From positions 2,604,001 to 2,668,000 of the forward strand of contig NZ_CP024845.1 in assembly GCF_002788215.1 (NCBI RefSeq): a stretch of DNA of 64,000 bases, written 5' to 3'. How positions within the stretch are numbered: the stretch's first letter is position 1; every line of letters begins with the position of its first letter. This DNA comes from Halohasta litchfieldiae. GTDB lineage: Archaea; Halobacteriota; Halobacteria; Halobacteriales; Haloferacaceae. The notes beneath the pieces were generated by a model. The model did no database searches. It was given only the letters and a program-made list of their open reading frames with translations, and was not told where the DNA came from. The position numbers were made by a program, and so were the translations under genes. Positions 1 through 64,000 of the stretch are shown here, in pieces.

Positions 1-537
1 GTGGTTCCGGTCGTCGAACAGGTGATCCTCCCAGAACGCAGGCACCCCACCGAGTTCGATATTCGGCCGCAGGCGTCGACGCATTCCGTCCGTGCTGATC
101 CCATCAAACCACAAGGCCACTGTCTCGATTGTTGCGGTACTGATGATCGTCGGTCCCGAGGCAGTAGTGTCATCGGGATAGCCACCGGCCTGATCGCGAG
201 CTATCGAGACCGGGTAGCCTACGTGATCACTGAGCCAGTCGACAGCGTGGCCGTCTGCAAGTTCGTCGACCGTGAACCGACGTGGCTCCGTCTCGACTGT
301 CGAGAGTTGTACGGCATCGATGTTGGCTCCATCGCCCTGGTAAGTAGCACGAATCTGATGGATCTGCTGTTCTCGCTTCCCGTTGACGTAGGTGTCCTCG
401 GCATCAAACAGCGCAAACTCCCGGTCGCCAGCCAGTCCGCCATTGTCGACAATCGGGACCGACTCCACCGACCATCCGTCCAACGATTTGATCGGATAGA
501 TCGTTAGTCGGTCGACTGTCGGACTGATATCTGTCAT
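1..537 (-). CDS. MOSC domain protein, N-terminal part (runs off the window)
   Basis: The reading frame starts at an ATG at 537 and stays open for 179 codons to the window edge, so the C-terminus is missing. The start of the protein reads LTIYPIKSLDGW (about residues 11-22), the usual opening of the beta-barrel domain that precedes MOSC sulfur-carrier domains. Proteins of this kind act with molybdenum cofactor or move sulfur or nitrogen on small substrates, for example MOSC reductases related to mARC and YcbX. The conserved MOSC cysteine region would lie beyond the window, so substrate and activity cannot be judged. A long opposite-strand frame here has no recognisable protein features. Confidence 0.75.
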   Translation of the reverse strand, partial: MTDISPTVDRLTIYPIKSLDGWSVESVPIVDNGGLAGDREFALFDAEDTYVNGKREQQIHQIRATYQGDGANIDAVQLSTVETEPRRFTVDELADGHAVDWLSDHVGYPVSIARDQAGGYPDDTTASGPTIISTATIETVALWFDGISTDGMRRRLRPNIELGGVPAFWEDHLFDDRNH

Positions 538-586
538 ACCTACTCATTCGACGGCAGTTTGAAAAACGTCCCGTCAGAAAGACGCG

Positions 587-1330
587 TTACTCGTCGGCTT
601 CGTCCTCGGAGAGGTCGATCTCTGCCTCGGCGAAGACGTCTTCGATCTCGTCGACTGACAGCGACTGGTAGCCATCGTCGACAGTGACCGTCGAGATGCT
701 GACTTCGCTCGGTCCGAGTTCGTCGTTGGCGACGCGCAGTGCCTGTGCGGCGAGCCCGAGCCCGGTCTGGAGGTCGACCTCGTCGGTCCATTCGTCTTCG
801 AGGAACTCCTGAATCTCACGGCCGGAGCCGCCGATGACGGTCGCTTTCCACTCGTTGGGTGTGCCGGAGGGATCGGCTGCGAACAGCCGCGGTGTGCCGT
901 TCTGGATGCCACCAACGAGGAGGGCTGCCCCGTACGGTCGGGTGCCACCGCGCTGAGTGTTTTCCTGAATGTGGTCGGTGAGTTCCTTGGTGAGTGCCTC
1001 GACATCGATTGGCTCGCCGTAGCGGAGCCGGTTGACTTGGCCCTGTTGGCGAGCGAAGTCGACCAGCTGGCGGGCGTCGGCCACGTGGCCAGCGCTGGCC
1101 GCGCCGACGTGGTCGTCGAGCTTGTGGAGCTTCTCGATACTTTCGGACTCCATCAGCGGCGATCCGGCCCGGCTCTGGGCTGCGAGGATGACGCCCTCGG
1201 TGGTTCGGAGACCGACACTCGGTGCACCCCGCGAGACGGCCTCGCGTGCGTACTCAACCTGATAGATCCGCCCGTCCGGCGAAAACAGCGAGGTCCCTCG
1301 GTCGTAGGCCTGCTGGTCGTTACCTCTCAT
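587..1330 (-). CDS. psmA: 20S proteasome alpha subunit
   Basis: This 247-residue protein has the alpha-subunit N-terminus (YDRGTSLFSPDGRIYQVEYA, near residues 9-28), the H0 helix segment that gates the 20S core particle. It continues with the alpha-type fold and an acidic haloarchaeal tail ending EDEADE. Alpha subunits form the outer rings of the cytoplasmic protease and dock the PAN or Cdc48 ATPases; they have no catalytic N-terminal threonine, and none is seen. A Shine-Dalgarno-like GGAGGGG lies at 1335-1341 (minus strand) just before the ATG. Haloarchaea often carry two alpha paralogues, so this could be psmA or psmC. A Cdc48-type ATPase is encoded at 55.1 kb. Confidence 0.93.
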   Translation of the reverse strand: MRGNDQQAYDRGTSLFSPDGRIYQVEYAREAVSRGAPSVGLRTTEGVILAAQSRAGSPLMESESIEKLHKLDDHVGAASAGHVADARQLVDFARQQGQVNRLRYGEPIDVEALTKELTDHIQENTQRGGTRPYGAALLVGGIQNGTPRLFAADPSGTPNEWKATVIGGSGREIQEFLEDEWTDEVDLQTGLGLAAQALRVANDELGPSEVSISTVTVDDGYQSLSVDEIEDVFAEAEIDLSEDEADE

Positions 1331-1474
1331 TGCGCCCCTCCGCGTGTGAACCGACGTCCGTACTGATTCATCTGGTCGAATCTATGGGTCCAGACAGGAA
1401 AAACCCTTGCTACCGAGCAAATCAGGGTGTCATCATCCGAGTATGACAGATAGCTGTTGGCCCGTAATTCCTGA

Positions 1475-2074
1475 TTAATCGCCGTTTGTAACCGGGTGTA
1501 TACGGCCTAACTCCGCGAGCATTGTGGACCACGTTTCGGCGACGACCGCCTCGCCACAGACTGCTGGATCGCTGTAGGGCTGAACGAACAGTCCAGCCGC
1601 CTTCCCAGCCGCGAGCGCGTTTTTCACGTTGACATGGTAGTCATCGATTAAAATGTCACCAGCCAGTCGACCCTTGTTCCGGGGTACGTCGTCGATGATT
1701 TCGTCGTGTGGCACGTCGTGTTCGTCGAGCCATTGAGCGGTGATCGGGTGGCTCTCGGCGGGGCGATGGGTGGCGATCCGGACGGTGTGGCCCTGTTGGC
1801 TCAACCATCGGGCAGCCTCAGCCGCGCCATCGATTGGCTCCATTCCCAGTAGAAACCATTCGGGCCGCTCGTCGATTGCGCGGTGGAGCAGATCACCGAT
1901 ATCCAGCTCGGTTCCGGGAATCGAAAACGACCACTCGGTGATCTGCTCGCGAGTGAGTGCGACCCCACATTCGGCTTTGACGTACTCGATGAGTCTCGGC
2001 GTGTTGTCACACAGCGTCCCGTCGACATCGAGGAGTACCGTTCTGGATGGCCCTCGATTCAGCCGGAGTGTCAT
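1475..2074 (-). CDS. HAD-superfamily phosphatase, 5'(3')-deoxyribonucleotidase-like
   Basis: This 199-residue protein has the HAD motif I DVDGT with nucleophile Asp16 and acid/base Asp18, an ATHRP segment near residue 101 as motif II, and ILIDDYH near 141-147 supplying the motif IV aspartates. Length and the IDDYHVN motif resemble the NT5C family of deoxyribonucleotidases, which remove phosphate from nucleoside monophosphates. The gene lies next to the thymidylate and folate genes at 2.1-3.6 kb, which fits a nucleotide-pool role, but that is inference from position. The start is the ATG at 2074. It could equally be a generic HAD phosphatase of another substrate. Confidence 0.8.
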   Translation of the reverse strand: MTLRLNRGPSRTVLLDVDGTLCDNTPRLIEYVKAECGVALTREQITEWSFSIPGTELDIGDLLHRAIDERPEWFLLGMEPIDGAAEAARWLSQQGHTVRIATHRPAESHPITAQWLDEHDVPHDEIIDDVPRNKGRLAGDILIDDYHVNVKNALAAGKAAGLFVQPYSDPAVCGEAVVAETWSTMLAELGRIHPVTNGD

Positions 2075-2132
2075 TGGCTGTTGTTCGTGGGCAGTGACTG
2101 TGAAGCTATCCCTTGGCGTTAGTCACCGACTA

Positions 2133-2639
2133 CTATCGGCGATATTTGACGAACGCAAACCCATCTCGCTCGTCTCGACTCACTTCCTGCCAATCATTGC
2201 GCTCCCAGTCGGGGAACGATGTGTCGCCCGCGTAGGTCGACTCGATCTCGGTAAGCACCAGTCGGTCGGCCTGCGGGAGAAACTGTTTATAAACCGTTGC
2301 CCCGCCGATCACGTACACCGTTTCGGTGTCACCAGCGGCCTGCCGGGCAGCCTCAACGGCTGCGTCGACTGAATCCGCGACAACGACACTGTCGGGCACC
2401 TCTGGCGAGCCGCGACTCAGCACGATGTTCGTCCGGCTCGGTAGCGGGCCATCGATGTCAGCGGCGATACTCTCGTACGTTCGTCGACCCATAATGACGG
2501 GATGCCCCATCGTCGTCTCCTTGAAATGCTTGAGATCAGCAGGCAGATGCCACGGCATCTCGCCGTCGACACCGATGACACCGTTTTCGGCGACCGCTGC
2601 GATGAGCGCGATTGTGGGGTGGTGGTCGTCAGTCGACAT
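2133..2639 (-). CDS. folA: dihydrofolate reductase
   Basis: This 168-residue enzyme reduces dihydrofolate to tetrahydrofolate with NADPH. It shows the classical DHFR pattern: IAAVAENGVIGVDGEMPWHLP at the N-terminus with the conserved Trp in the active-site loop, the NADPH-binding PVIMGRRTYESI, and VIGGATVYKQFLP towards the end. The start is the ATG at 2639, two bases after the thyA stop codon. A longer frame continues upstream only because it overlaps thyA out of frame. The enzyme regenerates the folate consumed by ThyA, so the pair forms a compact thymidylate-synthesis operon. It corresponds to the hdrB type of Haloferax. Confidence 0.95.
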   Translation of the reverse strand: MSTDDHHPTIALIAAVAENGVIGVDGEMPWHLPADLKHFKETTMGHPVIMGRRTYESIAADIDGPLPSRTNIVLSRGSPEVPDSVVVADSVDAAVEAARQAAGDTETVYVIGGATVYKQFLPQADRLVLTEIESTYAGDTSFPDWERNDWQEVSRDERDGFAFVKYRR

Positions 2640-2641
2640 GG

Positions 2642-3640
2642 TTACTCTGCAACCGAGAACTGAATCCCGTCGGCGGGGTCGTAGTCGGTGAGCTGGATGT
2701 CCTCGAACGTCAGTTCGTCCAACGGCTTGTCCGCAATCTCGATGGCTGGCCGTGACCGTGGCTCCCGCGAGAGTTGTGTTAGCAATCCGGGAACGTGGTC
2801 GTAGCCATCGCTTTCGTCGGATTCTGTGGGGGCTGTCTCGGTGAGCCACTCGCGAACATCGAGATACTCGGCCTTGGTGTCGACCTCGCCAAGTCGCGAC
2901 TGTAATTCGGCGAGATTGTCGTCGTACCATGCCCCGCGGTCGCCTTTGCCACAGTAGACGTGGGCGTCGACGACTGTATGGCCGAACTTCCCCGGCTTGA
3001 ACCCGGTTTCTTGGGCAACGGCATGGGTCAAAAGCGAGTAGGCGGCAATATTGAACGGGACGCCGAGGGCAATGTCGCCCGAGCGCTGGGTGAGATGGCA
3101 GTTGAGTCGGTCGCCCTGAACGTTGAACACAAAGGTGTAGTGGCAGGGCGGCAGCGTGCTGACCGCGGCGTTGGCGGGATGCCACGCCGAGACGACGAGT
3201 CGACGGGAGTTCGGCGACTCCTGAAGCGTATCAATCACGTACTGAATCTGATCGAAGGTGCCGTCGTCGTTCCGCCACCGGTGGTCATCCTCGGGCCATG
3301 CCTCGCCGTCGAGACCCTCTTCGGGCACCGGAAACCGCCGCCAGAATCGACCGTAGGCAGTGTCTAACCGACCCTCGTCGTCGGCCCACGCATCCCAGAT
3401 CCCAGTCTCCTCGCGAAGGTTACGGATGTGTTCCTCGCCGGAGAGATACCATTTGAACTCGTGGATGAGGGAGTTCCACCGGAACCCCGAGAGATCCTTG
3501 GTGGTCAACAGTGGGAACCCCTCTTGGAGGTCGACGGTGTACTGTTGGCTGAACGACGAGATCGTGTCTACGCCGGTTCGGTTCGGCTTGTAGTTGCCGC
3601 CCGCAAGCGTGCTGTCGACGAGATCGAGATATTGCTGCAT
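2642..3640 (-). CDS. thyA: thymidylate synthase
   Basis: This 332-residue thymidylate synthase converts dUMP to dTMP with methylene-tetrahydrofolate. The catalytic cysteine is Cys166 in LPPCHY, preceded by the phosphate-binding SRRLVVSAWHP and followed by the QRSGDIALGVPFNIA folate and dUMP motif. It is longer than the 264-residue E. coli enzyme mainly through an acidic insertion in the C-terminal third, near residues 230-285. The chosen start is the ATG at 3640 (MQQYLDLV), which matches the family N-terminus; an in-frame ATG 48 bases upstream would add unrelated sequence. It is transcribed before folA, with two bases between the genes. Confidence 0.95.
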   Translation of the reverse strand: MQQYLDLVDSTLAGGNYKPNRTGVDTISSFSQQYTVDLQEGFPLLTTKDLSGFRWNSLIHEFKWYLSGEEHIRNLREETGIWDAWADDEGRLDTAYGRFWRRFPVPEEGLDGEAWPEDDHRWRNDDGTFDQIQYVIDTLQESPNSRRLVVSAWHPANAAVSTLPPCHYTFVFNVQGDRLNCHLTQRSGDIALGVPFNIAAYSLLTHAVAQETGFKPGKFGHTVVDAHVYCGKGDRGAWYDDNLAELQSRLGEVDTKAEYLDVREWLTETAPTESDESDGYDHVPGLLTQLSREPRSRPAIEIADKPLDELTFEDIQLTDYDPADGIQFSVAE

Positions 3641-3741
3641 ATGTGGGTTATCTGCGCTGAGAGCGCGGCTGTTATCAGTAGCAAACAACCCGGTCTACAA
3701 GTCATTTTGGAAATCGGGTATCGAAAACGCTGGACTGACAG

Positions 3742-4581
3742 TTACTTGAGAGCCACCTCCAGCAGAGCCTCATAGACTGGCTCATACTGGCTGGCAACTC
3801 GTTTGGGATCGGCGCGTTCCGCGCCGGTGAGTGGCTGCAGGTCGTGTGTCGACAGCGGCTCGATCATTTCGACGACGCGGTCGACGCGCTCCTCTAACTG
3901 TCCCTCGCGGGCACTCCCACTGGCGACCGCACAGGCTTTTAGATACCGCTGACCATCGTAGATCTTCGCCCGTGTTGGCCCGACGACCGCAACAGCATCG
4001 AACTCGATGCCGTCGACGGGGAGCGCGATATCGCTGTAGGATTCGACTACTGCAGGCTCAGTCTCGGTTATGCGGTCGGTAACACGCTCGAAAGCCGGGA
4101 GATACCGGTTGGTCATGAGTTCGTTGAAGCCGTCGACGCTCCGGACTCGTGGGGCACCATCCAGTGGGAGAGCTTCAATTAGGTGGTCGGGGAGTAGTCC
4201 AGCGTCCTCGGCGGTGCCGTTCACAACGAACCACGGCCCCTCAGGTGTCGTTACACGGTCGACCAGAAAGGTCCGACCCTGCTCACCGAGGAGCCCTGTT
4301 CGGTCGGGAGTCGGCCGCCAGAGGCGGTGGACAGGATTGAGTTGTTCTTCGTTGAGTTCACGGTCGCTGCTGTCGACGGCCGCCGCCGTGAGCGTGGCAA
4401 TATCCTTGCCGTAGAGTCGACCCCCATTGACTGCCGAGACCACGTCGTCGTGGTCAAACCAGTAGTCGTTGCCTGCACGGGGTTTAAACCCAACAGCATC
4501 CGACAGCGAAGCGAGCAGGCCGGCGGCGAACGTCGTTTTTCCAGCGTCGACACGGGCGTCACCTGCGACTAACAGTTTCAT
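3742..4581 (-). CDS. predicted P-loop ATPase/GTPase (COG4028-like)
   Basis: This 279-residue protein opens with MKLLVAGDARVDAGKTTFAAG, a P-loop of the SIMIBI type (DAGKTT at residues 12-17) like those of dethiobiotin synthase and MinD relatives. The middle and C-terminal regions show no enzyme signature I recognise. Archaeal proteins of this length and start are grouped as predicted P-loop ATPases or GTPases without a known role. The gene stands alone between the thyA operon and a small conserved gene. The start codon is the ATG at 4581. Function is not assigned. Confidence 0.65.
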   Translation of the reverse strand: MKLLVAGDARVDAGKTTFAAGLLASLSDAVGFKPRAGNDYWFDHDDVVSAVNGGRLYGKDIATLTAAAVDSSDRELNEEQLNPVHRLWRPTPDRTGLLGEQGRTFLVDRVTTPEGPWFVVNGTAEDAGLLPDHLIEALPLDGAPRVRSVDGFNELMTNRYLPAFERVTDRITETEPAVVESYSDIALPVDGIEFDAVAVVGPTRAKIYDGQRYLKACAVASGSAREGQLEERVDRVVEMIEPLSTHDLQPLTGAERADPKRVASQYEPVYEALLEVALK

Positions 4582-4611
4582 TTATAAGTTGTGTATCCAG
4601 TTAGGAACCGA

Positions 4612-4896
4612 CTACTCCTCGTCGACAGTCTCGGGTGCGAGCCCGTAGTAGCCCGGTTCCTCGTCGCTCGGCGGTTCGGCGATGACGAGTTCCTCGGAGT
4701 TGCGCATGATCCACGGGATCGCCCAGTCCAGCAGGATGTCTTCGACGCCCTCGTCGATTTCGGCGTCGACTTCCAGTCCTTGCAGTAGGCGGGCGATCTC
4801 GTAGACGGAGTACATCAGTTCTTCATCGAGGAGTTCCTGTGGCGTGTAGAAATCACAGGGATACAGCTCCTCGAAATCGTCTTTCGGTCGTGGCAT
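4612..4896 (-). CDS. conserved haloarchaeal protein of unknown function
   Basis: This 94-residue acidic protein starts MPRPKDDFEELYPCDFYTP and ends with a run of Glu and Asp. The ATG at 4896 is preferred over one 90 bases upstream because the upstream part is proline- and alanine-rich and looks like leader sequence read in frame. It has a leucine-rich central helix (VYEIARLLQGLE) and no membrane segment, Cys motif or enzyme signature. It looks like a small conserved haloarchaeal family; I do not recognise a function. It ends 30 bases after the neighbouring P-loop ATPase start. Confidence 0.65.
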   Translation of the reverse strand: MPRPKDDFEELYPCDFYTPQELLDEELMYSVYEIARLLQGLEVDAEIDEGVEDILLDWAIPWIMRNSEELVIAEPPSDEEPGYYGLAPETVDEE

Positions 4897-5007
4897 GGGC
4901 AGTGGTACGGCCGCTGGTGGGGAAAACAGTAGGGATTTGGCGTCGACAGCGGCAGTATAGCTGTCGCTCAGTGGGTGGCGTCGCAAAAAATGGATGAACT
5001 GCCCGGA

Positions 5008-5607
5008 TTACTCGAAAGCCTCGACAGCCTGTGCGTAGCGCTCGTCGGATTCGTCCCAGTCGACGACTTCGAAGAAGGCGTCGATGAACCCACCGCGGTC
5101 GGGTCCGAACTGGTAGTAGTAGGAGTGCTCCCAGACGTCGAGTGCGAGAATCGGGTGGCCGCCCCAGATCGCGCCCTGGTCGTGTTTGTCGACCACGACG
5201 TTACGAAGCTGGTTCGAGAACGAGTCGTAAACGAGAAGCGCCCAGCCACTGGCGTTTTTGGCTGCGGCTTCGAACTCGCCTTTCCAGGCATCGTACGAAC
5301 CGAAGTCCTCTTCAATTCTCTCGGCGAGCGCACCGGATGGCTCGTCGCCGCCCTCTGGAGACATGTTCTGCCAGAACAGGTCGTGGAGAATGTGTCCTGA
5401 GGAGTTGTGGGTCACGTTCCGGATGGCTCCACCACTGGAGCTGAAGTCGCCGTTGTCACGGTTCTCGGCCAGCGTCTCTTCGGCCGAGTTCCAGCCGTTG
5501 ACGTAGCCCTGATGGTGGGTGTCGTGGTGCCAGGTCAGGATCTGTTCGTCGATGTGCGGCTCAAGGGCGTCGTAGTCGTATGGAAGTGGATCTAATTCGT
5601 AGCTCAT
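5008..5607 (-). CDS. sod: superoxide dismutase (Mn/Fe), haloarchaeal type
   Basis: This 199-residue enzyme dismutates superoxide to oxygen and hydrogen peroxide. Metal ligands are visible: the His of the WHHDTHHQGYV region, the His of the SSGHILHDLFW segment, and Asp and His of DVWEHSYYYQ. The chosen start MSYELDPLPYDYDALEPHI at 5607 matches other Mn/Fe SODs; an extended frame upstream reads through AT-rich promoter DNA. The sequence is of the typical halobacterial SOD kind (NVTHNSSGHI, NQLRNVVVDKHDQGA). It is clearly different from the second SOD just upstream on the same strand. Its separate AT-rich upstream region suggests its own promoter. Confidence 0.93.
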   Translation of the reverse strand: MSYELDPLPYDYDALEPHIDEQILTWHHDTHHQGYVNGWNSAEETLAENRDNGDFSSSGGAIRNVTHNSSGHILHDLFWQNMSPEGGDEPSGALAERIEEDFGSYDAWKGEFEAAAKNASGWALLVYDSFSNQLRNVVVDKHDQGAIWGGHPILALDVWEHSYYYQFGPDRGGFIDAFFEVVDWDESDERYAQAVEAFE

Positions 5608-5672
5608 GTGTAATACCTCTATTTCTATATTGTCTGGGATACTGTTAAACCTTGAGGAGTAGTTTGATAACG

Positions 5673-5710
5673 TATCACATACAGATACCGGCAAATAATG
5701 TATTGTGATA
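5673..5710. promoter_or_regulatory. imperfect inverted repeat upstream of the sod gene
   Basis: TATCACATACA at 5673-5683 is mirrored by TGTATTGTGATA at 5699-5710, the arms differing by one inserted T, with a 15-base spacer. It lies 66 to 103 bases upstream of the sod start at 5607, inside the AT-rich gap between the two dismutase genes. The position would suit an activator or redox regulator. No regulator is identified. Confidence 0.4.
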
Positions 5711-5775
5711 ACAAACGGATGACTACGTAAGGGAAATAGATTCCGAAATAATGTCAAAGTAGAACAGTGATCCGA

Positions 5776-6381
5776 TTAGATCGTGTTCCCGTGACACTGC
5801 TCGAACCGCTGGGCGACGTCATCCCAGTCGATGACCTCGAAGAAGTTGTCGACGTACTCGCCGCGGTTGTTCTCGTACTGGAGGTAGTAGGCGTGTTCCC
5901 AGACGTCACAAACGAGAATCGGCGTGGTCGCCTGCGGGGTCTGGTTCTGGTGGTTTTCGGCCGCCGCAATAATCAGTTCGTCGCTGGCAGCGTCGTGGCA
6001 CAACAGCCCCCAGCCCGAGCCTTCGACGCCACCGGCGGCGGCTGCGAATTCAGATTTGAACGCCTCGAAGGAGCCGAAGTCCGCCTCGATATGGTCGGCG
6101 AGCTCGCCCCCGGGTTCGCCGCCACCGTCGGGATGCATGTTCTCCCAGAAGATGGTGTGGTTGACGTGGCCCGACAGATGGAACGCGAGGGCTCGTTTGA
6201 CGCTCTTGATGTCGCCGAAGTCCTCGCTGTCCCGCATCCCTTCGAGGGCGTCTCTGGCGGCGTTCGCGCCGTCGACATAGCCCTGATGGTGTTTGTCGTG
6301 GTGGAGTTCCATGATCCGCGAATCGATGTGCGGTTCGAGTGCGTCGTAGTCATACGGGAGGTCTGGTAGTTCGTACGTCAT
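5776..6381 (-). CDS. superoxide dismutase (Mn/Fe), second and divergent paralogue
   Basis: This 201-residue SOD keeps all metal ligands: the HHDKHHQGYV helix, the LSGHVNHTIFW histidine, and the Asp and His of DVWEHAYYLQY. It has the KSVKRALAFHLSGHVNH and GVEGSGWGLLCHD segments of the general bacterial and archaeal Mn/Fe SOD pattern rather than the halobacterial pattern of its neighbour. The two proteins agree well only at the N-terminus and at the metal-binding segments. The start is the ATG at 6381, with a TATA-like CTTTAGG about 29 bases before it on the minus strand. Two dismutases beside a photolyase point to defence against light and oxygen stress. Confidence 0.93.
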   Translation of the reverse strand: MTYELPDLPYDYDALEPHIDSRIMELHHDKHHQGYVDGANAARDALEGMRDSEDFGDIKSVKRALAFHLSGHVNHTIFWENMHPDGGGEPGGELADHIEADFGSFEAFKSEFAAAAGGVEGSGWGLLCHDAASDELIIAAAENHQNQTPQATTPILVCDVWEHAYYLQYENNRGEYVDNFFEVIDWDDVAQRFEQCHGNTI

Positions 6382-6469
6382 GCCTTTCAGACAACGGTCG
6401 AATCCGACCTAAAGTTTCGGTGTGTTAACACTTTAGGCGACTGTGTGGGACCTTGAGAGAACGGCCGAC

Positions 6470-7915
6470 TCAGTCGCCGCGGGCGGCCTCGAACATCGCT
6501 ATCGCTTCCTCGCGTCGCTCGCTGTGGTCGACAATCGGATCGGGATACTCCGGAGCCGCGTTGCGCCGCTGGGTCAGTGATGCCTCGTGCCAGTCGTGGA
6601 TGATCTGTGGGTCGGTATCTTCCAGTTCGTCGACGTACTCTTTTATATACTCGGCGTCGGCATCGTAGCGTTCACCCTGTGTCATAGGATTAAAAATCCG
6701 GAAGTAGGGCTGGGCGTCGGTGCCGGTTGAGGCGGCCCACTGCCAGCCACCGTTGTCGTTGGCGGTGTCGTGGTCGACCAGTTTCTCTCTGAACCAGTCA
6801 TAGCCCTCACGCCAGTCGATCAGCAGGTCCTTCGTCAGAAAGGCGGCGACGATCATTCTGACTCGGTTGTGCATAAATCCCTCAGCGCGGAGTTGGCGCA
6901 TTCCGGCGTCGACGATTGGATACCCCGTCTTCCCGTCTTTCCACGCCTGCAGATGCTCCTCATTGGTTTCCCACTCGATTTCGTTGTCGTACTCCTTGTA
7001 ATTCTCCGAGACGACATTGGGGTGGAACCACAGCACGTGAGTGTAGAACTCGCGCCACGCGAGTTGGGACTGGAACTCCTCGATAGATTCGATTTCAGCT
7101 TCGCTGGCGTCCTCGCGTGCATTCTCTGTCGTCCAGTAGACTTCGCGGATGCCGATGGTGCCGTATTTGAGGTCCGCCGAGAGCCGCGAGGTCGACTCCT
7201 GCGTCGGGTAGTCCCGGTCTTCCTCGTAGCGATAGATGCCGTCCTCACAGAACGCTTCGAGTCGCTTCTGGGCTGCCTCGCTGCCAGCAGTCAACAGATC
7301 GGCCTCCGGCTTCTCGAATCCCAGCTCGTCGAGCGTCGGAAGCGAGCCAGCCTCGACGCCTGCGGTGTCGCTGTCGACGAGCAGATCGGTGTCAGGATCT
7401 GGATAGGGATCGTCTTTCTCGCGGCCCTGCCACTTGCGACCGAAGTACGTAAACACCGAGTAGGGGTCGCCTTGGTTGGTTGTGATTGATCCGGGTTCAT
7501 GGCAGATGGCGTCGTGGAACGAGTCGCGGGGGATGTCGACTTCGTTGAGAGCCTGTCGGACCGCCGAATCACGCTGGCGAGTGAGCCCGGAGTAGTCGCG
7601 GTTCCAGACGACGCGGTCGGCCTCAATCGCTTGGGCAACCTCGGGGACGACCTCTCGCGGATCGCCGTGACGAATCAGGAGTTCGCCGCCGCGCTCGCGG
7701 TACCATTCACGGAGTTCGGCTAGTGCGTCCAAGAGATAGTCGACGCGCGGAGCTCCGGCATGTGCAAGCACCGACTCATCGAAGACGAAAAGCGAGATGA
7801 CACCACCGTCCACATTGGCAGCGGTCCCGTCGGCCGCAGCGACCGCCCTAGCCGCGGCCGCCAGTGCCCGATTGTCCGCGCCACGTAGGTCCCGTCGGTG
7901 CCAGTGGAGTTGCAT
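6470..7915 (-). CDS. phr2: deoxyribodipyrimidine photolyase
   Basis: This 481-residue class I photolyase/cryptochrome-family protein uses FAD and blue light to split cyclobutane pyrimidine dimers. It opens with MQLHWHRRDLRGADN, the N-terminal antenna domain motif (usually FRRDLRxxDN). It carries the FAD-domain blocks WREFYTHVLWF, GYPIVDAGMRQL, MHNRVRMIVAAFLTKDLL and DTANDNGGWQWAASTGTD, the last being typical of repair photolyases rather than cryptochromes. The start ATG at 7915 fits the family; upstream in-frame codons would add basic leader-like sequence. It lies just upstream of the two SOD genes on the same strand, and a photolyase-SOD neighbourhood is known from Halobacterium. Confidence 0.94.
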   Translation of the reverse strand: MQLHWHRRDLRGADNRALAAAARAVAAADGTAANVDGGVISLFVFDESVLAHAGAPRVDYLLDALAELREWYRERGGELLIRHGDPREVVPEVAQAIEADRVVWNRDYSGLTRQRDSAVRQALNEVDIPRDSFHDAICHEPGSITTNQGDPYSVFTYFGRKWQGREKDDPYPDPDTDLLVDSDTAGVEAGSLPTLDELGFEKPEADLLTAGSEAAQKRLEAFCEDGIYRYEEDRDYPTQESTSRLSADLKYGTIGIREVYWTTENAREDASEAEIESIEEFQSQLAWREFYTHVLWFHPNVVSENYKEYDNEIEWETNEEHLQAWKDGKTGYPIVDAGMRQLRAEGFMHNRVRMIVAAFLTKDLLIDWREGYDWFREKLVDHDTANDNGGWQWAASTGTDAQPYFRIFNPMTQGERYDADAEYIKEYVDELEDTDPQIIHDWHEASLTQRRNAAPEYPDPIVDHSERREEAIAMFEAARGD

Positions 7916-7989
7916 ACTCCCACAACGGACGCACTGATAAGGAAACTTGTGGAGTCCGCGAAACGACCGGGCAGAACAAATAGTCAGTC

Positions 7990-7997
7990 TTTTTATC
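7990..7997 (+). promoter_or_regulatory. TATA-like box for the 58-residue membrane protein gene
   Basis: TTTTTATC is centred about 25 bases before the ATG at 8018. That spacing is what a leaderless archaeal transcript would need, and it supports the small gene being real. Confidence 0.45.
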
Positions 7998-8017
7998 ATC
8001 TCTGAAGAGTATCCGAC

Positions 8018-8194
8018 ATGGTCCTTCGTAATCCTGCTGTGCGATGGGGAATCGGCATCTCCGGTGGACTGATGATTGCTGTGATTTCGTTCCTGTTTCT
8101 TACAGGGATCACACAGCTAGTCGGCTATCTTATCGCACTGTTTGATGCCGTCATTACGCCACTCGTTTTAAAACAGGCCGCTGCCGCGCAGTAA
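8018..8194 (+). CDS. small membrane protein, 58 residues
   Basis: A short frame starting ATG at 8018 encodes MVLRNPAVRWGIGISGGLM followed by a hydrophobic stretch (about residues 12-40) and a second short apolar segment ending LKQAAAAQ. One or two membrane helices are likely. The TATA-like box at the right spacing and the arginine residues before the first helix support translation. It lies between divergently oriented phr2 and the convergent mptE gene, only 15 bases from the mptE stop. I do not recognise the family. Confidence 0.6.
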   Translation: MVLRNPAVRWGIGISGGLMIAVISFLFLTGITQLVGYLIALFDAVITPLVLKQAAAAQ

Positions 8195-8209
8195 CTGTCG
8201 AGAGACGAT

Positions 8210-8935
8210 TCATTTCGGTTTATTTGTCGAAAACATCGACGGGTCTTCGGCCAGCGAGTCGCGTCGACCATCCAAGAGGCCGAACCGCTCGCCACGTCGG
8301 CGTTCGAGCCAGTAGAGCAGTTGTTCGGCCCACCGGAGTTTGCGTGCCTTCAGTGGGTCGACCGAGGGATCGTCGAACGCCCAGCCGAGAAATTCGAGGT
8401 CGGCCGCGCCGAACGCATCGGCGATAAACGCTGCCCGGTCGCCATCAGTGAACCCGCCGAAGTTCTCGACAGGGCCGCGTGGCTCGGCCTGCGTGGTCAC
8501 GAGCGTCCACTCGGAATCGAACTCCGGCAGCCACTCGCGGAGGGTGGGAATATTGTCCCCGTGGGCGTGGGCCGCGACTGGCGTCTCACCGTGAGTCAAC
8601 CTGCGGGCCGTGTCGACGTTTTTGTCCAGATCGGTCACCATCAGGTCGACCTCGATACCGTGGTCGGCCAACACATCGGCCGCCGTCGAGGCGGCAACGA
8701 TAGCGTCGACAGCCGTCGGATCGAACCCCGCGAGGTCGGTCGACAGTGAGGGTGCAGCACCGACGACGGCGACGGTGGCTCCATCGAGATGAGAGAGTCG
8801 ACTGTGGTCGAACGGCTGGGCCAGTTCGCCAGCCACGTCTCGCGCAGTTTCGTCGGCCGAGCGGTCGAAGCCGAGATCCGAACAAATCGCCTCGTAGATC
8901 GGTTCCCACGCTGGAAAGCTCACGCTACTCCTCAT
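8210..8935 (-). CDS. mptE: 6-hydroxymethyl-7,8-dihydropterin pyrophosphokinase, MptE type (DUF115)
   Basis: This 241-residue protein matches the archaeal DUF115/MptE kinase, which transfers pyrophosphate from ATP to 6-hydroxymethyl-dihydropterin and replaces bacterial FolK. Visible hallmarks are VAVVGAAPSL (nucleotide-binding loop), the MVTDLDKN aspartates near the middle, AHAHGDN, and the terminal LRWAEQLLYWLE helix of the family. The ATG at 8935 (MRSSVSFPAWEP) is favoured; one seven codons upstream is possible. It lies 141 bases downstream of folP on the same strand, and FolP would use its product, so the two make a pterin-arylamine route. Confidence 0.85.
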   Translation of the reverse strand: MRSSVSFPAWEPIYEAICSDLGFDRSADETARDVAGELAQPFDHSRLSHLDGATVAVVGAAPSLSTDLAGFDPTAVDAIVAASTAADVLADHGIEVDLMVTDLDKNVDTARRLTHGETPVAAHAHGDNIPTLREWLPEFDSEWTLVTTQAEPRGPVENFGGFTDGDRAAFIADAFGAADLEFLGWAFDDPSVDPLKARKLRWAEQLLYWLERRRGERFGLLDGRRDSLAEDPSMFSTNKPK

Positions 8936-9076
8936 TTGGTTCTGATAAAAGGCCAAACGAGCCTGTGGCTCGGTGGCTGTAATATTGTATGGGCCGGATT
9001 GGCACAGAGTACCCCTACCCGAATGCCCCTCCGGCGTCCATTGTCTGCTTTTACATGATCCGGCATAAGTTTTCTC

Positions 9077-10234
9077 TTAACAGCACGCCTTTCTGATACG
9101 TTCCAGAATGGCCGAAATATCGCTTGAAACCCCACTCAAACGCTCAGTAAGCTGCGTATAACCCATTTTTGTGCCAACTAGTACCATGGTTCTGTCAGAC
9201 GGTCGTCTGACGCAGTCGACGCCTACTGGTTCAGCCGCCTCCGAAAGTTGGTTTTGGATGGTAGTGTCGACGCCTGATAGCTTGAAGACGTGTGTAACAG
9301 CTCGGTCTGCGGTGTTGTCGGTCTCATCCACGAGATCGAATCGGTCGAAATGTCGACGCGCCTCGCGGGGGGTCGTGATGTCAAGTTCTTCGACCGCAAT
9401 GCCGTCGACGGTCTCGTGGAGCCGCGGTCGGGAGAACTCGTGGCCGATGAGTGCCGCGTCCCGCGTTTCGGCAACGTCGTGGGTACGGATCACGTGCGCC
9501 CCGCGTTCGACCGCCATTGACGTCGCCGCCAGCGACACAGCCAGCGCCTCCTCAGTGTCTCGACCGGCAACCGACCGGAGGAAGTTTTTGCGGTTGATCG
9601 AGACCAACATGGGCTGGCCGTAGCCACGGAACTCGCGGAGTCGATGAAACGTCTCGCGGTCGTCCTCGATGGTCTTGTCCTCGCTCCAACCACCGAATGC
9701 GGGGTCGATTATCGTTTTGTCCGTCAGTCCATTGAGTTCAAGTGCGTCGTAGATATCATCCACGTCCTCGACTGCGCCGGGGCGTTCGAGATCCGGCGGC
9801 GAAGCCATTTTGGCGACTGCGACATCGTAGTCCTCGCAGATCTCGGGCATCTTCGGATCGGCAAAGCCACAGATGTCGTTGACCATGTCGAACCCACCCT
9901 TGAGGGCGGCTTCGGCGACCTCGTGGTAGCGCGTTTCAATCGAGAACACGGCATCCCCGGAGACGCTCTCGATGGTTTCGAGAGCGGTATCGAGGCGGTC
10001 GAGTTCCTCGGCGGCGCTGAGGACCTCGAATTTCTTGTTGGCCGATTCCAGCCCGACGTCGACGATGTCTGCACCCTCGCTGATGAGGTCCTCGTCGACG
10101 TAGGCGGCGGCTTCGCTCGGTGAGTTGAACACGCTCGGTTTGTAGGGCGATTCGGAGCTGACGTTCAACACACCCATGATTCGAGGGGGATGATCGTCAC
10201 CAATCGGCAACCCGGCGGCGTCGACAGTTCGCAT
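9077..10234 (-). CDS. folP: dihydropteroate synthase, archaeal type
   Basis: This 385-residue enzyme condenses dihydropterin diphosphate with an arylamine such as p-aminobenzoate. The pterin-binding motifs are readable: PPRIMGVLNVSSESPY at residues 16-31, GADIVDVGLESANKKF, DMVNDICGFADPKM, and a later INRKNFLRS-VERGAHVIRTHDVAET block. It is about 100 residues longer than bacterial FolP; the C-terminal addition (TNTADRAV... ERIRKACC) is unassigned. The start at 10234 (MRTVDAAGLPIGDD) is chosen because further upstream the frame only overlaps the divergent gene at 10322 and has the composition of antisense sequence. Confidence 0.88.
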   Translation of the reverse strand: MRTVDAAGLPIGDDHPPRIMGVLNVSSESPYKPSVFNSPSEAAAYVDEDLISEGADIVDVGLESANKKFEVLSAAEELDRLDTALETIESVSGDAVFSIETRYHEVAEAALKGGFDMVNDICGFADPKMPEICEDYDVAVAKMASPPDLERPGAVEDVDDIYDALELNGLTDKTIIDPAFGGWSEDKTIEDDRETFHRLREFRGYGQPMLVSINRKNFLRSVAGRDTEEALAVSLAATSMAVERGAHVIRTHDVAETRDAALIGHEFSRPRLHETVDGIAVEELDITTPREARRHFDRFDLVDETDNTADRAVTHVFKLSGVDTTIQNQLSEAAEPVGVDCVRRPSDRTMVLVGTKMGYTQLTERLSGVSSDISAILERIRKACC

Positions 10235-10290
10235 ACGGTCATTCGGGACGCCGCCGACAAAGGCAGTGCGATCCGCTACGGGAGTCAGTC

Positions 10291-10298
10291 TATTTTTA
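10291..10298 (+). promoter_or_regulatory. TATA-like box for the trmJ pair
   Basis: TATTTTTA is centred about 27 bases before the ATG at 10322, the spacing of leaderless haloarchaeal transcripts. Confidence 0.5.
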
Positions 10299-10321
10299 TC
10301 GACTGACCCGCTAGCTGACCT

Positions 10322-10909
10322 ATGGGAAAAGTCAGCGTCGGACTTCGTGGCTGGCGGTTCGAGGAAAGCGAGATCTTCACCGACAGCGAGGAGTTCAAAC
10401 CGCTCGAAGAGATTCCCGAGGATCCACGCCAGCGGCTGCTTCGGCTCTCTCGGCTGATCGAACAGCCGTGTGACGCCTGTTATCTGATTCACGGCGAGGC
10501 CGACAAACAGCGATGCAATCAGTCGGCGTTCGTCTACGGCGAGCCGATGGATGAAGTCGTGGTCTGTACGGACCACGAGCCGGCGTTCGTCTACTGGTAT
10601 CAGAACGCCGGTGGCAGCGACCTCCGCGGCAAACCGGAGTTCGCCGACGCCTTTCACCAGTGGTTCGCCGACGGCAACCGGGCACCCGAGGGGTTCGGCG
10701 GCGTCGACCACGTCGAAACCGATCCGGAGGCACTCCCCGACCCCCCAAGTCCGGAGGAACTCCAACAGCGGCTCGAAGCCGACTACGAGCGAAGCGAGAT
10801 CGATCTCCGGGAGTACCTCGACGAGCCGACCGAGCCTGACACCGAGGCGATCTCCGACGAAGAACTCGGGGAGCTTGATCTCGACACGAGCTACCCGACC
10901 GACGAATGA
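10322..10909 (+). CDS. conserved haloarchaeal protein with four spaced cysteines
   Basis: This 195-residue acidic protein begins MGKVSVGLRGWRFEE and has CDAC near residue 50, a third Cys about 15 residues on (QRCNQSAF) and a fourth in VVVCTDHEP. That is enough for a small zinc site, though this is inference. The C-terminal third is dominated by Asp and Glu. The gene overlaps trmJ by four bases (ATGA) and shares its promoter, so a link to tRNA modification or translation is plausible. I do not recognise a named family. Confidence 0.75.
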   Translation: MGKVSVGLRGWRFEESEIFTDSEEFKPLEEIPEDPRQRLLRLSRLIEQPCDACYLIHGEADKQRCNQSAFVYGEPMDEVVVCTDHEPAFVYWYQNAGGSDLRGKPEFADAFHQWFADGNRAPEGFGGVDHVETDPEALPDPPSPEELQQRLEADYERSEIDLREYLDEPTEPDTEAISDEELGELDLDTSYPTDE

Positions 10910-11691
10910 GCCCCCGCCAGCAGAAGCCCGTCGTCGTCGTCGTCGAACCTGAGACACCCGGAAACGTCGGCACCATCGCCCGCGCAATGAAGAACTTCGG
11001 TCTCACGGATCTCAAACTCGTCGACCCACCCGAACTCGACCCCGACGGCGAGGCCTATGGTTTCGCTGGCCACGCCCGCGAAGACGTGTTGCCGAACGCC
11101 GATGAGGTGACGTTCGATGAGATCGTCGACAACTACCACACGGTGGGCTGTACCGCGATCACGGGCGAAGACAGCCGTCGACACGTCCGGTTTCCGTTCA
11201 AAACGCCGGTTGAACTCCGCGAATCGCTGGCGACCGTCGAAACCCAAACCGCGCTGGTGTTCGGCCGCGAAGGGAGAGGCCTCCACAACAGCGAGATCGA
11301 ACGGCTCGACGAGGTGTGTTCGATCCCCGCCAGCGGCGAGTATCCTGTGCTTAACCTCGGTCAGGCAGCCACTATCCTGTTCTACGAACTCCGCGAGCTG
11401 ACTGTCGACGAGACACAGCTTCCGGACGTCGACCACCTGCGGGCTGACGAACCCGACATCGAACGACTGTACGACTACTTTGCGGATTTCCTCGACGCGC
11501 AAGCGTACAACGACCGAAAACAGGACAAGACCGAGCGACTGTTTCGGCGACTGATCGGCCGTGCCCATCCGACTGATAGGGAGGTCCACACGCTGTTGGG
11601 TGTGTTTCGGCAGGCCTCCGACCAGCTCGACGGTCGACAGGACCGACGTGACCAGTCCGAAGAACACGAGACGCCCAGAAGCCGAGAGTAG
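10906..11691 (+). CDS. trmJ: tRNA 2'-O-methyltransferase, TrmJ/SpoU family
   Basis: This 261-residue SPOUT methyltransferase carries the three family motifs. Motif 1 is ETPGNVGTIARAMKNFG, with the Asn and Arg of the NxGxxxR signature. Motif 2 is ALVFGREGRGLHNSEI. Motif 3 is YPVLNLGQAATILFYEL, which builds the knotted S-adenosylmethionine pocket. The C-terminal extension of about 90 residues (FADFLDAQAYNDRKQDKTERLFRRLIGRAHP) matches TrmJ, which 2'-O-methylates position 32 of tRNAs. Its start overlaps the preceding gene's stop, so the two are translationally coupled. Confidence 0.87.
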   Translation: MSPRQQKPVVVVVEPETPGNVGTIARAMKNFGLTDLKLVDPPELDPDGEAYGFAGHAREDVLPNADEVTFDEIVDNYHTVGCTAITGEDSRRHVRFPFKTPVELRESLATVETQTALVFGREGRGLHNSEIERLDEVCSIPASGEYPVLNLGQAATILFYELRELTVDETQLPDVDHLRADEPDIERLYDYFADFLDAQAYNDRKQDKTERLFRRLIGRAHPTDREVHTLLGVFRQASDQLDGRQDRRDQSEEHETPRSRE

Positions 11692-11698
11692 GTACTCC

Positions 11699-11788
11699 CT
11701 ATTCGGCCGTTATATCGAAGCGTGTGGTGTGGTCAACCGATATCTCCCGGTCGTGCGCCTCGGCGATTTCCGAGACCACCGTCGACTC
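11699..11788 (-). pseudogene. remnant of a histidine kinase C-terminus
   Basis: On the minus strand the frame ending at the TAG at 11699-11701 reads STVVSEIAEAHDREIS followed by VDHTTRFDITAE. This resembles the last helix and strand of haloarchaeal HATPase domains, which usually read like GLAIVSEIAEAHGW...ARFEI. No upstream kinase sequence remains. A 21-bp stretch is duplicated nearby (11769-11789 and 11806-11826, one mismatch), so the fragment also shows local duplication. It sits beside an orphan response regulator gene. Confidence 0.45.
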
Positions 11789-11826
11789 GCTACGTCCCGA
11801 GAAGATCCGAGACCACCGTCGATTCG
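11769..11826. repeat. short direct repeat, 21 bp at a 37-bp period
   Basis: The same 21 bases (TCCGAGACCACCGTCGA then C or T, then TCG) occur at 11769-11789 and 11806-11826 with one mismatch. They lie within the kinase remnant region and look like a local duplication. Confidence 0.6.
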
Positions 11827-11882
11827 GTCGTCTCGATGGCGACTCCTAAACTGTTAAGCCACTCTACTGTTGACTCGTCTGT

Positions 11883-12005
11883 ATGGATCAGTACTTTCTC
11901 AACGGCAAGACCGAGCTCTCACCGATTGTCGTCATCACAACACTCCTGCTCATCGCGGCGTTCGCAGTCGGCTTCGGTTATCAGCTACTCGGATTGATGC
12001 TGTAG
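11883..12005 (+). CDS. small single-span membrane protein, 40 residues
   Basis: A 40-codon frame begins MDQYFLNGKTELSPIVV and is followed by a hydrophobic helix (about residues 14-38, ITTLLLIAAFAVGFGYQLLG). The sequence is compact and well-formed for a small membrane protein: a polar N-terminus, one helix and a stop directly after. No TATA-like box of good quality is visible. The family is not recognised. It lies in an otherwise gene-poor 500-bp gap. Confidence 0.5.
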   Translation: MDQYFLNGKTELSPIVVITTLLLIAAFAVGFGYQLLGLML

Positions 12006-12170
12006 ACGACCTATCCAGATCGGAGAACCGCCCGTTTCGGGCCGTCTGTTGTCTCTCCAGCAACAGTGTGTCACTAGCTGGCGATACCACAGTATACAGT
12101 TGCTAGTTGCAAACGAGGAAATCAGCCAGAATGTATATATAGGATACATACATGTAATAAATGACCAAAA

Positions 12171-12178
12171 ATTATATT
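12171..12178 (+). promoter_or_regulatory. TATA-like box for the HalX response regulator
   Basis: TTATATTT is centred about 26 bases before the ATG at 12201, which fits a leaderless transcript and supports that start over the ATG at 12219. Confidence 0.55.
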
Positions 12179-12200
12179 TTCTACGAGTACTATTTGAGAA

Positions 12201-12797
12201 ATGACACGGGCACAATCTATGTCTACAACGGTTTCAGATCCTCCAACAGTTCTGGTTGTCGACGACGAACAGGATGTCGCCGACATTTATACGCTCCAAC
12301 TCAACGAGCGCTACACTGTCGAGACGGTGTACGGCGGTCGAGCGGCTATCGACGCAGTCGACGAGACGGTCGATGTGATGTTGCTCGACCGTCGGATGCC
12401 GGATCTCTCGGGCAACAAGGTTTTGGAGCAGGTTCGGGCCGACGGCTACGACTGTCGGGTGATCATGGTGACTGCCGTCGACCCCAAGTTCGATATCATC
12501 GAAATGCCGTTCGACGATTATCTCTGCAAACCAGTCGACAAAGAGACACTGTATGAAGCAATCGAACAACAGCTTACAGCCAAAGAGTACGACGAGACCG
12601 TGAGCGAGCTGTTCCGGGCAACCTCGAAACTCACTGTGTTAGAGTCCGAGATGAGCAACGAGGAACTCAGTAGCTCCGCGGAGTATCAACGGCTCAAAAC
12701 AATGACGACCGAGATGCGCACCGAGGCCGAGTCGTTGATGACCGAGCTGAACGATTTCGAGTCGGCGTTCAAAGCTATCGACCGCTCGTCGAACTGA
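12201..12797 (+). CDS. response regulator with receiver and HalX domains
   Basis: This 198-residue protein has an N-terminal receiver domain: VLVVDDEQD with the acidic pocket at residues 21-23, phospho-acceptor Asp63 in MLLDRRMPD, and Lys in YLCKPVDKETL. The C-terminal 80 residues are a HalX-type coiled-coil domain (SELFRATSKLTVLE ... LMTELNDFESAFKAI), found in haloarchaea and without an evident DNA-binding motif. It probably relays signals from a histidine kinase; no intact kinase gene adjoins it, only a remnant to its left. The ATG at 12201 is preferred because of the TATA spacing. Confidence 0.88.
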   Translation: MTRAQSMSTTVSDPPTVLVVDDEQDVADIYTLQLNERYTVETVYGGRAAIDAVDETVDVMLLDRRMPDLSGNKVLEQVRADGYDCRVIMVTAVDPKFDIIEMPFDDYLCKPVDKETLYEAIEQQLTAKEYDETVSELFRATSKLTVLESEMSNEELSSSAEYQRLKTMTTEMRTEAESLMTELNDFESAFKAIDRSSN

Positions 12798-12803
12798 CGA
12801 GGC

Positions 12804-13703
12804 TCACTCTCGGTTGTTGTCGGCGTGGGAGCGAACCCAGAGTTCGCCGATCCGGGAGAGTTTCGTGCGGTAGGATTTGCCGACCTCCTCCTGTTCGATA
12901 TACCCCTTCCCGCCGGGACCGAGTCGGTCGACGTTGTAGATCACCTTCGACCGGAAACTGTCGGTGTACTCCTCGTTGAGGTCCCGCGCCAGCGTCGAGG
13001 CCAACTCGCTGACTGACTCGAACTCGCCGTGTTCGCCGAGGGTAAATAGGACGAGTTCCTCGAACGGTTTGACGCTCGAAAACGAGGCCACGGGGAGTTC
13101 GACGATGTGGCTGTCGCCGATCTTTTTTGCCCCGATGGTGACGCCGCGTTCGTCGAACTCCGAGAGCAGTTCGCTGATGCTATCGAGTCTGGTCTCCATC
13201 CGGCCGCGGTCGAGGTCGCCCGCCTCCAAGAGATCGGTCAGCAGGTCGTGTTCGGCCCGAAGCTCCTCGGCGAGTTCGGTTTCGAGATACTTCTCTGGGG
13301 CCGTGTAGTAGGTGTGAATCCGGTCTCTGTCCTCTTGACGCTCGACCATCACCGAGTGGGCGGCTGTAGCGAAGGCGAAACTCACCGGGCGGGGCATCGA
13401 GCAGACGTTGACCCAGACCTCCGCGCCGCTGTCGAGCTGTTCGTTTATCAGTTCGAACGCCCCCTCGAAGGCGGCGTCGTAATCGTAGACGTCTTCGAGG
13501 CGGATGCGTTCGGTTTCGGCACCCAGTAGGTTCCGGAAATCCGTTTCGAGTTTGGTTGCGAGTCGACGGGAGTATTCGACGTTGGCCTCGCTGCCGACCG
13601 CGCCCTCAAGCAGAATGACGTGGTCCACATCGAACTGATCGCGGATAAGTGGCGCAATAAGACGGTCGTAGTCGAACCCGACCGGAACGATGTGTGTCTC
13701 CAT
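12804..13703 (-). CDS. transcriptional regulator with CARF-like N-terminal domain (HFX_2341/DUF6293-like)
   Basis: This 299-residue protein starts METHIVPVGFDYDRL and has a Rossmann-like domain resembling CARF nucleotide sensors. The segment VWVNVCSMPRPVSFAFATAA sits where CARF proteins have their glycine- and threonine-rich loop. The C-terminal third (about residues 215-299; LVLFTLGEHGEFESVSELAS, FRSKVIYNVDRLG) looks like a winged helix-turn-helix with a dyad of basic residues. The expected role is ligand-responsive DNA binding. No CRISPR array or cas gene is in the window. A TATA-like box at 13725-13733 supports the start at 13703. Confidence 0.75.
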   Translation of the reverse strand: METHIVPVGFDYDRLIAPLIRDQFDVDHVILLEGAVGSEANVEYSRRLATKLETDFRNLLGAETERIRLEDVYDYDAAFEGAFELINEQLDSGAEVWVNVCSMPRPVSFAFATAAHSVMVERQEDRDRIHTYYTAPEKYLETELAEELRAEHDLLTDLLEAGDLDRGRMETRLDSISELLSEFDERGVTIGAKKIGDSHIVELPVASFSSVKPFEELVLFTLGEHGEFESVSELASTLARDLNEEYTDSFRSKVIYNVDRLGPGGKGYIEQEEVGKSYRTKLSRIGELWVRSHADNNRE

Positions 13704-13724
13704 ACACTGCGTTGCGTCGGACGG

Positions 13725-13733
13725 TATATATAA
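13725..13733 (-). promoter_or_regulatory. TATA-like box for the CARF-like regulator
   Basis: On the minus strand TTATATATA is centred about 26 bases before the ATG at 13703. Confidence 0.55.
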
Positions 13734-13775
13734 CCTCAAAAAGTCGGTTGGAGCGGTCTCCGCTCAACACGGGCC

Positions 13776-14138
13776 CTATTCATCCGATTCGCTGTCTTCG
13801 TCTTCGGGCATGATTTCGGTCGACAACACCTTGAGTGGAATGTTGTGCAACTGTTGGCCGATCTCCTTGCGGGCGATTCGGCTGGCGTGTTCTTCCTGTT
13901 CGACGTTGAAGACGATCAGTTCGAGTTCGAGGGCAACCAGTGCTTCGTCAGCCGCGAGGAAGGCGGGCGGTAGCTCCTCTCCGGCGGGCGAGGTGCGCGT
14001 TCCCATCTCGATCTCGACGTAGTTGAGATCCGGATTCAGCATCTCTCCGGTCTTCGAGATCGCGATCCGGACAGCCTCGTCCACGGTCTCGACATCGTAC
14101 ACGGGCACCGCAGCCTCGACGACGACTCGGCAGTCCAT
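13776..14138 (-). CDS. DUF555 family protein (UPF0212)
   Basis: This 120-residue protein begins MDCRVVVEAAVPVYDVETVDEAVRIAISKTG and contains LNPDLNYVEIEMG, the pattern of the archaeal DUF555 family, whose role is unknown. There are no membrane segments; the tail is Glu, Asp and Ser rich. The gene stands alone between the CARF-like regulator and the glycosylase gene on the same strand, with its own gap on both sides. Confidence 0.75.
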   Translation of the reverse strand: MDCRVVVEAAVPVYDVETVDEAVRIAISKTGEMLNPDLNYVEIEMGTRTSPAGEELPPAFLAADEALVALELELIVFNVEQEEHASRIARKEIGQQLHNIPLKVLSTEIMPEDEDSESDE

Positions 14139-14219
14139 AGTGTTTCTATTTAGCCTCGCGGAGGGTATGAAACTTCGCCTACATTCTCAAAATAAGGAGT
14201 GTCACCGCCATGCCCTCTG

Positions 14220-15134
14220 TCAGTTTCCGCCGTTACGGAGATAATGAAAAACGTAGGTTTGGGCATAGCCCGCATACTGCCCGCCGAACTGCTCGCGGAT
14301 GGCCCGTGAGGTCGACACATACCCCCCACGGTCGCAGTCGGGATAGTGATCTGCAATCGCTGTCTGAATCCACGTGTCCAGTGGCACTGCCTCGGTGAAC
14401 CCAAGCGAAAACAGCAACACGCAGTCGGCGACCTTGTTACCGACACCCACGAACTGACTCATGTGGTCGCGGGCATCCTCGTAGTCGAGATCAATCGCAT
14501 CGAGTGGGTCGACCTCGCCGGTGGCGATCATCTCGGCGGTGCGCTGGACGTATGGCGCGCGGTAGCCGAGACTCAGCTCCCGGAGTTCGGCTTCGGTTCG
14601 CTCGGCCAGTTGGGCCGGGGTCGGAAACGCGTGGTACGTTCGGCCGTCGAACTCGATCTCGTCGCCGTACTCCCGAGCCAGTCGACGCTGCATCCCGTGA
14701 ATCCGTGCCACCCGCATCTGGGCCGAACAGATAAACGAGATCAGACAGGGAAAGACGGGATCACGCACGAGTCGCATCCCCGAATACTGTTCAAACGCCC
14801 GGTCAAGCAGTGGGTCGTCGGGTGTGGCGTCTTCGATGGCATCGAGGTCGTCGTCAAGTCGCAGCAGGTGTGTGAGAATCGGGACGGCATCCGTGGTCGA
14901 CTCCCACTGAAGTTCCTCGCCGTCCTGTCGAACGCGAACGACGGCCTGTTCGTCGGAGACGCCTGGTATCGGGGCGACGACCGTCTCGTACCACGCCGAC
15001 CCACCGTAGGCGGCCGTCGTCTCGTACATCTCGCCGTCGGCGCGGTCCCACAGATAGCTCTGGCCACTTTCGACCGTCGACTGCAGATCGAACCTCCCAT
15101 CGAGATCGTCGAGCCGAATAACGCCCTGTTCCAT
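14220..15134 (-). CDS. ogg: 8-oxoguanine DNA glycosylase/AP lyase, OGG1-like
   Basis: This 304-residue HhH-GPD enzyme excises oxidised guanine and nicks the abasic strand. The helix-hairpin-helix reads FVGVGNKVADCVLLFSLG with the Schiff-base lysine at Lys234, and the catalytic aspartate is Asp253 in AVPLDTWIQ, matching OGG1 rather than AlkA, which lacks the lysine. An N-terminal OGG-type domain (GRFDLQSTVESGQSYLWDR) precedes it, where GQSxxW matches the conserved OGG_N motif. The start ATG at 15134 follows from that domain. Together with the SODs and photolyase it adds to an oxidative-damage theme, though it is not in the same operon. Confidence 0.88.
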   Translation of the reverse strand: MEQGVIRLDDLDGRFDLQSTVESGQSYLWDRADGEMYETTAAYGGSAWYETVVAPIPGVSDEQAVVRVRQDGEELQWESTTDAVPILTHLLRLDDDLDAIEDATPDDPLLDRAFEQYSGMRLVRDPVFPCLISFICSAQMRVARIHGMQRRLAREYGDEIEFDGRTYHAFPTPAQLAERTEAELRELSLGYRAPYVQRTAEMIATGEVDPLDAIDLDYEDARDHMSQFVGVGNKVADCVLLFSLGFTEAVPLDTWIQTAIADHYPDCDRGGYVSTSRAIREQFGGQYAGYAQTYVFHYLRNGGN

Positions 15135-15180
15135 TACCGTTTTTCAGGCGTGTGGCTGTTTTTCCGTTTCGGTGTGACCG

Positions 15181-15630
15181 TCAGTCGACGCGCCACGTAA
15201 AGAGGCTCTCGGCGACGTAGTTGAACACCATTCCGACGCCGATCCCGATCACGTTCGCGACTGTCGGCCACAGTTCGAGGCCAGCCACCGGCAGCGAGAA
15301 CTCGACGACGCTCGTCAGCACGTAGAGGACGGCGAAGCCGACGCCGAGCCCAACCGCCCGAACGAGGTGAGATCTCACCCAGCGTCGAGCGAACGCACCC
15401 ACTCCGAGTTTGCCGCTCTCGGCAAAGGTCCACTGGTCGTTGACGACGAACATCGTCGAGATCGAGACCTCCGCGCCGACGGCTTTCGCGGCCAGCGGTC
15501 CGAAGCCCGCGGTCGTGGTCAGCAGGGCGACGATAGCGGTCTCGATGGTCGCCCCGAGGGCGCCAACCGAGACGAACTTCCCGATCCGGGCGCGATGGGC
15601 CAGCGCCGCCAGCGGCGACTCAGTCGCCAT
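15181..15630 (-). CDS. GtrA-family membrane protein
   Basis: This 149-residue protein has four predicted membrane helices and the GtrA opening (KFVSVGALGATIETAIVALL) with the NDQWTFAESG loop common to this family. GtrA proteins are thought to help move lipid-linked sugars across the membrane, usually paired with a GT2 glycosyltransferase. Here the start codon lies within the end of the upstream glycosyltransferase gene (11-bp overlap), so the two are almost certainly co-translated. Confidence 0.87.
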   Translation of the reverse strand: MATESPLAALAHRARIGKFVSVGALGATIETAIVALLTTTAGFGPLAAKAVGAEVSISTMFVVNDQWTFAESGKLGVGAFARRWVRSHLVRAVGLGVGFAVLYVLTSVVEFSLPVAGLELWPTVANVIGIGVGMVFNYVAESLFTWRVD

Positions 15631-16390
15631 TGTTCCCGGTGTAGGTGAGCTTCGACCGGGGGGTCGGCTGGATGTCCCGATACCGGGGGCTGTCCGAAAT
15701 GGCGTTTGCCCGCCGCCGAACGTCTAGGAGCGCCCGTCCGAGTTCGACTGTGGTCCACACCGGGTCGACCGTCGAGTCGGGGTGGTCTTCCCACTCGACG
15801 GGGACTTCAGTGATCCCGTAGCCCAGCGAGCCCGCCACCGAGACGAACTCCAGATCCCAGGCGAACCCAGACTCGTAGCAGTGGTGGCCGATTTCGTCCC
15901 AGGCCTCGGCCCGCAGTGCCTTCGCGCCACACTGGTAGTCGTAGCATTTCGTCGGGAGCAGTTGCCGTGCGGTGAAAGCGAAGACGTCGCCGAGGAACCG
16001 CCGGCCGACCGTCTGGTGGTCGACGATCTCCGAGTCGGGATGGCGGCGCGACCCGATACTCACGTCGGCGGTTTCCCCGCGGACGTGGTCGACGATGGTG
16101 GCCAGCGACGAGGCGGGCACCGATCCATCGGCGTCGGCGAACGCAAGAATATCCGTCGAAAGACCGTCGAAGCCGTCCATGACCGCGCCGCCCTTGCCAC
16201 GCCGCTGCGTTGCGACGTTTAGCTCGTCGACGACTGGCTCGATCCGAGAGGCGACGGCGTCGCTTGGGGTGTCGAGCTCAACCCGAACCGTCGACGGATC
16301 GAGTATTGCTCGAATATCCTCGATATACGCCAAAAGAGCCTCAATATCCGGATCGTAGGCGGGAACTACGATGCCGAGTGACTCACTCAT
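15620..16390 (-). CDS. family 2 glycosyltransferase, dolichyl-phosphate sugar synthase-like
   Basis: This 256-residue enzyme has a GT-A fold: LGIVVPAYDPD at the N-terminus, the donor-binding RGKGGAVMDGF, the metal-binding DADGS near residue 90, and the SRRHPDSEIV and YDYQCGAKALR segments seen in dolichyl-phosphate mannose or glucose synthases. It would load a sugar onto a dolichyl lipid in the cytoplasm. It overlaps the GtrA gene by 11 bp, matching the usual synthase-flippase pairing in surface glycosylation. The donor sugar cannot be told from sequence. Confidence 0.85.
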   Translation of the reverse strand: MSESLGIVVPAYDPDIEALLAYIEDIRAILDPSTVRVELDTPSDAVASRIEPVVDELNVATQRRGKGGAVMDGFDGLSTDILAFADADGSVPASSLATIVDHVRGETADVSIGSRRHPDSEIVDHQTVGRRFLGDVFAFTARQLLPTKCYDYQCGAKALRAEAWDEIGHHCYESGFAWDLEFVSVAGSLGYGITEVPVEWEDHPDSTVDPVWTTVELGRALLDVRRRANAISDSPRYRDIQPTPRSKLTYTGNNGD

Positions 16391-16497
16391 GGTGTCTTGT
16401 GAGGCATCGCCGGGTCAGTTGTTTCAAAAACACAGAATAATGACTATCCATATACACGTTTGACGCGGGTCCGGGTCTTAATTCTGGTGAAAGGAAG

Positions 16498-16506
16498 TAA
16501 TAAAAA
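16498..16506 (-). terminator. T-run terminator after the GT-C-like gene
   Basis: On the minus strand TTTTTATTA lies about 33 bases past the stop of the gene ending at 16539, an archaeal oligo-T type terminator. Confidence 0.4.
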
Positions 16507-16538
16507 CACGGCTGACTGTGGGACGGAGACGTGCTGCG

Positions 16539-17915
16539 TCAGAACGGCGAGAGGCTGCCGAGGAGCCACTCTGCGGGTGGCTCCTCGAAGGGCCACTGTC
16601 CACAGGTCGACTTATAAAGAGTACCCCCTGTCTCCTGCTCGAAGTACTGCTGTTTGAGTCCTAACCGGTAGTGACACTGGTCGGGCTGGAGTTTCTCCCA
16701 GTAGATCGTCTCCATCGACGGCCACCCCTCGGGGTCCTCTGGCAGCGAGTCGTATTTCGGTACGTCCCACCGGTCGTGTTCGTCTTCGACCGCGTTCTGC
16801 AGCGGTGGTTCGGGGGAACCCGAGATCGCCCACGCGAGGTTCCAGTAGCCGCTTGTCACGACCAGCAGGACGACACAGCCGGCGATCACCGACCGGCGAG
16901 AGGGCGTCGAGCTGTAGGAGACGAGCAGCCCGACACCCAACGCAAGGAACATGAACAGCAAAATGAGTTCGATAGCGCCCTGGAACTCCAAGAACAGTTG
17001 GTAGCTGTAGATCACGCCGCCAGCAGCCACCCACCAGTACTCGGTGTAGTCGTCGACAATGGCTTGTCCCCAGCCATAGATCGCAAACGGGACAATCAAC
17101 ACGCCGTAACCGATCTGAATCACGAACATGAGCAGTCGACCGACTACGGTGTACCCCTCGACGCCATAGATCGGTGCGAGGACGGCCTCGACGAACAATG
17201 CGGTCGTGTGGCCCTGTAGCACGAATGGAGCGACAGTAAGCACCGTCACGGTCAGCCCGCCACCGATTGCTCTCCACATCCCGTCCCGGCCGTTGCGCTG
17301 AAGGCTCATCCCGACGACGAGCAGCGCGATGGGCGCGCCGAGTTGCCAGAAGCCGGCGGCCGCCGCGCCCGCCGCACCGGCGAGAAACGGTCGGTCGTCG
17401 ACCGCCAATAGGAGCGCCCCGACGCCACAGAGGAAGACGAAATACTTCGGCCGGATTCCGGCGTACGGAAACGAGTACACAGAGGTCAGTATAAACATGG
17501 TCAGGCCGGCAACGACGCTGGCAAAGCCATCGTTGGTCAGCCGGTGGGTCAACACGCCGACGAGCGTGATTCCGGCGACAATTGTTCCGACCGCGACGAT
17601 AACGCTGAGGACGTGCAGCACCGCCATATTGCCGAACGAGAGCGCCGCCAGACCGACCGTCACGAAGTAGATCAACGGCGGTTTGAGGTCCCAGATGTCG
17701 ATGTAGAGATCAGCCCCGTTGAGGATCGACCACCCCGCGTGCTGGAACAGCGCCGAATCCTTGTTCACATAAAAGGGGTTGTCCGCAAACCTGAGTATGG
17801 TCGCCACAGATACCAGCAGCATCGAGCCGAGCAACAGTATCCGAAACCAGTGGGTGTCGACCTGCTCGTAGAGCGCTGTCCGACTCCGTGGCATCGACCC
17901 GGCGTACTCTCGCAT
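16539..17915 (-). CDS. multi-pass membrane protein, GT-C glycosyltransferase-like
   Basis: This 458-residue protein has about ten to twelve hydrophobic segments. Early in the sequence it shows NKDSALFQHAGWSILNG followed by DIWDLKPPLIYF, a pattern common to GT-C (PMT and ArnT-like) glycosyltransferases, where an Asp-rich first loop binds the dolichyl-phosphate sugar. The C-terminal 80 residues are soluble. The start is the ATG at 17915, with another in-frame at 17894. It lies upstream of the GT2 and GtrA genes on the same strand, separated by a 148-bp gap that contains a T-run. A role in cell-surface glycosylation is inferred. Confidence 0.72.
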   Translation of the reverse strand: MREYAGSMPRSRTALYEQVDTHWFRILLLGSMLLVSVATILRFADNPFYVNKDSALFQHAGWSILNGADLYIDIWDLKPPLIYFVTVGLAALSFGNMAVLHVLSVIVAVGTIVAGITLVGVLTHRLTNDGFASVVAGLTMFILTSVYSFPYAGIRPKYFVFLCGVGALLLAVDDRPFLAGAAGAAAAGFWQLGAPIALLVVGMSLQRNGRDGMWRAIGGGLTVTVLTVAPFVLQGHTTALFVEAVLAPIYGVEGYTVVGRLLMFVIQIGYGVLIVPFAIYGWGQAIVDDYTEYWWVAAGGVIYSYQLFLEFQGAIELILLFMFLALGVGLLVSYSSTPSRRSVIAGCVVLLVVTSGYWNLAWAISGSPEPPLQNAVEDEHDRWDVPKYDSLPEDPEGWPSMETIYWEKLQPDQCHYRLGLKQQYFEQETGGTLYKSTCGQWPFEEPPAEWLLGSLSPF

Positions 17916-17955
17916 CTCTGCTCTGGTTTCAGCGAGCCGATATTTAAACCTGTTT

Positions 17956-18609
17956 TCAGCGGTTCCGACTCACCGGGAAACTCGTCACTGTGGGGTTCTC
18001 GTTGAATCGGTCGAGGATTCGCTCGTACAGTTCGTTTCTGACACGCGTCCCGCGTCGGGGGTGAACGACGTACCGGAGCCGGAGTTCGACCCACGACTCG
18101 CCCTGCGTGATGTTCACCGTCGGGCGGTCGGTGACTTCGAGTTCGACCGGTGTCTCGGCGAGTCGCTCGCGGAAGTCGGCGATGCGGTCGACCATCTCTT
18201 CGCCGATCACCTCCTCGGCTTCCTCGATCATCACCGTTGAGGCCACATCGAGATCGGTCTCGTAGGAGACCTGGATCGCCAGTTCGTTCCAGACGTACTC
18301 CGAGCCGCCGCCGCCGAAATTGGTGACCTCCGAGGCCAGTACCATGCTGTTGGGGACCGTGACCACGCGCCCGGAGGGTTGGTTGGTCGACACCAGTTCG
18401 CCGCCGACCTCCCAGATCGTCGTCACGAGGAAGTCGACTTTGATCACGTCGCCTTTGGTCTCGCCAATGCGGACCCGGTCGCCGACTGCGTAGGGTCGTT
18501 TGGCCATGATATAGAGCCAGCCAAGCAACGACAGCAGTGGCTGTTGGAGTGCGAAGGTGATCGCAAAGCCGACCACACCCAGCGACAGCAGGACGCCAAC
18601 CCACTGATC
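17956..18609 (-). pseudogene. MscS-family mechanosensitive channel, 5' end lost to an insertion sequence
   Basis: The remaining frame reads DQWVGVLLSLGVVGFAITFA then QQPLLSLLGWLYIMAKRPYA, the pore helix TM3 and the start of the beta domain of small-conductance mechanosensitive channels. The cytoplasmic domain follows (VGDRVRIGETKGDVIKVDF, VTVPNSMV) and ends at 17956. The N-terminal membrane helices and start codon are missing because the sequence meets the insertion sequence at 18609/18610. The surviving part of about 217 codons is intact, so the damage looks recent. The gene cannot make a normal channel from this locus. Confidence 0.85.
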
Positions 18610-19678
18610 GAGGGTGTCATAGAATAGTTCTCATAGCGTGATGACGGTGCTTCCTGGATTGTCTCCGCGTTCGTCGTTGGTGATCGCAATAACGAGACGA
18701 AGGCACAGCGCGAGGAACACTTGTGCTCGTGCGTGGACGCGGCCTCGGGCGCGAACGTGCCCGAGGCCGCAGTCCTTGACGGCGTCGTTGGTTCGTTCGA
18801 CTCCACTCCGGCGGTTGTACGTCTCGTCTAGCGTCGATTGCTTCAGCTGAACGTCCTCGCTGTGTTCGTCGATGCGGGCTTCGACCCTGTACTCGATGTC
18901 TTTCGGATCGTCGGTGTTTCGTGCGTTGTACGGAGCGACTGGCACGACCCCTGCGGCCAGCAGGTGGTCGTGCCAGCCGAGCGTGTCGTAGGCGCTGTCT
19001 CCAAGCATCCAGATCGGTTTCTCGACGGCGAGCGCGTCACACGTGACGCGCATCGCCGTCTCCTCTGGCGCTTGCTTGCTCTCGGTGAACTCCGCGGCAA
19101 TCGGGATCTTTTGCCCGGTCGAGACGATCGTACAGCCGTAGCCGTGGTAGTACTCTTCGGCGGTTGGATCGTAGCCTTTCGACGCGTCTTGGTCGGCGGG
19201 CATCGTCCTCACGTCGGTGGAATCGATGGAGTAGGTCAAGTCGAGCAGGCCGCGGCAGGCGGCCTGCTCGACGAGGCGGTCGAAGACCTCGTCGACGACG
19301 TGTTCGAGGTCGGTGAGGAAGCGATCGACCGCGTCTCTCGACGGCGGTCGATCGAAGCCACAGCTGAGCCAGACGACCGTGTTCTGGAGTTCTCGCGTGA
19401 CTGGACGGATGCCGTAGACGTTCTTGTAGTAGCAGTGCAGGAACGCTCGGAAGAGTGCTGGTGGGTGATGATCTCGTGTTCGCCCCCGGCGAGCGGGGGC
19501 GAACACATCGAATTCTTCGAGAAAGTCGAACTCAAGATGCTCGAACAACGCGAGCGTCTCGGTCGCCATTACATTGAAGAACTCGTCGATAGAAGTCTCC
19601 TCTTGCAGGATGCTGGCGCTCGTAGACACAGTTCCAACATCCTGCGTCTTCGTGTGTGACGCTTTCTATGACACCCTC
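18610..19678. mobile_element. insertion sequence, ~1069 bp, IS4/IS5-like
   Basis: The element is delimited by 15-bp perfect terminal inverted repeats, GAGGGTGTCATAGAA at 18610-18624 and its reverse complement at 19664-19678, enclosing one transposase gene that fills almost the whole length. No target duplication longer than the dinucleotide CG is visible. The left flank is the middle of an mscS gene and the right flank the middle of an ABC ATPase gene, each missing its other half. This indicates recombination or an adjacent deletion or inversion rather than simple insertion. Confidence 0.85.
18631..19629 (-). CDS. IS4/IS5-like DDE transposase
   Basis: This 332-residue transposase starts MSTSASILQEETSIDEFFNVM and has a DDE-type core: IDSTDVRTMPADQD with a first Asp, then WMLGDSAYDTL as the second Asp region, and a distal Glu in the YNRRSGVERTNDAVKDCGLG block (Y-(2)-R-(3)-E pattern). 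Cys and His residues in AFLHCYYKNVYGIRP lie in the N-terminal domain. Its frame is intact and spans the element almost end to end, so it may be active. The alternative start at 19569 (MATETLALFE) would give a 312-residue protein. Confidence 0.88.
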   Translation of the reverse strand: MSTSASILQEETSIDEFFNVMATETLALFEHLEFDFLEEFDVFAPARRGRTRDHHPPALFRAFLHCYYKNVYGIRPVTRELQNTVVWLSCGFDRPPSRDAVDRFLTDLEHVVDEVFDRLVEQAACRGLLDLTYSIDSTDVRTMPADQDASKGYDPTAEEYYHGYGCTIVSTGQKIPIAAEFTESKQAPEETAMRVTCDALAVEKPIWMLGDSAYDTLGWHDHLLAAGVVPVAPYNARNTDDPKDIEYRVEARIDEHSEDVQLKQSTLDETYNRRSGVERTNDAVKDCGLGHVRARGRVHARAQVFLALCLRLVIAITNDERGDNPGSTVITL

Positions 19679-20110
19679 GTAGCTGTCTGCAAACCCATCG
19701 AGGCCGACGAGATCGATTAGCTTCCGGACCCGGCGCTCGCAGTCCGAACAGCCACAGGCGGGGCGGTCGAGTCCGAACCGAATGTTGCCGCGGACCGTTC
19801 GCCACGGAAAAAGGGCGTACTCCTGAAACACCATCCCGCGATCCAGCCCGGGGCCAGTCACTGGCTCACCGTCGACCAGCACTGAGCCGGAGTCCGGTGT
19901 CTCCAATCCAGCGATTGTTCGCAGGAGAGTGGTCTTGCCACAGCCCGAGGGGCCGACGACACAGCAGAACTCGCCGTCGTCGACCGAAACGGAGACCTCC
20001 GAAAGCGCCTGTACCGCCTCTTGGCCCGAGCCGTAGGCAGTGCTTACTTTTTTGACCGTGATTTTCGCCGTGGAATCCGATTCCGCAGATGGACTGTCGT
20101 TCAGCGCCAC
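19679..20110 (-). pseudogene. ABC importer ATPase (nitrate/sulfonate/taurine type), 3' half lost
   Basis: The frame begins at 20110 and encodes an ABC ATPase with Walker A GPSGCGKTTLLRTIAGLE and the Q-loop VFQEYALFPWRTVRGN, as in SsuB/TauB-type importers. After FADSY it enters the insertion sequence. The signature LSGG, Walker B and the switch His are therefore absent, and the frame ends inside the element at 19532. About 144 codons remain of a protein usually near 250. The start overlaps the permease stop by 10 bp. The transporter is presumably dead unless a partner ATPase substitutes. Confidence 0.85.
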
Positions 20111-20937
20111 GTCAGCAGCCTCCGTTCGAACAGCCGGAACCCAACGTCCATACAGAGAAACGCGAGACTGATCAGCAGCATATACGCGACGCTGGTGTCC
20201 ATCGCGAGGTTGTTCGAGGCGTTAATGATCTCGTACCCTACGCCTGGCGCGCCGAACAGCTCCGCGCCGACCACGATCATCCAACACCGACCGATCGAAG
20301 TCCGGAACCCAGTCAGGATCTGTGGAGCTGCACTCGGCAGGGCGACGAGTTTCAGCATCGAGAGATCTCTGTCGACGCCAAGCGTCGAGGCGGCGTCCGT
20401 TAATTCACTGGACACACCCTCAACGCCACCGTAGGCCCCATAGAAATTGATCCAGAAGGCACCGACGAAAACGATAAATGCCGCGCCAGTGTGGTGGATG
20501 CCGAACCAGACGATGGCGAAGACGATCCACGCAAGCGGTGGAATCGGACGGAGCAGCCGAATCAGCGGTCGTAGCCAGTCGTCGAGCCTGCCGCTCCACC
20601 CCATGGTCAATCCGAGGCCGATCCCACAGACCGCACCGATGAGCAGCCCCGGAACGTAGTGAAACAGTGTTTCGGTGAGATGTGCCACACCAGTTGGCAA
20701 TACAAGATTCGTGTCGACAACTGGGACGACGATTTCGGTCGACGTTGTGAACAACTCACTGAACGCCACCGCCGACTCGGTCGGGGTCGGAATTAGATAC
20801 GACGGCTGGGTGAGCAAGGCACCAACCCACCAGACGACGAGGAAGACGGCCAGTCCTCCGAGGCCGCGGAGATACCGCCGAGCGTCACTGGCCCACACGG
20901 AATCCGTACTGTTTCCAGTGTCGGTCTGAACGCTCAT
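20101..20937 (-). CDS. ABC transporter permease (nitrate/sulfonate/taurine type)
   Basis: This 278-residue membrane protein has about six hydrophobic helices and the BPD-type cytoplasmic loop GFRTSIGRCWMIVVGAELFG, the EAA-like motif that contacts the ATPase. It matches SsuC/TauC/NrtB permeases. It overlaps the upstream binding-protein gene by four bases (ATGA) and its stop lies within the start of the broken ATPase gene. It is intact, but its ATPase partner is truncated by the insertion sequence. Confidence 0.85.
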   Translation of the reverse strand: MSVQTDTGNSTDSVWASDARRYLRGLGGLAVFLVVWWVGALLTQPSYLIPTPTESAVAFSELFTTSTEIVVPVVDTNLVLPTGVAHLTETLFHYVPGLLIGAVCGIGLGLTMGWSGRLDDWLRPLIRLLRPIPPLAWIVFAIVWFGIHHTGAAFIVFVGAFWINFYGAYGGVEGVSSELTDAASTLGVDRDLSMLKLVALPSAAPQILTGFRTSIGRCWMIVVGAELFGAPGVGYEIINASNNLAMDTSVAYMLLISLAFLCMDVGFRLFERRLLTWR

Positions 20938-21965
20938 TGTTGCGTGGCGTCGTAGGCGTCGAAGGCAAAGAGGTCAGCTGTCGACACTGGCGCGGCGATG
21001 TTGCCAACCTCGGCGACAAAGTCGGTCATCGTCGAGGCTTGGTCGGTGATCGAATGCGGATCGGAGACGAAATCCGACGCACGCGAACCCATCGCCTCGC
21101 TGGCAAGGCTCTCGCTCACGCCGGAGCCGATGACCGACGCAGCCTCAACGGAAGCAGCCTCCGGTGACGCAGCAATGAACTCGGTCGCCCGCACGTGTTG
21201 GTCGACAAGCGCCTGTGAAACCTCGCTGTGCTCGATGACTCGCTGGGTGGCAAACAGTACCGTCACCGGGTGGTTTTTGAGGATATTGCCGGACCACGTG
21301 ATCTCGCTGAACCCCTCTTGGTGGTCGATGATCGTCGCAAACGGCTCTTGGATGATCGTTGCGTCGATGTCGCCCGACTGGATCGTCTGGACTGCCTTCG
21401 CGGGTGGTACCGACGACTTCGTGATCGCGGACTCCAGTTCGCCTACACCGAGATCCTGTTCGATCCAGTACCGAAGCACGATATCGGGGACGCTCCCGTC
21501 GGGTGGGGCACCGACCCGGAGTTTGCGGCCGGTGTCGCGCTCGAAGGAGTCGAAGGCTCCCCGGCCTTCTTGCTCGAATCGGTCGACAACCTCGGTCGAC
21601 GCCATGATTTTGAACCCGTTACGGGAGTTGGCCGCCAACACGCCCGCCGCAGTCCCTTTATCAATGAGCACCATCGCGGGCGTGATTCCGAACAGCGCCA
21701 CGTCGACATCGCCGCTAGCAAACGCTTTGACGACGCTTGGGCCGGCGTTGAACCGCTCAACGCTGACCTCCACTGGGAGTTCGTCGTAGTAGCCTCGTTG
21801 TTCCATCACGTAGTGTTGCATGTTCGGGAAGATCGGGACATAAGCGATGGTGAGCGAGTCGACCGAGCCACTGCTCCGATCTAGACAACCAGCAACGCCT
21901 GCAGTCGCGACTGCGGCTGTACCAAGCCCGCGGATAATCGTTCGTCGACTGATTTGGCCTCTCAC
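20934..21965 (-). CDS. ABC transporter substrate-binding lipoprotein (nitrate/sulfonate/taurine type)
   Basis: This 343-residue protein has a Tat signal (SRRTIIRGLG at residues 6-15) leading to a lipobox VAGC at about residues 24-27, so it should be exported folded and lipid-anchored. The mature part has the NMT1/SsuA-like two-lobe fold (LTIAYVPIFPNMQHYVMEQRGYY; KAFASGDVDVALFGITP; FATIIDHQ). The substrate is an anion such as nitrate, a sulfonate, bicarbonate or a thiamine precursor; sequence alone does not decide. It is transcribed first in a three-gene operon and is divergent from znuA across 192 AT-rich bases. Confidence 0.85.
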   Translation of the reverse strand: MRGQISRRTIIRGLGTAAVATAGVAGCLDRSSGSVDSLTIAYVPIFPNMQHYVMEQRGYYDELPVEVSVERFNAGPSVVKAFASGDVDVALFGITPAMVLIDKGTAAGVLAANSRNGFKIMASTEVVDRFEQEGRGAFDSFERDTGRKLRVGAPPDGSVPDIVLRYWIEQDLGVGELESAITKSSVPPAKAVQTIQSGDIDATIIQEPFATIIDHQEGFSEITWSGNILKNHPVTVLFATQRVIEHSEVSQALVDQHVRATEFIAASPEAASVEAASVIGSGVSESLASEAMGSRASDFVSDPHSITDQASTMTDFVAEVGNIAAPVSTADLFAFDAYDATQQ

Positions 21966-22097
21966 AGTTATTACTCAATACCAAGTTTATAATAAAAGCT
22001 ATGATCTAATATACTACTTTTAATAACTCGTCGAAAGCCGTCATTCACGGAGTTCCGAGAACTATTCTAATAATCGAACCACTCTATTTGGGTCGAA

Positions 22098-22117
22098 TTA
22101 ATAACTTAGTTTATTAA
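22098..22117. promoter_or_regulatory. palindrome directly upstream of the znuA promoter, candidate operator
   Basis: TTAATAA (22098-22104) and TTATTAA (22111-22117) form a perfect 7-bp inverted repeat around CTTAGT. It sits immediately before the TATA-like box of znuA, where a metal-responsive repressor (DtxR/SirR type) could block TFB binding. The shared divergent region could also affect the neighbouring importer. Confidence 0.45.
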
Positions 22118-22125
22118 GATAATAG

Positions 22126-22133
22126 TATTTTTA
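22126..22133 (+). promoter_or_regulatory. TATA-like box for the zinc/manganese importer
   Basis: TATTTTTA is centred about 28 bases before the ATG at 22158, consistent with a leaderless transcript. Confidence 0.5.
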
Positions 22134-22157
22134 TGTACGGGTGCTATTTCAGTGGAT

Positions 22158-23309
22158 ATGAACCTGACTCGACGGAACGCGCTCAAGAGTGGTGCTGGAG
22201 TACTCACAGTCGGTGGACTGGCTGGCTGTCTCGACGACGTCGACGCCAGCCAAGGGGAGTTCGACTCGGCGTATGCGGCCTTTTTTGCGCTGTGGGACTG
22301 GTCCCAAGCGGTCGCCGGAGAGGAGGCGACAATCGAGAACCCCGTCGAGTTCGGCCAGTTGGGTCACGGCTGGGAACCGGATGGCGATCTGCCGCGGGAG
22401 GTCGCCTCGACGAGTGCTTTCGTCTATTTCGACACGCCGGAGTTCTCGTGGGCTCAAGACCTCGCTGCGACACTCGAATCGGACTACGGGACCGTCGCGG
22501 CCATTGACGGCCTCGCCGGACTCGAATCGCAGATGCTCGAAAGCAATCACGACCACGGCGGCGAAGAAGGAGAGCACGAGGATGAGCATCACGACGAACA
22601 CAACGAGACCACTACAGAGGACACTCACGACGAACACAACGAAACCACAGAAGATTATCACGAGGAGGATGGCGAACACCACGAGGACGAACACAACGAA
22701 ACTACAGAAGACCACCACGAGGAGGATGGCGAACACCACGAGGACGAACACAACGAAGAGACAGACCGCGGCCAACTCGATCCCCACGTCTGGGTCGACC
22801 CGGTGCTCGCCCAAGAGATCGTGACGACGATCTGTGACGGATTCGTCGAGATCGATCCGGACAACACCGAAACCTACGAGGCCAACGCGGTCGCCTACAA
22901 CGAGCGACTGGCCGACCTCGATTCGCAGTTCCAGCAGGTCGTCACAGAGGGCGACCAGTCGACTGTCGTCCTCGCCAGCCACTCCTCGTTCGGCTACGTC
23001 GAAGCGCGGTACGGCTTCGATATCCACACCGTGACGGGGGTCTCGCCGGATGCGACGCCGGATTCCTCACAGATTGCCGAGACAGTAGAGCTCGTCGACA
23101 GCAATGGTATCGATGTGATTCTGTACGACCGGTTCGAATCCGACCGACTCGCCAACACAATCGTCGAAAACAGCACCGCAACCGAGACGATGCCGGTCAC
23201 TGCGGCCGCCGGAACGACCCAAGAGTGGAGCGACGACGGCTGGGGCTACATCGACCAGCTAGAACAGGTCACGATTCCGGCGTTCCGCCGGGCACTCGGC
23301 GCGGAATAA
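22158..23309 (+). CDS. znuA: zinc/manganese ABC transporter substrate-binding lipoprotein with His-rich loop
   Basis: This 383-residue binding protein starts MNLTRRNALKSGAGVLTVGG with twin Arg and an early lipobox LAGC, so it is exported by Tat and lipid-anchored. Between two lobes of the cluster-A1 fold lies a His, Glu and Asp-rich stretch (about residues 132-205) with two copies of a 19-residue unit rich in HEED and EHHEDEHNE. The DPHVWVDP motif right after it, the ASHSSFGYV stretch with a ligand His, and the late DVILYDRFES block are typical of ZnuA and MntC-like proteins. The loop should catch zinc. The ATG at 22158 is preferred over a GTG two codons earlier. Confidence 0.88.
   Translation: MNLTRRNALKSGAGVLTVGGLAGCLDDVDASQGEFDSAYAAFFALWDWSQAVAGEEATIENPVEFGQLGHGWEPDGDLPREVASTSAFVYFDTPEFSWAQDLAATLESDYGTVAAIDGLAGLESQMLESNHDHGGEEGEHEDEHHDEHNETTTEDTHDEHNETTEDYHEEDGEHHEDEHNETTEDHHEEDGEHHEDEHNEETDRGQLDPHVWVDPVLAQEIVTTICDGFVEIDPDNTETYEANAVAYNERLADLDSQFQQVVTEGDQSTVVLASHSSFGYVEARYGFDIHTVTGVSPDATPDSSQIAETVELVDSNGIDVILYDRFESDRLANTIVENSTATETMPVTAAAGTTQEWSDDGWGYIDQLEQVTIPAFRRALGAE
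22632..22757. repeat. 57-bp coding tandem repeat in znuA
   Basis: A 57-bp unit is present twice (22632-22688 and 22689-22745), with a partial third start to 22757. It encodes a 19-residue His/Glu/Asp block. The copies differ at few positions, indicating a recent duplication. Confidence 0.85.
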
Positions 23310-23354
23310 GGAACTACTAAACGCATCCCTCAACCACCGTCTATACAACAAACC

Positions 23355-24095
23355 GTGAGTCCGGTCATTAGTCTCGACAATGTAACGTTTACCTACGGCG
23401 AGAAGGTCGCCGTCAGAGACATTACTCTCGATGTCGAAGCCGGGGAGTTTCTGGGCCTGATCGGCCCAAACGGCTCGGGCAAAACGACGCTCCTCCATCT
23501 CATGTTGGGGCTTCACGAACCCGACAGCGGGCACGTCGAGCTATTCGGCGAGCCAGTGGGTGAGTTCGACGACGGCCAACGCATCGGCTACGTCTCCCAG
23601 CAGTCGACGAGCCAGTCGGGGTCGATGCCGGTCACAGTCCGTGAAAACGTCACCATGGGTCGCTTTGCCCACGTCGGCCACTCGCGGCTCACCGACCACG
23701 ACCGCAAAACGGTCCAAGAGGCCCTCGAAACCGTTGGCATCACCGACCTCGCCGAGCGACGGATGAACGAGCTTTCGGGTGGTCAACGTCAGCGAGCCTA
23801 CATCGCCCGCGCGCTCGCTTCGGAGGCCGACCTGCTGGCCCTCGACGAGCCGACAGTGGGCGTCGACGCCGAATCCCGCGACGCCTTTTATAAATTACTC
23901 GACGATCTCAACGCCGACGGGATCACGATAATCCTCATCGAGCACGATATCGGCGTCGTCACCGACCGGGCCAACCGCATCGCCTGTATCAACACTGAAC
24001 TGTTCCACCACGGCGATACCGAATCGTTCGTCGAAAGCAACGCCCTCACCGAAGCCTACGGCGTTTCGGGCCGCGTCGTCCACCACGATCACTGA
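23355..24095 (+). CDS. znuC: zinc/manganese ABC transporter ATPase
   Basis: This 246-residue ATPase has Walker A GPNGSGKTTLLHLMLGL, the Q-loop YVSQQST, the signature LSGGQRQRAYIARAL, Walker B ADLLALDEPTVG and the switch IEHDIGVV. It is full-length for ZnuC/MntA-like proteins. The start is a GTG at 23355. It lies 45 bases after znuA and abuts the permease gene, completing a metal importer with its inner-membrane partner. Confidence 0.9.
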   Translation: MSPVISLDNVTFTYGEKVAVRDITLDVEAGEFLGLIGPNGSGKTTLLHLMLGLHEPDSGHVELFGEPVGEFDDGQRIGYVSQQSTSQSGSMPVTVRENVTMGRFAHVGHSRLTDHDRKTVQEALETVGITDLAERRMNELSGGQRQRAYIARALASEADLLALDEPTVGVDAESRDAFYKLLDDLNADGITIILIEHDIGVVTDRANRIACINTELFHHGDTESFVESNALTEAYGVSGRVVHHDH

Positions 24096-25169
24096 ATGAG
24101 TACTGACATCGACCCCACAGACAGCACCGCATCCGGGCCGCTCGGTCGACTCCGAACCCGACAGACGACCCGCGAGACGGTCGAACTCGTCGGCATCGGC
24201 ATCGTCGGCCTGCTCGCGACGCTCATGCTCGCGTTTGTCGGTCTCTACTGGCTTCGTGATCTCCCCCTGCTGTCGACAGCCTACGAACAGTTCCGGATCG
24301 CCGGTCGACTGCTGGATCTGTATCTCGGGACGAACATCTTCAAACATCCCTTCATGTGGCAGTCGCTGTCGACCGGGGTGCTGATCGGAATCGTCGCCCC
24401 ACTCGTCGGGGCGTTTCTCGTCCACCGTGAGATGGCACTGATCGGTGAAACGCTGGCCCACGCGGCTTTCGCGGGTGTCGCCATCAGCCTGCTGTTTAAT
24501 TCGTTCACGGGCTGGGATGGCTCGCTGCTGGTCGGCGCGCTGATCGTCGGCGTCATCGGCGCACTGATCGTCCAGTGGCTCGCCGACCGGACCCAGACGT
24601 ACGGCGACGTACCGATTGCGATCATGCTCAGCGGCAGTTTCGCCCTCGGGACGCTGCTGATCAGCTACGGTCCCGGACAGACGAGTTTCAGTATCGAGAG
24701 CCTGCTGTACGGCAGTATCGCAGTTGTGACACCCGACGGGACGCGGCTCATGGCGCTTTTAAGTGTCTGTGTCATCGGCGCAGTGGTCTTCAACTACAAG
24801 CAGTTGCTGTTCATCACGTTTGACGAGCAGGCCGCCCGTGTCGCCCAACTGCCGGTCGACCGCTACAACACGCTGTTGGTCGTGATGACGGCGGTTGTCG
24901 TCGTCGGTGCGATGCAGGTGCTTGGCGTGATTTTAGTCGCCGCGATGCTCGTCGTTCCGGTAGCGGCGGCCTCGCAGGTCGCGGTCTCCTTCCGGGAGAC
25001 GATGTATCTCTCGGTGCTGTTCGGCGAGACCGCAGTGCTGGCCGGCTTCGTGTTCTCTATTTATATGAGCCTGCCCGCCGGCGGCTCGATTGTAATGGCC
25101 GCAATCGGGATCTATTTGATTGCGATTACGGTCTCGAAAAACGGCGTGACCGCGATGTCGACCCGCTGA
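24096..25169 (+). CDS. znuB: zinc/manganese ABC transporter permease (ABC-3 family)
   Basis: This 357-residue protein begins directly after the ATPase stop and has about nine hydrophobic segments. The ABC-3 pattern is evident: GAFLVHREMALIGETLAHAAFAGVAISLL, where the REMALIGETLAH loop contacts the ATPase, and later GVILVAAMLVVPVAAASQVA. An extra N-terminal stretch of about 60 residues precedes the usual start of this family. With znuA and znuC it forms a high-affinity zinc or manganese import operon. Confidence 0.9.
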   Translation: MSTDIDPTDSTASGPLGRLRTRQTTRETVELVGIGIVGLLATLMLAFVGLYWLRDLPLLSTAYEQFRIAGRLLDLYLGTNIFKHPFMWQSLSTGVLIGIVAPLVGAFLVHREMALIGETLAHAAFAGVAISLLFNSFTGWDGSLLVGALIVGVIGALIVQWLADRTQTYGDVPIAIMLSGSFALGTLLISYGPGQTSFSIESLLYGSIAVVTPDGTRLMALLSVCVIGAVVFNYKQLLFITFDEQAARVAQLPVDRYNTLLVVMTAVVVVGAMQVLGVILVAAMLVVPVAAASQVAVSFRETMYLSVLFGETAVLAGFVFSIYMSLPAGGSIVMAAIGIYLIAITVSKNGVTAMSTR

Positions 25170-25196
25170 GGGTCCAGCTGATTTTATACGATGTCG

Positions 25197-25481
25197 TTAG
25201 TGGTCGTGGCCCATCGCATCCGCCAGCGGCATGCCGAAGCGGTCCTCGAAGAGCTCTTCCATTGTCTCGTTGATGTCGACGAGATCCTGTGGCGTCTCGC
25301 CCTGTGAGTGGTGGACCAGCGCGTGTGAGTGCTGGGCGAGTGCCTGCACGACGATATCGCTGATGACCTGTGTCGGCTCCTCGCCCTGCTCGGCGAGTGT
25401 GTCGACCAATCCGGCTGGGAGTTCAACGCTGTCTGTGTCGCCGCTCGGTCCTTCGATGGTGTAGGTTTCTGTGTCGACCAT
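25197..25481 (-). CDS. small conserved haloarchaeal protein, His-rich tail
   Basis: This 94-residue protein starts MVDTETYTIEGPSGDTDSVE and contains HSHALVHHSQGE and a C-terminal GHDH, giving many His residues. The ATG at 25481 is chosen because the in-frame extension upstream covers an unrelated region. The family is not recognised, although small haloarchaeal proteins of this pattern exist. It is convergent with znuB, 27 bases apart; whether its histidines bind metal is open. Confidence 0.6.
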   Translation of the reverse strand: MVDTETYTIEGPSGDTDSVELPAGLVDTLAEQGEEPTQVISDIVVQALAQHSHALVHHSQGETPQDLVDINETMEELFEDRFGMPLADAMGHDH

Positions 25482-25549
25482 ACCTCTCGCTTGCCACACA
25501 GCCATAAGTGACTGTGGAATCGCGACCGCACTCACCCTCCTCAACTAAC

Positions 25550-25557
25550 TTATAAGA
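25550..25557 (+). promoter_or_regulatory. TATA-like box before the START-domain gene
   Basis: TTATAAGA is centred about 27 bases before the GTG at 25580, the leaderless spacing, and supports the GTG as start. Confidence 0.5.
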
Positions 25558-25579
25558 TCCCCCCGTCCGAAAGCCGCCT

Positions 25580-26122
25580 GTGGATACAATCGTCGTCAGT
25601 ACGGTGGTCTACGAGGAGCCGGAGGCGATCTACGAGGTGCTGATCGATTTCCCTCGGTATGCGAACTATTCAGACTATCTGACCGGCGTCGACACCCTTC
25701 GCGGCGACGGCTCGGTCGGCACCCAGTACGCGCTCAACTTCGCGTGGTGGAAGTTGAACTATACGGCCCACTCGGAGGTCGTCGACGTTGAGCCACCCAC
25801 TCAAATCGACTGGCGAGTAATCAAGGATATCAACGCCAACGGTCAGTGGCGGGTCGACCGACGTGAGTCGCTCCCGGCGAACGCACCCGACGATGCCACG
25901 GTCGCCTGTGATGTCTCCCTGCGGATCGATTTCGACCCCAACTCGGCGGATTCCGATGCCGTGAGCCTTCCGCGACTCGTCTCGATGGGGTGGGTTCTCA
26001 AGAAGGTGATCCCACTGATCAAAGGCGAGGCCGAACAGGTCATTCAGCGCGCCGTAACCGATGTCGAGGGTCGACAGCGGGACGTCGAGTTCACCGTGCA
26101 ATCCGAATCCGACTATCTGTAG
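25580..26122 (+). CDS. SRPBCC/START-like lipid-binding protein (COQ10-type)
   Basis: This 180-residue protein starts at a GTG and has the polyketide-cyclase/COQ10 pattern: VVYEEPEAIYEVLIDFPRYA near residues 9-28, a beta-rich core, and a long C-terminal helix (MGWVLKKVIPLIKGEAEQVIQRAVTDV). Such proteins bind hydrophobic ligands, for example quinones. The gene stands alone before trkA. No catalytic motif is visible. Confidence 0.75.
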   Translation: MDTIVVSTVVYEEPEAIYEVLIDFPRYANYSDYLTGVDTLRGDGSVGTQYALNFAWWKLNYTAHSEVVDVEPPTQIDWRVIKDINANGQWRVDRRESLPANAPDDATVACDVSLRIDFDPNSADSDAVSLPRLVSMGWVLKKVIPLIKGEAEQVIQRAVTDVEGRQRDVEFTVQSESDYL

Positions 26123-26203
26123 CCACACGCGGCGTTCCAAACAACTGATGAGAAACCCTATACCGAGGGGTCAGCTATCCACTTCCATGAGAGGGATGGC
26201 GGT

Positions 26204-27541
26204 ATGAAGGTCCTGATTATCGGTGCCGGTCAGGTCGGCGAAAGTATCGCGGGAGATCTGGATAACAGCCACGATGTTACGGTTGTCGAACAGTCCCCAG
26301 ACCGAGCCGAAGAACTCGCGTTTTCCTACGATGTACTGACTGTCACTGGCGACGGGACCGAAGCCGAGACGCTCACCGAGGCTGGCATCGAGTCCGCCGA
26401 TATGGTGATCGCAAGCACCGACAACGACGAAACCAACATCGTCGCCTGTTCGACCGCTGATGCACTCGGTGATGCGTTCACCATCGCGCGGATCAAACAG
26501 ACCAAATATCTCAACACCTGGGAGCTCTCCAGCGGCGCGTTCGGCATCGACGATATGGTGTGTACGAACCTGTTGACCGCCGAATCCATCGTTCGTGTGG
26601 TCGGGCTTCCTGCCGCCGTCGACGTCGACCCCTTCGCGGGTGGCCAAGTCCAGATGGCCGAATTCGAGATCAGCGACGAGTGTCCGGTTGCCGACCAGAC
26701 CGTTCAGGAGGCCGACCGTTACGACTCGCTGACGTTCGCGGCGCTGATCCGTGCAGGCGATGTGATTATCCCTGACGGGTCGACCCTGATCGAGGCTGGA
26801 GATCGGGTCGTCGTGATCGGGAGTTCCGACAGTGTCACCACCTTTGCCGATGCGCTGTCGCCGGACCATTCGACCGGCAGCGACGAGGAGGTCGCGATCA
26901 TCGGCGGTAGCGAGATTGGCTACCATCTCGCCCGACTGCTGGGTGAGCGTGGCTTCAAACCGCGGCTGATCGAACAGGACCCCGAGCGGGCCCGCGAGCT
27001 GGCCGAAGGGTTACCACAGACCACGGTAATGGAGTCCGACGCCACTGACATTGAATTCTTGGAACGCGAACATATCGGCGATGCGGATATCGTCGTTGCG
27101 GCGCTCGAAAGCGACGAAAAGAACTTGCTTGTCTCGTTGTTGGCCGAACGACTCGGCACCGACCGCACGGTGGCAGTCATTGATACCCCGGCCTACGTCG
27201 AACTGTTCGAAACGGTCGGCATCGATGTCGCCATCAACCCACGTGTGGTCGTCGCCGAGGAGATCACCCAGCTAACTCAGTCCGGCGTCACCGAAAACGT
27301 TGCGCTCATCGAGACTGACAAGGCCGAAGTCATCGAAATCGAAGTCACCGAAGACAGCATTTTGGCCAACCGAACGATCCTCGAGTCGACCGCTGATCTC
27401 CCTGATGGCGTTGTCATCGGTGCGATCACACGCGACCGCGAGTTCGTCACCCCGCGTGGTGACACCGAGATCCATCCCGGCGATCACGTCGTCGTCTTCG
27501 TCGACGCCGCGGCTATCGACGAAACCACCAAAAAACTGTAA
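26204..27541 (+). CDS. trkA: Trk potassium uptake regulatory subunit
   Basis: This 445-residue protein has two RCK units. The first opens with MKVLIIGAGQVGESIAGDL, a GxGxxG dinucleotide-binding loop, and contains TGDGTEAETL and the MVIASTDNDETN region. A second nucleotide-binding domain starts at EVAIIGGSEIGYHLARLLG, and TrkA-C domains follow each half. The protein binds NAD or ATP and gates TrkH or KtrB potassium channels; high intracellular potassium is a hallmark of haloarchaea. No channel gene adjoins. A GGGATGGCGGT purine-rich stretch precedes the ATG. Confidence 0.92.
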   Translation: MKVLIIGAGQVGESIAGDLDNSHDVTVVEQSPDRAEELAFSYDVLTVTGDGTEAETLTEAGIESADMVIASTDNDETNIVACSTADALGDAFTIARIKQTKYLNTWELSSGAFGIDDMVCTNLLTAESIVRVVGLPAAVDVDPFAGGQVQMAEFEISDECPVADQTVQEADRYDSLTFAALIRAGDVIIPDGSTLIEAGDRVVVIGSSDSVTTFADALSPDHSTGSDEEVAIIGGSEIGYHLARLLGERGFKPRLIEQDPERARELAEGLPQTTVMESDATDIEFLEREHIGDADIVVAALESDEKNLLVSLLAERLGTDRTVAVIDTPAYVELFETVGIDVAINPRVVVAEEITQLTQSGVTENVALIETDKAEVIEIEVTEDSILANRTILESTADLPDGVVIGAITRDREFVTPRGDTEIHPGDHVVVFVDAAAIDETTKKL

Positions 27542-27551
27542 TCGCTTCTAC

Positions 27552-28847
27552 CTACTGTTCGACCGCACTCGCGGCCCGAATGATCGTTTCTTCGCCGAAC
27601 TTTGGGCCGATGAGTTGGAGGCCGACCGGCAGCCCGTCGACCTCGCCCGCCGGAACCGAAATCGCTGGCAGATTGGCGAGGTTGACTGGGACCGTATTGG
27701 CATCCATCAGATACAGTTGGAGCGGATCATCCAGACTCTCACCAAGTTGTGGCGGGACGACCGGCATCGTTGGCGAGGCCAGCACGTCGACGTCCTCGAA
27801 GGCGGCATCAAAGTCCTGTTTGACCCACGCCCGGGCGTCCTGAGCCTTTTTGTAGTATTTGTCGTGGTACCCTGCAGACAGCGCGTACGTTCCCAGCAGG
27901 ATGCGGCGTTTGACCTCCGGGCCAAACCCGTCCTCACGGACTGCCGCGAAGTCATCGTTCCAGTTGCCATCTGCGGTGTCGGTATCAGGACCGTAGCGAA
28001 CGCCGTCGAACCGCGCGAGGTTCGAGGAAGCCTCCGACATGGCGATCACGTAGTAGGCTTGGACCGCGTGTTCCAGCGATTCGAGCGAGATTTCAGTAAT
28101 TTCTGCGCCCTGGGCTTCGAGTTCGTCGAGGGAATCCTCGAACGCGTCGACGACCTCGTCGTCGGCTCCCTCGATCAGATCGGTGATGACACCGACTGTG
28201 AGGCCGTCGACGTTGCCATCCGCGGCGGCCGCGTAGTCCGACCCTTCGCCGCCGTCGTTGGTCGTCGCATCCTGACTGTCGGGACCCGAGATCACATCAA
28301 GCAGGAGTGCAGCATCTTCGACCGTGGTGGCCAGCGGGCCAACCTGTTCGAGACTGTTGGCGTAGGCGACGATGCCGTACCGCGAGACGAGTCCGTAGGT
28401 CGGCTTGATGCCGACGACGCCACAGAACGCGGCGGGGTTCCGCACTGAGCCACCGGTGTCGGTGCCGAGGGCGATGTCGGCGTCTCCGGCGGCGACGGCT
28501 GCGGCCGAGCCACCCGAGGAGCCACCGGGGGCGCGGTCGGGGTCGACGGGGTTCTTCGTGGGGCCGAACGCCGAGGTTTCGGTGGTGCCACCCATCCCGA
28601 ACTCGTCCATGTTGGTTTTGCCCACGAGAGTTGCACCAGCGTCGAACACGCGGTCGACGACGGTTGCATTGTACGGTGGGACGTAGTCCGCAAGCATCGC
28701 AGAGCCGCAGGTCGTTCGGATATCCTTTGTCGAGATGTTGTCCTTGATCGCGATGGTTTTGTCCGCGAGTCGACCCTCGCTCTCATCGTCAGTATCGCCT
28801 TCGGCGGTCGTCTCAGTAATGAAGGCGTTGAACTCGTCGCTGCTCAT
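27552..28847 (-). CDS. gatA: Asp-tRNA(Asn)/Glu-tRNA(Gln) amidotransferase subunit A
   Basis: This 431-residue amidase has the AS signature GGSSGGSAAAVAAG with the Ser-cisSer-Lys catalytic system, the Lys being in ADKTIAIKDNIST near residue 34. Motifs TNMDEFGMGG and GTDTGGSVRNPAAFCG follow. It hydrolyses glutamine and passes ammonia to GatB, which amidates mischarged tRNA. It overlaps gatC by four bases (ATGA). GatB lies elsewhere. The C-terminus is slightly shorter than bacterial GatA. Confidence 0.92.
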   Translation of the reverse strand: MSSDEFNAFITETTAEGDTDDESEGRLADKTIAIKDNISTKDIRTTCGSAMLADYVPPYNATVVDRVFDAGATLVGKTNMDEFGMGGTTETSAFGPTKNPVDPDRAPGGSSGGSAAAVAAGDADIALGTDTGGSVRNPAAFCGVVGIKPTYGLVSRYGIVAYANSLEQVGPLATTVEDAALLLDVISGPDSQDATTNDGGEGSDYAAAADGNVDGLTVGVITDLIEGADDEVVDAFEDSLDELEAQGAEITEISLESLEHAVQAYYVIAMSEASSNLARFDGVRYGPDTDTADGNWNDDFAAVREDGFGPEVKRRILLGTYALSAGYHDKYYKKAQDARAWVKQDFDAAFEDVDVLASPTMPVVPPQLGESLDDPLQLYLMDANTVPVNLANLPAISVPAGEVDGLPVGLQLIGPKFGEETIIRAASAVEQ

Positions 28848-29122
28848 GAGACGCTGGGTCCTTTGAAAAAGCCGTCCTCGGTTTCGGGGGCGTTACGAAG
28901 GGCCTCGTCCTGTGTGAGTCCGTCCTCGACGTCGTCGGGACGCATCACGTTGACGAGTTCCGGTTCGGACTCGACTTCGGGTACCTCATCGAGGGCCTCG
29001 AAGTAGTCCAGAATGTCGGCGAACTGCTCGGTGAACTCCGCTACTTCCTCGGCGGCGAGGTCGACCCGTGCGAGGTCGGCGACGTGCCGCACCTCCTCGG
29101 GGTCGACGGGCGAATCGCTCAT
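28844..29122 (-). CDS. gatC: Asp-tRNA(Asn)/Glu-tRNA(Gln) amidotransferase subunit C
   Basis: This 92-residue protein shows the GatC pattern: VRHVADLARVDLAAEEVAEFTEQFADILDYFEALDEV, two amphipathic helices that wrap GatA and GatB, then NVMRPDDVEDGLTQDEALRNAP. It stabilises the amidotransferase. The chosen ATG at 29122 gives the usual length; the longer upstream frame has Cys-rich, non-conserved sequence. Its stop overlaps the gatA start. Confidence 0.9.
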   Translation of the reverse strand: MSDSPVDPEEVRHVADLARVDLAAEEVAEFTEQFADILDYFEALDEVPEVESEPELVNVMRPDDVEDGLTQDEALRNAPETEDGFFKGPSVS

Positions 29123-29429
29123 ATCTACCCCCAACCGCGGCCCCTGAGTAAGGGTTTCGATCCATTCAGCGGGACAGACAGGCGACGAGGAGATCACCCA
29201 TCTATCAATGAATATGACACAACAATCATATGCTGACTGCCTTGTCCGAACGTAAAACCGCACGCAGAGGTCGGGGGGTATTGTTAACGATCTTTACCCC
29301 GACGCAGTCATGTATTTTTCTCACCTTAAGACGCTGATTTCATGGGCTGAATTTAAGTAAACTCCGTGTGTGAGTATAGATGTCGAACGACAGTGGGGGA
29401 GACGCATCTGTCCCACAGTTCATCAAATC
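29123..29429. other. intergenic region between gatC and tfb, divergent promoters
   Basis: This 307-bp stretch holds no gene. It contains TTTAAGTAA at 29352-29360 (plus strand), a TATA-like box that could serve tfb with a leader of about 50 bases. No hairpin or repeat stands out. Confidence 0.5.
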
Positions 29430-30416
29430 ATGACTGACAACGTCCGTACGTTTACCGACGAGCGCACCCGCCGGCGAGACGAGTCGACCACGGAGTCGAC
29501 TGGGTCCGAAGAGACGGTTCGCTGTCCGGAATGTGAGGGTCACCTTACGACCGACACCGAACACGGTGAGACGGTATGTGCAGACTGTGGGCTCGTCGTC
29601 GAGGAGGACGAGATAGATCACGGCCCCGAATGGCGTGCCTTCGACAGTAACGAGAAGGACAACAAATCGCGTGTCGGCGCGCCGACGACGAACATGATGC
29701 ACGACAAGGGCCTGAGTACGAATATCGGCTGGCAGGACCGCGACGCCTACGGCAAGTCGCTGTCCTCACGCCAGCGACAAAAGATGCAGCGGCTTCGGAC
29801 GTGGAACGAGCGGTTCCGAACCCGCGACAGCAAAGAGCGGAACCTCAAACAGGCACTCGGCGAGGTCGACCGGATGGCCAGTGCGCTGGGGCTGCCGGAC
29901 AACGTGAGGGAAACCGCCTCGGTCATCTATCGTCGGGCACTGAGCGAGGATCTCCTGCCGGGTCGTTCAATTGAGGGTGTCTCGACGGCATCGCTGTACG
30001 CGGCGGCCCGGCAGGCAGGCACCCCGCGAAGTCTCGACGAGGTGACGAGTGTCTCGCGGGTCGAAAAGGACGAAATCGCCCGCACCTACCGTTATGTCGC
30101 TCGCGAGCTCTCCTTGGAGATCAAGCCAGCCGACCCCGAGCAGTACGTCCCGCGGTTTGCCTCCGAACTCGGCCTCTCCGACGAAGCCGAGCGCCGCGCC
30201 CGTGAACTCCTGTCGACGGCCAAAGCACAGGGCGTCCACAGCGGCAAATCGCCGGTCGGCCTCGCGGCCGCAGGCGTCTACGCCGCTTCGTTGCTCACCA
30301 ACCAGAAGGTGACCCAAAGCGAAGTCAGCGACGTGGCCAACATCTCCGAGGTGACGATCCGCAACCGCTACCACGAACTACTCGAAGCCGACCAAGGCAC
30401 CCAGTCGGTCGCCTGA
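29430..30416 (+). CDS. tfb: transcription initiation factor TFB
   Basis: This 328-residue archaeal TFIIB homologue has an N-terminal zinc ribbon with CPEC and CADC pairs (about residues 33-54), the B-finger/reader region GPEWRAFDSNEKDNKSRVG, and two cyclin-fold repeats (about residues 120-225 and 226-320) with the recognition-helix segment KVTQSEVSDVANISEVTIRNRY that reads the BRE. It recruits RNA polymerase with TBP. Haloarchaea have several TFBs; this window shows one. The start at 29430 (MTDNVRTF) fits the family; an in-frame ATG 60 bases upstream would add non-conserved residues. Confidence 0.93.
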   Translation: MTDNVRTFTDERTRRRDESTTESTGSEETVRCPECEGHLTTDTEHGETVCADCGLVVEEDEIDHGPEWRAFDSNEKDNKSRVGAPTTNMMHDKGLSTNIGWQDRDAYGKSLSSRQRQKMQRLRTWNERFRTRDSKERNLKQALGEVDRMASALGLPDNVRETASVIYRRALSEDLLPGRSIEGVSTASLYAAARQAGTPRSLDEVTSVSRVEKDEIARTYRYVARELSLEIKPADPEQYVPRFASELGLSDEAERRARELLSTAKAQGVHSGKSPVGLAAAGVYAASLLTNQKVTQSEVSDVANISEVTIRNRYHELLEADQGTQSVA

Positions 30417-30420
30417 TCCC

Positions 30421-30430
30421 TTTTTTATTT
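30421..30430 (+). terminator. T-run terminator after tfb
   Basis: TTTTTTATTT follows the tfb stop by six bases, a standard archaeal oligo-T terminator. The AI-2E-like gene converges from the other side at 30443. Confidence 0.6.
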
Positions 30431-30442
30431 CCGACTAACTCA

Positions 30443-31564
30443 CTACCCAGAGACACCTGTGGAATCGGTCTCGTCACTGCCGTCATCGACCGGGCGATTT
30501 TCCTGTGAGTCCGTCGTGTCGCTGTCCTTCCGTGGCCGTTCATCGACACCAGTCGACCCAGAATACTCTTGGACGAAGATCTCGATAATGAGTTTGGTCA
30601 CGCCGAGGATGATGGGTCCGACAAAAAGGCCGACAAAGCCAAACAGCGCGATCCCGCCGAAGATACCGAGGATCGTCAACACGGGGCTGAGTTGTGCGCC
30701 GCGTCGCATCACCATCGGCCGGAGGATGTTGTCGACCGTACTGATGACGACTGCGCCGAAAACGGCCAATGCGACCGCGGCGACTGGTTGACCGACGATG
30801 AGGAAATAGATCGTGGCCGGAAGCCAGATGATCGAGGCCCCGACGAGCGGCAACAAGGCCGCGACGAACGTCACGACCGTCCAGAAGACGACGTTCTGAA
30901 TCCCGAGGATCATGAACGCGACCCCGAGCAGGACCGCCTGCACTCCGGCGACAGCCACCGTCCCGACAAGCGAGTTGTAGAGCAACAGACTGGTCTCGTC
31001 GAACAGTTCCTCGCGGATCTCGGGATCGAGCGGCAGCACAGTACGGAGCCACGCCAGCGCCCGGTCGCTATCCTTGAGCAGATAGTAGACGACGAAGAAC
31101 ATGACCGTGATCCCGATGAAGAGTTCGGGAAGCCCACCGACGATGCTGAAGACGTTGCCAACCACGCTTTGTGCCCCCGACGTAATCGCTCCCGTAAGCG
31201 TCTCCTGAAGCGCTGTTACGTCGACCGTTATCCCGAACCGGGCGGCGAGTATGTCGTCTACCTCCGTGATGATCGAGGGATCGAACGCCGAGACCAGCTG
31301 GCGTGTCTGGTTGGCGGCGACACCGAGCACCACGAGCACCGGGAGGACGATAGCGAACAGCCCAATGGTGATCGAAATCCCTGCCGCGAGGCTGGGTGGG
31401 AGTCGCCGCGACAGTCGACGATCCAGCGGCGCAAGCACGTAGGCGAGAACCATCGCAACGAGAATCCAGTTGAGAAACGGGAGGACGATCAGTGCCGAGA
31501 CCACTCCTGCGAGCAGGCCGACGACAAGCAGGAACCGCCGCGAACGCGTCGCGTCAGTGGTCAT
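30443..31564 (-). CDS. AI-2E-family transporter
   Basis: This 373-residue membrane protein has seven to eight helices arranged in the AI-2E (PerM/YdiK) pattern: RFLLVVGLLAGVVSALIVLPFL near the N-terminus, IKGP-like region replaced by LLPLVGASIIWLPATIYFLIVG, and a C-terminal acidic tail of about 45 residues (Asp, Ser, Thr, Glu rich). Members export small molecules or act as Na+/H+ exchangers; the substrate is not known. The start at 31564 is preferred because the upstream extension is out of pattern. Confidence 0.8.
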   Translation of the reverse strand: MTTDATRSRRFLLVVGLLAGVVSALIVLPFLNWILVAMVLAYVLAPLDRRLSRRLPPSLAAGISITIGLFAIVLPVLVVLGVAANQTRQLVSAFDPSIITEVDDILAARFGITVDVTALQETLTGAITSGAQSVVGNVFSIVGGLPELFIGITVMFFVVYYLLKDSDRALAWLRTVLPLDPEIREELFDETSLLLYNSLVGTVAVAGVQAVLLGVAFMILGIQNVVFWTVVTFVAALLPLVGASIIWLPATIYFLIVGQPVAAVALAVFGAVVISTVDNILRPMVMRRGAQLSPVLTILGIFGGIALFGFVGLFVGPIILGVTKLIIEIFVQEYSGSTGVDERPRKDSDTTDSQENRPVDDGSDETDSTGVSG

Positions 31565-31726
31565 TATTGGATAAAGCGAATGCACCCACTGCGTCGGCGG
31601 CAATACGTCCCGGCGGTCGACACAAGACAATCATGTGACGACATTGCGTGTGGAGCGACAAGTGGGTAGTTGGCGACTGTGTCGACAGTTATCCGAAGGA
31701 ACAAAAACGGGACCACAGGCTGAGAT

Positions 31727-32131
31727 CTACGCCTGCGTGCCAACCGGTTCGGGGGCAGTCCGGCGATCCTTCAGCCACGAGCCGAGGGCACCACCGAGCG
31801 CGCCGGGGATGGCGTGGAACGCGAGTATGAGGGCGCCGAAGCCAAGCACGCCGAGCGACAGGACGACCCCGCCGAACAGCAGGGTCGTGACCGCGGCGAT
31901 GACCAGTAGGACGAGCGACCCGAGGACGGTCGCGAGACCGCCGTGGATCGCGCCCGAACCGATCCTGCCACCGACAACGTATCCGGCGGTGAGACCACCG
32001 AGGATTCCGATTACACCCCAGGAGCCGAGGATACCAACGGTTTCCGACCCTGCGTAAATGAGGCCACTAATGAGCCCGAGGGCGAGCGTTACTACGAAGC
32101 CAGTGAAGACAGCCGACCAGTTAATCTTCAT
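31727..32131 (-). CDS. four-helix membrane protein, DUF5518-like
   Basis: This 134-residue protein starts MKINWSAVFTGFVVTLALG and has four hydrophobic segments with Gly-rich helix ends and a short basic tail (WLKDRRTAPEPV). The pattern fits the haloarchaeal DUF5518 family of small membrane proteins of unknown function. An in-frame ATG two codons upstream is possible. It is neither close to nor in an operon with its neighbours. Confidence 0.6.
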   Translation of the reverse strand: MKINWSAVFTGFVVTLALGLISGLIYAGSETVGILGSWGVIGILGGLTAGYVVGGRIGSGAIHGGLATVLGSLVLLVIAAVTTLLFGGVVLSLGVLGFGALILAFHAIPGALGGALGSWLKDRRTAPEPVGTQA

Positions 32132-32205
32132 GATCAATAGTGTACTACGGTGTCAGCGGTATTAACTGTCGTCTCACGGTCGACGGAGAGTCCCGAGAAC
32201 GGAAC

Positions 32206-32844
32206 TCAGCCCAGCAGATTACTGAGCGAGAGGCCAATAAAAAAGACGATCACGACCTCGTTGACGACCCACGAGTTCGTTTCCATCCAGTTGCGGGCTT
32301 TGGGGAGCGCCGCCTCCGCACGCTCGCCGAAGGCCAGCAGGACGAGCGCCGGTGTGCCGAGCACCAGCAGCGTGGCGAAGACGAAGGGAAGGGCGTCGAC
32401 CCACCGTGCCCCGGTGGCGGCGAGGTAGGAGCCGACGGCGACCGAGGTGAGGAGGTTGGTCGGAAAAAAGCCGAGGAGGAGAAAGCCGAGCCGGAACGAA
32501 AACTGCGGAGTGGCAGTGCCGAGTTTGCCCATCCACGTGGGCGGCTCTGCGGTCGCTCTCGTTCGGTAGGTGTAGATCATCGCAACCAGCAGCACGACGA
32601 GGATGATCGCGCTGAAGGTCGTATTCGAGGTACCCTGTCCGACCGCACCGATGCCGAGGACGTAGGTAACGCTGATAATAAGCGTGATCGACAGGGCCGC
32701 CCCGGCGACGAATGCCGCGGAGTTGCGCCGCCACTCGTCGCTTGTCGACAGGAAGATCGCACTCAGGATCTGTGGCCCGGCGACCATCACGACCACCAGC
32801 GGCAGGACTTCGAGCAGGCTTGGAGCGATAGACAGACACTGCAC
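32206..32844 (-). CDS. GAP/LysE-like membrane protein
   Basis: This 212-residue protein has about six helices in two groups of three, separated by a hydrophilic loop (about residues 90-115: YRTRATAEPPTWMGKLG), a layout seen in GAP (Sap) and LysE-like exporters. The second half shows LGFFPTNLLTSVAVGSYLA. The gene stands alone. The transported molecule is unknown and the family call rests on topology and general similarity. Confidence 0.6.
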   Translation of the reverse strand: MQCLSIAPSLLEVLPLVVVMVAGPQILSAIFLSTSDEWRRNSAAFVAGAALSITLIISVTYVLGIGAVGQGTSNTTFSAIILVVLLVAMIYTYRTRATAEPPTWMGKLGTATPQFSFRLGFLLLGFFPTNLLTSVAVGSYLAATGARWVDALPFVFATLLVLGTPALVLLAFGERAEAALPKARNWMETNSWVVNEVVIVFFIGLSLSNLLG

Positions 32845-32972
32845 GTAGCACGTGGTAAACCTTTGTCAGGGCCGTGATCCGGTTTGGACAGAACACCTCG
32901 GTAGACACTCACAGCCACCCGCGAAAAACCACTTCGTGACACCCGTGGAAGATGGCGGTGGAGAATTACGAT

Positions 32973-33470
32973 ATGAAGAAACTCATCGTCCTCGCATTCG
33001 ACAACGAAACCGGCGCGCTCGAAGTCCGTGACAAGCTCTTCGAGCTACAGAAACAGGAACTGATCACGATGGAAGACGCTGCGGTGGTGGTCCGCAACGA
33101 GCAGGGCAAAACCGACGTCAAACAGGCCCAGAGCTTGGTCGGGTCGGGTGCCCTCGGTGGAGCGTTCTGGGGAATGCTGATCGGCCTGATCTTCCTCGCT
33201 CCCGTACTGGGGATGGCCGTCGGCGCCGTCTCGGGAGCCCTCGGCGGGAAGTTCGCCGACATCGGGATCGACGACTCGTTTATTAAGGAGGTCGGCGAGG
33301 AGATCGACCCCGGCGAGTCCGCGCTGTTCATGCTCGTGAGCGACGTCCAGACTGATCGTGTCATCGAGGACCTCGAACCGTACAACCCCCGACTTCTGGA
33401 GACGAACCTCTCGTCCGAAGACGAGGACAAACTCCGCGAGGAGTTCGCTGCCGACCACCTGCGCGCCTAA
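32973..33470 (+). CDS. DUF1269 membrane protein
   Basis: This 165-residue protein begins MKKLIVLAFDNETGALEVRDKL and has a soluble ferredoxin-like part, then a glycine-rich double hydrophobic stretch (GSGALGGAFWGMLIGLIFLAP and GMAVGAVSGALGG) and a second soluble part. This is the pattern of DUF1269, proteins often linked to stress but without a known activity. A GGTGGAG stretch at 32956-32962 precedes the chosen ATG; a further in-frame ATG at 32952 is possible. Confidence 0.75.
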   Translation: MKKLIVLAFDNETGALEVRDKLFELQKQELITMEDAAVVVRNEQGKTDVKQAQSLVGSGALGGAFWGMLIGLIFLAPVLGMAVGAVSGALGGKFADIGIDDSFIKEVGEEIDPGESALFMLVSDVQTDRVIEDLEPYNPRLLETNLSSEDEDKLREEFAADHLRA

Positions 33471-33518
33471 CAGTGCCGACAAACAGGTTTGAATACCGAC
33501 CGGTCGTTTGCCCCTCAT

Positions 33519-33995
33519 ATGGAGACGACCCGCCATTTTACCTCGACCGTCTATATCGTCAACGATGGAGCGACGGCGCTCCACCACCACGACAAACTCG
33601 GGATTCGGATTCCGCCCGGCGGCCACGTCGACCGCGACGAACTCCCACACGAGGCAGGCAGCCGCGAAGTCCGCGAGGAGACCGGCCTCGAACCGCGCTT
33701 ACTTCGGGAGACCGCAGCCATCGACGCCCCGGCTGGCGAAGTCCTCCCGCAGCCTGCTCACATGATGCTGTACGATATCGATGTCTACCCCGATGGATCG
33801 GTGGGCCACCAACACATCGACCACGTCTATTTTGCGGCGGTCGACAGCCGTGCCATCGACCCTGGCGACGGCGAGGCCGACGCTGCGGTCTGGGAGTGGT
33901 ACACTGCCGAGGAACTGCGGGCCAGTGAGATCGACGCCGATACGGTCGCAATCGGCTGTGAGGCAATCGAAGCAGTCGACGAGTGGACTGCGTAG
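33519..33995 (+). CDS. Nudix hydrolase
   Basis: This 158-residue protein has the Nudix box beginning at Gly in PPGGHVDRDELPHEAGSREV and continuing REETGLEP, which matches Gx5Ex7REVxEExGx. The glutamates coordinate magnesium to cleave nucleoside diphosphates linked to another moiety. The rest of the fold is present, with a C-terminal WEWYTAEELRAS strand-helix. The ATG at 33519 is preferred because the in-frame upstream extension starts within the previous gap. The substrate is unknown. Confidence 0.85.
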   Translation: METTRHFTSTVYIVNDGATALHHHDKLGIRIPPGGHVDRDELPHEAGSREVREETGLEPRLLRETAAIDAPAGEVLPQPAHMMLYDIDVYPDGSVGHQHIDHVYFAAVDSRAIDPGDGEADAAVWEWYTAEELRASEIDADTVAIGCEAIEAVDEWTA

Positions 33996-34328
33996 GTGGC
34001 GTCTCCGGCAGTAAGGGCTCAAAAGTGGATGCACACTGTCGCCACGAAAAGACCGGAGCCGCATGTAGAGTATCCGAGATACCGATACAGTTCGGCTCTC
34101 TGGTCGGCGGGGGGAGACGCCATCGCAGTAGCCGAGAGGGGGCACACAGCCTCAAGGGGGAAGTTGGGCCGTGTTCGGTATCTCTACTCAATCATAAGCG
34201 GTTGAGAGTGAAAAGTTCCACCCCTATCTATAGAGGGTTGATACGGTTTCGTGTACTGTATGTGTATCGAACCAGTCCGTCTCCGATACCGTAGCCAATG
34301 ACATGCCGTCGCTCGATGCCGCCCAGTG
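33996..34328. other. gene-free gap with an imperfect inverted repeat
   Basis: This 333-bp region lies between two converging genes and shows no convincing gene. It contains GAGTA-tccg-AGATACCGA (34068-34085) and its mirror TCGGTATCTCTACTC (34175-34189), matching if four bases are skipped in the left arm. It may be a decayed element or part of a structured transcript. Confidence 0.45.
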
Positions 34329-34556
34329 TTAATCAGCGCTTCTGAACTGCAGTCCACCGCCGCTTCGGGCTGTTAGTGTCGACCCGTCGCGGCGAGAATC
34401 GATTGTCGTCTCACAGTTCGGGCATTCGTAGTCGACCGAGGTCGCGTTGAGATGGAGGACCCAGTCGCCGTTGATTCGGCTAGCGTAGTTGCAGTTCGGA
34501 CAGTAGAGCATCGCCTTCTGAGAACGCTGCTGAGAACGCAGAGTAGAGGGACTCAT
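34329..34556 (-). CDS. small zinc-ribbon protein
   Basis: This 75-residue protein has two CxxC pairs: CPNC in MLYCPNCNYASRINGDW and CPNC in VDYECPNCETTID, spaced as in a zinc ribbon. A short N-terminal stretch (MSPSTLRSQQRSQKA) and a Ser/Gly-rich tail flank it. Many small proteins like this occur in haloarchaea with unknown roles. The later ATG at 34511 is an alternative start. Confidence 0.7.
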   Translation of the reverse strand: MSPSTLRSQQRSQKAMLYCPNCNYASRINGDWVLHLNATSVDYECPNCETTIDSRRDGSTLTARSGGGLQFRSAD

Positions 34557-34619
34557 TCTCGCTTTTTAAGAGCCAGATACGGATAAGGGTGCGGTTCGCC
34601 CGGATCGGTCGAGACGTGG

Positions 34620-35789
34620 CTATGCTGTTTCGGAATCGGACGCCAACAGGGACCGAATATACTGCCCGACGTGGTCGTCCATCCGCCGTTTATAGCCGGC
34701 CTGCCGGGCGAGTCGGTCGAGTTCACGACTTACGTAGCTCCCGTACTGGACGGCCTTCTTATCGGTCGACGCCACCGACTCGGGCAGTACACCCTCCCGC
34801 AGAGCGAACTCCCGAAGCGCGACCTTTCGGCGGTCGCCGGTCGCCAACAGTTCGCCGGGCAGTCGGAGCGCGGCGTCGACAACCCGATCCTGCAGGAAGG
34901 GAGTCACCGGCTCAATGCCGACCGCCTGAAGCCCACAGACGTCGCGTTCGAGCTGTTCGGGCAGTGTGGTGATCGTCTCTCGGACCGCGCCGCGAACCGT
35001 CTCTGCCTCGACACGGTGGTCTTCGGCTGGGTCGACGACTTTCGAATACCCTCCGAACAGCTCGTCGGCCCCCTGTCCCAGCGCGAGGCGGTCATATCCG
35101 TCTTCGCTGGCCCGCTCAGCGACTAACAACAGCGGCAGCGCAATCGAGACGTCCATCGGGTTCGTTCGACCGATAGCCTCCGTTACCCGCGGGACCGCCT
35201 CCCGCAGCGTCTCGTGGTCCAGTTCGATCACTTGGAGATCAGCAGTACGATCCATCGCGGCGGCGGCCTCGCGGGCGGCGGCGATATCGTGGCTTCCTTC
35301 GAACCCAATCACGTACAGTGGAGCCTCGAGGAGTCCGGCAGCGACGAGCGCGGAGTCGACGCCCCCTGAAAAGGCGACCGCGACATCGGTCGGCTGGCTC
35401 GCTTCGCGGTCGTCGAGTCCGAGCGCCGCCGCCAGTGCCTCGTTCACCACTTGTTGGGCGGTTTCGGGATCGTCGACCGGTGGCTCCGGGAGGTCGAGCC
35501 GCTGGCTGTCGCCGTCGACAGTTCGGACGGCTCCGGGTGGAACGACCGCCGGATCGCCGAGCGTGGTCGGCTCGAACGCCCACGCCTCGTCAGCGGCCGG
35601 GTCGACAGCCTCGGCCTCGGTGTAGACGGGCTGTCGACCCAGCACGTCGCGGACGACCTGTCCGTCGACGCAGCCGCCGAACCCACCCATATCGCTCGGC
35701 CCGCGGCCGTGTGCGCCCGGGAGTGGGTCGACGTTGTCGAGTACGTCTTGGATGATATCGGCTGTCGCCCCGCGGAGTGTGTCAGTCAT
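34620..35789 (-). CDS. asparagine synthase-related protein
   Basis: This 389-residue protein has the synthetase half of AsnB: the PP-loop VAVAFSGGVDSALVAAGLLE (about residues 136-155) that binds ATP, and the VIGFEGSHDIAAAREAAAAM and LALGQGADELFGGYSK segments, the last typical of asparagine synthases. The usual N-terminal glutaminase domain with Cys2 is missing or reduced to about 120 residues with only GGFGGCVDG as a possible relic. It therefore may use ammonia or a different nucleophile, or adenylate another acid. The start is at 35789, two bases from the PHP gene stop, so the two are co-transcribed. Confidence 0.78.
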   Translation of the reverse strand: MTDTLRGATADIIQDVLDNVDPLPGAHGRGPSDMGGFGGCVDGQVVRDVLGRQPVYTEAEAVDPAADEAWAFEPTTLGDPAVVPPGAVRTVDGDSQRLDLPEPPVDDPETAQQVVNEALAAALGLDDREASQPTDVAVAFSGGVDSALVAAGLLEAPLYVIGFEGSHDIAAAREAAAAMDRTADLQVIELDHETLREAVPRVTEAIGRTNPMDVSIALPLLLVAERASEDGYDRLALGQGADELFGGYSKVVDPAEDHRVEAETVRGAVRETITTLPEQLERDVCGLQAVGIEPVTPFLQDRVVDAALRLPGELLATGDRRKVALREFALREGVLPESVASTDKKAVQYGSYVSRELDRLARQAGYKRRMDDHVGQYIRSLLASDSETA

Positions 35790-35791
35790 AA

Positions 35792-36475
35792 TTAAAAGAG
35801 ATCGCTGAATGCGCGCTGGATTCGTCGTTTCGCACCGCCGCCGAACTGCCGGAGACTGATATGCCACGGCGTTCGGTGGCCGATGACGCTGGTGCGGCCG
35901 TGGCGGATCGCTTCGAGGATCGCGTCGGCCGACCGGTCGCTGGCCCCGACCTCGGTGACCGCTTGGCCGACCATCTCGGAGATGTGGGCGTCGCTGCCGG
36001 CGGTCATCGGCAGTCCGCGCTCGATGGCGAACCGCTCGGCTTGGCGGTTCGACCGCCCGGTGAACAGCCGCGAGTTGTACACTTCGAGGCCGTCGGCGCT
36101 CGCCAACTGGTCGTCAGTTATGTGGGGCGCAACGCCGTGCCGCGACTTCTGGAAGGGGTGCGGGATGACCGCAATCCCGCCCTGTTCGTGGATGCGTTCG
36201 AGCGTCTCGTCGTAGGAGAGGCCGGGCGGGATCAGTTCCTTGATACCGAAGGCGAGAATGTGGCCCGCGGCGCTGGAGATCTCCATGCCGACGATGCCGA
36301 TCAGGCCGTGGTCTGCGGCCTGTTCGGCGGCCGCGATGGAGGCGTCGATCTCGTCGTGGTCGGTGACTGCGAGCGCATCGAGTCCCACGGCTGCGGCCTG
36401 TTCCAGCAGTAGCTCGACTGGATCGCGGCCGTCGTGAGACAGCGCCGAGTGGGAATGAAGCTCGACCGTTAGCAC
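35792..36475 (-). CDS. PHP domain phosphoesterase
   Basis: This 227-residue protein has the PHP metal-site motifs: VELHSHSALSHDG (residues 4-16), AVTDHDEID near 37-45, EISSAAGHILAFG, an HPFQKSRHG loop and a late SDAHISEMVG. This fits single-domain PHP phosphoesterases that cleave nucleotide or sugar phosphates with a trinuclear metal centre. It lies two bases upstream of the asparagine synthase-like gene, so a shared biochemical step is possible. The substrate is unknown. Confidence 0.85.
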   Translation of the reverse strand: MLTVELHSHSALSHDGRDPVELLLEQAAAVGLDALAVTDHDEIDASIAAAEQAADHGLIGIVGMEISSAAGHILAFGIKELIPPGLSYDETLERIHEQGGIAVIPHPFQKSRHGVAPHITDDQLASADGLEVYNSRLFTGRSNRQAERFAIERGLPMTAGSDAHISEMVGQAVTEVGASDRSADAILEAIRHGRTSVIGHRTPWHISLRQFGGGAKRRIQRAFSDLF

Positions 36476-36510
36476 TGTCGACTTCTATGAGAGGTTCCTA
36501 ATAAAGGCTC

Positions 36511-36717
36511 TCAGTCGTGGTCAGGGTCGGGCGACGTGCGGAAACTCGGCGCGACAATGAGGATCGTCACGAGTGCGGCGAAGACGACTGCACCGCCGTA
36601 GATGACCGGGAGTGGATCACCAACTTCGAGTCCGTGTTGAATCTCGGATGCGATTGCGACTGCGCCGACCAGCGCAAGGACGATACCTGCGCCGCCCCAT
36701 TTGATATACTCGTTCAT
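36511..36717 (-). CDS. small two-span membrane protein, 68 residues
   Basis: This short protein (MNEYIKWGGAGIVLALVGAV) has two hydrophobic segments (about residues 7-25 and 38-56) and a charged Asp-rich tail SPDPDHD. The ends of the frame are well defined. It is on the same strand as the PHP gene and starts upstream of it. The family is not recognised. Confidence 0.6.
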   Translation of the reverse strand: MNEYIKWGGAGIVLALVGAVAIASEIQHGLEVGDPLPVIYGGAVVFAALVTILIVAPSFRTSPDPDHD

Positions 36718-36784
36718 ACCCGGAGGTATGTTGGGTGTATTTCAAAGAGCTATCGGATCACACTGGTTCGACATCAGTTTCCAA

Positions 36785-36814
36785 CCAGTTGATCCAGCCA
36801 GTTGATCCAGCCAG
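36785..36814. repeat. 13-bp tandem repeat upstream of purL
   Basis: CCAGTTGATCCAG occurs at 36785-36797 and 36798-36810, followed by CCAG. It lies 78 bases before the purL start in a non-coding stretch. Confidence 0.7.
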
Positions 36815-36891
36815 CCGCTCTGTCACCGTAACCGATGCACGTTCGTGGACATGGAAAGAGATTAAGCCGGTGATTTTGAACAGGAGAGTGA

Positions 36892-39081
36892 ATGAGTCTC
36901 CCGGATTCCGACCACCAGCTGGTTGTCGACGAACTCGGTCGTGAGCCGACGGCTGCCGAGGCGGTACTGTTCGAAAACCTCTGGAGCGAGCACTGTGCGT
37001 ACCGATCATCCCGACCGCTGCTGTCGGCGTTCGACAGCGAGGGCGAGGGGGTCGTCATCGGTCCGGGCGACGACGCCGCAGTCGTCGCCGTCCCCGAACC
37101 CGACGCGGCCGACACGCCCGCCGACGACCGCGAGGCGAGCGACTACTCGGATACCTACATCACCCTCGGCATCGAGAGCCACAACCACCCGAGCTACGTC
37201 GATCCCTACGACGGCGCGGCCACCGGCGTCGGCGGCATTGTCCGCGATACGATGTCGATGGGCGCGTATCCAATCGCGCTGGCCGACAGCCTCTATTTCG
37301 GCACCTTCGACCGCGAACACTCTCAGTATCTCTTTGAAGGCGTCGTCGAAGGAATCTCGAACTACGGCAACTCGATTGGTGTTCCCACCGTTACGGGAAG
37401 CGTCGACTTCCACGAAGGCTATGTCGGCAATCCCCTCGTCAACGTCGCCTGCGTGGGCCTGACCAACGAGGAGCGACTGGTGACCGCCGAAGCCCAGACG
37501 GCGGGCAACAAACTCGTGTTGGTCGGCAACGGCACTGGCCGCGACGGGCTCGGTGGGGCTTCCTTTGCCAGCGAAGACCTCGCCGAGGACGCCGAAACCG
37601 AGGACCGACCCGCCGTCCAAGTGGGCGATCCATACACTGAAAAGCTCCTCATCGAGGCCAACGAGATGCTGGTCGACGAGAACCTCCTGCTTTCGGCACG
37701 GGACCTCGGCGCAGCCGGTCTCGGGGGGGCCTCGTCCGAACTCGTCGCCAAGGGCGGATTCGGCGCGGAGATCGACCTTAACAAGGTCCACCAGCGCGAG
37801 CCGAACATGAACGCGCTGGAAATTCTGCTCGCCGAGTCCCAAGAGCGCATGTGTTACGAGGTCGCTCCGGAGGACACCGACCGCGTCGCCGAAATCGCCG
37901 AGCGGTTCGATCTCGGCTGTTCGGTGATCGGCGAGGTTCGGGAGGGCAACTACGTCTGTACGTTCGACGGCGAAACGGTCGTCGACGTCGACCCCGAGTT
38001 CCTCGCCGAGGGCGCACCGATGAACGATCTGGAGGCCATCGAGCCCGAACAGCCCGGTCGGGAGCTCCCCGACGTCGACCTCGAAGACGCGATCAACGCG
38101 GTCGTCTCGGCACCAAACACGGCCTCGAAACGCTGGGTCTACCGCCAGTACGACCACGAGGTCGGCGTCCGAACCGCCCTCAAACCGGGCGACGACACCG
38201 CGATCATGGCGATCCGCGAGACCAGCGGCGACGCCAACGACACGACCGGCGCGGGCACCGGCCTCGCCTTCTCGTCGGGCTCGAACCCCAACTGGACGAC
38301 CAACGCACCGTACGAGGGAGCCCAAGCAGTCGCCCTCGAAAACGCGACCAACATCGCCGCCAAGGGCGCACTGCCACTGACGGCAGTCAACTGTCTCAAC
38401 GGCGGCAACCCCGAGAAGCCTGATGTGTACGGTGGATTCAAAGCGATTGTCGACGGACTCGCCGAGATGTGTTCGGATCTGTCGACACCAGTTGTCGGTG
38501 GTAACGTTTCCTTATATAATGACTCCACAACCGGGCCGATTCCACCGACGCCGACGCTGGCGATGGTCGGCTCGAAGGCGGGCTACGACGCGCCACCAGC
38601 CGCGCTCTCCGGCGAGGGCGAACTGCTCGTCGTCGGGTCGGCGGGCGGCGCGCTCGGTGGCTCCGAGTATCTCGCGCAGGTCGGTGGCTCGGATGGCTTC
38701 CCGGCGCTTCCGGCAAACGCCAGCGAGATCATCGAGACGATTGCGACGGTCGCAAATCAAGAGTCGACGCTCGCCAGCCACGACGTGAGCCACGGCGGCC
38801 TCGCGGTCGCGCTGGCGGAACTGATTACTGCGGATGCGGGTGCCGAGGTCTCGGTCGACGGCGTTGTCGACCTTTTCGACGAGACGCCCGGTCGGGTCGT
38901 CATTGAGACGACTGACCCAGCAGCGGTCCGTGAGGCGTTCGACGGTGTCGCGCCGGTCGACTCACTCGGCTCGGCGACCGACGATGGAACGCTCTCGCTG
39001 ACAGTCGACGGCGAGACGGTCGACTACGATTCGGAGACGGTGACCGAACTGCGTGCGGTGATTACTGAGACGCTCGACTAA
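36892..39081 (+). CDS. purL: phosphoribosylformylglycinamidine synthase subunit II
   Basis: This 729-residue enzyme of purine synthesis converts FGAR to FGAM with ATP and ammonia delivered by PurQ. Family blocks seen include [13 protein letters not shown] near residue 30, [36 protein letters not shown] (the phosphate-binding region), [10 protein letters not shown], and the second domain GGNVSLYND with [15 protein letters not shown] near the end. The start [11 protein letters not shown] at 36892 is an ATG. It is the longest standard biosynthetic enzyme in the window; PurQ and PurS genes are not nearby. Confidence 0.95.
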
Positions 39082-39106
39082 CGGCTCGATTACGGTCGGA
39101 TGGATC

Positions 39107-41362
39107 TTACTGTTCGGGACGCTCGAACTGGCGTTTCAGTAGATAGCCAGCACCGGCAAGCCCTGCGGCACCGGCTCCGATGCCGAATCCGGGGGTTTCG
39201 CTGTTGGTGCTTTCGCCGTTCTCACTCCCGTTTTCGCCCTGTTGATCACTCCCGTCAGAACTGTTCGACTGCTCGGTGGCTGCCGAATCGTTTTCCGGCG
39301 GCTGATAGACGTAGAGCCCGTCGTTCGGATAGCTCCGGTTGCCGCCGCGCCAGCCGTCCTCACAACAGAGCACGCGACCGTCGCCCATTGCATACACGTT
39401 GTCGACGTTTCGGAGCGCGTCGTCGACGTCCGCCATTGCTTCCTCCTCGGTGAAGTCGGGGCCGATGATGACCGGTTCAAGCCGTGAGACGTTGTAGTCG
39501 GACCCGAGTTCCGCACGGTAGACGACGCCGCCATCAACTCGGTCGAGGGCGATGTCGCCGCCGTCGTTGGTGGGCTGGTTGTCCAGCGCGTCGTTGAACT
39601 CCGAGACGCCGATGTAGATGTAGTCGCCCGGCTGGGCGTTGTCGACGCTGTCGACGCCTTCGGCCTTGTTGAACTCGATTGAGGCACCGATCTCCTTGGC
39701 CGCCGCGCGTGTCTCTAAGAACGGAATCCGTCGAAGCTCCTCGTCGACGCCATCGGGACCGTGTTCTTCGTACTGGTCGGCCCACGCAAGGATGTCCGCG
39801 TCGGAAATGTAGTCCTGATTGCCCGCCTCGATCACTTCGAGATCGGCCTCTTTGAGGACGCCTTCGGTGACCTCATCGCCCTCGTCCCAGTCAGCATGGC
39901 TCTCTAGATAGTCGACCTGCGTAATCTCGTCGTAGTCGGCGATCCACGAGTCGACCTCCCCGTTGCTTGCATGACCAAGCTCTAGCCACTCGATTTCCAG
40001 CGGTACGTCTGCGGGAGAGTCGCCGGATGCAGCCTCGTCATTGGTGATCTTGGGCGCATACAGGGTCCCTTCGATGGCCATCGGGTCGTCGTACTCCGGA
40101 ATCGGCTCGTCGGCGACGAACTTGTAGATTCCCTTACTATCGCCGTCGGAACAGCCGTAGACAGTTCGTTCGTCGGGCAGAAGGTCCGGCGCTTCCCAAG
40201 CGGCCCGGCCCATGACGTAATGTTTGACCGGTGTGATCTCGTCGGGCTCGGCCGCTGGGTCCCGGATCTCGACGTGGTAGCCGTAGCGATAGGGGTTCGG
40301 ATACACGTCTGCGATGGGTTCGAGTGGATTCTCATCGCCATCGGCCTCGACCGGGTCGGCACCCAGATAGTAGGCGAGATGTTCGACCCCGGTCATGTTC
40401 CAGTAGCCCTGAATGGACCAGCCGTCGACCTCGTCGTACTGCTCGTTGACTGCCGTATTGATTTCTACGGGGTTGGGTCTGTTCCAGAAGTGGGCTGCCC
40501 CGTAGATTCCCTCGCCGCTTTCGGCCGCCGAGGCGTCGCTGACGGTGGCAGCGAGACTCACTCGCGGATGGGCGTAGTTCTCCTCCGAGGAGATCGGCGT
40601 GTTCCACGGCGAGAGGTCGCCGTAGCAGTTGATGCGAGTGCCGCCGATATCGCGGAACTGTTCGGTGTTGACCGTGTTGATCGCGTTGTCGGGGTCGGCT
40701 TCCCACTCCCCATCGTCGGTCCGGCTGATCGGCGTTCGCATCACGTTGCCAGGGCTGTTTTCGTCGTTCGTAAACAGGTATCCCTCGGTTCCGTCGTCGG
40801 TGGTTGCGACGAACTGGTTGCAGTCGGGGTTGTAGCCGGCATCGCCGTAGGTAGTCCCCGCGAAATTGTCGGTCGTCACGGGTTCTCCGTCGGGTGTTTG
40901 GGTAACTCCCCACTGCTCGGTGCCATCGTTGATGTCATCGCCTTCCTGAATCAGATACGTGAACTCGGTGTCGGCCGCCCGTGCGTAGTCCTGTTCGCTT
41001 CCCTCCGGCGGTGAGGGCTCCTCGAAATCGTCGTTGGTGCCGTCGAACTCGAACCCGAACTCACTGTAGTAGCCGACGCCGGCTTTGTTCCACGGGGCCG
41101 AATTGTCACGGCTCGGGTGTTGGATACTGTGCAACAACGTTCCGTCATCAAATACAAACGGACCCGTCATCTCTGCCCCAAACGCCGTCGTCGAGAACCG
41201 TTTGAGATCCCCGACGACACTGGGTGCACCATCGGTATCCGTATCGTCGACTGCTGTCGACCGGCTATCGCGGTCTTTCTGTGCGGAGGCGACACCGGGG
41301 ATACCGGCACCGACGGCGGCCGCGACTGAGGCTCTCATCAGGGTTCGTCTGTGGAAATCCAT
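39107..41362 (-). CDS. Tat-exported PhoX/DUF839-like protein with C-terminal anchor signal
   Basis: This 751-residue protein starts MDFHRRTLMRASVAAAVGAG, a Tat signal, and has the PhoX-like pattern: GTLLHSIQHPSRDN, YNPDCNQFVATTDDGTEGYLFTNDENSPGN and VEHLAYYLGADP. PhoX enzymes are secreted calcium-dependent alkaline phosphatases. The C-terminus has a Ser/Glu/Asn-rich stretch, then PGFGIGAGAAGLAGAGYLL and a basic tail KRQFERPEQ, which resembles PGF-CTERM sorting by archaeosortase. It is therefore probably cell-surface anchored. A TATA-like TTTTATCTAATA lies at 41381-41393. Confidence 0.75.
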   Translation of the reverse strand: MDFHRRTLMRASVAAAVGAGIPGVASAQKDRDSRSTAVDDTDTDGAPSVVGDLKRFSTTAFGAEMTGPFVFDDGTLLHSIQHPSRDNSAPWNKAGVGYYSEFGFEFDGTNDDFEEPSPPEGSEQDYARAADTEFTYLIQEGDDINDGTEQWGVTQTPDGEPVTTDNFAGTTYGDAGYNPDCNQFVATTDDGTEGYLFTNDENSPGNVMRTPISRTDDGEWEADPDNAINTVNTEQFRDIGGTRINCYGDLSPWNTPISSEENYAHPRVSLAATVSDASAAESGEGIYGAAHFWNRPNPVEINTAVNEQYDEVDGWSIQGYWNMTGVEHLAYYLGADPVEADGDENPLEPIADVYPNPYRYGYHVEIRDPAAEPDEITPVKHYVMGRAAWEAPDLLPDERTVYGCSDGDSKGIYKFVADEPIPEYDDPMAIEGTLYAPKITNDEAASGDSPADVPLEIEWLELGHASNGEVDSWIADYDEITQVDYLESHADWDEGDEVTEGVLKEADLEVIEAGNQDYISDADILAWADQYEEHGPDGVDEELRRIPFLETRAAAKEIGASIEFNKAEGVDSVDNAQPGDYIYIGVSEFNDALDNQPTNDGGDIALDRVDGGVVYRAELGSDYNVSRLEPVIIGPDFTEEEAMADVDDALRNVDNVYAMGDGRVLCCEDGWRGGNRSYPNDGLYVYQPPENDSAATEQSNSSDGSDQQGENGSENGESTNSETPGFGIGAGAAGLAGAGYLLKRQFERPEQ

Positions 41363-41380
41363 GTATACATTTCGACACGA

Positions 41381-41393
41381 TATTAGATAAAAA
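41381..41393 (-). promoter_or_regulatory. TATA-like box of the PhoX-like gene
   Basis: The minus-strand TTTTATCTAATA is centred about 25 bases before the ATG at 41362. Confidence 0.45.
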
Positions 41394-41568
41394 GCGCTTA
41401 TAATAGATAAGTATCCGTCCACGGAGAGTTTCGACCCCGCAATACCGTCATGTAGTGGTATGTTCGTAGGGAGTTGCCTACTCAATTGTATATATGGGTA
41501 CATATCCGGAATAGCCCCATATAGTACCAATATTGACACTCAAATAACTCACCGGCGACGTCGACTGT

Positions 41569-41979
41569 ATGACAGAGTCCGAAACGGTCCCCGGCAGCCC
41601 AGTTCACAGAGAATACGTCATGGATGTCAGAATCGTCGAATCGGCCGACGACGAGTCGACAACTTACCGGTTCGAGGCACCGACCCACGAGGGGTGTACG
41701 TTCGACGATCCGGAGACCGCAGAGCTGTACGCCGATATCTACTTCGACGTTAACGGGTTCGATGAGGTCGGAACGGGCCAGCGGGGTGTCCCACCGGTGA
41801 TTATTCAGGCCGGACGCGATACGCTTGCAGCGTACTTTCTCACCCAGTCGACGGTCGACGAGCAGTGGGTCGGCTCGTTCATGGGCGTCCAGCCGGGGAA
41901 GGTGATCCGGTATGCCTCCCGTGTCCAAGACCGCGCCGAGAACATCCGAACCCGGATCAAAGAACAAGATCTGTCGTAG
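41569..41979 (+). CDS. conserved haloarchaeal protein of unknown function
   Basis: This 136-residue protein has mixed alpha/beta character with VMDVRIVESADDESTTYRFEA and TFDDPETAELYADIYFDVNGF; no Cys, signal or membrane segment. The later part IIQAGRDTLAAYFLTQSTVDEQWVGSF may be a small domain of its own. The frame is intact and well separated. Similar haloarchaeal proteins exist, but I cannot name a function. Confidence 0.6.
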   Translation: MTESETVPGSPVHREYVMDVRIVESADDESTTYRFEAPTHEGCTFDDPETAELYADIYFDVNGFDEVGTGQRGVPPVIIQAGRDTLAAYFLTQSTVDEQWVGSFMGVQPGKVIRYASRVQDRAENIRTRIKEQDLS

Positions 41980-42126
41980 TGTCGTAGCCCAGACCGTCGC
42001 CGTAACTCTCCGACATCGGCCATACCGATTCCGTTTGTGTTTCCAGCAGCGACGCCCCGCCGCGTCGGTGCTGGCGACCACGTTTGAGCGGCCAATATTA
42101 AACACCCCTCGGCCCAAGGTGGGTAC

Positions 42127-42678
42127 ATGGCAAAGTATTCGACGGGCGACGGTGGCGGTGGTGGCGACGGCGATGCCTGTGAACTCTGCGGCAAAGCCTC
42201 TAGCAGACTGAGCACGGCCAACGTCGCCGGGGCCAAACTGCTCGTCTGTGCCGACTGCTCGCCCCACGACGACAGTCGACGTGACTCCGGCCACAGCGGC
42301 CAGTCGAGTCAGGGCGGCAGCAGTGGCAGTGGCAGCGGGAGCAGTAGCAGTGACAGCCCAGCCGACCGAAAGAAACGCGCCGCCCAGAAGCAGGCCGAGA
42401 TCTACGACGCCAACACGGGCGATTCCTCCCACTGGGAAAAGGAGGGGACGAACTACGAGCGCGACCGACTCCCGTACCTCGTTTCGGACTACGACGAGCG
42501 CGTCGAAAACGCCCGCCAAGAGGCCGGACTCACTGTCGAGGAACTGGCCGACAAGCTGGACATCGACGATGAAGAGTATCTCGCAGTCGAGCAGGGTCGG
42601 GCCGCCCGTGCAGGCGTCGGCGGCTCGGTAATCCGTGAGCTCGAAGACGAACTCGATGTGACGCTGGTCGACGAGTAG
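42127..42678 (+). CDS. MBF1-like multiprotein bridging factor
   Basis: This 183-residue protein has an N-terminal zinc-ribbon-like CELC and CADC pair, a low-complexity Gly/Ser/Gln linker of about 40 residues, then a basic KKRAAQKQ region and an XRE-type helix-turn-helix (NARQEAGLTVEELADKLDIDDEEYLAVEQG). This is the archaeal MBF1 layout, thought to link TBP or the ribosome to regulation. It differs in having a longer flexible linker. It precedes an AIR-synthase-like gene by about 50 bases. Confidence 0.8.
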   Translation: MAKYSTGDGGGGGDGDACELCGKASSRLSTANVAGAKLLVCADCSPHDDSRRDSGHSGQSSQGGSSGSGSGSSSSDSPADRKKRAAQKQAEIYDANTGDSSHWEKEGTNYERDRLPYLVSDYDERVENARQEAGLTVEELADKLDIDDEEYLAVEQGRAARAGVGGSVIRELEDELDVTLVDE

Positions 42679-42726
42679 TCACCGACTCGGCAGGTACAAA
42701 GGCAGCCATGCCCGAGGTGTCGACGA

Positions 42727-43710
42727 ATGATCGGAAAGCTGGATCCCGAGACCCTCCGAACCGTTCTCGACCGGACTGGCGCGTCGAATCCGGCACTGCT
42801 GACCGGCGCAGCCTACGGCGAGGATGCGGCGGCAATCGACCTCGGCGATGGCGAAACGCTGGTCGTGAGCTCCGATCCGATCTCGCTGGCCGCCGAAGCC
42901 GCCGGCACGCTGGGCGTCCACGTCGCCTGCAACGACATCGCGGCCGCCGGCGCTGACCCCGAGTTCCTGACGAACGTGATTTTTCTCCCGGATGACGATC
43001 CGGATACAATCGCCACGCTGACGAGCCAGTTGGATACCGCCGCCACCGAGATCGGTGTCACAATCGTCGGCGGCCACACGGAGTACGTCCCGACGCTTTC
43101 TCGCCCACTGCTGAGTCTGACTGCCTTCGGTCGCACCGACCGCCATATCCCGACCGGTGGCGCAGAGCCGGGTGACAAGATTCTGCTCACCAAGGGGGCG
43201 GCCATCGAGGCCACCGGTATCATTGCGACGGATTTCGTCGACAAACTCCGCGACGAGGGCGTCGACGAAGCGGTTATCGACCGGGCGGCGACGTATTTCG
43301 ACGAAATCAGCGTCCTCGAAGACTCCCGCGCGCTTCGAGATGTGGCCACCGCGATGCATGATCCAACCGAGGGCGGTGTCATCACCGGCCTTGTCGAACT
43401 CGCTACGGCCGCGAATGTCGACATGGTCGTCGACCGTGAGGCGGTGCCGATCCGCCCGGAAACCGAGGCCGTCTGTACGGCGATGGGAGTCGACCCGCTC
43501 CGTATCTTCGGCTCGGGAGCCCTGCTTGCGACAGTGCCCGCCGACGGGGTCGACGCGGCCGAAACGAGACTTGGTGAAGCTGGCATCGCAAGCGCCGTGA
43601 TCGGGACTGTCGAATCGTCAGCAGCCACTGATGTCTCAGCTGCGCTCGTCTTGGATGGCGAGCGAATCACCGAAGCCAGCGACGATCAGCTATACCCCTT
43701 CTGGGAGTAG
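42727..43710 (+). CDS. AIR synthase-family protein (PurM/HypE-like)
   Basis: This 327-residue protein has two halves of the AIR synthase fold: N-terminal GAAYGEDAAAIDLGDGETLVVSSDP (ATP-binding Asp-rich region), then GVHVACNDIAAAGADPEFL and IVGGHTEY, and later MHDPTEGGVITGLVELA and IFGSGALLATV. It lacks the PurM-specific hallmarks I know and is shorter than PurL. HypE (hydrogenase maturation) and thiamine-monophosphate kinase are relatives; haloarchaea often carry such an unassigned copy. Function is not called. Confidence 0.8.
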   Translation: MIGKLDPETLRTVLDRTGASNPALLTGAAYGEDAAAIDLGDGETLVVSSDPISLAAEAAGTLGVHVACNDIAAAGADPEFLTNVIFLPDDDPDTIATLTSQLDTAATEIGVTIVGGHTEYVPTLSRPLLSLTAFGRTDRHIPTGGAEPGDKILLTKGAAIEATGIIATDFVDKLRDEGVDEAVIDRAATYFDEISVLEDSRALRDVATAMHDPTEGGVITGLVELATAANVDMVVDREAVPIRPETEAVCTAMGVDPLRIFGSGALLATVPADGVDAAETRLGEAGIASAVIGTVESSAATDVSAALVLDGERITEASDDQLYPFWE

Positions 43711-43799
43711 TCCACTGCGAACGGACTGCTATTGTTGCTGATTGGTCCGAAACACTGTCTTTCCGGAGCTTTAGGCCCTGAGCGGTCGACTGTCGGTTC

Positions 43800-44255
43800 G
43801 TGGTGGATCTTCAGTACAGTGATCGAGACGCGGGTTATCTGCACGGTGTCTGGTTCGTCGCACTTGGATTACTGTTGGTGTCGACGACCAGACCTGCCTA
43901 CAGCCCGTTTGTCGGATCAGTCAGCGATACGGTGATCTTTGCTGGACTGTGTGGGCTGGTCCTCGTCGGAGCCGCCACAGTTCGCTTCCGTCACGCTGCG
44001 CTTGGGGTTCCGATGAGCGTCTGTGGTGGTCTCGTCGTCTGGTCAGTGGTTCAAACGCTGGCCAGCGAGTCGACCGTCCTCACCGGTGGCACGCTCGTTC
44101 TCGCCGGGGGAGTCCTCGCCCTCGGCGGGCTGTTCGTCCACGAAGGCCTGCTGATCGCACGCGGTCGACGCCACACCGACACCCAGTCCCCGCCACGGAC
44201 GCGGTGGCAGTGGTGGCTCGGCGCGCTGGTGCTCCTCGCTGCTGGCAGTTTCTGA
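43800..44255 (+). CDS. small multi-span membrane protein
   Basis: This 151-residue protein starts at a GTG (second GTG follows) and has four hydrophobic segments (GVWFVALGLLLVSTT, TVIFAGLCGLVLVGAA, LGVPMSVCGGLVVWSVV, GGTLVLAGGVLALGGLFV) with a short basic and Trp-rich end. No family recognised. It lies between the AIR-synthase-like and TauE/SafE-like genes and is on the same strand. Confidence 0.55.
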   Translation: MVDLQYSDRDAGYLHGVWFVALGLLLVSTTRPAYSPFVGSVSDTVIFAGLCGLVLVGAATVRFRHAALGVPMSVCGGLVVWSVVQTLASESTVLTGGTLVLAGGVLALGGLFVHEGLLIARGRRHTDTQSPPRTRWQWWLGALVLLAAGSF

Positions 44256-44329
44256 GTTTATAAGCGATGTGCGGTCGACACGCATTACTGGGCGTCTTTT
44301 ATCAATAATGGCGGGTATTCTGTCGTAGG

Positions 44330-45112
44330 ATGGTCGTCGCACTCACGCCCGCATTCGTCGGGGTTCTGTTCGTGATCGTCATTGTTTCCGGGATGGTCAA
44401 CGGACTGGCCGGGTTCGGGTTTGCGGTCGTGGGGACGATGGCGCTGGCGACGGTCGTCGACCCTGCCACAGCAGTCGTGGTGATGATCATCCCCATGTTG
44501 GCGGCCAACGTGACGCTCGTCAGTGAGCTGTCGACCGATGAACTCCGGAGCTGTGGCAAGCGGTTCGGCCCGCTCGTAGTTTCAGCGCTTCTCGGCACGA
44601 TCATCGGCATGATCGTGCTGGACGCGCTGCCGGGTGGGCCACTGCGCGTCGGCCTCGGCCTGATCACACTTGGCTTTGTGGCCAGCCAACAGCAGGCGGT
44701 GGCGATCCCGTCGCTCGGGATCGAGGGTGGGTCGACGCTCGGGAGCGCTCCAGCGATGATCACAATCGGCGGCGTGTCGGGACTGCTGTTCGGTGCGACC
44801 AACGTCGGGGTCCAACTGGTTGCCTATCTCCGGAGTCAGGATCTCTCCCACGGGCTGTTTGTCGGCGTGGTGGCGATGGTGTTCGTCGGCATCAACGCCC
44901 TCCGCGTCGGGGCGGCGGGCCTCTTGGGACTCTATCCGTCGCTGACCGTCCTCGGACTCTCAGTCGCGGCGACGGTGCCCGCAATCGGGGGTGTCGCAGT
45001 GGGGAGTCGACTTCGGAATCGAGTAAGCAGTCGGCTTCGTCGTCGACTGGTGTTTGGCCTACTGACGATCATCGGGATTCGACTCCTACTCGGTGGACTC
45101 GGCATCGCCTGA
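44330..45112 (+). CDS. TauE/SafE-family sulfite/organosulfonate exporter
   Basis: This 260-residue protein has about eight helices and the TauE/SafE start VSGMVNGLAGFGFAVVGT, with the repeated half GGVSGLLFGATNVGVQLVAYL. The family exports sulfite, sulfoacetate or similar anions. A TTTTATCAA at 44296-44304 is a TATA-like box about 30 bases before the ATG. No sulfonate pathway gene is nearby besides the damaged importer at 20-22 kb. Confidence 0.82.
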   Translation: MVVALTPAFVGVLFVIVIVSGMVNGLAGFGFAVVGTMALATVVDPATAVVVMIIPMLAANVTLVSELSTDELRSCGKRFGPLVVSALLGTIIGMIVLDALPGGPLRVGLGLITLGFVASQQQAVAIPSLGIEGGSTLGSAPAMITIGGVSGLLFGATNVGVQLVAYLRSQDLSHGLFVGVVAMVFVGINALRVGAAGLLGLYPSLTVLGLSVAATVPAIGGVAVGSRLRNRVSSRLRRRLVFGLLTIIGIRLLLGGLGIA

Positions 45113-45138
45113 CATGGGATGGAGTTTTGATCGGCGTG

Positions 45139-48100
45139 TTACTCGGTGAGTGTGTCGTATTCGGTCACTGTGAGCGTTGAGCTGTCTCCCCACGTGATTT
45201 TCAGCGAATCGGCACCGACGTCGACAGCGTCGACCGAGAGGTCGACTTTCTCGGCGTTCGCATCGGTGCGGTTGCCGGTCATTTTCACTGCTTTTAGGTG
45301 GGCCAACTCGTCGGGATCGGCGCAGTAGTCGTTTGGCGCGCCGACGACCGAGAGCTCCGCGTTCCGGAGCAGCTTCCGGAGTCGTTTCGCCGCGGCGACC
45401 GACCCCGAATCTAGTTTCACGACCAGTTCGTCATCGTCGTCCTCCACGAGGGCACTGTAGTCGGCCGCCGCGAGATCAGTCACGTCATCCCTCGAATCGA
45501 GATCTTCGAACAGATAGAGCCCGCTCGCATCGTCGGTGGTGCGAACGCTGTCAGGGACGATCACGACGAGATCCGTTTTGGTGCCTCCCGTCAGATTCCC
45601 CGCCATCGTGATCCAGTTCGGACGGTGTTCGATTGGGACCGTCTTCGAGCGATCCGGCAGCGGATGGATCTCCTTGGGGAACTTCGTGCGGTCGTCTTCG
45701 ACCCGGAAGATGCCCCACGAGCCGCCTTCGAGTTTCCGCCGCTCGCGTGTCTCCTGATAAATGAAGTCGCCGGTACTCTCGGCGAGTCCGCCCGCACCGC
45801 CGACGGGTTCGACCCGGTCGGTCTTGGTGACGCTGATCTGATCGTCGACACCGACGAGTTTGGAGTCGGCCTCGCCTCGAAGTCGGTCCCACTGGTGCTC
45901 AGCGAGATGGAACGCGAGTCCATCGGCTTTGTCAGCACAGAGATGGATCCGGAACGTCACGGGATCGCCGAGCAGCGCACGGAGCACCGGGGTGTTCGGA
46001 TCGCCGTGGATATTCGAGGCGTACACGTTCGCCGGATTGTCGTCGGCCCGCTCGAACCGGCGACTGAAGGGCTCCGAGCGGTAGTTGATCGCCGGATAGC
46101 CGTGGTCTTCGGGATCGCCCAACTGATTGCAGGGGTCGTCGGAATCTTCGATATCCGGTCCCGGTGGCACCACACAGTTGTCGGGATCGTCCTCGTTGAT
46201 GATGAACTGTCCGTCCGCAAACGCCAGCGAGAAATCCCGGAAATCGTCGCCATCGGGCATCTTCTTCATCACCGAGTGCGCCCGACCGTTCGGTGCTGGC
46301 TCGCAGGTGATCGGATCGAGGAACTCGACGCCCTCCTCTTCGATGACCAGTCGACCGTAGGCTCCGTGGTGGCGGTTGCTTCTGATGTCCGCGAAGTCCT
46401 GAAGCACCGACGAAACCGAAACCTCGTTGACGTACCAGCGGTAGGTGATCTCTTCGCCGGGCCCGATCGTCTGATCCCAGTTGAAGCCGACGGTCGTTCC
46501 GTCGGAGCCGAGAACGTTGTACCGGACCTGTTTGGGATGTAGCGAGATCCGCTTCGAGCGATCCCAGTCCTCGTCGGGACCCTGCATCTCGGGATGTGGA
46601 TGGTCGTTGTCGAGATCGTCGAAGTCGATATCGTTGGTCAGCGTGAGGTCGATGCAGTCGTTCTGTGTCGCGCGCAACAGCAGCGGTTCGAGCGGTGCGT
46701 CGCCGTCGCAGATCGCCTCGACGTCCTCGTCCATCGCATACGCGATGCCGTAGGGGTCGACGTCGCCGTACTCGTTGTACTCGATCTCGGTATCGAACGC
46801 CGTCACATTGAACTGTAGACGATCCGCATCTTTCGGACACGGTCTGCCCGGCGACGGGGCGAGCTCCGGTGGATCGCCGGTAATGGCGTCGTTCTGCCGG
46901 GCCTCTTTGTCGGCGGGGAACTCCTGTCGCTCCTCTTTTTTGTCCGCGTAGAGAAGCCGTGCGAGTTGGCCCGTCTCCGACCAATTGAACTCGCTCCACG
47001 GAGCCGGATGCCCCATCTCTTTGAGCTGCTTGCGACTGATCGTCTCGTTCGGGGCCTTCCGGTCCGGCAACGGTTCGAGGTGGTCGACTTCCCCGCCGAA
47101 CTCTCGAAACAGTCCCCACATCCCGTTCCAGAGATCGTCGACGACCCGTGATCCATACAGATAGTCCTTGATCGGGAGGCCAGCGGGGTTCTCGTCGAGT
47201 TCCTCGATGAACGTCCCCTCACCGATTGAGTCGGGTTCCTCCAGAAGATCGAGTGCGAAGGCTTCCGAGGTGCCGATGACCTGCGTGACGGCGTCTTCGG
47301 GGTCCTGTCCCTCCGGATCGAACCGTCGACCGTTGATCGTGAAGTTGTGTTGTTCCTCGTAGCCCCCATGCCACAGCCGGAAGCGAACCGGATCGTCCTC
47401 GTAGGCCTCGAAAGTGGGCGTCGACGGATCGCCGTGGACGAACGAGGAGTGAACGTAAGCCGGATCACAGTCGTCGCGGATGTAGTAGGGCGTGTTCCGG
47501 TAGTTGATCGCCATTACCCCCGCGTTCTCGTTGTGTTCGGCCTCGTTTCGGTTGACCAGCTCGCCGTCGCGGTCGACCAGCTGTGCGAAATCGTGGTAAG
47601 CCACACAGAACTCCCGGTAGTCGGTGCCGTCGGGCACCTCGATGATCGCTTGGGTACCGCTGTCGATCTCGTCACCGCTGAACGGATCGAGCCAGCGTGA
47701 TTTGGGCGGCTCAACCACGAGCGAGGCGAACGAGCCGTGCATCACGTCTTCGATGCCGGTGATGTGATCGTGGAAAAAGATCGTCCCCTCCTCGTCGGCA
47801 AACCATCGATAAAAGGCCTTTTCGCCTGATTTGGCGTCCTGACGGTAGTTGAATCCAGACGCCAGTGAGTCCGAGCCCAGAAGATCATAGGAGACGAAAT
47901 GGATGTGGTTGGATTTCCCACCGGCCTCGATGGGAACACTGTCGGGGTTGCCGTCCTCGCCGCCCTCCGGGAAGCGGTCGGCGGGGATCGCCGCGATGTT
48001 TTCCTCGGTGACCTCGTTTTTAAATGTAATGTCGACGCAGTCGCCGACGTTGGCGCGGATGACCAGCGGTTCGGGATTCAACTTCCCCTTTTTGACTAGT

Positions 48101-49941
48101 TCGGCGTTCTCTTCGAGCACGTAGACGATTCCGTTCGGATCGTGGTGTCCGGCGTCGTTGTAGACGACATCGGCGGGAAGGGCGACGATGGTGTACTCAC
48201 GTTTCTCGCCCTCGATCTCGGCTTCGACGTCGGGATCACAGGGATCTGTGTACGGCGCACCGGGGATGATATCGTCGCCGAGGGCGGCCTGCTCGTCGTC
48301 GGTCGGATCACGGAACTCCTCCTTTCCGGCCGCACCGTACGGTGGGAACGGCGGTGTGTTACCGAACTTGCCGGGAATGAACTCGGGGTAGCCGGGCACG
48401 TCCGAATCGAGCGGAATCGGCGGCTTGTTGTTCGGCAGCGTCTGGAATCCCTTTCGCTCCTTGTCAAGTACGCGCATGATTCCCCACATTCCCTCGCCGT
48501 AGTGGGGGAAGAGGTGGCAGTGGAACAGTACATCACCCGTCGACCGGTGTGCGCCACCCGCACCAACCGCAAAGGAGTCCTCGAACTCCAGATTCGGACG
48601 CACGGTCGTGAAATCGTTGATACCTTCTGTCGACGTCCCTGAGGCAACGCTGAGCGGGCTCTCGTAGACCGCCCCGAGGCCGACCGTCTGGGAGTCGACG
48701 GTACCTGAAGAAATGTCCGGCGGCGTCTCTTTCCAGCGATGGCCGTGGAGGTGGTGGACGTGGTTTTCTTCGACCGACGCCCCCATCGGCAGCACGTTCA
48801 CCGGATCGCCGACGTACACCGGATACACGTTGTCACCGCCGCCGGGGTCGCCGTTGAGCCACGAGTTGTAGAAGTTCTCTCTGATCTCCGGGTCGCTCCC
48901 GTCGGGTATCCGGTTCCCGGTCGGGTCCGCACGGTAGTTGATCGCGTGAGTCGTCTGGTCCTCGTCGCTGTCGGGGAACGTCAACTCATCGCCGTCAGCG
49001 GTTCGCATTCCTTCAGGGGTGTGATAATAAATGACGAACTGTCGGTAGCTGAGTCCGGGTACATTACCCGCTTGCATGGCCTCCTCGCTGAGATCATCCG
49101 GCAGGTGGATGTCCGCCTGAACCCGACCCTGTTCTTCGTCACCGGTGAAGGGGTCGGTCCACTCGGTGCCCTGTGGGTGGACGATGACCGAGCCGAACAG
49201 TCCCCGCGACAGCAGGTTGGCCTCCTGTGGCGGATCGTCGGCGCTGTCGTAGGCCTGGTTCGCCCCATCGAGGAAGAAGTGACCACCCAGGTTCGAGGCG
49301 TACCACCGGTACGTGATCGATTCGCCGGGCTCGACGGTCGTATCCGGGTTGAACCCGACATGCATCCCGTCGCTGTCGTCGACCTCGTACGGCAGCGAGG
49401 TCATATGCATCGAGGCCGCTCGGTCGAGGTCGTTGTGGAACTCGATCTCGATGATATCGCCCTTCTCGGCACGAAGTGTGAGCGGCTGGATCAGTCGCGT
49501 ATCGCCGTCGGCGCGTTTGTCCTCGGGGATCTCTTCGCAAAAGAACTCGTCGTCTTCGTCGTCGTCCTCGAAGACGACCGTGTTCCCGCAGGGTCGCTTT
49601 CCGGAGAGCTTTTTGATCTCCTTTCTATCCTCTTCGAGCGCGTACATGACGCCGACCGGCTGGTGGAGGCCGTACCGGTTGTAGACGATGTCGACGTCGA
49701 TTGCATGGGCATCGAAATGCCGAACCTGTCCAGCTTCATCGGGTTCCTCGGGGACCTCCTCACGTTCGGTAGCGTCCTCTGTGGCCGCAGCTCCGGTCGA
49801 GAGTGCTGTCCCCGCTGCGACCGTCCCACTTATCGATAGGAAATCCCGCCGAGACGTTTCAGCCGAGTTGAACAGGGAGTGATCTTCAATCGCGCCATCG
49901 GGTGATGATGCATCAGTATCGTCGCCGTTTTCCTGCGACAT
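45139..49941 (-). CDS. giant Tat-exported multicopper-oxidase-like protein, 1600 residues
   Basis: The protein starts MSQENGDDTD and has a Tat signal SRRDFLSISGTVAAG at about residues 30-44. Three cupredoxin-pair modules follow (about 75-495, 582-950, 1042-1415) and a 185-residue C-terminal domain. Copper ligands of one multicopper oxidase site are all present but in reverse order: HVHHLHGH (394-401) and HCHLFPHYGEGM (474-485) close module 1, while HIH (679-681) and HDH (724-726) open module 2. The corresponding places at residues 179-221, 865 and in module 3 are degenerate. The likely activity is extracellular oxidation of a metal or phenol. The six-cupredoxin size recalls MnxG-type manganese oxidases. 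Codon use looks like the neighbours. Confidence 0.85.
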   Translation of the reverse strand: MSQENGDDTDASSPDGAIEDHSLFNSAETSRRDFLSISGTVAAGTALSTGAAATEDATEREEVPEEPDEAGQVRHFDAHAIDVDIVYNRYGLHQPVGVMYALEEDRKEIKKLSGKRPCGNTVVFEDDDEDDEFFCEEIPEDKRADGDTRLIQPLTLRAEKGDIIEIEFHNDLDRAASMHMTSLPYEVDDSDGMHVGFNPDTTVEPGESITYRWYASNLGGHFFLDGANQAYDSADDPPQEANLLSRGLFGSVIVHPQGTEWTDPFTGDEEQGRVQADIHLPDDLSEEAMQAGNVPGLSYRQFVIYYHTPEGMRTADGDELTFPDSDEDQTTHAINYRADPTGNRIPDGSDPEIRENFYNSWLNGDPGGGDNVYPVYVGDPVNVLPMGASVEENHVHHLHGHRWKETPPDISSGTVDSQTVGLGAVYESPLSVASGTSTEGINDFTTVRPNLEFEDSFAVGAGGAHRSTGDVLFHCHLFPHYGEGMWGIMRVLDKERKGFQTLPNNKPPIPLDSDVPGYPEFIPGKFGNTPPFPPYGAAGKEEFRDPTDDEQAALGDDIIPGAPYTDPCDPDVEAEIEGEKREYTIVALPADVVYNDAGHHDPNGIVYVLEENAELVKKGKLNPEPLVIRANVGDCVDITFKNEVTEENIAAIPADRFPEGGEDGNPDSVPIEAGGKSNHIHFVSYDLLGSDSLASGFNYRQDAKSGEKAFYRWFADEEGTIFFHDHITGIEDVMHGSFASLVVEPPKSRWLDPFSGDEIDSGTQAIIEVPDGTDYREFCVAYHDFAQLVDRDGELVNRNEAEHNENAGVMAINYRNTPYYIRDDCDPAYVHSSFVHGDPSTPTFEAYEDDPVRFRLWHGGYEEQHNFTINGRRFDPEGQDPEDAVTQVIGTSEAFALDLLEEPDSIGEGTFIEELDENPAGLPIKDYLYGSRVVDDLWNGMWGLFREFGGEVDHLEPLPDRKAPNETISRKQLKEMGHPAPWSEFNWSETGQLARLLYADKKEERQEFPADKEARQNDAITGDPPELAPSPGRPCPKDADRLQFNVTAFDTEIEYNEYGDVDPYGIAYAMDEDVEAICDGDAPLEPLLLRATQNDCIDLTLTNDIDFDDLDNDHPHPEMQGPDEDWDRSKRISLHPKQVRYNVLGSDGTTVGFNWDQTIGPGEEITYRWYVNEVSVSSVLQDFADIRSNRHHGAYGRLVIEEEGVEFLDPITCEPAPNGRAHSVMKKMPDGDDFRDFSLAFADGQFIINEDDPDNCVVPPGPDIEDSDDPCNQLGDPEDHGYPAINYRSEPFSRRFERADDNPANVYASNIHGDPNTPVLRALLGDPVTFRIHLCADKADGLAFHLAEHQWDRLRGEADSKLVGVDDQISVTKTDRVEPVGGAGGLAESTGDFIYQETRERRKLEGGSWGIFRVEDDRTKFPKEIHPLPDRSKTVPIEHRPNWITMAGNLTGGTKTDLVVIVPDSVRTTDDASGLYLFEDLDSRDDVTDLAAADYSALVEDDDDELVVKLDSGSVAAAKRLRKLLRNAELSVVGAPNDYCADPDELAHLKAVKMTGNRTDANAEKVDLSVDAVDVGADSLKITWGDSSTLTVTEYDTLTE

Positions 49942-50274
49942 ACATACGATAACAGCCAATATACCCTATTGTAATTGTCATATTACTAAGTATAAATGGC
50001 TATAACTAACGTATAACTGCAGTTATTGCCGTGTTTTGCCCGTCTACTACGTTCGGTTTGTTATCTCGCGGCCGAACCACTGGCGAAAACTCCACTACAT
50101 GATTTAAACGTAGAAAGCTGCTACGCGCGGTTTTATCGTGGTATGCTTAACATATCTTGTCACAGACACTGAGGTATGTGTGTTCAGATTCGATTACTCA
50201 CAGCGATTTACTGAGGGAAACAACTACCGGAGGGTGTCGACAGCGATTTCACGACGCCGCCCCATCAGATCTGT
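49942..50274. other. intergenic AT-rich divergent promoter region
   Basis: This 333-bp gap between the divergent multicopper oxidase and HAD genes is AT-rich near 49945-50010. It contains several A/T runs that could serve as TATA boxes for the oxidase, but none sits at the ideal distance of 27 bases. No gene is visible. Confidence 0.5.
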
Positions 50275-50802
50275 ATGGATTACACTGAGTACGAGGCAGT
50301 GGTCTACGATCTCGACGGGACACTAGTCCATCTCGCCGTCGACTGGGCGACTGTCGCCAACGATGTGATCGCGGTCTACGAGGAGGCAGGCGTCGACGCC
50401 CGCGCCGCTGATCTCTGGGAGCTGCTGGGACGGGCCGCCGACCACGGAATCAGCGAGGAAGTCAAAGCCACGATCAGCCGCCACGAACACGGTGGTGCGC
50501 GGGACTCTCACCGCCTTCCTCTGGCCGACGACGTCGCCGAGCAGTCGGTGCCGGTCGGCGTCTGCTCGCTCAACTGCGAACGGGCCTGCCGGATCGCGCT
50601 CGATACACACGAGCTGTCGGCGGGTGTCTCGGCAGTCATCGGTCGGGATTCGGTCGACACCCACAAACCCGACCCCAAGCCGCTGCTGGCGACGCTCTCG
50701 GAGTTGGGTGTCGAGTCGGGTGAGGCCGTCTTTATCGGAGACTCCGACCGTGACAGGATAACTGCCGACCGAGCGGGCGTCGACTTTCTGTTTGTCGACT
50801 GA
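50275..50802 (+). CDS. HAD-superfamily hydrolase, phosphoglycolate phosphatase-like
   Basis: This 175-residue protein has HAD motif I VVYDLDGTLV (Asp12 nucleophile, Asp14), a cap of about 55 residues, motif II VPVGVCSLNCE where Ser replaces Thr, Lys in DTHKPDPKP (motif III) and motif IV FIGDSDRDRITADRAG. It resembles small phosphoglycolate-phosphatase-type enzymes. The substrate is not clear. It is convergent with the small membrane gene at 50817. Confidence 0.8.
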   Translation: MDYTEYEAVVYDLDGTLVHLAVDWATVANDVIAVYEEAGVDARAADLWELLGRAADHGISEEVKATISRHEHGGARDSHRLPLADDVAEQSVPVGVCSLNCERACRIALDTHELSAGVSAVIGRDSVDTHKPDPKPLLATLSELGVESGEAVFIGDSDRDRITADRAGVDFLFVD

Positions 50803-50816
50803 ATCGCTGTAGCCAG

Positions 50817-51086
50817 TTAGGCCGAATCCGTGCTCTGCTCGGCCTTTTTGTCGTCTTCGAGTTTGTATTTCGCGTACAGAAAGACCGAAACTGCGGTCAG
50901 AAACCAGATCGGCGCGCCGACCCGCACCGCGAAGCTGAGACGGGCTCCCCACGACGGGAGTTCGACGAGGATCGAGAGCCCGGCAACGATTGGTGCGCCG
51001 ACGATGATGGTGACGACGAACGTCGTCTGCATCACCCAGCCGAAGTCGACGCCATCAGGATCGGTAGTTTCGACGAGATCTGCCAC
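50817..51086 (-). CDS. small membrane protein, two spans
   Basis: This 89-residue protein has hydrophobic segments near residues 18-42 and 57-71 (VMQTTFVVTIIVGAPIVAGLS, APIWFLTAVSVFLYA) between an acidic N-terminus and a Lys/Asp/Glu tail. The opening VETTDPDGVDFGWVMQ seems typical of a conserved haloarchaeal family, unnamed here. It starts 109 bases from panB and is divergent to it. Confidence 0.65.
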   Translation of the reverse strand: MADLVETTDPDGVDFGWVMQTTFVVTIIVGAPIVAGLSILVELPSWGARLSFAVRVGAPIWFLTAVSVFLYAKYKLEDDKKAEQSTDSA

Positions 51087-51195
51087 AGATCCATCTCAGT
51101 CTGCGACTACTACTGTGTGACGGTTCGCCACTGGAGAGAGATCGGCCACACCGGGAATCGAACTGTTTTATCGGTGCGAAACCAACTGTTGGGGT

Positions 51196-52005
51196 ATGAC
51201 CACGACCCGTGGGCTCCGCGAGCGAGACCGGCCCATCACGATGCTGACGGCCTACGACGCGCTGACTGCCCGGATCGTTGAGGCCGCCGGAATCGACGTT
51301 ATCCTCGTCGGCGACAGCATGGGCACCGAAGTGTTGGGGTACGACGACACGCTCGCGGTAACCCGTGAGGAGATGCAAAACCGAACCGCGGCAGTCGTCC
51401 GCGGCACCGAAGACGCACTCGTTGTCGCCGATATGCCATTTCTTTCAGTCGGCGTCGACGACAGCGAGACGATTCGGAACGCGGGCCGCATGCTCAAGGA
51501 GGCCGGCGCCGACGCCGTCAAACTCGAAAGCGGCCCCCACACGGTCGAGATCACTGATCGACTCACCCAACTCGGGATCCCCGTTATGGCCCATCTGGGC
51601 CTGACGCCCCAGCACGTCAACCAACTCGGCGGCTACAGTCGACAGGGAACGACGACCGAGGCCGCCGAAGAGATCCTGTCTCTCGCACGCGCACACGAGG
51701 AGGCCGGAGCCTTTGCACTCGTGCTCGAACACGTTCCGGCGAACGTCGCCGGGCAGGTGACCGAGGCACTGAATATCCCGACGATTGGGATCGGGGGCGG
51801 TCCCGACTGCGACGGGCAGGTACTCGTACTCACTGATGTGATGGGGCTCAGCGAGGACCAGCCACCGTTCGCCGAGCAGTTCGGTGATGTCGAGGCCGCG
51901 ATGACCGACGCCGTCGACGCCTATCGGTCAGCGGTTGAAAACGGAGAGTTCCCGTCAGCCGAACACAGCCACGTCGAAGAGAGCGTCGACGACCTCACCG
52001 AGTGA
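51196..52005 (+). CDS. panB: 3-methyl-2-oxobutanoate hydroxymethyltransferase
   Basis: This 269-residue enzyme makes ketopantoate, the first step towards pantothenate and coenzyme A. Family blocks are clear: ITMLTAYDALTARIVEAAGIDVILVGDSMG with the Asp that binds metal, VVADMPFLSV, AVKLESG, MAHLGLTPQ, and the catalytic Glu in ALVLEHVPANVAG followed by IPTIGIGGGPDCDGQVLVLTD. It is the TIM-barrel class used by haloarchaea. It ends by overlapping the convergent hydrolase gene by 11 bp. Confidence 0.94.
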   Translation: MTTTRGLRERDRPITMLTAYDALTARIVEAAGIDVILVGDSMGTEVLGYDDTLAVTREEMQNRTAAVVRGTEDALVVADMPFLSVGVDDSETIRNAGRMLKEAGADAVKLESGPHTVEITDRLTQLGIPVMAHLGLTPQHVNQLGGYSRQGTTTEAAEEILSLARAHEEAGAFALVLEHVPANVAGQVTEALNIPTIGIGGGPDCDGQVLVLTDVMGLSEDQPPFAEQFGDVEAAMTDAVDAYRSAVENGEFPSAEHSHVEESVDDLTE

Positions 52006-52774
52006 GGCGGTCGAGGAACATCGAGAGCGCCGCGTTGAACGCCTGTGGCTGTTCGAGCATCGAGAGATGGGCCGCGTCCTCGATCTGGAGTACCGAGCAG
52101 TTCGGCATCTCGGCGGCGAAATACTGATGATATCGGAGCGGCGTCAGCTGGTCGTACTCGCCGACGAGTGCGGCCGCCGGGAGGTCGATCTCGTCGAGTC
52201 GACCCAACACGTTGAACAGGTTACTGGTGCGGAAATCCCGGCCCGTGACCGGCTGGCCGGTCTCTCTCAGTCGACGTGTGGATGCCGCCAAGAGTTCGGG
52301 GTCCGGATCGTGAAACAGTCGGTCGGAGCCATGAAGAAACTCGACGGCCCGGTCGAAATCAGTCTTCAGCCAGTCGAGCAGATCCGACAACACCGGGAGC
52401 CGCGGTCCTGTGCCGGCCAACACCAATCCATCGAGATCGAGATCACGTTCGAGCGCCGCCCAGATCGCGACTGCGCCGCCAAGGGAGTGGCCGACCAGCA
52501 CCGAGCAGTCGGTGGCCTCGACGACGGCTGCCACGTCATCGGTGTAGGCCGACAGTGTTTCGTAGCCCGCATCGGCGTCGATATCGTCGCTTTCACCGTG
52601 GCCGCTGAGGTCGACCGCCGCCACCGGGGTTCGGCTGGCCAGTCTGAACTGGCTTTTCCATGCTTCGTGTGAGCCACCACTACCGTGAATATAACAGCAG
52701 CCCGGGCCGGACTGACCGCTCCGGTCGCTGTATTTGTAAGCTGTCGACCGGCCGTGGTGGCTCACGGATTCCAT
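51995..52774 (-). CDS. alpha/beta-fold hydrolase
   Basis: This 259-residue protein has the alpha/beta hydrolase pattern: oxyanion-hole CCYIHGSGGSHEAW, nucleophile elbow LVGHSLGGAVAIW with Ser in GHSLGG, Asp in ALVGEYDQLTPLR, and His in IEDAAHLSMLEQP, so the triad is complete. The start MESVSHHGRSTAYKY at 52774 is preferred. The substrate is unknown. The 3' end overlaps panB by 11 bp on the other strand. Confidence 0.85.
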   Translation of the reverse strand: MESVSHHGRSTAYKYSDRSGQSGPGCCYIHGSGGSHEAWKSQFRLASRTPVAAVDLSGHGESDDIDADAGYETLSAYTDDVAAVVEATDCSVLVGHSLGGAVAIWAALERDLDLDGLVLAGTGPRLPVLSDLLDWLKTDFDRAVEFLHGSDRLFHDPDPELLAASTRRLRETGQPVTGRDFRTSNLFNVLGRLDEIDLPAAALVGEYDQLTPLRYHQYFAAEMPNCSVLQIEDAAHLSMLEQPQAFNAALSMFLDRLTR

Positions 52775-52844
52775 ACCTCTATTCGGGCCGAGTTGGGCAT
52801 AAATCGCCGGACCTTCTCGAATACCGATAGGTAGGTGATTGCGG

Positions 52845-54668
52845 CTACGATTCGGCTGGTGTCGACTGGTCGACGTCATCGAAAACGAATGCCGCACCTC
52901 CTGTGTCGGCGGCCTCGACGCTCACACCCCAGCCGTGGACATCCGCGATTCGCGTGACGATAGCCAGTCCCAGCCCGGTTCCGTCGCCGGTCGTATACCC
53001 TTCTTCGAGCACCGACTCGCGGTCGGCGGGCGGAATGCCGGGACCGGTATCGCTGACGACGAGTTGCACCGGCCCGTCGGTTTCGGCCTCTCTCACCGAG
53101 ATCGTGATCTCCAACCCACCATCGTCGGTGTCGCCCCCGTTCTCAGTGGAGCAGTGTTCCACGGCCTCATCAGAACCCTCCGAGTTCTGGGTGCCTGTCG
53201 AATGGTTCGAAAATTCCCGCTGGGAATTTTCGTCATCACGAGAGACGGCGTCGCCGTCTCTCGGACGACTATGCTCGACAGCGTTTCGAATGAGGTTCTC
53301 TAGGAGTTGCAGCACGTGCTGTCGGTTGGCCTCAATGTGGATCTCAGCGTCGACCGTGAGTTCGGCGTCGCCGGTTTCGACGTGTTGCCAGGCCGTTGTG
53401 ACACACGACGCGAGGTCGACCGTTGTGGTGTCGACGGCGGCCGCATCGAGCCGGGCCAGCGTCAGCAGTTCGTCGATCAGTTGTTCCATGCGCTGGTGGG
53501 ACTCCTGGATTCGGTCGAAATGCGCCGGATCACCGGTCTTGCGGGCCAGTCCGACGTAGCCCGAGGCGACGTTGAGGGGGTTCCGGAGGTCGTGGCTCAC
53601 GACCGAGGCGAACTGATCAAGCTGCTTGTTCTGCTGTTTGAGCTGTGCCTGCTGGTGGTGTTGGTCGGTGATGTCGTGGACGAGAAAGACGCGACCCACG
53701 AGATACTCACGGTCGTCGTACAGTGGTGTGAGTTCGATCTGGTAGTGGTGGCCGTTGAGCTCCATTCGCATGCGCTGGTGGTCGGTCGCCGTGGCCACGG
53801 CATGGAACTGCTCGGCGACGCTCGGCACCGATTTGATCAGCTCCGCGAGCGGTCGACCGATGTCGGCATCGGAGAGATCCAGGAGTTCGAGTCCCCGCTG
53901 ATTGGCGTCGACGAGTCGGTTCTCGCGGTCGGTGACGAACACGGCACTGTTCAGCGTTTCGACGACCGCATTTCGCGCAATCGGTGCGACGTCCATGAAC
54001 TTCGTTCGCTGGATGCCCCACGTCAGCGAAACGCCGGTGATAGCGAAGCCGACAGCCGTCAGATTGTACGAAATCGTCCGGGTAATAAAGGCAATATCCG
54101 TGAGCCACGGGGCGACAATTCCCGCGAGCAGCGCGGCGGCCTGTTTCTGATAGAGGAACTGGCTGGTGAAGACGAACCAAACCAACAGGAACGTCGACAC
54201 CGCGACCAAGAGATACGAGTAGCCGATATGGAGACCGAAGGCGATGCCGTAGGTCGTCTCCCACCCCGATCCAGTGGCCGGATTCGCCACGAACGTCTCC
54301 CAGACGAGATCGGGTCGAATCCAGACGATGGCGTTGAAAATGAGTGGCCAGATCGCCAGCCCACCAATTGTCCGGCGCGTAACGTACTGGTCGTACCCCG
54401 TGTACGCGAGCACGAAGACGAACAGGCTCGCAATAACGACCGTAATTCCGGCGAACCACAGTTTCATGAAGGCAACCGACAGAGGTGTGCCCGGCACGAC
54501 TGTCACAACGAACTCACAACAGGCCCAAAACCCCATCCCGAGCAGTGTCACGACGAGCGGTCGACCACCCGGCTCCTCGCGGAGCTGCCACGCCTGGGTC
54601 GCCGCCGCCACCACCAACACAACCGCAACTGCGAACGAGATCGAGTAGAGCGGATACTGCAGCGGCAT
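52845..54668 (-). CDS. sensor histidine kinase with 7TM sensor, PAS and palindrome-bearing insertion
   Basis: This 607-residue kinase has a seven-helix N-terminal sensor (about residues 5-218, HisKA_7TM type), a PAS domain (about 235-335), a HisKA helix with phospho-acceptor His359 in VVSHDLRNPLN, and a HATPase domain. The N-box has Asn462 in RNAVEH, and then 50 extra residues (467-518) rich in Ser, Asp and Asn carry a partial N-box repeat, DEAVEH at 500-505. DTGPGIP and GTGLGL boxes follow at 540 and 563. The DNA of the extra part has two perfect hairpins. A TATA-like box at 54691-54700 fits a leaderless start. Confidence 0.9.
   Translation of the reverse strand: MPLQYPLYSISFAVAVVLVVAAATQAWQLREEPGGRPLVVTLLGMGFWACCEFVVTVVPGTPLSVAFMKLWFAGITVVIASLFVFVLAYTGYDQYVTRRTIGGLAIWPLIFNAIVWIRPDLVWETFVANPATGSGWETTYGIAFGLHIGYSYLLVAVSTFLLVWFVFTSQFLYQKQAAALLAGIVAPWLTDIAFITRTISYNLTAVGFAITGVSLTWGIQRTKFMDVAPIARNAVVETLNSAVFVTDRENRLVDANQRGLELLDLSDADIGRPLAELIKSVPSVAEQFHAVATATDHQRMRMELNGHHYQIELTPLYDDREYLVGRVFLVHDITDQHHQQAQLKQQNKQLDQFASVVSHDLRNPLNVASGYVGLARKTGDPAHFDRIQESHQRMEQLIDELLTLARLDAAAVDTTTVDLASCVTTAWQHVETGDAELTVDAEIHIEANRQHVLQLLENLIRNAVEHSRPRDGDAVSRDDENSQREFSNHSTGTQNSEGSDEAVEHCSTENGGDTDDGGLEITISVREAETDGPVQLVVSDTGPGIPPADRESVLEEGYTTGDGTGLGLAIVTRIADVHGWGVSVEAADTGGAAFVFDDVDQSTPAES
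53208..53232. repeat. perfect palindrome inside the kinase gene, 11-bp arms
   Basis: CGAAAATTCCC (53208-53218) and GGGAATTTTCG (53222-53232) flank a 3-base loop GCT. It lies in the 50-residue insertion of the ATPase domain and is translated in frame. Confidence 0.9.
53239..53263. repeat. second perfect palindrome inside the kinase gene, 11-bp arms
   Basis: CGAGAGACGGC (53239-53249) and GCCGTCTCTCG (53253-53263) flank a 3-base loop GTC. It is six bases from the first palindrome and has the same arm and loop lengths. Confidence 0.9.
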
Positions 54669-54690
54669 TTCCTGTGGCTTCTTCGCTCAT

Positions 54691-54700
54691 TTATAAAATC
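54691..54700 (-). promoter_or_regulatory. TATA-like box of the histidine kinase gene
   Basis: The minus-strand GATTTTATAA is centred about 27 bases before the ATG at 54668. Confidence 0.5.
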
Positions 54701-54849
54701 CGTTTGCCGTATCTATCAACAGTAAGAATTGGACCGCGTACGCGGGACACGACGGTCGACCGATGCTCACGACCGCAAACTTCGGTGTGAACCGCAACAC
54801 AATCTAATTTGGGTACCCCAACGCCTTCATGCGGTTTTTCAGCGGTAGC

Positions 54850-54857
54850 TTTATATA
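54850..54857 (+). promoter_or_regulatory. TATA-like box of the hsp20-like/cdc48 operon
   Basis: TTTATATA is centred about 32 bases before the ATG at 54886, implying a leader of only a few bases. Confidence 0.55.
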
Positions 54858-54885
54858 CTTTGAAGAATAACTGTGAGTTAGTACT

Positions 54886-55134
54886 ATGAATGAACCACAG
54901 GCAGCCGGTCATGACGACCGCTTCGTGCGGCGCTACGAGTATGACGACCACTCGCTGCTCGCGGTCGACCTCCCGGTCGACGACGAGCAGGTCGATGTGG
55001 ATGTCGTCGGCTCGACAGCGATTCTCGTCATCGATCACGGCGACCGTCTCACCGAGACGGAGTTTGAACTGCCCGGCACGGACCCAAACGTTGAGTTGAA
55101 CAACGGCGTACTCGAAATCACGGTGAACAAATGA
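54886..55134 (+). CDS. small Hsp20-like protein upstream of Cdc48
   Basis: This 82-residue protein has a beta-sandwich-like pattern with alternating hydrophobic strands ([51 protein letters not shown]), reminiscent of the alpha-crystallin core but shorter. The GVLEITV end echoes the GVLTVxVPK motif of Hsp20. It overlaps cdc48 by four bases (ATGA), so it is produced along with that unfoldase and could be a cofactor. I am not certain of the family. Confidence 0.7.
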
Positions 55135-57398
55135 ATCTCACAGTCAAACCACTCAAACAGAAGGACGCCGGTCGACGCCTCGCGGCGGTCGACCGCCTCG
55201 CAGCCGACGAACTCGACCTCTCAGGCGGCGATTTCGTCCGTCTCGACAGCGACGACGGCACCGCCATCGCCCGCGTCTGGCCCGGCTACCCGGAGGACGA
55301 CGGGACCGGTATCGTCCGGATCGACGGTCGACTCCGCCAGGAGGCGGGCGTCGGCATCGACGACAAACTGACCATCGAGAAAGCGGAGGTCAACCCTGCC
55401 GAATCGATCACGATTGCCCTGCCACAACGGCTCGGCATCCGTGGGAATATCGATTCGCTGATTCGACGCGAACTCGGTGGCCAGCCAGTCACCTCCGGCC
55501 AAAATGTTCAGTTACCACTGGGCTTCGGCTTCATGGGCGGCCAATCGCAGGCTGTTCCACTGAAGATCGCCTCAACGTCGCCATCGGGCACGGTCGTCGT
55601 CACTGACTCGACGGAGGTCACCATCTCTGAGAAACCCGCCGAACAGATTCAGGAGGCACCCAGCGGTGCCGCACCGGGCACCTCGGGAACCCCCGACATC
55701 GCCTACGAGGACATCGGTGGCCTCGACGACGAACTCGAACAGGTTCGAGAGATGATCGAACTGCCAATGCGGCACCCAGAGCTGTTCAAGCGGCTCGGGA
55801 TCGACCCACCGAAGGGCGTCCTGCTCCACGGCCCACCGGGCACCGGCAAGACGCTGATCGCCAAGGCCGTCGCCAACGAAATCGACGCCAGCTTCCACAC
55901 GGTCTCCGGCCCGGAGATCATGTCGAAATACTACGGAGAGTCCGAAGAGCAGCTCCGTGACATCTTCGAGGAGGCCTCCGAGGAGGCCCCCGCGATCATC
56001 TTCATGGACGAACTCGACTCCATCGCGGCCAAACGCGAGGAGGCAGGCGGCGACGTCGAACGACGCGTCGTGGCCCAGCTCCTGAGCCTGATGGACGGGC
56101 TCGAAGAGCGCGGCGAAGTCGTGGTCATCGGCGCGACCAATCGTGTCGACGCTATCGACCCCGCGCTGCGGCGTGGTGGCCGGTTCGACCGCGAGATCGA
56201 GATTGGGGTTCCGGACCGCGACGGACGGAAAGAGATCCTGCAGGTCCACACCCGCAACATGCCGCTGGCCGAGGGGATCGATCTCGACGTGTACGCCGAG
56301 AACACCCACGGCTTTGTCGGCGCGGACCTCGAAAACCTCGCCAAAGAGGCCGCGATGCACGCGCTGCGACGAATTCGCCCACGGCTCGACCTCGAAAGCG
56401 ACGAGATCGACGCCGACATCCTCGAATCCATCGAGGTGCTGGAGAGCGACCTCAAATCGGCCTTAAAAGGGATCGAACCCTCGGCGCTGCGTGAGGTGTT
56501 CGTCGAAGTGCCCGACGTCTCTTGGGAGGACGTTGGTGGCTTAGAGGACACCAAAGAGCGCCTCCGCGAGACGATCCAGTGGCCCCTCGAATACCCCGAA
56601 GTGTTCGAGGAACTCGACATGGCCGCCGCGAAAGGTGTCATGCTGTATGGTCCACCGGGGACCGGTAAGACCCTCTTGGCAAAAGCGGTCGCCAACGAGG
56701 CCGAGTCGAACTTCATCTCGATCAAAGGCCCCGAACTCCTCAACAAGTTCGTGGGCGAATCGGAGAAAGGAGTCCGCGAGGTCTTCAGCAAGGCCCGCGA
56801 GAACGCCCCGACCGTGGTGTTCTTCGACGAGATCGACTCGATTGCCGCCGAGCGCGGAAGTCAGTCGACCGACTCGGGTGTCGGCGAACGGATGGTCAGC
56901 CAGCTGCTGACCGAACTCGACGGCCTCGAATCGCTGGAGGACGTCGTGGTAATCGCCACCTCGAACCGCCCAGACCTGATCGATTCGGCACTCCTGCGGC
57001 CCGGTCGACTGGACCGACACGTCCACGTCCCGGTGCCCGACGAGGATGCTCGCCGGAAGATCTTCGAGGTCCACACCGACGAAAAACCGCTGGCCGACGA
57101 CGTGGACCTCGGCAAGCTGGCTCGCCAGACCGAGGGCTACGTCGGCGCGGACATCGAAGCGGTCTGCCGCGAGGCATCGATGGCTGCCAGCCGGGAATTC
57201 ATCGGCAGCGTCAGTCGGGAAGAGGTCGCCGAATCGGTCGGCAACGTCCGGGTGACGATGGCCCACTTCGAGGATGCCCTCGATCAGGTCCAAGCAAGCG
57301 TGACTCCCGAAACGCGAGAGCGTTACGAGGAGATCGAACGTCGCTTCGGCAAAAGCGAGATCGACACCGAAGACGATCTCGGCACCGCGTTCCAGTAG
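55131..57398 (+). CDS. cdc48: CDC48/VCP-type AAA ATPase
   Basis: This 755-residue protein has the Cdc48 N-domain (residues 1-185), then two AAA modules. The first has Walker A GPPGTGKT near 234-241, Walker B with [11 protein letters not shown], and an arginine-finger [13 protein letters not shown]. The second has [19 protein letters not shown] and [13 protein letters not shown], with the aromatic pore-loop segments in each half. It unfolds proteins for proteasomal degradation; a proteasome alpha subunit is at 0.6-1.3 kb. The tail ends [22 protein letters not shown] without the HbYX motif of PAN. Confidence 0.95.
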
Positions 57399-57462
57399 AC
57401 GCTACTGAATCACACCGTTGCGGACACTATTTTGACTGCTGTTGAATCGTCGCAGAGGAGGC

Positions 57463-57699
57463 CTACCTGAGTCGGTATCCCGCGAGTACGAGCACAATGC
57501 CTGCCACTGTGTACTCGATCTTTAGTAAGAATGCATCCAGAAGATCAACAGGATGGGACCATGCATAGAGAGCGTCGATGGCTGTTCCGACGCCAATAAA
57601 CAGTAACACGAATCCACCGAGAAGTACCACGAGGCCAATTTTCATCAATGCTTTTTGTCGACCGGGAGATGGTGACGCAGTGGGCTGGCCACCATTCAT
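57463..57699 (-). CDS. small membrane protein, two spans, 78 residues
   Basis: This short protein (MNGGQPTASPSPGRQKAL) has hydrophobic helices at about residues 20-42 and 55-75 with an intervening His-Pro-Val-Asp loop. It ends 65 bases beyond the cdc48 stop and is convergent with it. Family not recognised; two-span proteins of this kind are frequent in haloarchaea. Confidence 0.6.
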   Translation of the reverse strand: MNGGQPTASPSPGRQKALMKIGLVVLLGGFVLLFIGVGTAIDALYAWSHPVDLLDAFLLKIEYTVAGIVLVLAGYRLR

Positions 57700-57808
57700 T
57701 TGTTATAGTCTAGTCAGATGGTTGAAAAGCGTATCGCAGCCAATGTGACATTCTTGGCCGCAGCCATCACAGCTACCGTCGACGACACCCGGTCTCTCGC
57801 CTAAACTG

Positions 57809-57904
57809 GCGTGAACGGTCGACGGGTTTTATTTTGGTAACTCCTGTCAATGTAGACACCCCTACCTGCGTGTCCCCACGGACACACCCCTCCAGCCACT
57901 GTCG
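57809..57904. repeat. ~95-bp repeat, copy 1 (downstream of the DUF2071 gene)
   Basis: The copy begins with 25 bases identical to copy 2 (57809-57833, containing GGTCGACGGGTTTTATT) and shares ACACCCCTACC/CACCCCTACC, GCGTGTC and a final CACTGTCG-like end. A hairpin GTGTCC-CCAC-GGACAC lies in the middle. Copy 2 at 58761 has a different but complementary hairpin. The conserved TTTTATT looks like a TATA-like box. Confidence 0.85.
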
Positions 57905-57976
57905 ACTGGCGTGGTCGATCTGTGGCTTGATTTCTATTCGTGAGTCGTTGGTGTGTCGACTAGCGGATGCCACCGG

Positions 57977-58666
57977 CTACAGTTGGTTACTCCGCGAGGC
58001 AACCACATCGAGCCCGGGACTGTAGTAGCAGACCGGCTCGGCTTCGGGTTCGGCGAAACCGTGGCTCTTGAGTAGTGTGCTGGTCGTGATCTCGGCGTCG
58101 GCCGGGTAGAGCGTCCACGGCTCGTGGTCGACATCGGTATACCGAATCGAGCCGTCCTGTGCTTCCGTATAAAATCGGTAGCGTTCGACGAGGAACTCGC
58201 CGAAGGGGTCCTCTGGAGCCGCAAACGGTTTACCGGTCGGCCAGTAGCTCGCCTCGTAGTGGGCCGGCCGCGAGCCGGGATGCATTCGTCTGCTTTTGAA
58301 TTGGACCCGGCCGTCGACCCACTCCAAGCCGATTCGCGCATAAAAGTACGGCAGATGTTGGAAGACTCTCGCGCCGATGACGCTCGCGATGCCCTGCGCA
58401 TCGAGGCTGAAGAAGTAGACGCTGGGGACGCCGTCGCGGGTGACGTAGGTTCGGAGATTGAGTTCCGGCAGTCGAATTCCGAGCTGCTTGGGCAGCCCCT
58501 TCGGCCGGACGTCGACGTTCGTGAAGGGAACGACCGAGAGCCACGCCGAGCCGTCGAAGGTGTCGGGGGCGAGCCCGTCGGGCAGGTGGGCGTCCATCAC
58601 CCGTGGCTCGACCGGGTAGTTCTCGAACAGCAGGTGTCGCCAGCCCATCTCCAGTGGCACTACCAT
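57977..58666 (-). CDS. DUF2071 (YqjF-like) family protein
   Basis: This 229-residue protein has the DUF2071 pattern: MGWRHLLFENYPVEPRVMDAHLPDGLAPDTFDGSAWLSVVPF, followed by PELNLRTYVTRDGVPSVYFFSLDA and ALEGARVFQHLPYFYA-like core (here VIGARVFQHLPYFYARI). The family has an acetoacetate-decarboxylase-like fold without proven activity in most members. It is bracketed by the two copies of the repeat, 72 bases beyond the stop and 94 bases before the start. A TATA-like GATATTC lies near 58691-58697 on the minus strand. Confidence 0.8.
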   Translation of the reverse strand: MVVPLEMGWRHLLFENYPVEPRVMDAHLPDGLAPDTFDGSAWLSVVPFTNVDVRPKGLPKQLGIRLPELNLRTYVTRDGVPSVYFFSLDAQGIASVIGARVFQHLPYFYARIGLEWVDGRVQFKSRRMHPGSRPAHYEASYWPTGKPFAAPEDPFGEFLVERYRFYTEAQDGSIRYTDVDHEPWTLYPADAEITTSTLLKSHGFAEPEAEPVCYYSPGLDVVASRSNQL

Positions 58667-58760
58667 GTCGACTGTTGGTGGCTCGGACGAATATCACTTT
58701 GGCCGGAGACGGTAGTCGACGCCTGATAGCCACCAATCGGCGATTATCCGGGCGATTCGG

Positions 58761-58854
58761 GCGTGAACGGTCGACGGGTTTTATTCTGCTAGAGGTTGTC
58801 ACAGTAGTCACCCCTACCCGCGTGTCACGCGACACGTCCCTCCGGCCAGTGTCG
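58761..58854. repeat. ~95-bp repeat, copy 2 (upstream of the DUF2071 gene)
   Basis: The first 25 bases (58761-58785) are identical to copy 1; the remainder matches at about two-thirds of positions with two short gaps. Its hairpin CGTGTC-ACGC-GACACG pairs fully although the stem bases differ from copy 1. It lies upstream of the DUF2071 gene in the same orientation relative to copy 1. Confidence 0.85.
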
Positions 58855-59042
58855 GCAGTGGGTCGACGGCTGGCCTGTTTTATTCGGTGAGTGGCAAGAC
58901 TGTCGGCGTGCTGGGAGGTCGATCATCTCCCGGTTCGTTCGAGTATATAAAGCCGTTCAGGAGTATTCGATTGCCGATTCGGCCGGATTTCGTGCTCCGG
59001 CTGTGCCTATCGGATTCGATGTGGACAGTCGTTCGACGGCAC
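58855..59042. other. rest of the gap upstream of repeat copy 2
   Basis: No gene is visible. A strong TATA-like GTATATAAAG at 58943-58952 has no obvious gene downstream on either strand; read on the minus strand (CTTTATATAC) it would start a transcript running into repeat copy 2. Confidence 0.5.
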
Positions 59043-60200
59043 TCACGCGGGCAGTCGACCAGCACGTTCGAGCACTGCGAGCCCGGCAACCGTTGCCACG
59101 AGGGCGAGTGCGCCAGCAGTGAAGACCGTACCGTACGCGTAGCCGCCTTCGATCAGCGCACCGACGACCGAGGAGCCACCCGACTGCGACAGCATCCAGG
59201 CGGTACTGAAGACGGCGTAGGCGCTGCCGCGGGTCGAGTCCGGCAACGCGGTCAGAATGTAGGCGTCGACGGCGGGAAACAGCGCGTGGATGACAAAGCC
59301 GATCAGCGCCGAGATTACCGCCAGCGCGACCAGCCCCTCTGCGGCGACCAACAGCAGCAGGCAGCCAGCGAAGGAGGCAACGATCCCGAGTAACAGCGGC
59401 ACCGAGGGGAGGTCGTCGACCAGCTCGCCAGCGACAAAGAAGGCAGGCACGCCAGCCGTAAAGACGATAGTTAGCATCGTTGAGGCCGCGTTCGGCGAGA
59501 GCCCACGGGACTGCATGTAGAGTTCATAGAAATTAAAGACGCCCTGCCAGACGAAGACCGCGACGCCAGCCAGCCCAAGGGCCGCAAGGATAATCCGCCA
59601 CTCCGAGCGCGCACCGGCGAGTAGCGAGCTGTCGTCCGCACCCGCATCCGGCATCTCGGTCCGCCGGGCGACGATCACGGTGGCGGCGGTCACGACGGCA
59701 GTGCCGACCGCAATAGTCCACAGCGAGAGCCGCCAGTCGACCCACAGCGAGATGGCGACCAGTGGGGCCGCGGCCACCGCGGCGACTTGGTTGGCCGCGC
59801 CGTGAATACCCATGACGCGGCCGACCCGACTTGGGAACAGCTCACTCAAAAGCGGGTTCGCCGAGACGAAATAGACGCCGGAGGCGCTGCCCATGAAAAA
59901 CGCCCCGATCATGAGCTGTTGAACCGTAACCGCCGTAGCAGTCGCGGCCGCCGAGAGGGTGAGAATTGCCCCCGAGACGATCACGAGATAGTGGCGTGGG
60001 AACCGCGTGAGCAGCCAGCCAGCCGGGAGTCGGAGCGACGCGCTGCCGACCCACGCGAGGGTAACGATGAGGCCAGCGGTCGCCTCGCCGATGCCGAACT
60101 CGGCGATGAACACGTCCAACAGCGGCGCGAAGACGATTCTGGCCAGATTGAGGAAAAAGACGAGCCCACACAACGACCCAAAGAGGTGGCGTCGACTCAC
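59043..60200 (-). CDS. MFS transporter
   Basis: This 385-residue protein has about twelve hydrophobic helices and the MFS motif A in the N-terminal half: GWLLTRFPRHYLVIVSGAIL, with the conserved Gly and Arg of the loop between helices 2 and 3. The second half contains ALIGFVIHALFPAVDAYIL and PDSTRGSAYAVFSTAWMLSQSGG. It resembles drug or small-molecule exporters of the NNP/YcaD-like kind, with no substrate evident. The start at 60200 follows the short basic MSRRHLFG. Confidence 0.82.
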   Translation of the reverse strand: MSRRHLFGSLCGLVFFLNLARIVFAPLLDVFIAEFGIGEATAGLIVTLAWVGSASLRLPAGWLLTRFPRHYLVIVSGAILTLSAAATATAVTVQQLMIGAFFMGSASGVYFVSANPLLSELFPSRVGRVMGIHGAANQVAAVAAAPLVAISLWVDWRLSLWTIAVGTAVVTAATVIVARRTEMPDAGADDSSLLAGARSEWRIILAALGLAGVAVFVWQGVFNFYELYMQSRGLSPNAASTMLTIVFTAGVPAFFVAGELVDDLPSVPLLLGIVASFAGCLLLLVAAEGLVALAVISALIGFVIHALFPAVDAYILTALPDSTRGSAYAVFSTAWMLSQSGGSSVVGALIEGGYAYGTVFTAGALALVATVAGLAVLERAGRLPA

Positions 60201-60302
60201 AGCATCGCTTCGGAGCAGAGGGTCTCAAGGGTTCCGAATGCTTGATTCTCGGCTCAACTGAGCGATAGGTTCAAGCCATTGCGTAAGGAATCCTTACATA
60301 CT

Positions 60303-60563
60303 ATGAGTGCCGACGAACCCGAAGTGACAACAGTGACCTCAAAGGGCCAGATTACGATCCCGAGTCGACTCCGCGAGGAGTTCGGGCTCCAGAAAGGGAC
60401 GAAACTGATGGTCGTGCCAACCGAGTACGGCCTCGTGTTGAAAAAGATCGAGCTGCCGTCTGTCGAGGAATTTCAACAGCGAGTCGAAGACCGTGCCGGT
60501 ACTGTCGAGTTGTCGACGGAGGACGTCGATCAGTTGGTACACGATGCTCGGAGTGATGAATGA
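60303..60563 (+). CDS. AbrB/SpoVT-type antitoxin
   Basis: This 86-residue protein has the swapped-hairpin AbrB motif VTTVTSKGQITIPSRLREEFGLQKGTKLMVV, then a C-terminal acidic tail that should wrap the toxin. Such proteins bind DNA and repress their own operon. The start MSADEPEV at 60303 is preferred over the in-frame codon at 60279, which is part of the leader. It overlaps the PIN gene by four bases (ATGA). Confidence 0.85.
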   Translation: MSADEPEVTTVTSKGQITIPSRLREEFGLQKGTKLMVVPTEYGLVLKKIELPSVEEFQQRVEDRAGTVELSTEDVDQLVHDARSDE

Positions 60564-60970
60564 GAGCGGTTCTCGACACGAACGTGCTTATTTCGTCGGT
60601 GATCTCGACTGGGACGCCGCACAATGTCGTTGTCGCTGGGTTCGAGGGCGAGTATCAACTCATCGTCTCTGTGGCCACGCTCACTGAATTCCGTGAGACA
60701 CTTCTCAAATATCCTGACCGGTTCCACATGAACGAGACCGAAATCCAGCAGGAAGTCGAAACAGTTCGGTACTTTGCAGAGTTCGTCACCCCGACTGAAG
60801 ACATCACAGCAGTTGCGGCCGACCCTGACGACGACAAATTTCTCGAAGCAGCCGTCGCGGGTGATGTCGACTATCTCGTCTCCGGTGATCAGCATCTCCT
60901 GGATCTCGACTCGTTTCGTGGGATCGAGATCGTCACACCACGAACATTCTACGACGACCTCACCGAGTGA
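60560..60970 (+). CDS. PIN-domain toxin (VapC-like)
   Basis: This 136-residue protein has the PIN acidic residues: Asp6 in VLDTNVLIS, Glu in TLTEFRETL, Asp in ADPDDDKFLEAAVAGDVDYLVSGDQHLL, giving a magnesium-dependent RNase site. It belongs to the larger COG1569-like PIN group rather than to the short VapC class. It is translated right after the antitoxin (ATGA overlap), so the two make one type II toxin-antitoxin unit. Confidence 0.85.
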   Translation: MRAVLDTNVLISSVISTGTPHNVVVAGFEGEYQLIVSVATLTEFRETLLKYPDRFHMNETEIQQEVETVRYFAEFVTPTEDITAVAADPDDDKFLEAAVAGDVDYLVSGDQHLLDLDSFRGIEIVTPRTFYDDLTE

Positions 60971-61039
60971 CAGCGGGATCTCAGAAGTGGATGAGACATG
61001 TCTTGAACCGTGTCAGTCAATATCGGCTTGTAGGATGGC

Positions 61040-61660
61040 TCAGTCAAGCGACCGTTCGAAGAGGTAGCCAGTCAGAACTCCGACTGGAACGGTTGCCCAA
61101 CTGGTGTAGACGGCAATGAAGCCGAGCAGTAGCACGAACGTCACCATTGAATCGGTGGCCGTGGCCATCGAGGGGTCGACGGCGATGCTAAAGACCACAC
61201 CGAGCGGAAGTAGCATCGCGCAACTGACCACGTAGCCGACGAGTGTCGACAGCAGGCCACCAATGAACCCACCGAAGCGGAGCGATTCGGGCACGAACCG
61301 CCAGACGGTCAGCCCACCGACGAACCCACTGGGGACGACAACGACAAGCGAAACCCCGCTGGCCATCAGCCAGCTTATCACGGCCATCACAGCAACCCCG
61401 CCAGCCACGAGTGGATTGGTATCGGTTCCGACACTGAAGAACAGCGCTCCGGCTCCCACACCGGAGAGAATTCCCTGTCCGATACCGAAAATGATGGCTG
61501 CCACGGCGGCCGCGGCTGCCATCGTATACCCCGCGCCAATGTCGGGGCGGTCGCTCTTCGGGAGGCTGTCGAGATACTGCGTGAGCCACCTGTCGAAGCG
61601 ATCTAGGAGGGCCATACGTTCGTGTTGGTTGGCTGTTGGTTTCGGATTTGTGGTCGACAT
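61040..61660 (-). CDS. multi-span membrane protein
   Basis: This 206-residue protein has about five hydrophobic segments and a hydrophilic N-terminus (MSTTNPKPTANQHERMALLDRF). Glycine-rich helices (GIGQGILSGVGAGALFFSVG, GGVAVMAVISWLMASGVSL) and the end FERSLD resemble DUF5518-like haloarchaeal membrane proteins, but I am not sure. The later ATG at 61615 (MALLDRFDRW) could also start it. It is divergent to gltX. Confidence 0.55.
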   Translation of the reverse strand: MSTTNPKPTANQHERMALLDRFDRWLTQYLDSLPKSDRPDIGAGYTMAAAAAVAAIIFGIGQGILSGVGAGALFFSVGTDTNPLVAGGVAVMAVISWLMASGVSLVVVVPSGFVGGLTVWRFVPESLRFGGFIGGLLSTLVGYVVSCAMLLPLGVVFSIAVDPSMATATDSMVTFVLLLGFIAVYTSWATVPVGVLTGYLFERSLD

Positions 61661-61791
61661 ATCCGCTACGTGTATCCGGGTGGGACGATTTAGTGAGAGT
61701 AACTCTACTGCAACTCCTGTATTATTCTGTGCCATCTCCACCGTCGACCGATCCACACCCCTTTTGACGGGTCACGCGAAAGCCACACCTA

Positions 61792-63513
61792 ATGGACGAC
61801 GATCTTCGCAGCCGCGTGCAACAGGAAGCCGAGAAACACGCCCTGTTCAACGCGCTCAAACACGACAGCGACCCCGACGTAGGCGCGATCATGGGCCCAC
61901 TGATGGGCGACAATCCCGACTTCCGACCGCACGGCGACGAGGTGCCGGGCGTCGTCGGCCAAGTCGTCGGCAAAATTGGCGGGTTGGACCGCGAGGCCCG
62001 CCGCGAGCGACTCGCCGAGTTGGATCAGGAGTTGGTCGACGAACTCGATGCCGAAGACGAAGTCGACGAACACACCCTGCCCGATCTGCCGAACGTTGAG
62101 GACTACGACACGGTCCGGCTCCGCGCCGCGCCCAACCCCAACGGCCCGTGGCATCTCGGCCACGCCCGCATGCCCTCGGTGATCGGCACCTACACCGAGC
62201 GCTACGACGGCGAGTTTGTCGTCCGGTTCGACGACACCGACCCCGAAACCAAACGCCCGGATCTCTCGGCCTACGACGCAATTCTCGAAGACATCGAATA
62301 CCTCGGCTTCGAGCCCGACGAAGTCTACCGCGCCTCCGACCGCGTCGAGACCTACTACGATCACGCCCGCGAACTGATCGAAATGGGCGAAGCCTACACC
62401 TGCGATCTGCCCGCCGAGGAGTTTTCCGAACTCAAAAAGGAGGCCACACCATCGCCCAACCGCGACAAGGACCCCGAGACCGTCCTCGAAGAGTTCGAAG
62501 CGATGGTCGACGGCGAGTACCAGTCGGGAGAAATGGTCCTCCGCGTCAAAACCGATATCGAACACAAGAACCCCGCCCTGCGGGACTGGGTGGCGTTCCG
62601 CATGATCGACACACCCCACCCCCGTGAGGAGGCCGCCGACTACCGCTGTTGGCCGATGCTCGACTTCCAATCCGGTGTCGACGACCATCTCACCGGCATC
62701 ACCCACATCATTCGCGGGATCGACCTGCAGGACTCGGCCAAACGCCAGCAGTTCGTCTACGACTACTTCGACTGGGAGTACCCCGAAGTGCTCCACTGGG
62801 GCCACGTCCAGCTCGACGAGTACGATATCAAGATCTCGACCTCGACCATCAAGGAACTCATCGACAAGGGCGAACTCGACGGCTGGGATGACCCACGCGC
62901 ACCCACGCTCCAGTCGGTCCGCCGTCGTGGAATACAGGGCCAAGCCATCGTCGAGTCGATGATCGGCCTCGGCATGTCGACCTCGGATGTCGACCTCGCG
63001 ATGTCGTCGATCTATGCCAACAACCGCGATCTGGTCGACGACGACGCGAATCGCTACTTCCTCGTCCGCGACGGCGAGGAGCTCCCGGTCGTTGGCGACG
63101 CAAAACCCGAGGCTGGCCAGCCACCACTCCACCCCAACCACGAGGATCGGGGCCGCCGCGAGATCCCGGTCGACAATGCTGTGCTCATCGAACCCGACGA
63201 CCGGCCGAGCGAGGGCGACCGCATCTGGCTCAAAGGCTACGGCTGTGTTCGCTACGAGGACGGCGAGTTCGTCGCCACCGGCGACGACATTTCGGCCGTT
63301 CGTGAGGGCGACGTCGACGTGATCCACTGGGTTCCGGCGGACAAAACTGTTGACGTGCGAATGCGAACCCCAGATGGCGACGTGGAGGGGGCCGCTGAAC
63401 CTGCCTTTGGCGATACCGAGGTCGACGAGATCATCCAGTTCGAACGCATCGGTTTCGTCCGCGTCGACCGACACGAGACCGACGAATCGGTCGTCTACTA
63501 CACCCACGCCTGA
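61792..63513 (+). CDS. gltX: glutamyl-tRNA synthetase, archaeal type
   Basis: This 573-residue class I enzyme charges tRNA(Glu), and in species with the transamidation route also tRNA(Gln). The HIGH motif is HLGH at 121-124 in PNGPWHLGHARMPS; the KMSKS loop appears as KISTS at 347-351 in EYDIKISTSTIKEL. A 100-residue acidic N-terminal extension precedes the catalytic domain and an all-beta anticodon-binding part follows, as in archaeal GluRS. GatCA at 28-29 kb belongs to the same broader theme. The start ATG at 61792 is favoured. Confidence 0.95.
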   Translation: MDDDLRSRVQQEAEKHALFNALKHDSDPDVGAIMGPLMGDNPDFRPHGDEVPGVVGQVVGKIGGLDREARRERLAELDQELVDELDAEDEVDEHTLPDLPNVEDYDTVRLRAAPNPNGPWHLGHARMPSVIGTYTERYDGEFVVRFDDTDPETKRPDLSAYDAILEDIEYLGFEPDEVYRASDRVETYYDHARELIEMGEAYTCDLPAEEFSELKKEATPSPNRDKDPETVLEEFEAMVDGEYQSGEMVLRVKTDIEHKNPALRDWVAFRMIDTPHPREEAADYRCWPMLDFQSGVDDHLTGITHIIRGIDLQDSAKRQQFVYDYFDWEYPEVLHWGHVQLDEYDIKISTSTIKELIDKGELDGWDDPRAPTLQSVRRRGIQGQAIVESMIGLGMSTSDVDLAMSSIYANNRDLVDDDANRYFLVRDGEELPVVGDAKPEAGQPPLHPNHEDRGRREIPVDNAVLIEPDDRPSEGDRIWLKGYGCVRYEDGEFVATGDDISAVREGDVDVIHWVPADKTVDVRMRTPDGDVEGAAEPAFGDTEVDEIIQFERIGFVRVDRHETDESVVYYTHA

Positions 63514-63581
63514 GCTAGTCGGGCGGTCGACGGCCTACAATTCCTTGATCCGCAATTAGTGATAAAAATACAACACTCAGA

Positions 63582-63589
63582 TTTATATA
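63582..63589 (+). promoter_or_regulatory. TATA-like box before a 38-residue frame
   Basis: TTTATATA is centred about 26 bases before the ATG at 63612, which is the spacing expected for a leaderless transcript. Confidence 0.45.
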
Positions 63590-63611
63590 TCTATGTGTGA
63601 CAGTAACATAC

Positions 63612-63728
63612 ATGGACGAGAAACGGCGTATCGACTCGGACAAATCAGAGAGAGCTACACAACCAACAACGCCGAACAAGATGATATTCGAATCGGAGTT
63701 GTGGATGGAGTGTCCAAAAGGAAAGTAG
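63612..63728 (+). CDS. possible 38-residue protein
   Basis: A short frame (MDEKRRIDSDKSERATQPTT and so on, ending ELWMECPKGK) lies behind a well-spaced TATA-like box. It has no recognisable domain and one cysteine. The surrounding 355-bp gap (63514-63868) is AT-rich at the start and otherwise shows nothing. It could be a real small protein, the head of a decayed gene, or the leader of a non-coding transcript. Confidence 0.35.
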   Translation: MDEKRRIDSDKSERATQPTTPNKMIFESELWMECPKGK

Positions 63729-63868
63729 GTGCGTTCAGTGGTTGGCAGAGGTGTATCGGCGGTTTTCGAGCGGTGAGATGCTGTTTTTGACTGTCCTTGT
63801 ATACTGTCTCAGAGAGACGTGTCTGCTGATTGTGGGATTGTAGCTGACATAAAACGCTTCTTTCGGGA

Positions 63869-64000
63869 TTAGCAGACTGGCTTGGGGTTGACGCCCATCG
63901 ATTCAAGCGATTCGGTGTACTCATCGTAGGCTGCTTGGATCGCCTCGCTGGCGGCCTCACGGGCCCGGTCGAGATCATCGTCGCTCTCGGCAATCGACTC
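63869..64000 (-). CDS. C-terminal part of an unidentified protein (runs off the window)
   Basis: The last 43 codons of a minus-strand frame read SDDDLDRAREAASEAIQAAY then DEYTESLESMGVNPKPVC and stop at 63869-63871. The sequence is helical and acidic, typical of a soluble haloarchaeal protein. The rest lies outside the window and no function can be given. Confidence 0.55.
   Translation of the reverse strand, partial: ESIAESDDDLDRAREAASEAIQAAYDEYTESLESMGVNPKPVC

Follow-up and report, generated by a model that had tools for sequence, protein, structure and literature searches.

A predicted haloarchaeal member of the MnxG-type six-domain multicopper oxidases in Halohasta litchfieldiae, with a possible role in manganese oxidation

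The window, a stretch of 64,000 nucleotides from contig NZ_CP024845.1 of Halohasta litchfieldiae, carries on its reverse strand, at 45139..49941, an open reading frame with the features of an MnxG-like six-domain multicopper oxidase gene, which runs from an ATG at 49941 to a stop at 45139 and encodes 1600 aa; an alternative TTG start six codons upstream of that ATG would give 1606 aa. The product has an acidic predicted pI of 4.3 and begins with a Tat-type signal (SRRDFLSISG..., residues 29-47, 49801..49857, reverse strand like all features of the gene given below), recognised by its RR motif and by the Pfam model TAT_signal, whose match (E 0.002, 18.5 bits) lies below the curated cut-off of 22.7. 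With a regular expression, a similar RR motif was retrieved from 27 out of 35 distinct haloarchaeal relatives, and the oxidase is probably exported, presumably by the Tat pathway. The leader is followed by module 1 (domains 1 and 2, residues 71-545, 48307..49731) and module 2 (domains 3 and 4, residues 571-1000, 46942..48231), both delimited by profile repeats and a structural model, and by module 3 (domains 5 and 6, residues 1040-1430, 45652..46824), which was delimited by profile repeats, matches MnxG residues 810-1208 and has lost its ligands. The remaining C-terminal tail (residues 1431-1600, 45142..45651) aligns with a stretch in which some relatives have an FG-GAP-like repeat, six of 20 alignment members matching FG-GAP. 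Among the relatives, some haloarchaeal proteins (from loci L037, L039 and L044) have a long extra N-terminal region between leader and module 1, and one of the 20 members of alignment A1 has a weak match to Peptidase_M73 (Camelysin).

The neighbours of the gene in the window comprise PurL, PhoX-like, HTH regulator, AIR-synthase-like, TauE/SafE-like, HAD and PanB proteins, which are shared mainly with Halohasta litorea and have few other matches, e.g., the HTH gene. The TauE/SafE-type permease (44330-45112, forward strand) is convergent with the oxidase gene, and at the H. litorea locus just a 40% match over 102 residues to it was found. The PhoX-like alkaline phosphatase domain protein (39107-41539, reverse strand, 810 aa) carries a PGF-CTERM surface anchor and has no match among the ORFs of the corresponding H. 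litorea stretch. Beside the window gene there was neither a metal or copper gene cluster nor any conserved neighbour. Of the neighbour families at 33 haloarchaeal loci none occurred at more than eight, histidine kinases being the commonest, and CHRD-like proteins, which recur at five loci, are absent beside the window gene. Operon context was dropped as a clue to function, since the neighbours are not conserved across the haloarchaeal loci.

Profile comparison showed the three modules to be homologous to each other (modules 1 and 2, E 8e-82; 1 and 3, E 3e-83; 2 and 3, E 3e-92), with the odd-numbered domains mutually homologous and the even-numbered ones likewise, in agreement with the three-module layout proposed by the first-pass annotation, which had been made from the nucleotide sequence of the window. 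The same annotation had reported four copper motifs forming one complete ligand set in which the C-terminal-type motifs come first, and all four lie where it placed them. Motif L3, HVHHLHGH (residues 394-401, 48739..48762), would provide type 1 (T1) His394, T2 His397 and T3 His399; motif L4, HCHLFPHYGEGM (residues 474-485, 48487..48522), T3 His474, T1 Cys475, T3 His476, T1 His480 and the axial Met485; motif L1, HIH (residues 679-681, 47899..47907), a T2 and a T3 His; and motif L2, HDH (residues 724-726, 47764..47772), two T3 His, where we take the ligand roles to be those of the standard multicopper-oxidase motifs. The order is thus L3-L4 (394, 474) followed by L1-L2 (679, 724), and the four motifs together make up one full set: type 1 copper would be bound by two His, one Cys and one Met, the trinuclear cluster by eight His. 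By sequence, the trinuclear ligands fall in domains 2 and 3 and the type 1 ligands in domain 2 only. In domains 1, 4, 5 and 6, profile comparison found no full motifs at the corresponding positions and only isolated histidines, so that the ligand loss previously noted for module 3 extends to domains 1 and 4.

At each of the 12 ligand positions of domains 2 and 3, 111-113 of 113 aligned sequences retain the ligand, which shows that the copper motifs are not there by chance. This conservation also bears on whether the protein might be a non-catalytic descendant comparable to coagulation factor V, with the fold retained for binding or as a surface structure: the loss of ligands in four of six domains would fit such a history, but the retention of 12 out of 12 ligands of the remaining site across haloarchaea and bacteria is unexpected for a dead site, and we regard this reading as very improbable. 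Alignments A1 and A2 show no variation at two acidic residues near motif L3, Glu392 and Asp416, which might be considered, by inference only, as candidate substrate-site residues. In one relative, encoded on a Pseudonocardia plasmid (L068:5025-8795), motif L4 aligns without its HCH, the remainder of the protein being aligned, and the copper site of this relative is possibly dead or altered.

The motif order sets the window protein apart from the three-domain laccases and CueO, in which the motifs run L1-L2-L3-L4, as had been pointed out before. Ceruloplasmin shares the six cupredoxin domains, but its trinuclear site lies between domains 1 and 6, which have no complete motifs in the window protein. 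That the order is unlike that of laccases and CueO could be taken to mean that a genuinely new permuted arrangement arose in this protein. We rejected this explanation, to which we assign next to no probability, as MnxG has the identical motif order, which is also found in bacterial relatives on plasmids and chromosomes and was published in 2013 (PMC3600357). In that study, Vasin et al. described 23 MnxG-related six-domain proteins of prokaryotes, including the haloarchaeal Hlac_1576 of Halorubrum lacusprofundi and Htur_3146 of Haloterrigena turkmenica, and in every prokaryotic six-domain protein analysed they placed the trinuclear site between domains 2 and 3 (PMC3600357). Going by the published description, these two proteins, from other species of the same class of organisms, belong to the same family as the window protein and have the same site. 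The active site predicted here would combine the second domain of module 1 with the first domain of module 2, in agreement with their placement, and because the published site lies between domains 2 and 3 throughout, the inverted order is a rule of the family and no peculiarity of the window protein. Annotated haloarchaeal relatives are already named multicopper oxidase domain-containing proteins.

The resemblance to MnxG, which the first-pass annotation had suggested, is supported by sequence, by predicted fold and by motif order. In a search against all solved structures, the best relative by sequence was MnxG of Bacillus sp. PL-12 (9bxa, the Mnx H340A complex), matched over all three modules with E 1.4e-190, whereas the next solved family reached only E 2.9e-11. 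A structure predicted from 51 aligned relatives (alignment A2) for residues 71-1000, i.e., modules 1 and 2, had a mean pLDDT of 83 and a pTM of 0.86, and a fold search with this two-module model again returned 9bxa as closest (TM 0.75, rmsd 4.6, E 2.6e-79), followed by ceruloplasmin, at a TM of only 0.48, and clotting factors at 0.48 or less. This match of the two-module model bears, though only indirectly, on whether the four motifs would lie near enough to each other in space for a trinuclear site, the point on which the first-pass annotation had made its reading depend. The window protein and 9bxa MnxG have three modules, the order L3-L4-L1-L2 and the full type 1 and trinuclear ligand set in common (with His340 changed to Ala in the solved construct), together with the predicted fold of modules 1 and 2. 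Window His480 aligns with Ala in 9bxa and with His in the other aligned sequences, and this Ala is most simply read as the engineered H340A change. The NCBIfam model of the Pseudomonas-type MnxG (NF041487), which comprises 1894 positions, gave a significant match of 173 bits, far from its equivalog cut-off of 3100. As an argument against kinship to MnxG this cut-off is uninformative, because the MnxG of Priestia, whose gene lies next to those of MnxE and MnxF, also falls below it, at 353 bits.

The gene is patchily distributed, being present in 25 of 391 genomes of the class, including that of the window; two further genomes of the genus were sampled, and the gene is present in one and absent from the other. 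A Halohasta litorea protein is 88% identical to the window protein. Further relatives come from Bacillota, Actinomycetota, Alphaproteobacteria and Bacteroidota. Both in a quick tree and in a site-mixture tree, all haloarchaeal sequences fell into one clade with two proteins of Bacillus sp. EB01 and Neobacillus sp. DY30, and in the site-mixture tree this clade had a support of 100/100 and the MnxEFG clade, outside which the window protein lies, 99/98. The EB01 and DY30 proteins share HCHLFPHY and HIHFV(S/A)YD with many haloarchaeal copies, and the other aligned bacteria have HCHLYPHF (HCHSYPHF in one) and mostly H-x-H-[FLMY]-V-K-F-D. By these trees, the haloarchaeal proteins are a distinct archaeal branch of the MnxG family, and their nesting in the quick tree suggests a possible horizontal transfer from bacteria.

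MnxG, with about 1220 residues, is encoded together with MnxE and MnxF in most Bacilli examined. In Priestia megaterium, a plasmid-borne mnxG is immediately preceded by two small genes with matches to MnxE and MnxF of 9bxa, and profiles built from such preceding genes had matches at 54 (MnxE) and 57 (MnxF) fetched loci, all of them bacterial. At the fetched haloarchaeal loci and in the window the two profiles had zero matches, a search that a strongly diverged partner would escape; no match was obtained in the window's own genome either, and in a control by this route, run with the MnxF profile, a record known to carry MnxF was detected. The EB01 and DY30 loci (L082 and L099) likewise had no MnxE/F match, unlike most Bacilli loci examined. 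The window protein therefore differs from MnxG in its 1600 residues, its Tat-type N-terminus, its pI of 4.3, its C-terminal tail, the lack of MnxE/F matches and its separate clade.

Together, these results make it very probable that the gene encodes a six-domain MnxG-type multicopper oxidase, probably exported, whose site would be held by domains 2 and 3. Multicopper oxidases couple four one-electron oxidations at the type 1 copper to the reduction of O2 at the trinuclear cluster, and since the ligand set is complete, the chemistry of the class can be expected here, although the substrate does not follow from the ligands. By analogy with this known chemistry, the type 1 copper of domain 2 (His394, Cys475, His480, Met485) would take up electrons from a reduced extracellular substrate and pass them through the His-Cys-His of motif L4 to the trinuclear cluster between domains 2 and 3, where O2 would be reduced to water, while the other four domains, devoid of a complete copper site, would be structural. 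The substrate would most likely be Mn(II) or another low-valent metal ion, oxidised outside the membrane and, unlike in the Bacillus enzyme, without MnxE and MnxF.

Kinship favours Mn(II) as the physiological substrate, a choice to which we give somewhat less than an even chance, and the protein can be placed in a known family as a haloarchaeal member that may act in manganese oxidation. As the haloarchaeal clade is separate from the MnxEFG clade, the substrate may differ from that of MnxG, and an enzyme of the same class and mechanism with Fe(II), Cu(I) or an organic substrate, which would serve metal handling or stress protection as a ferroxidase, cuprous oxidase or laccase-like enzyme, comes close to being evenly probable. 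It would be in line with the proteins' own clade and missing MnxE/F, with the ferroxidase activity of the six-domain relatives ceruloplasmin and Fox1 (PMC3600357), and with the ZIP, CDF, CopC and CopD genes near a Rubrobacter relative, yet the manganese oxidase MnxG is by far the nearest characterised protein. In Pseudomonas putida GB-1, deletions of mnxG and mcoA have shown that each of the two can support Mn oxidation (PMC11930936).

Enzymes of the MnxG type produce manganese oxides in the environment. Our tentative proposal, to which we give slightly less than an even chance, is that the haloarchaeal clade consists of exported, MnxE/F-independent Mn(II) oxidases, which, if true, would provide archaea living in brines with a route of their own to manganese oxides. 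A search of the open-access literature, which was not exhaustive, found no demonstration of a haloarchaeal manganese oxidase. With this patchy branch without MnxE/F, one can ask directly if the large subunit is sufficient on its own, and also whether haloarchaea form manganese oxides in brines. Elsewhere in the H. litchfieldiae genome, other Cu-oxidase_2 matches are confined to one frame of 416 residues, which lies about 243 kb away from the oxidase gene (G000:C1:2896849-2897571).
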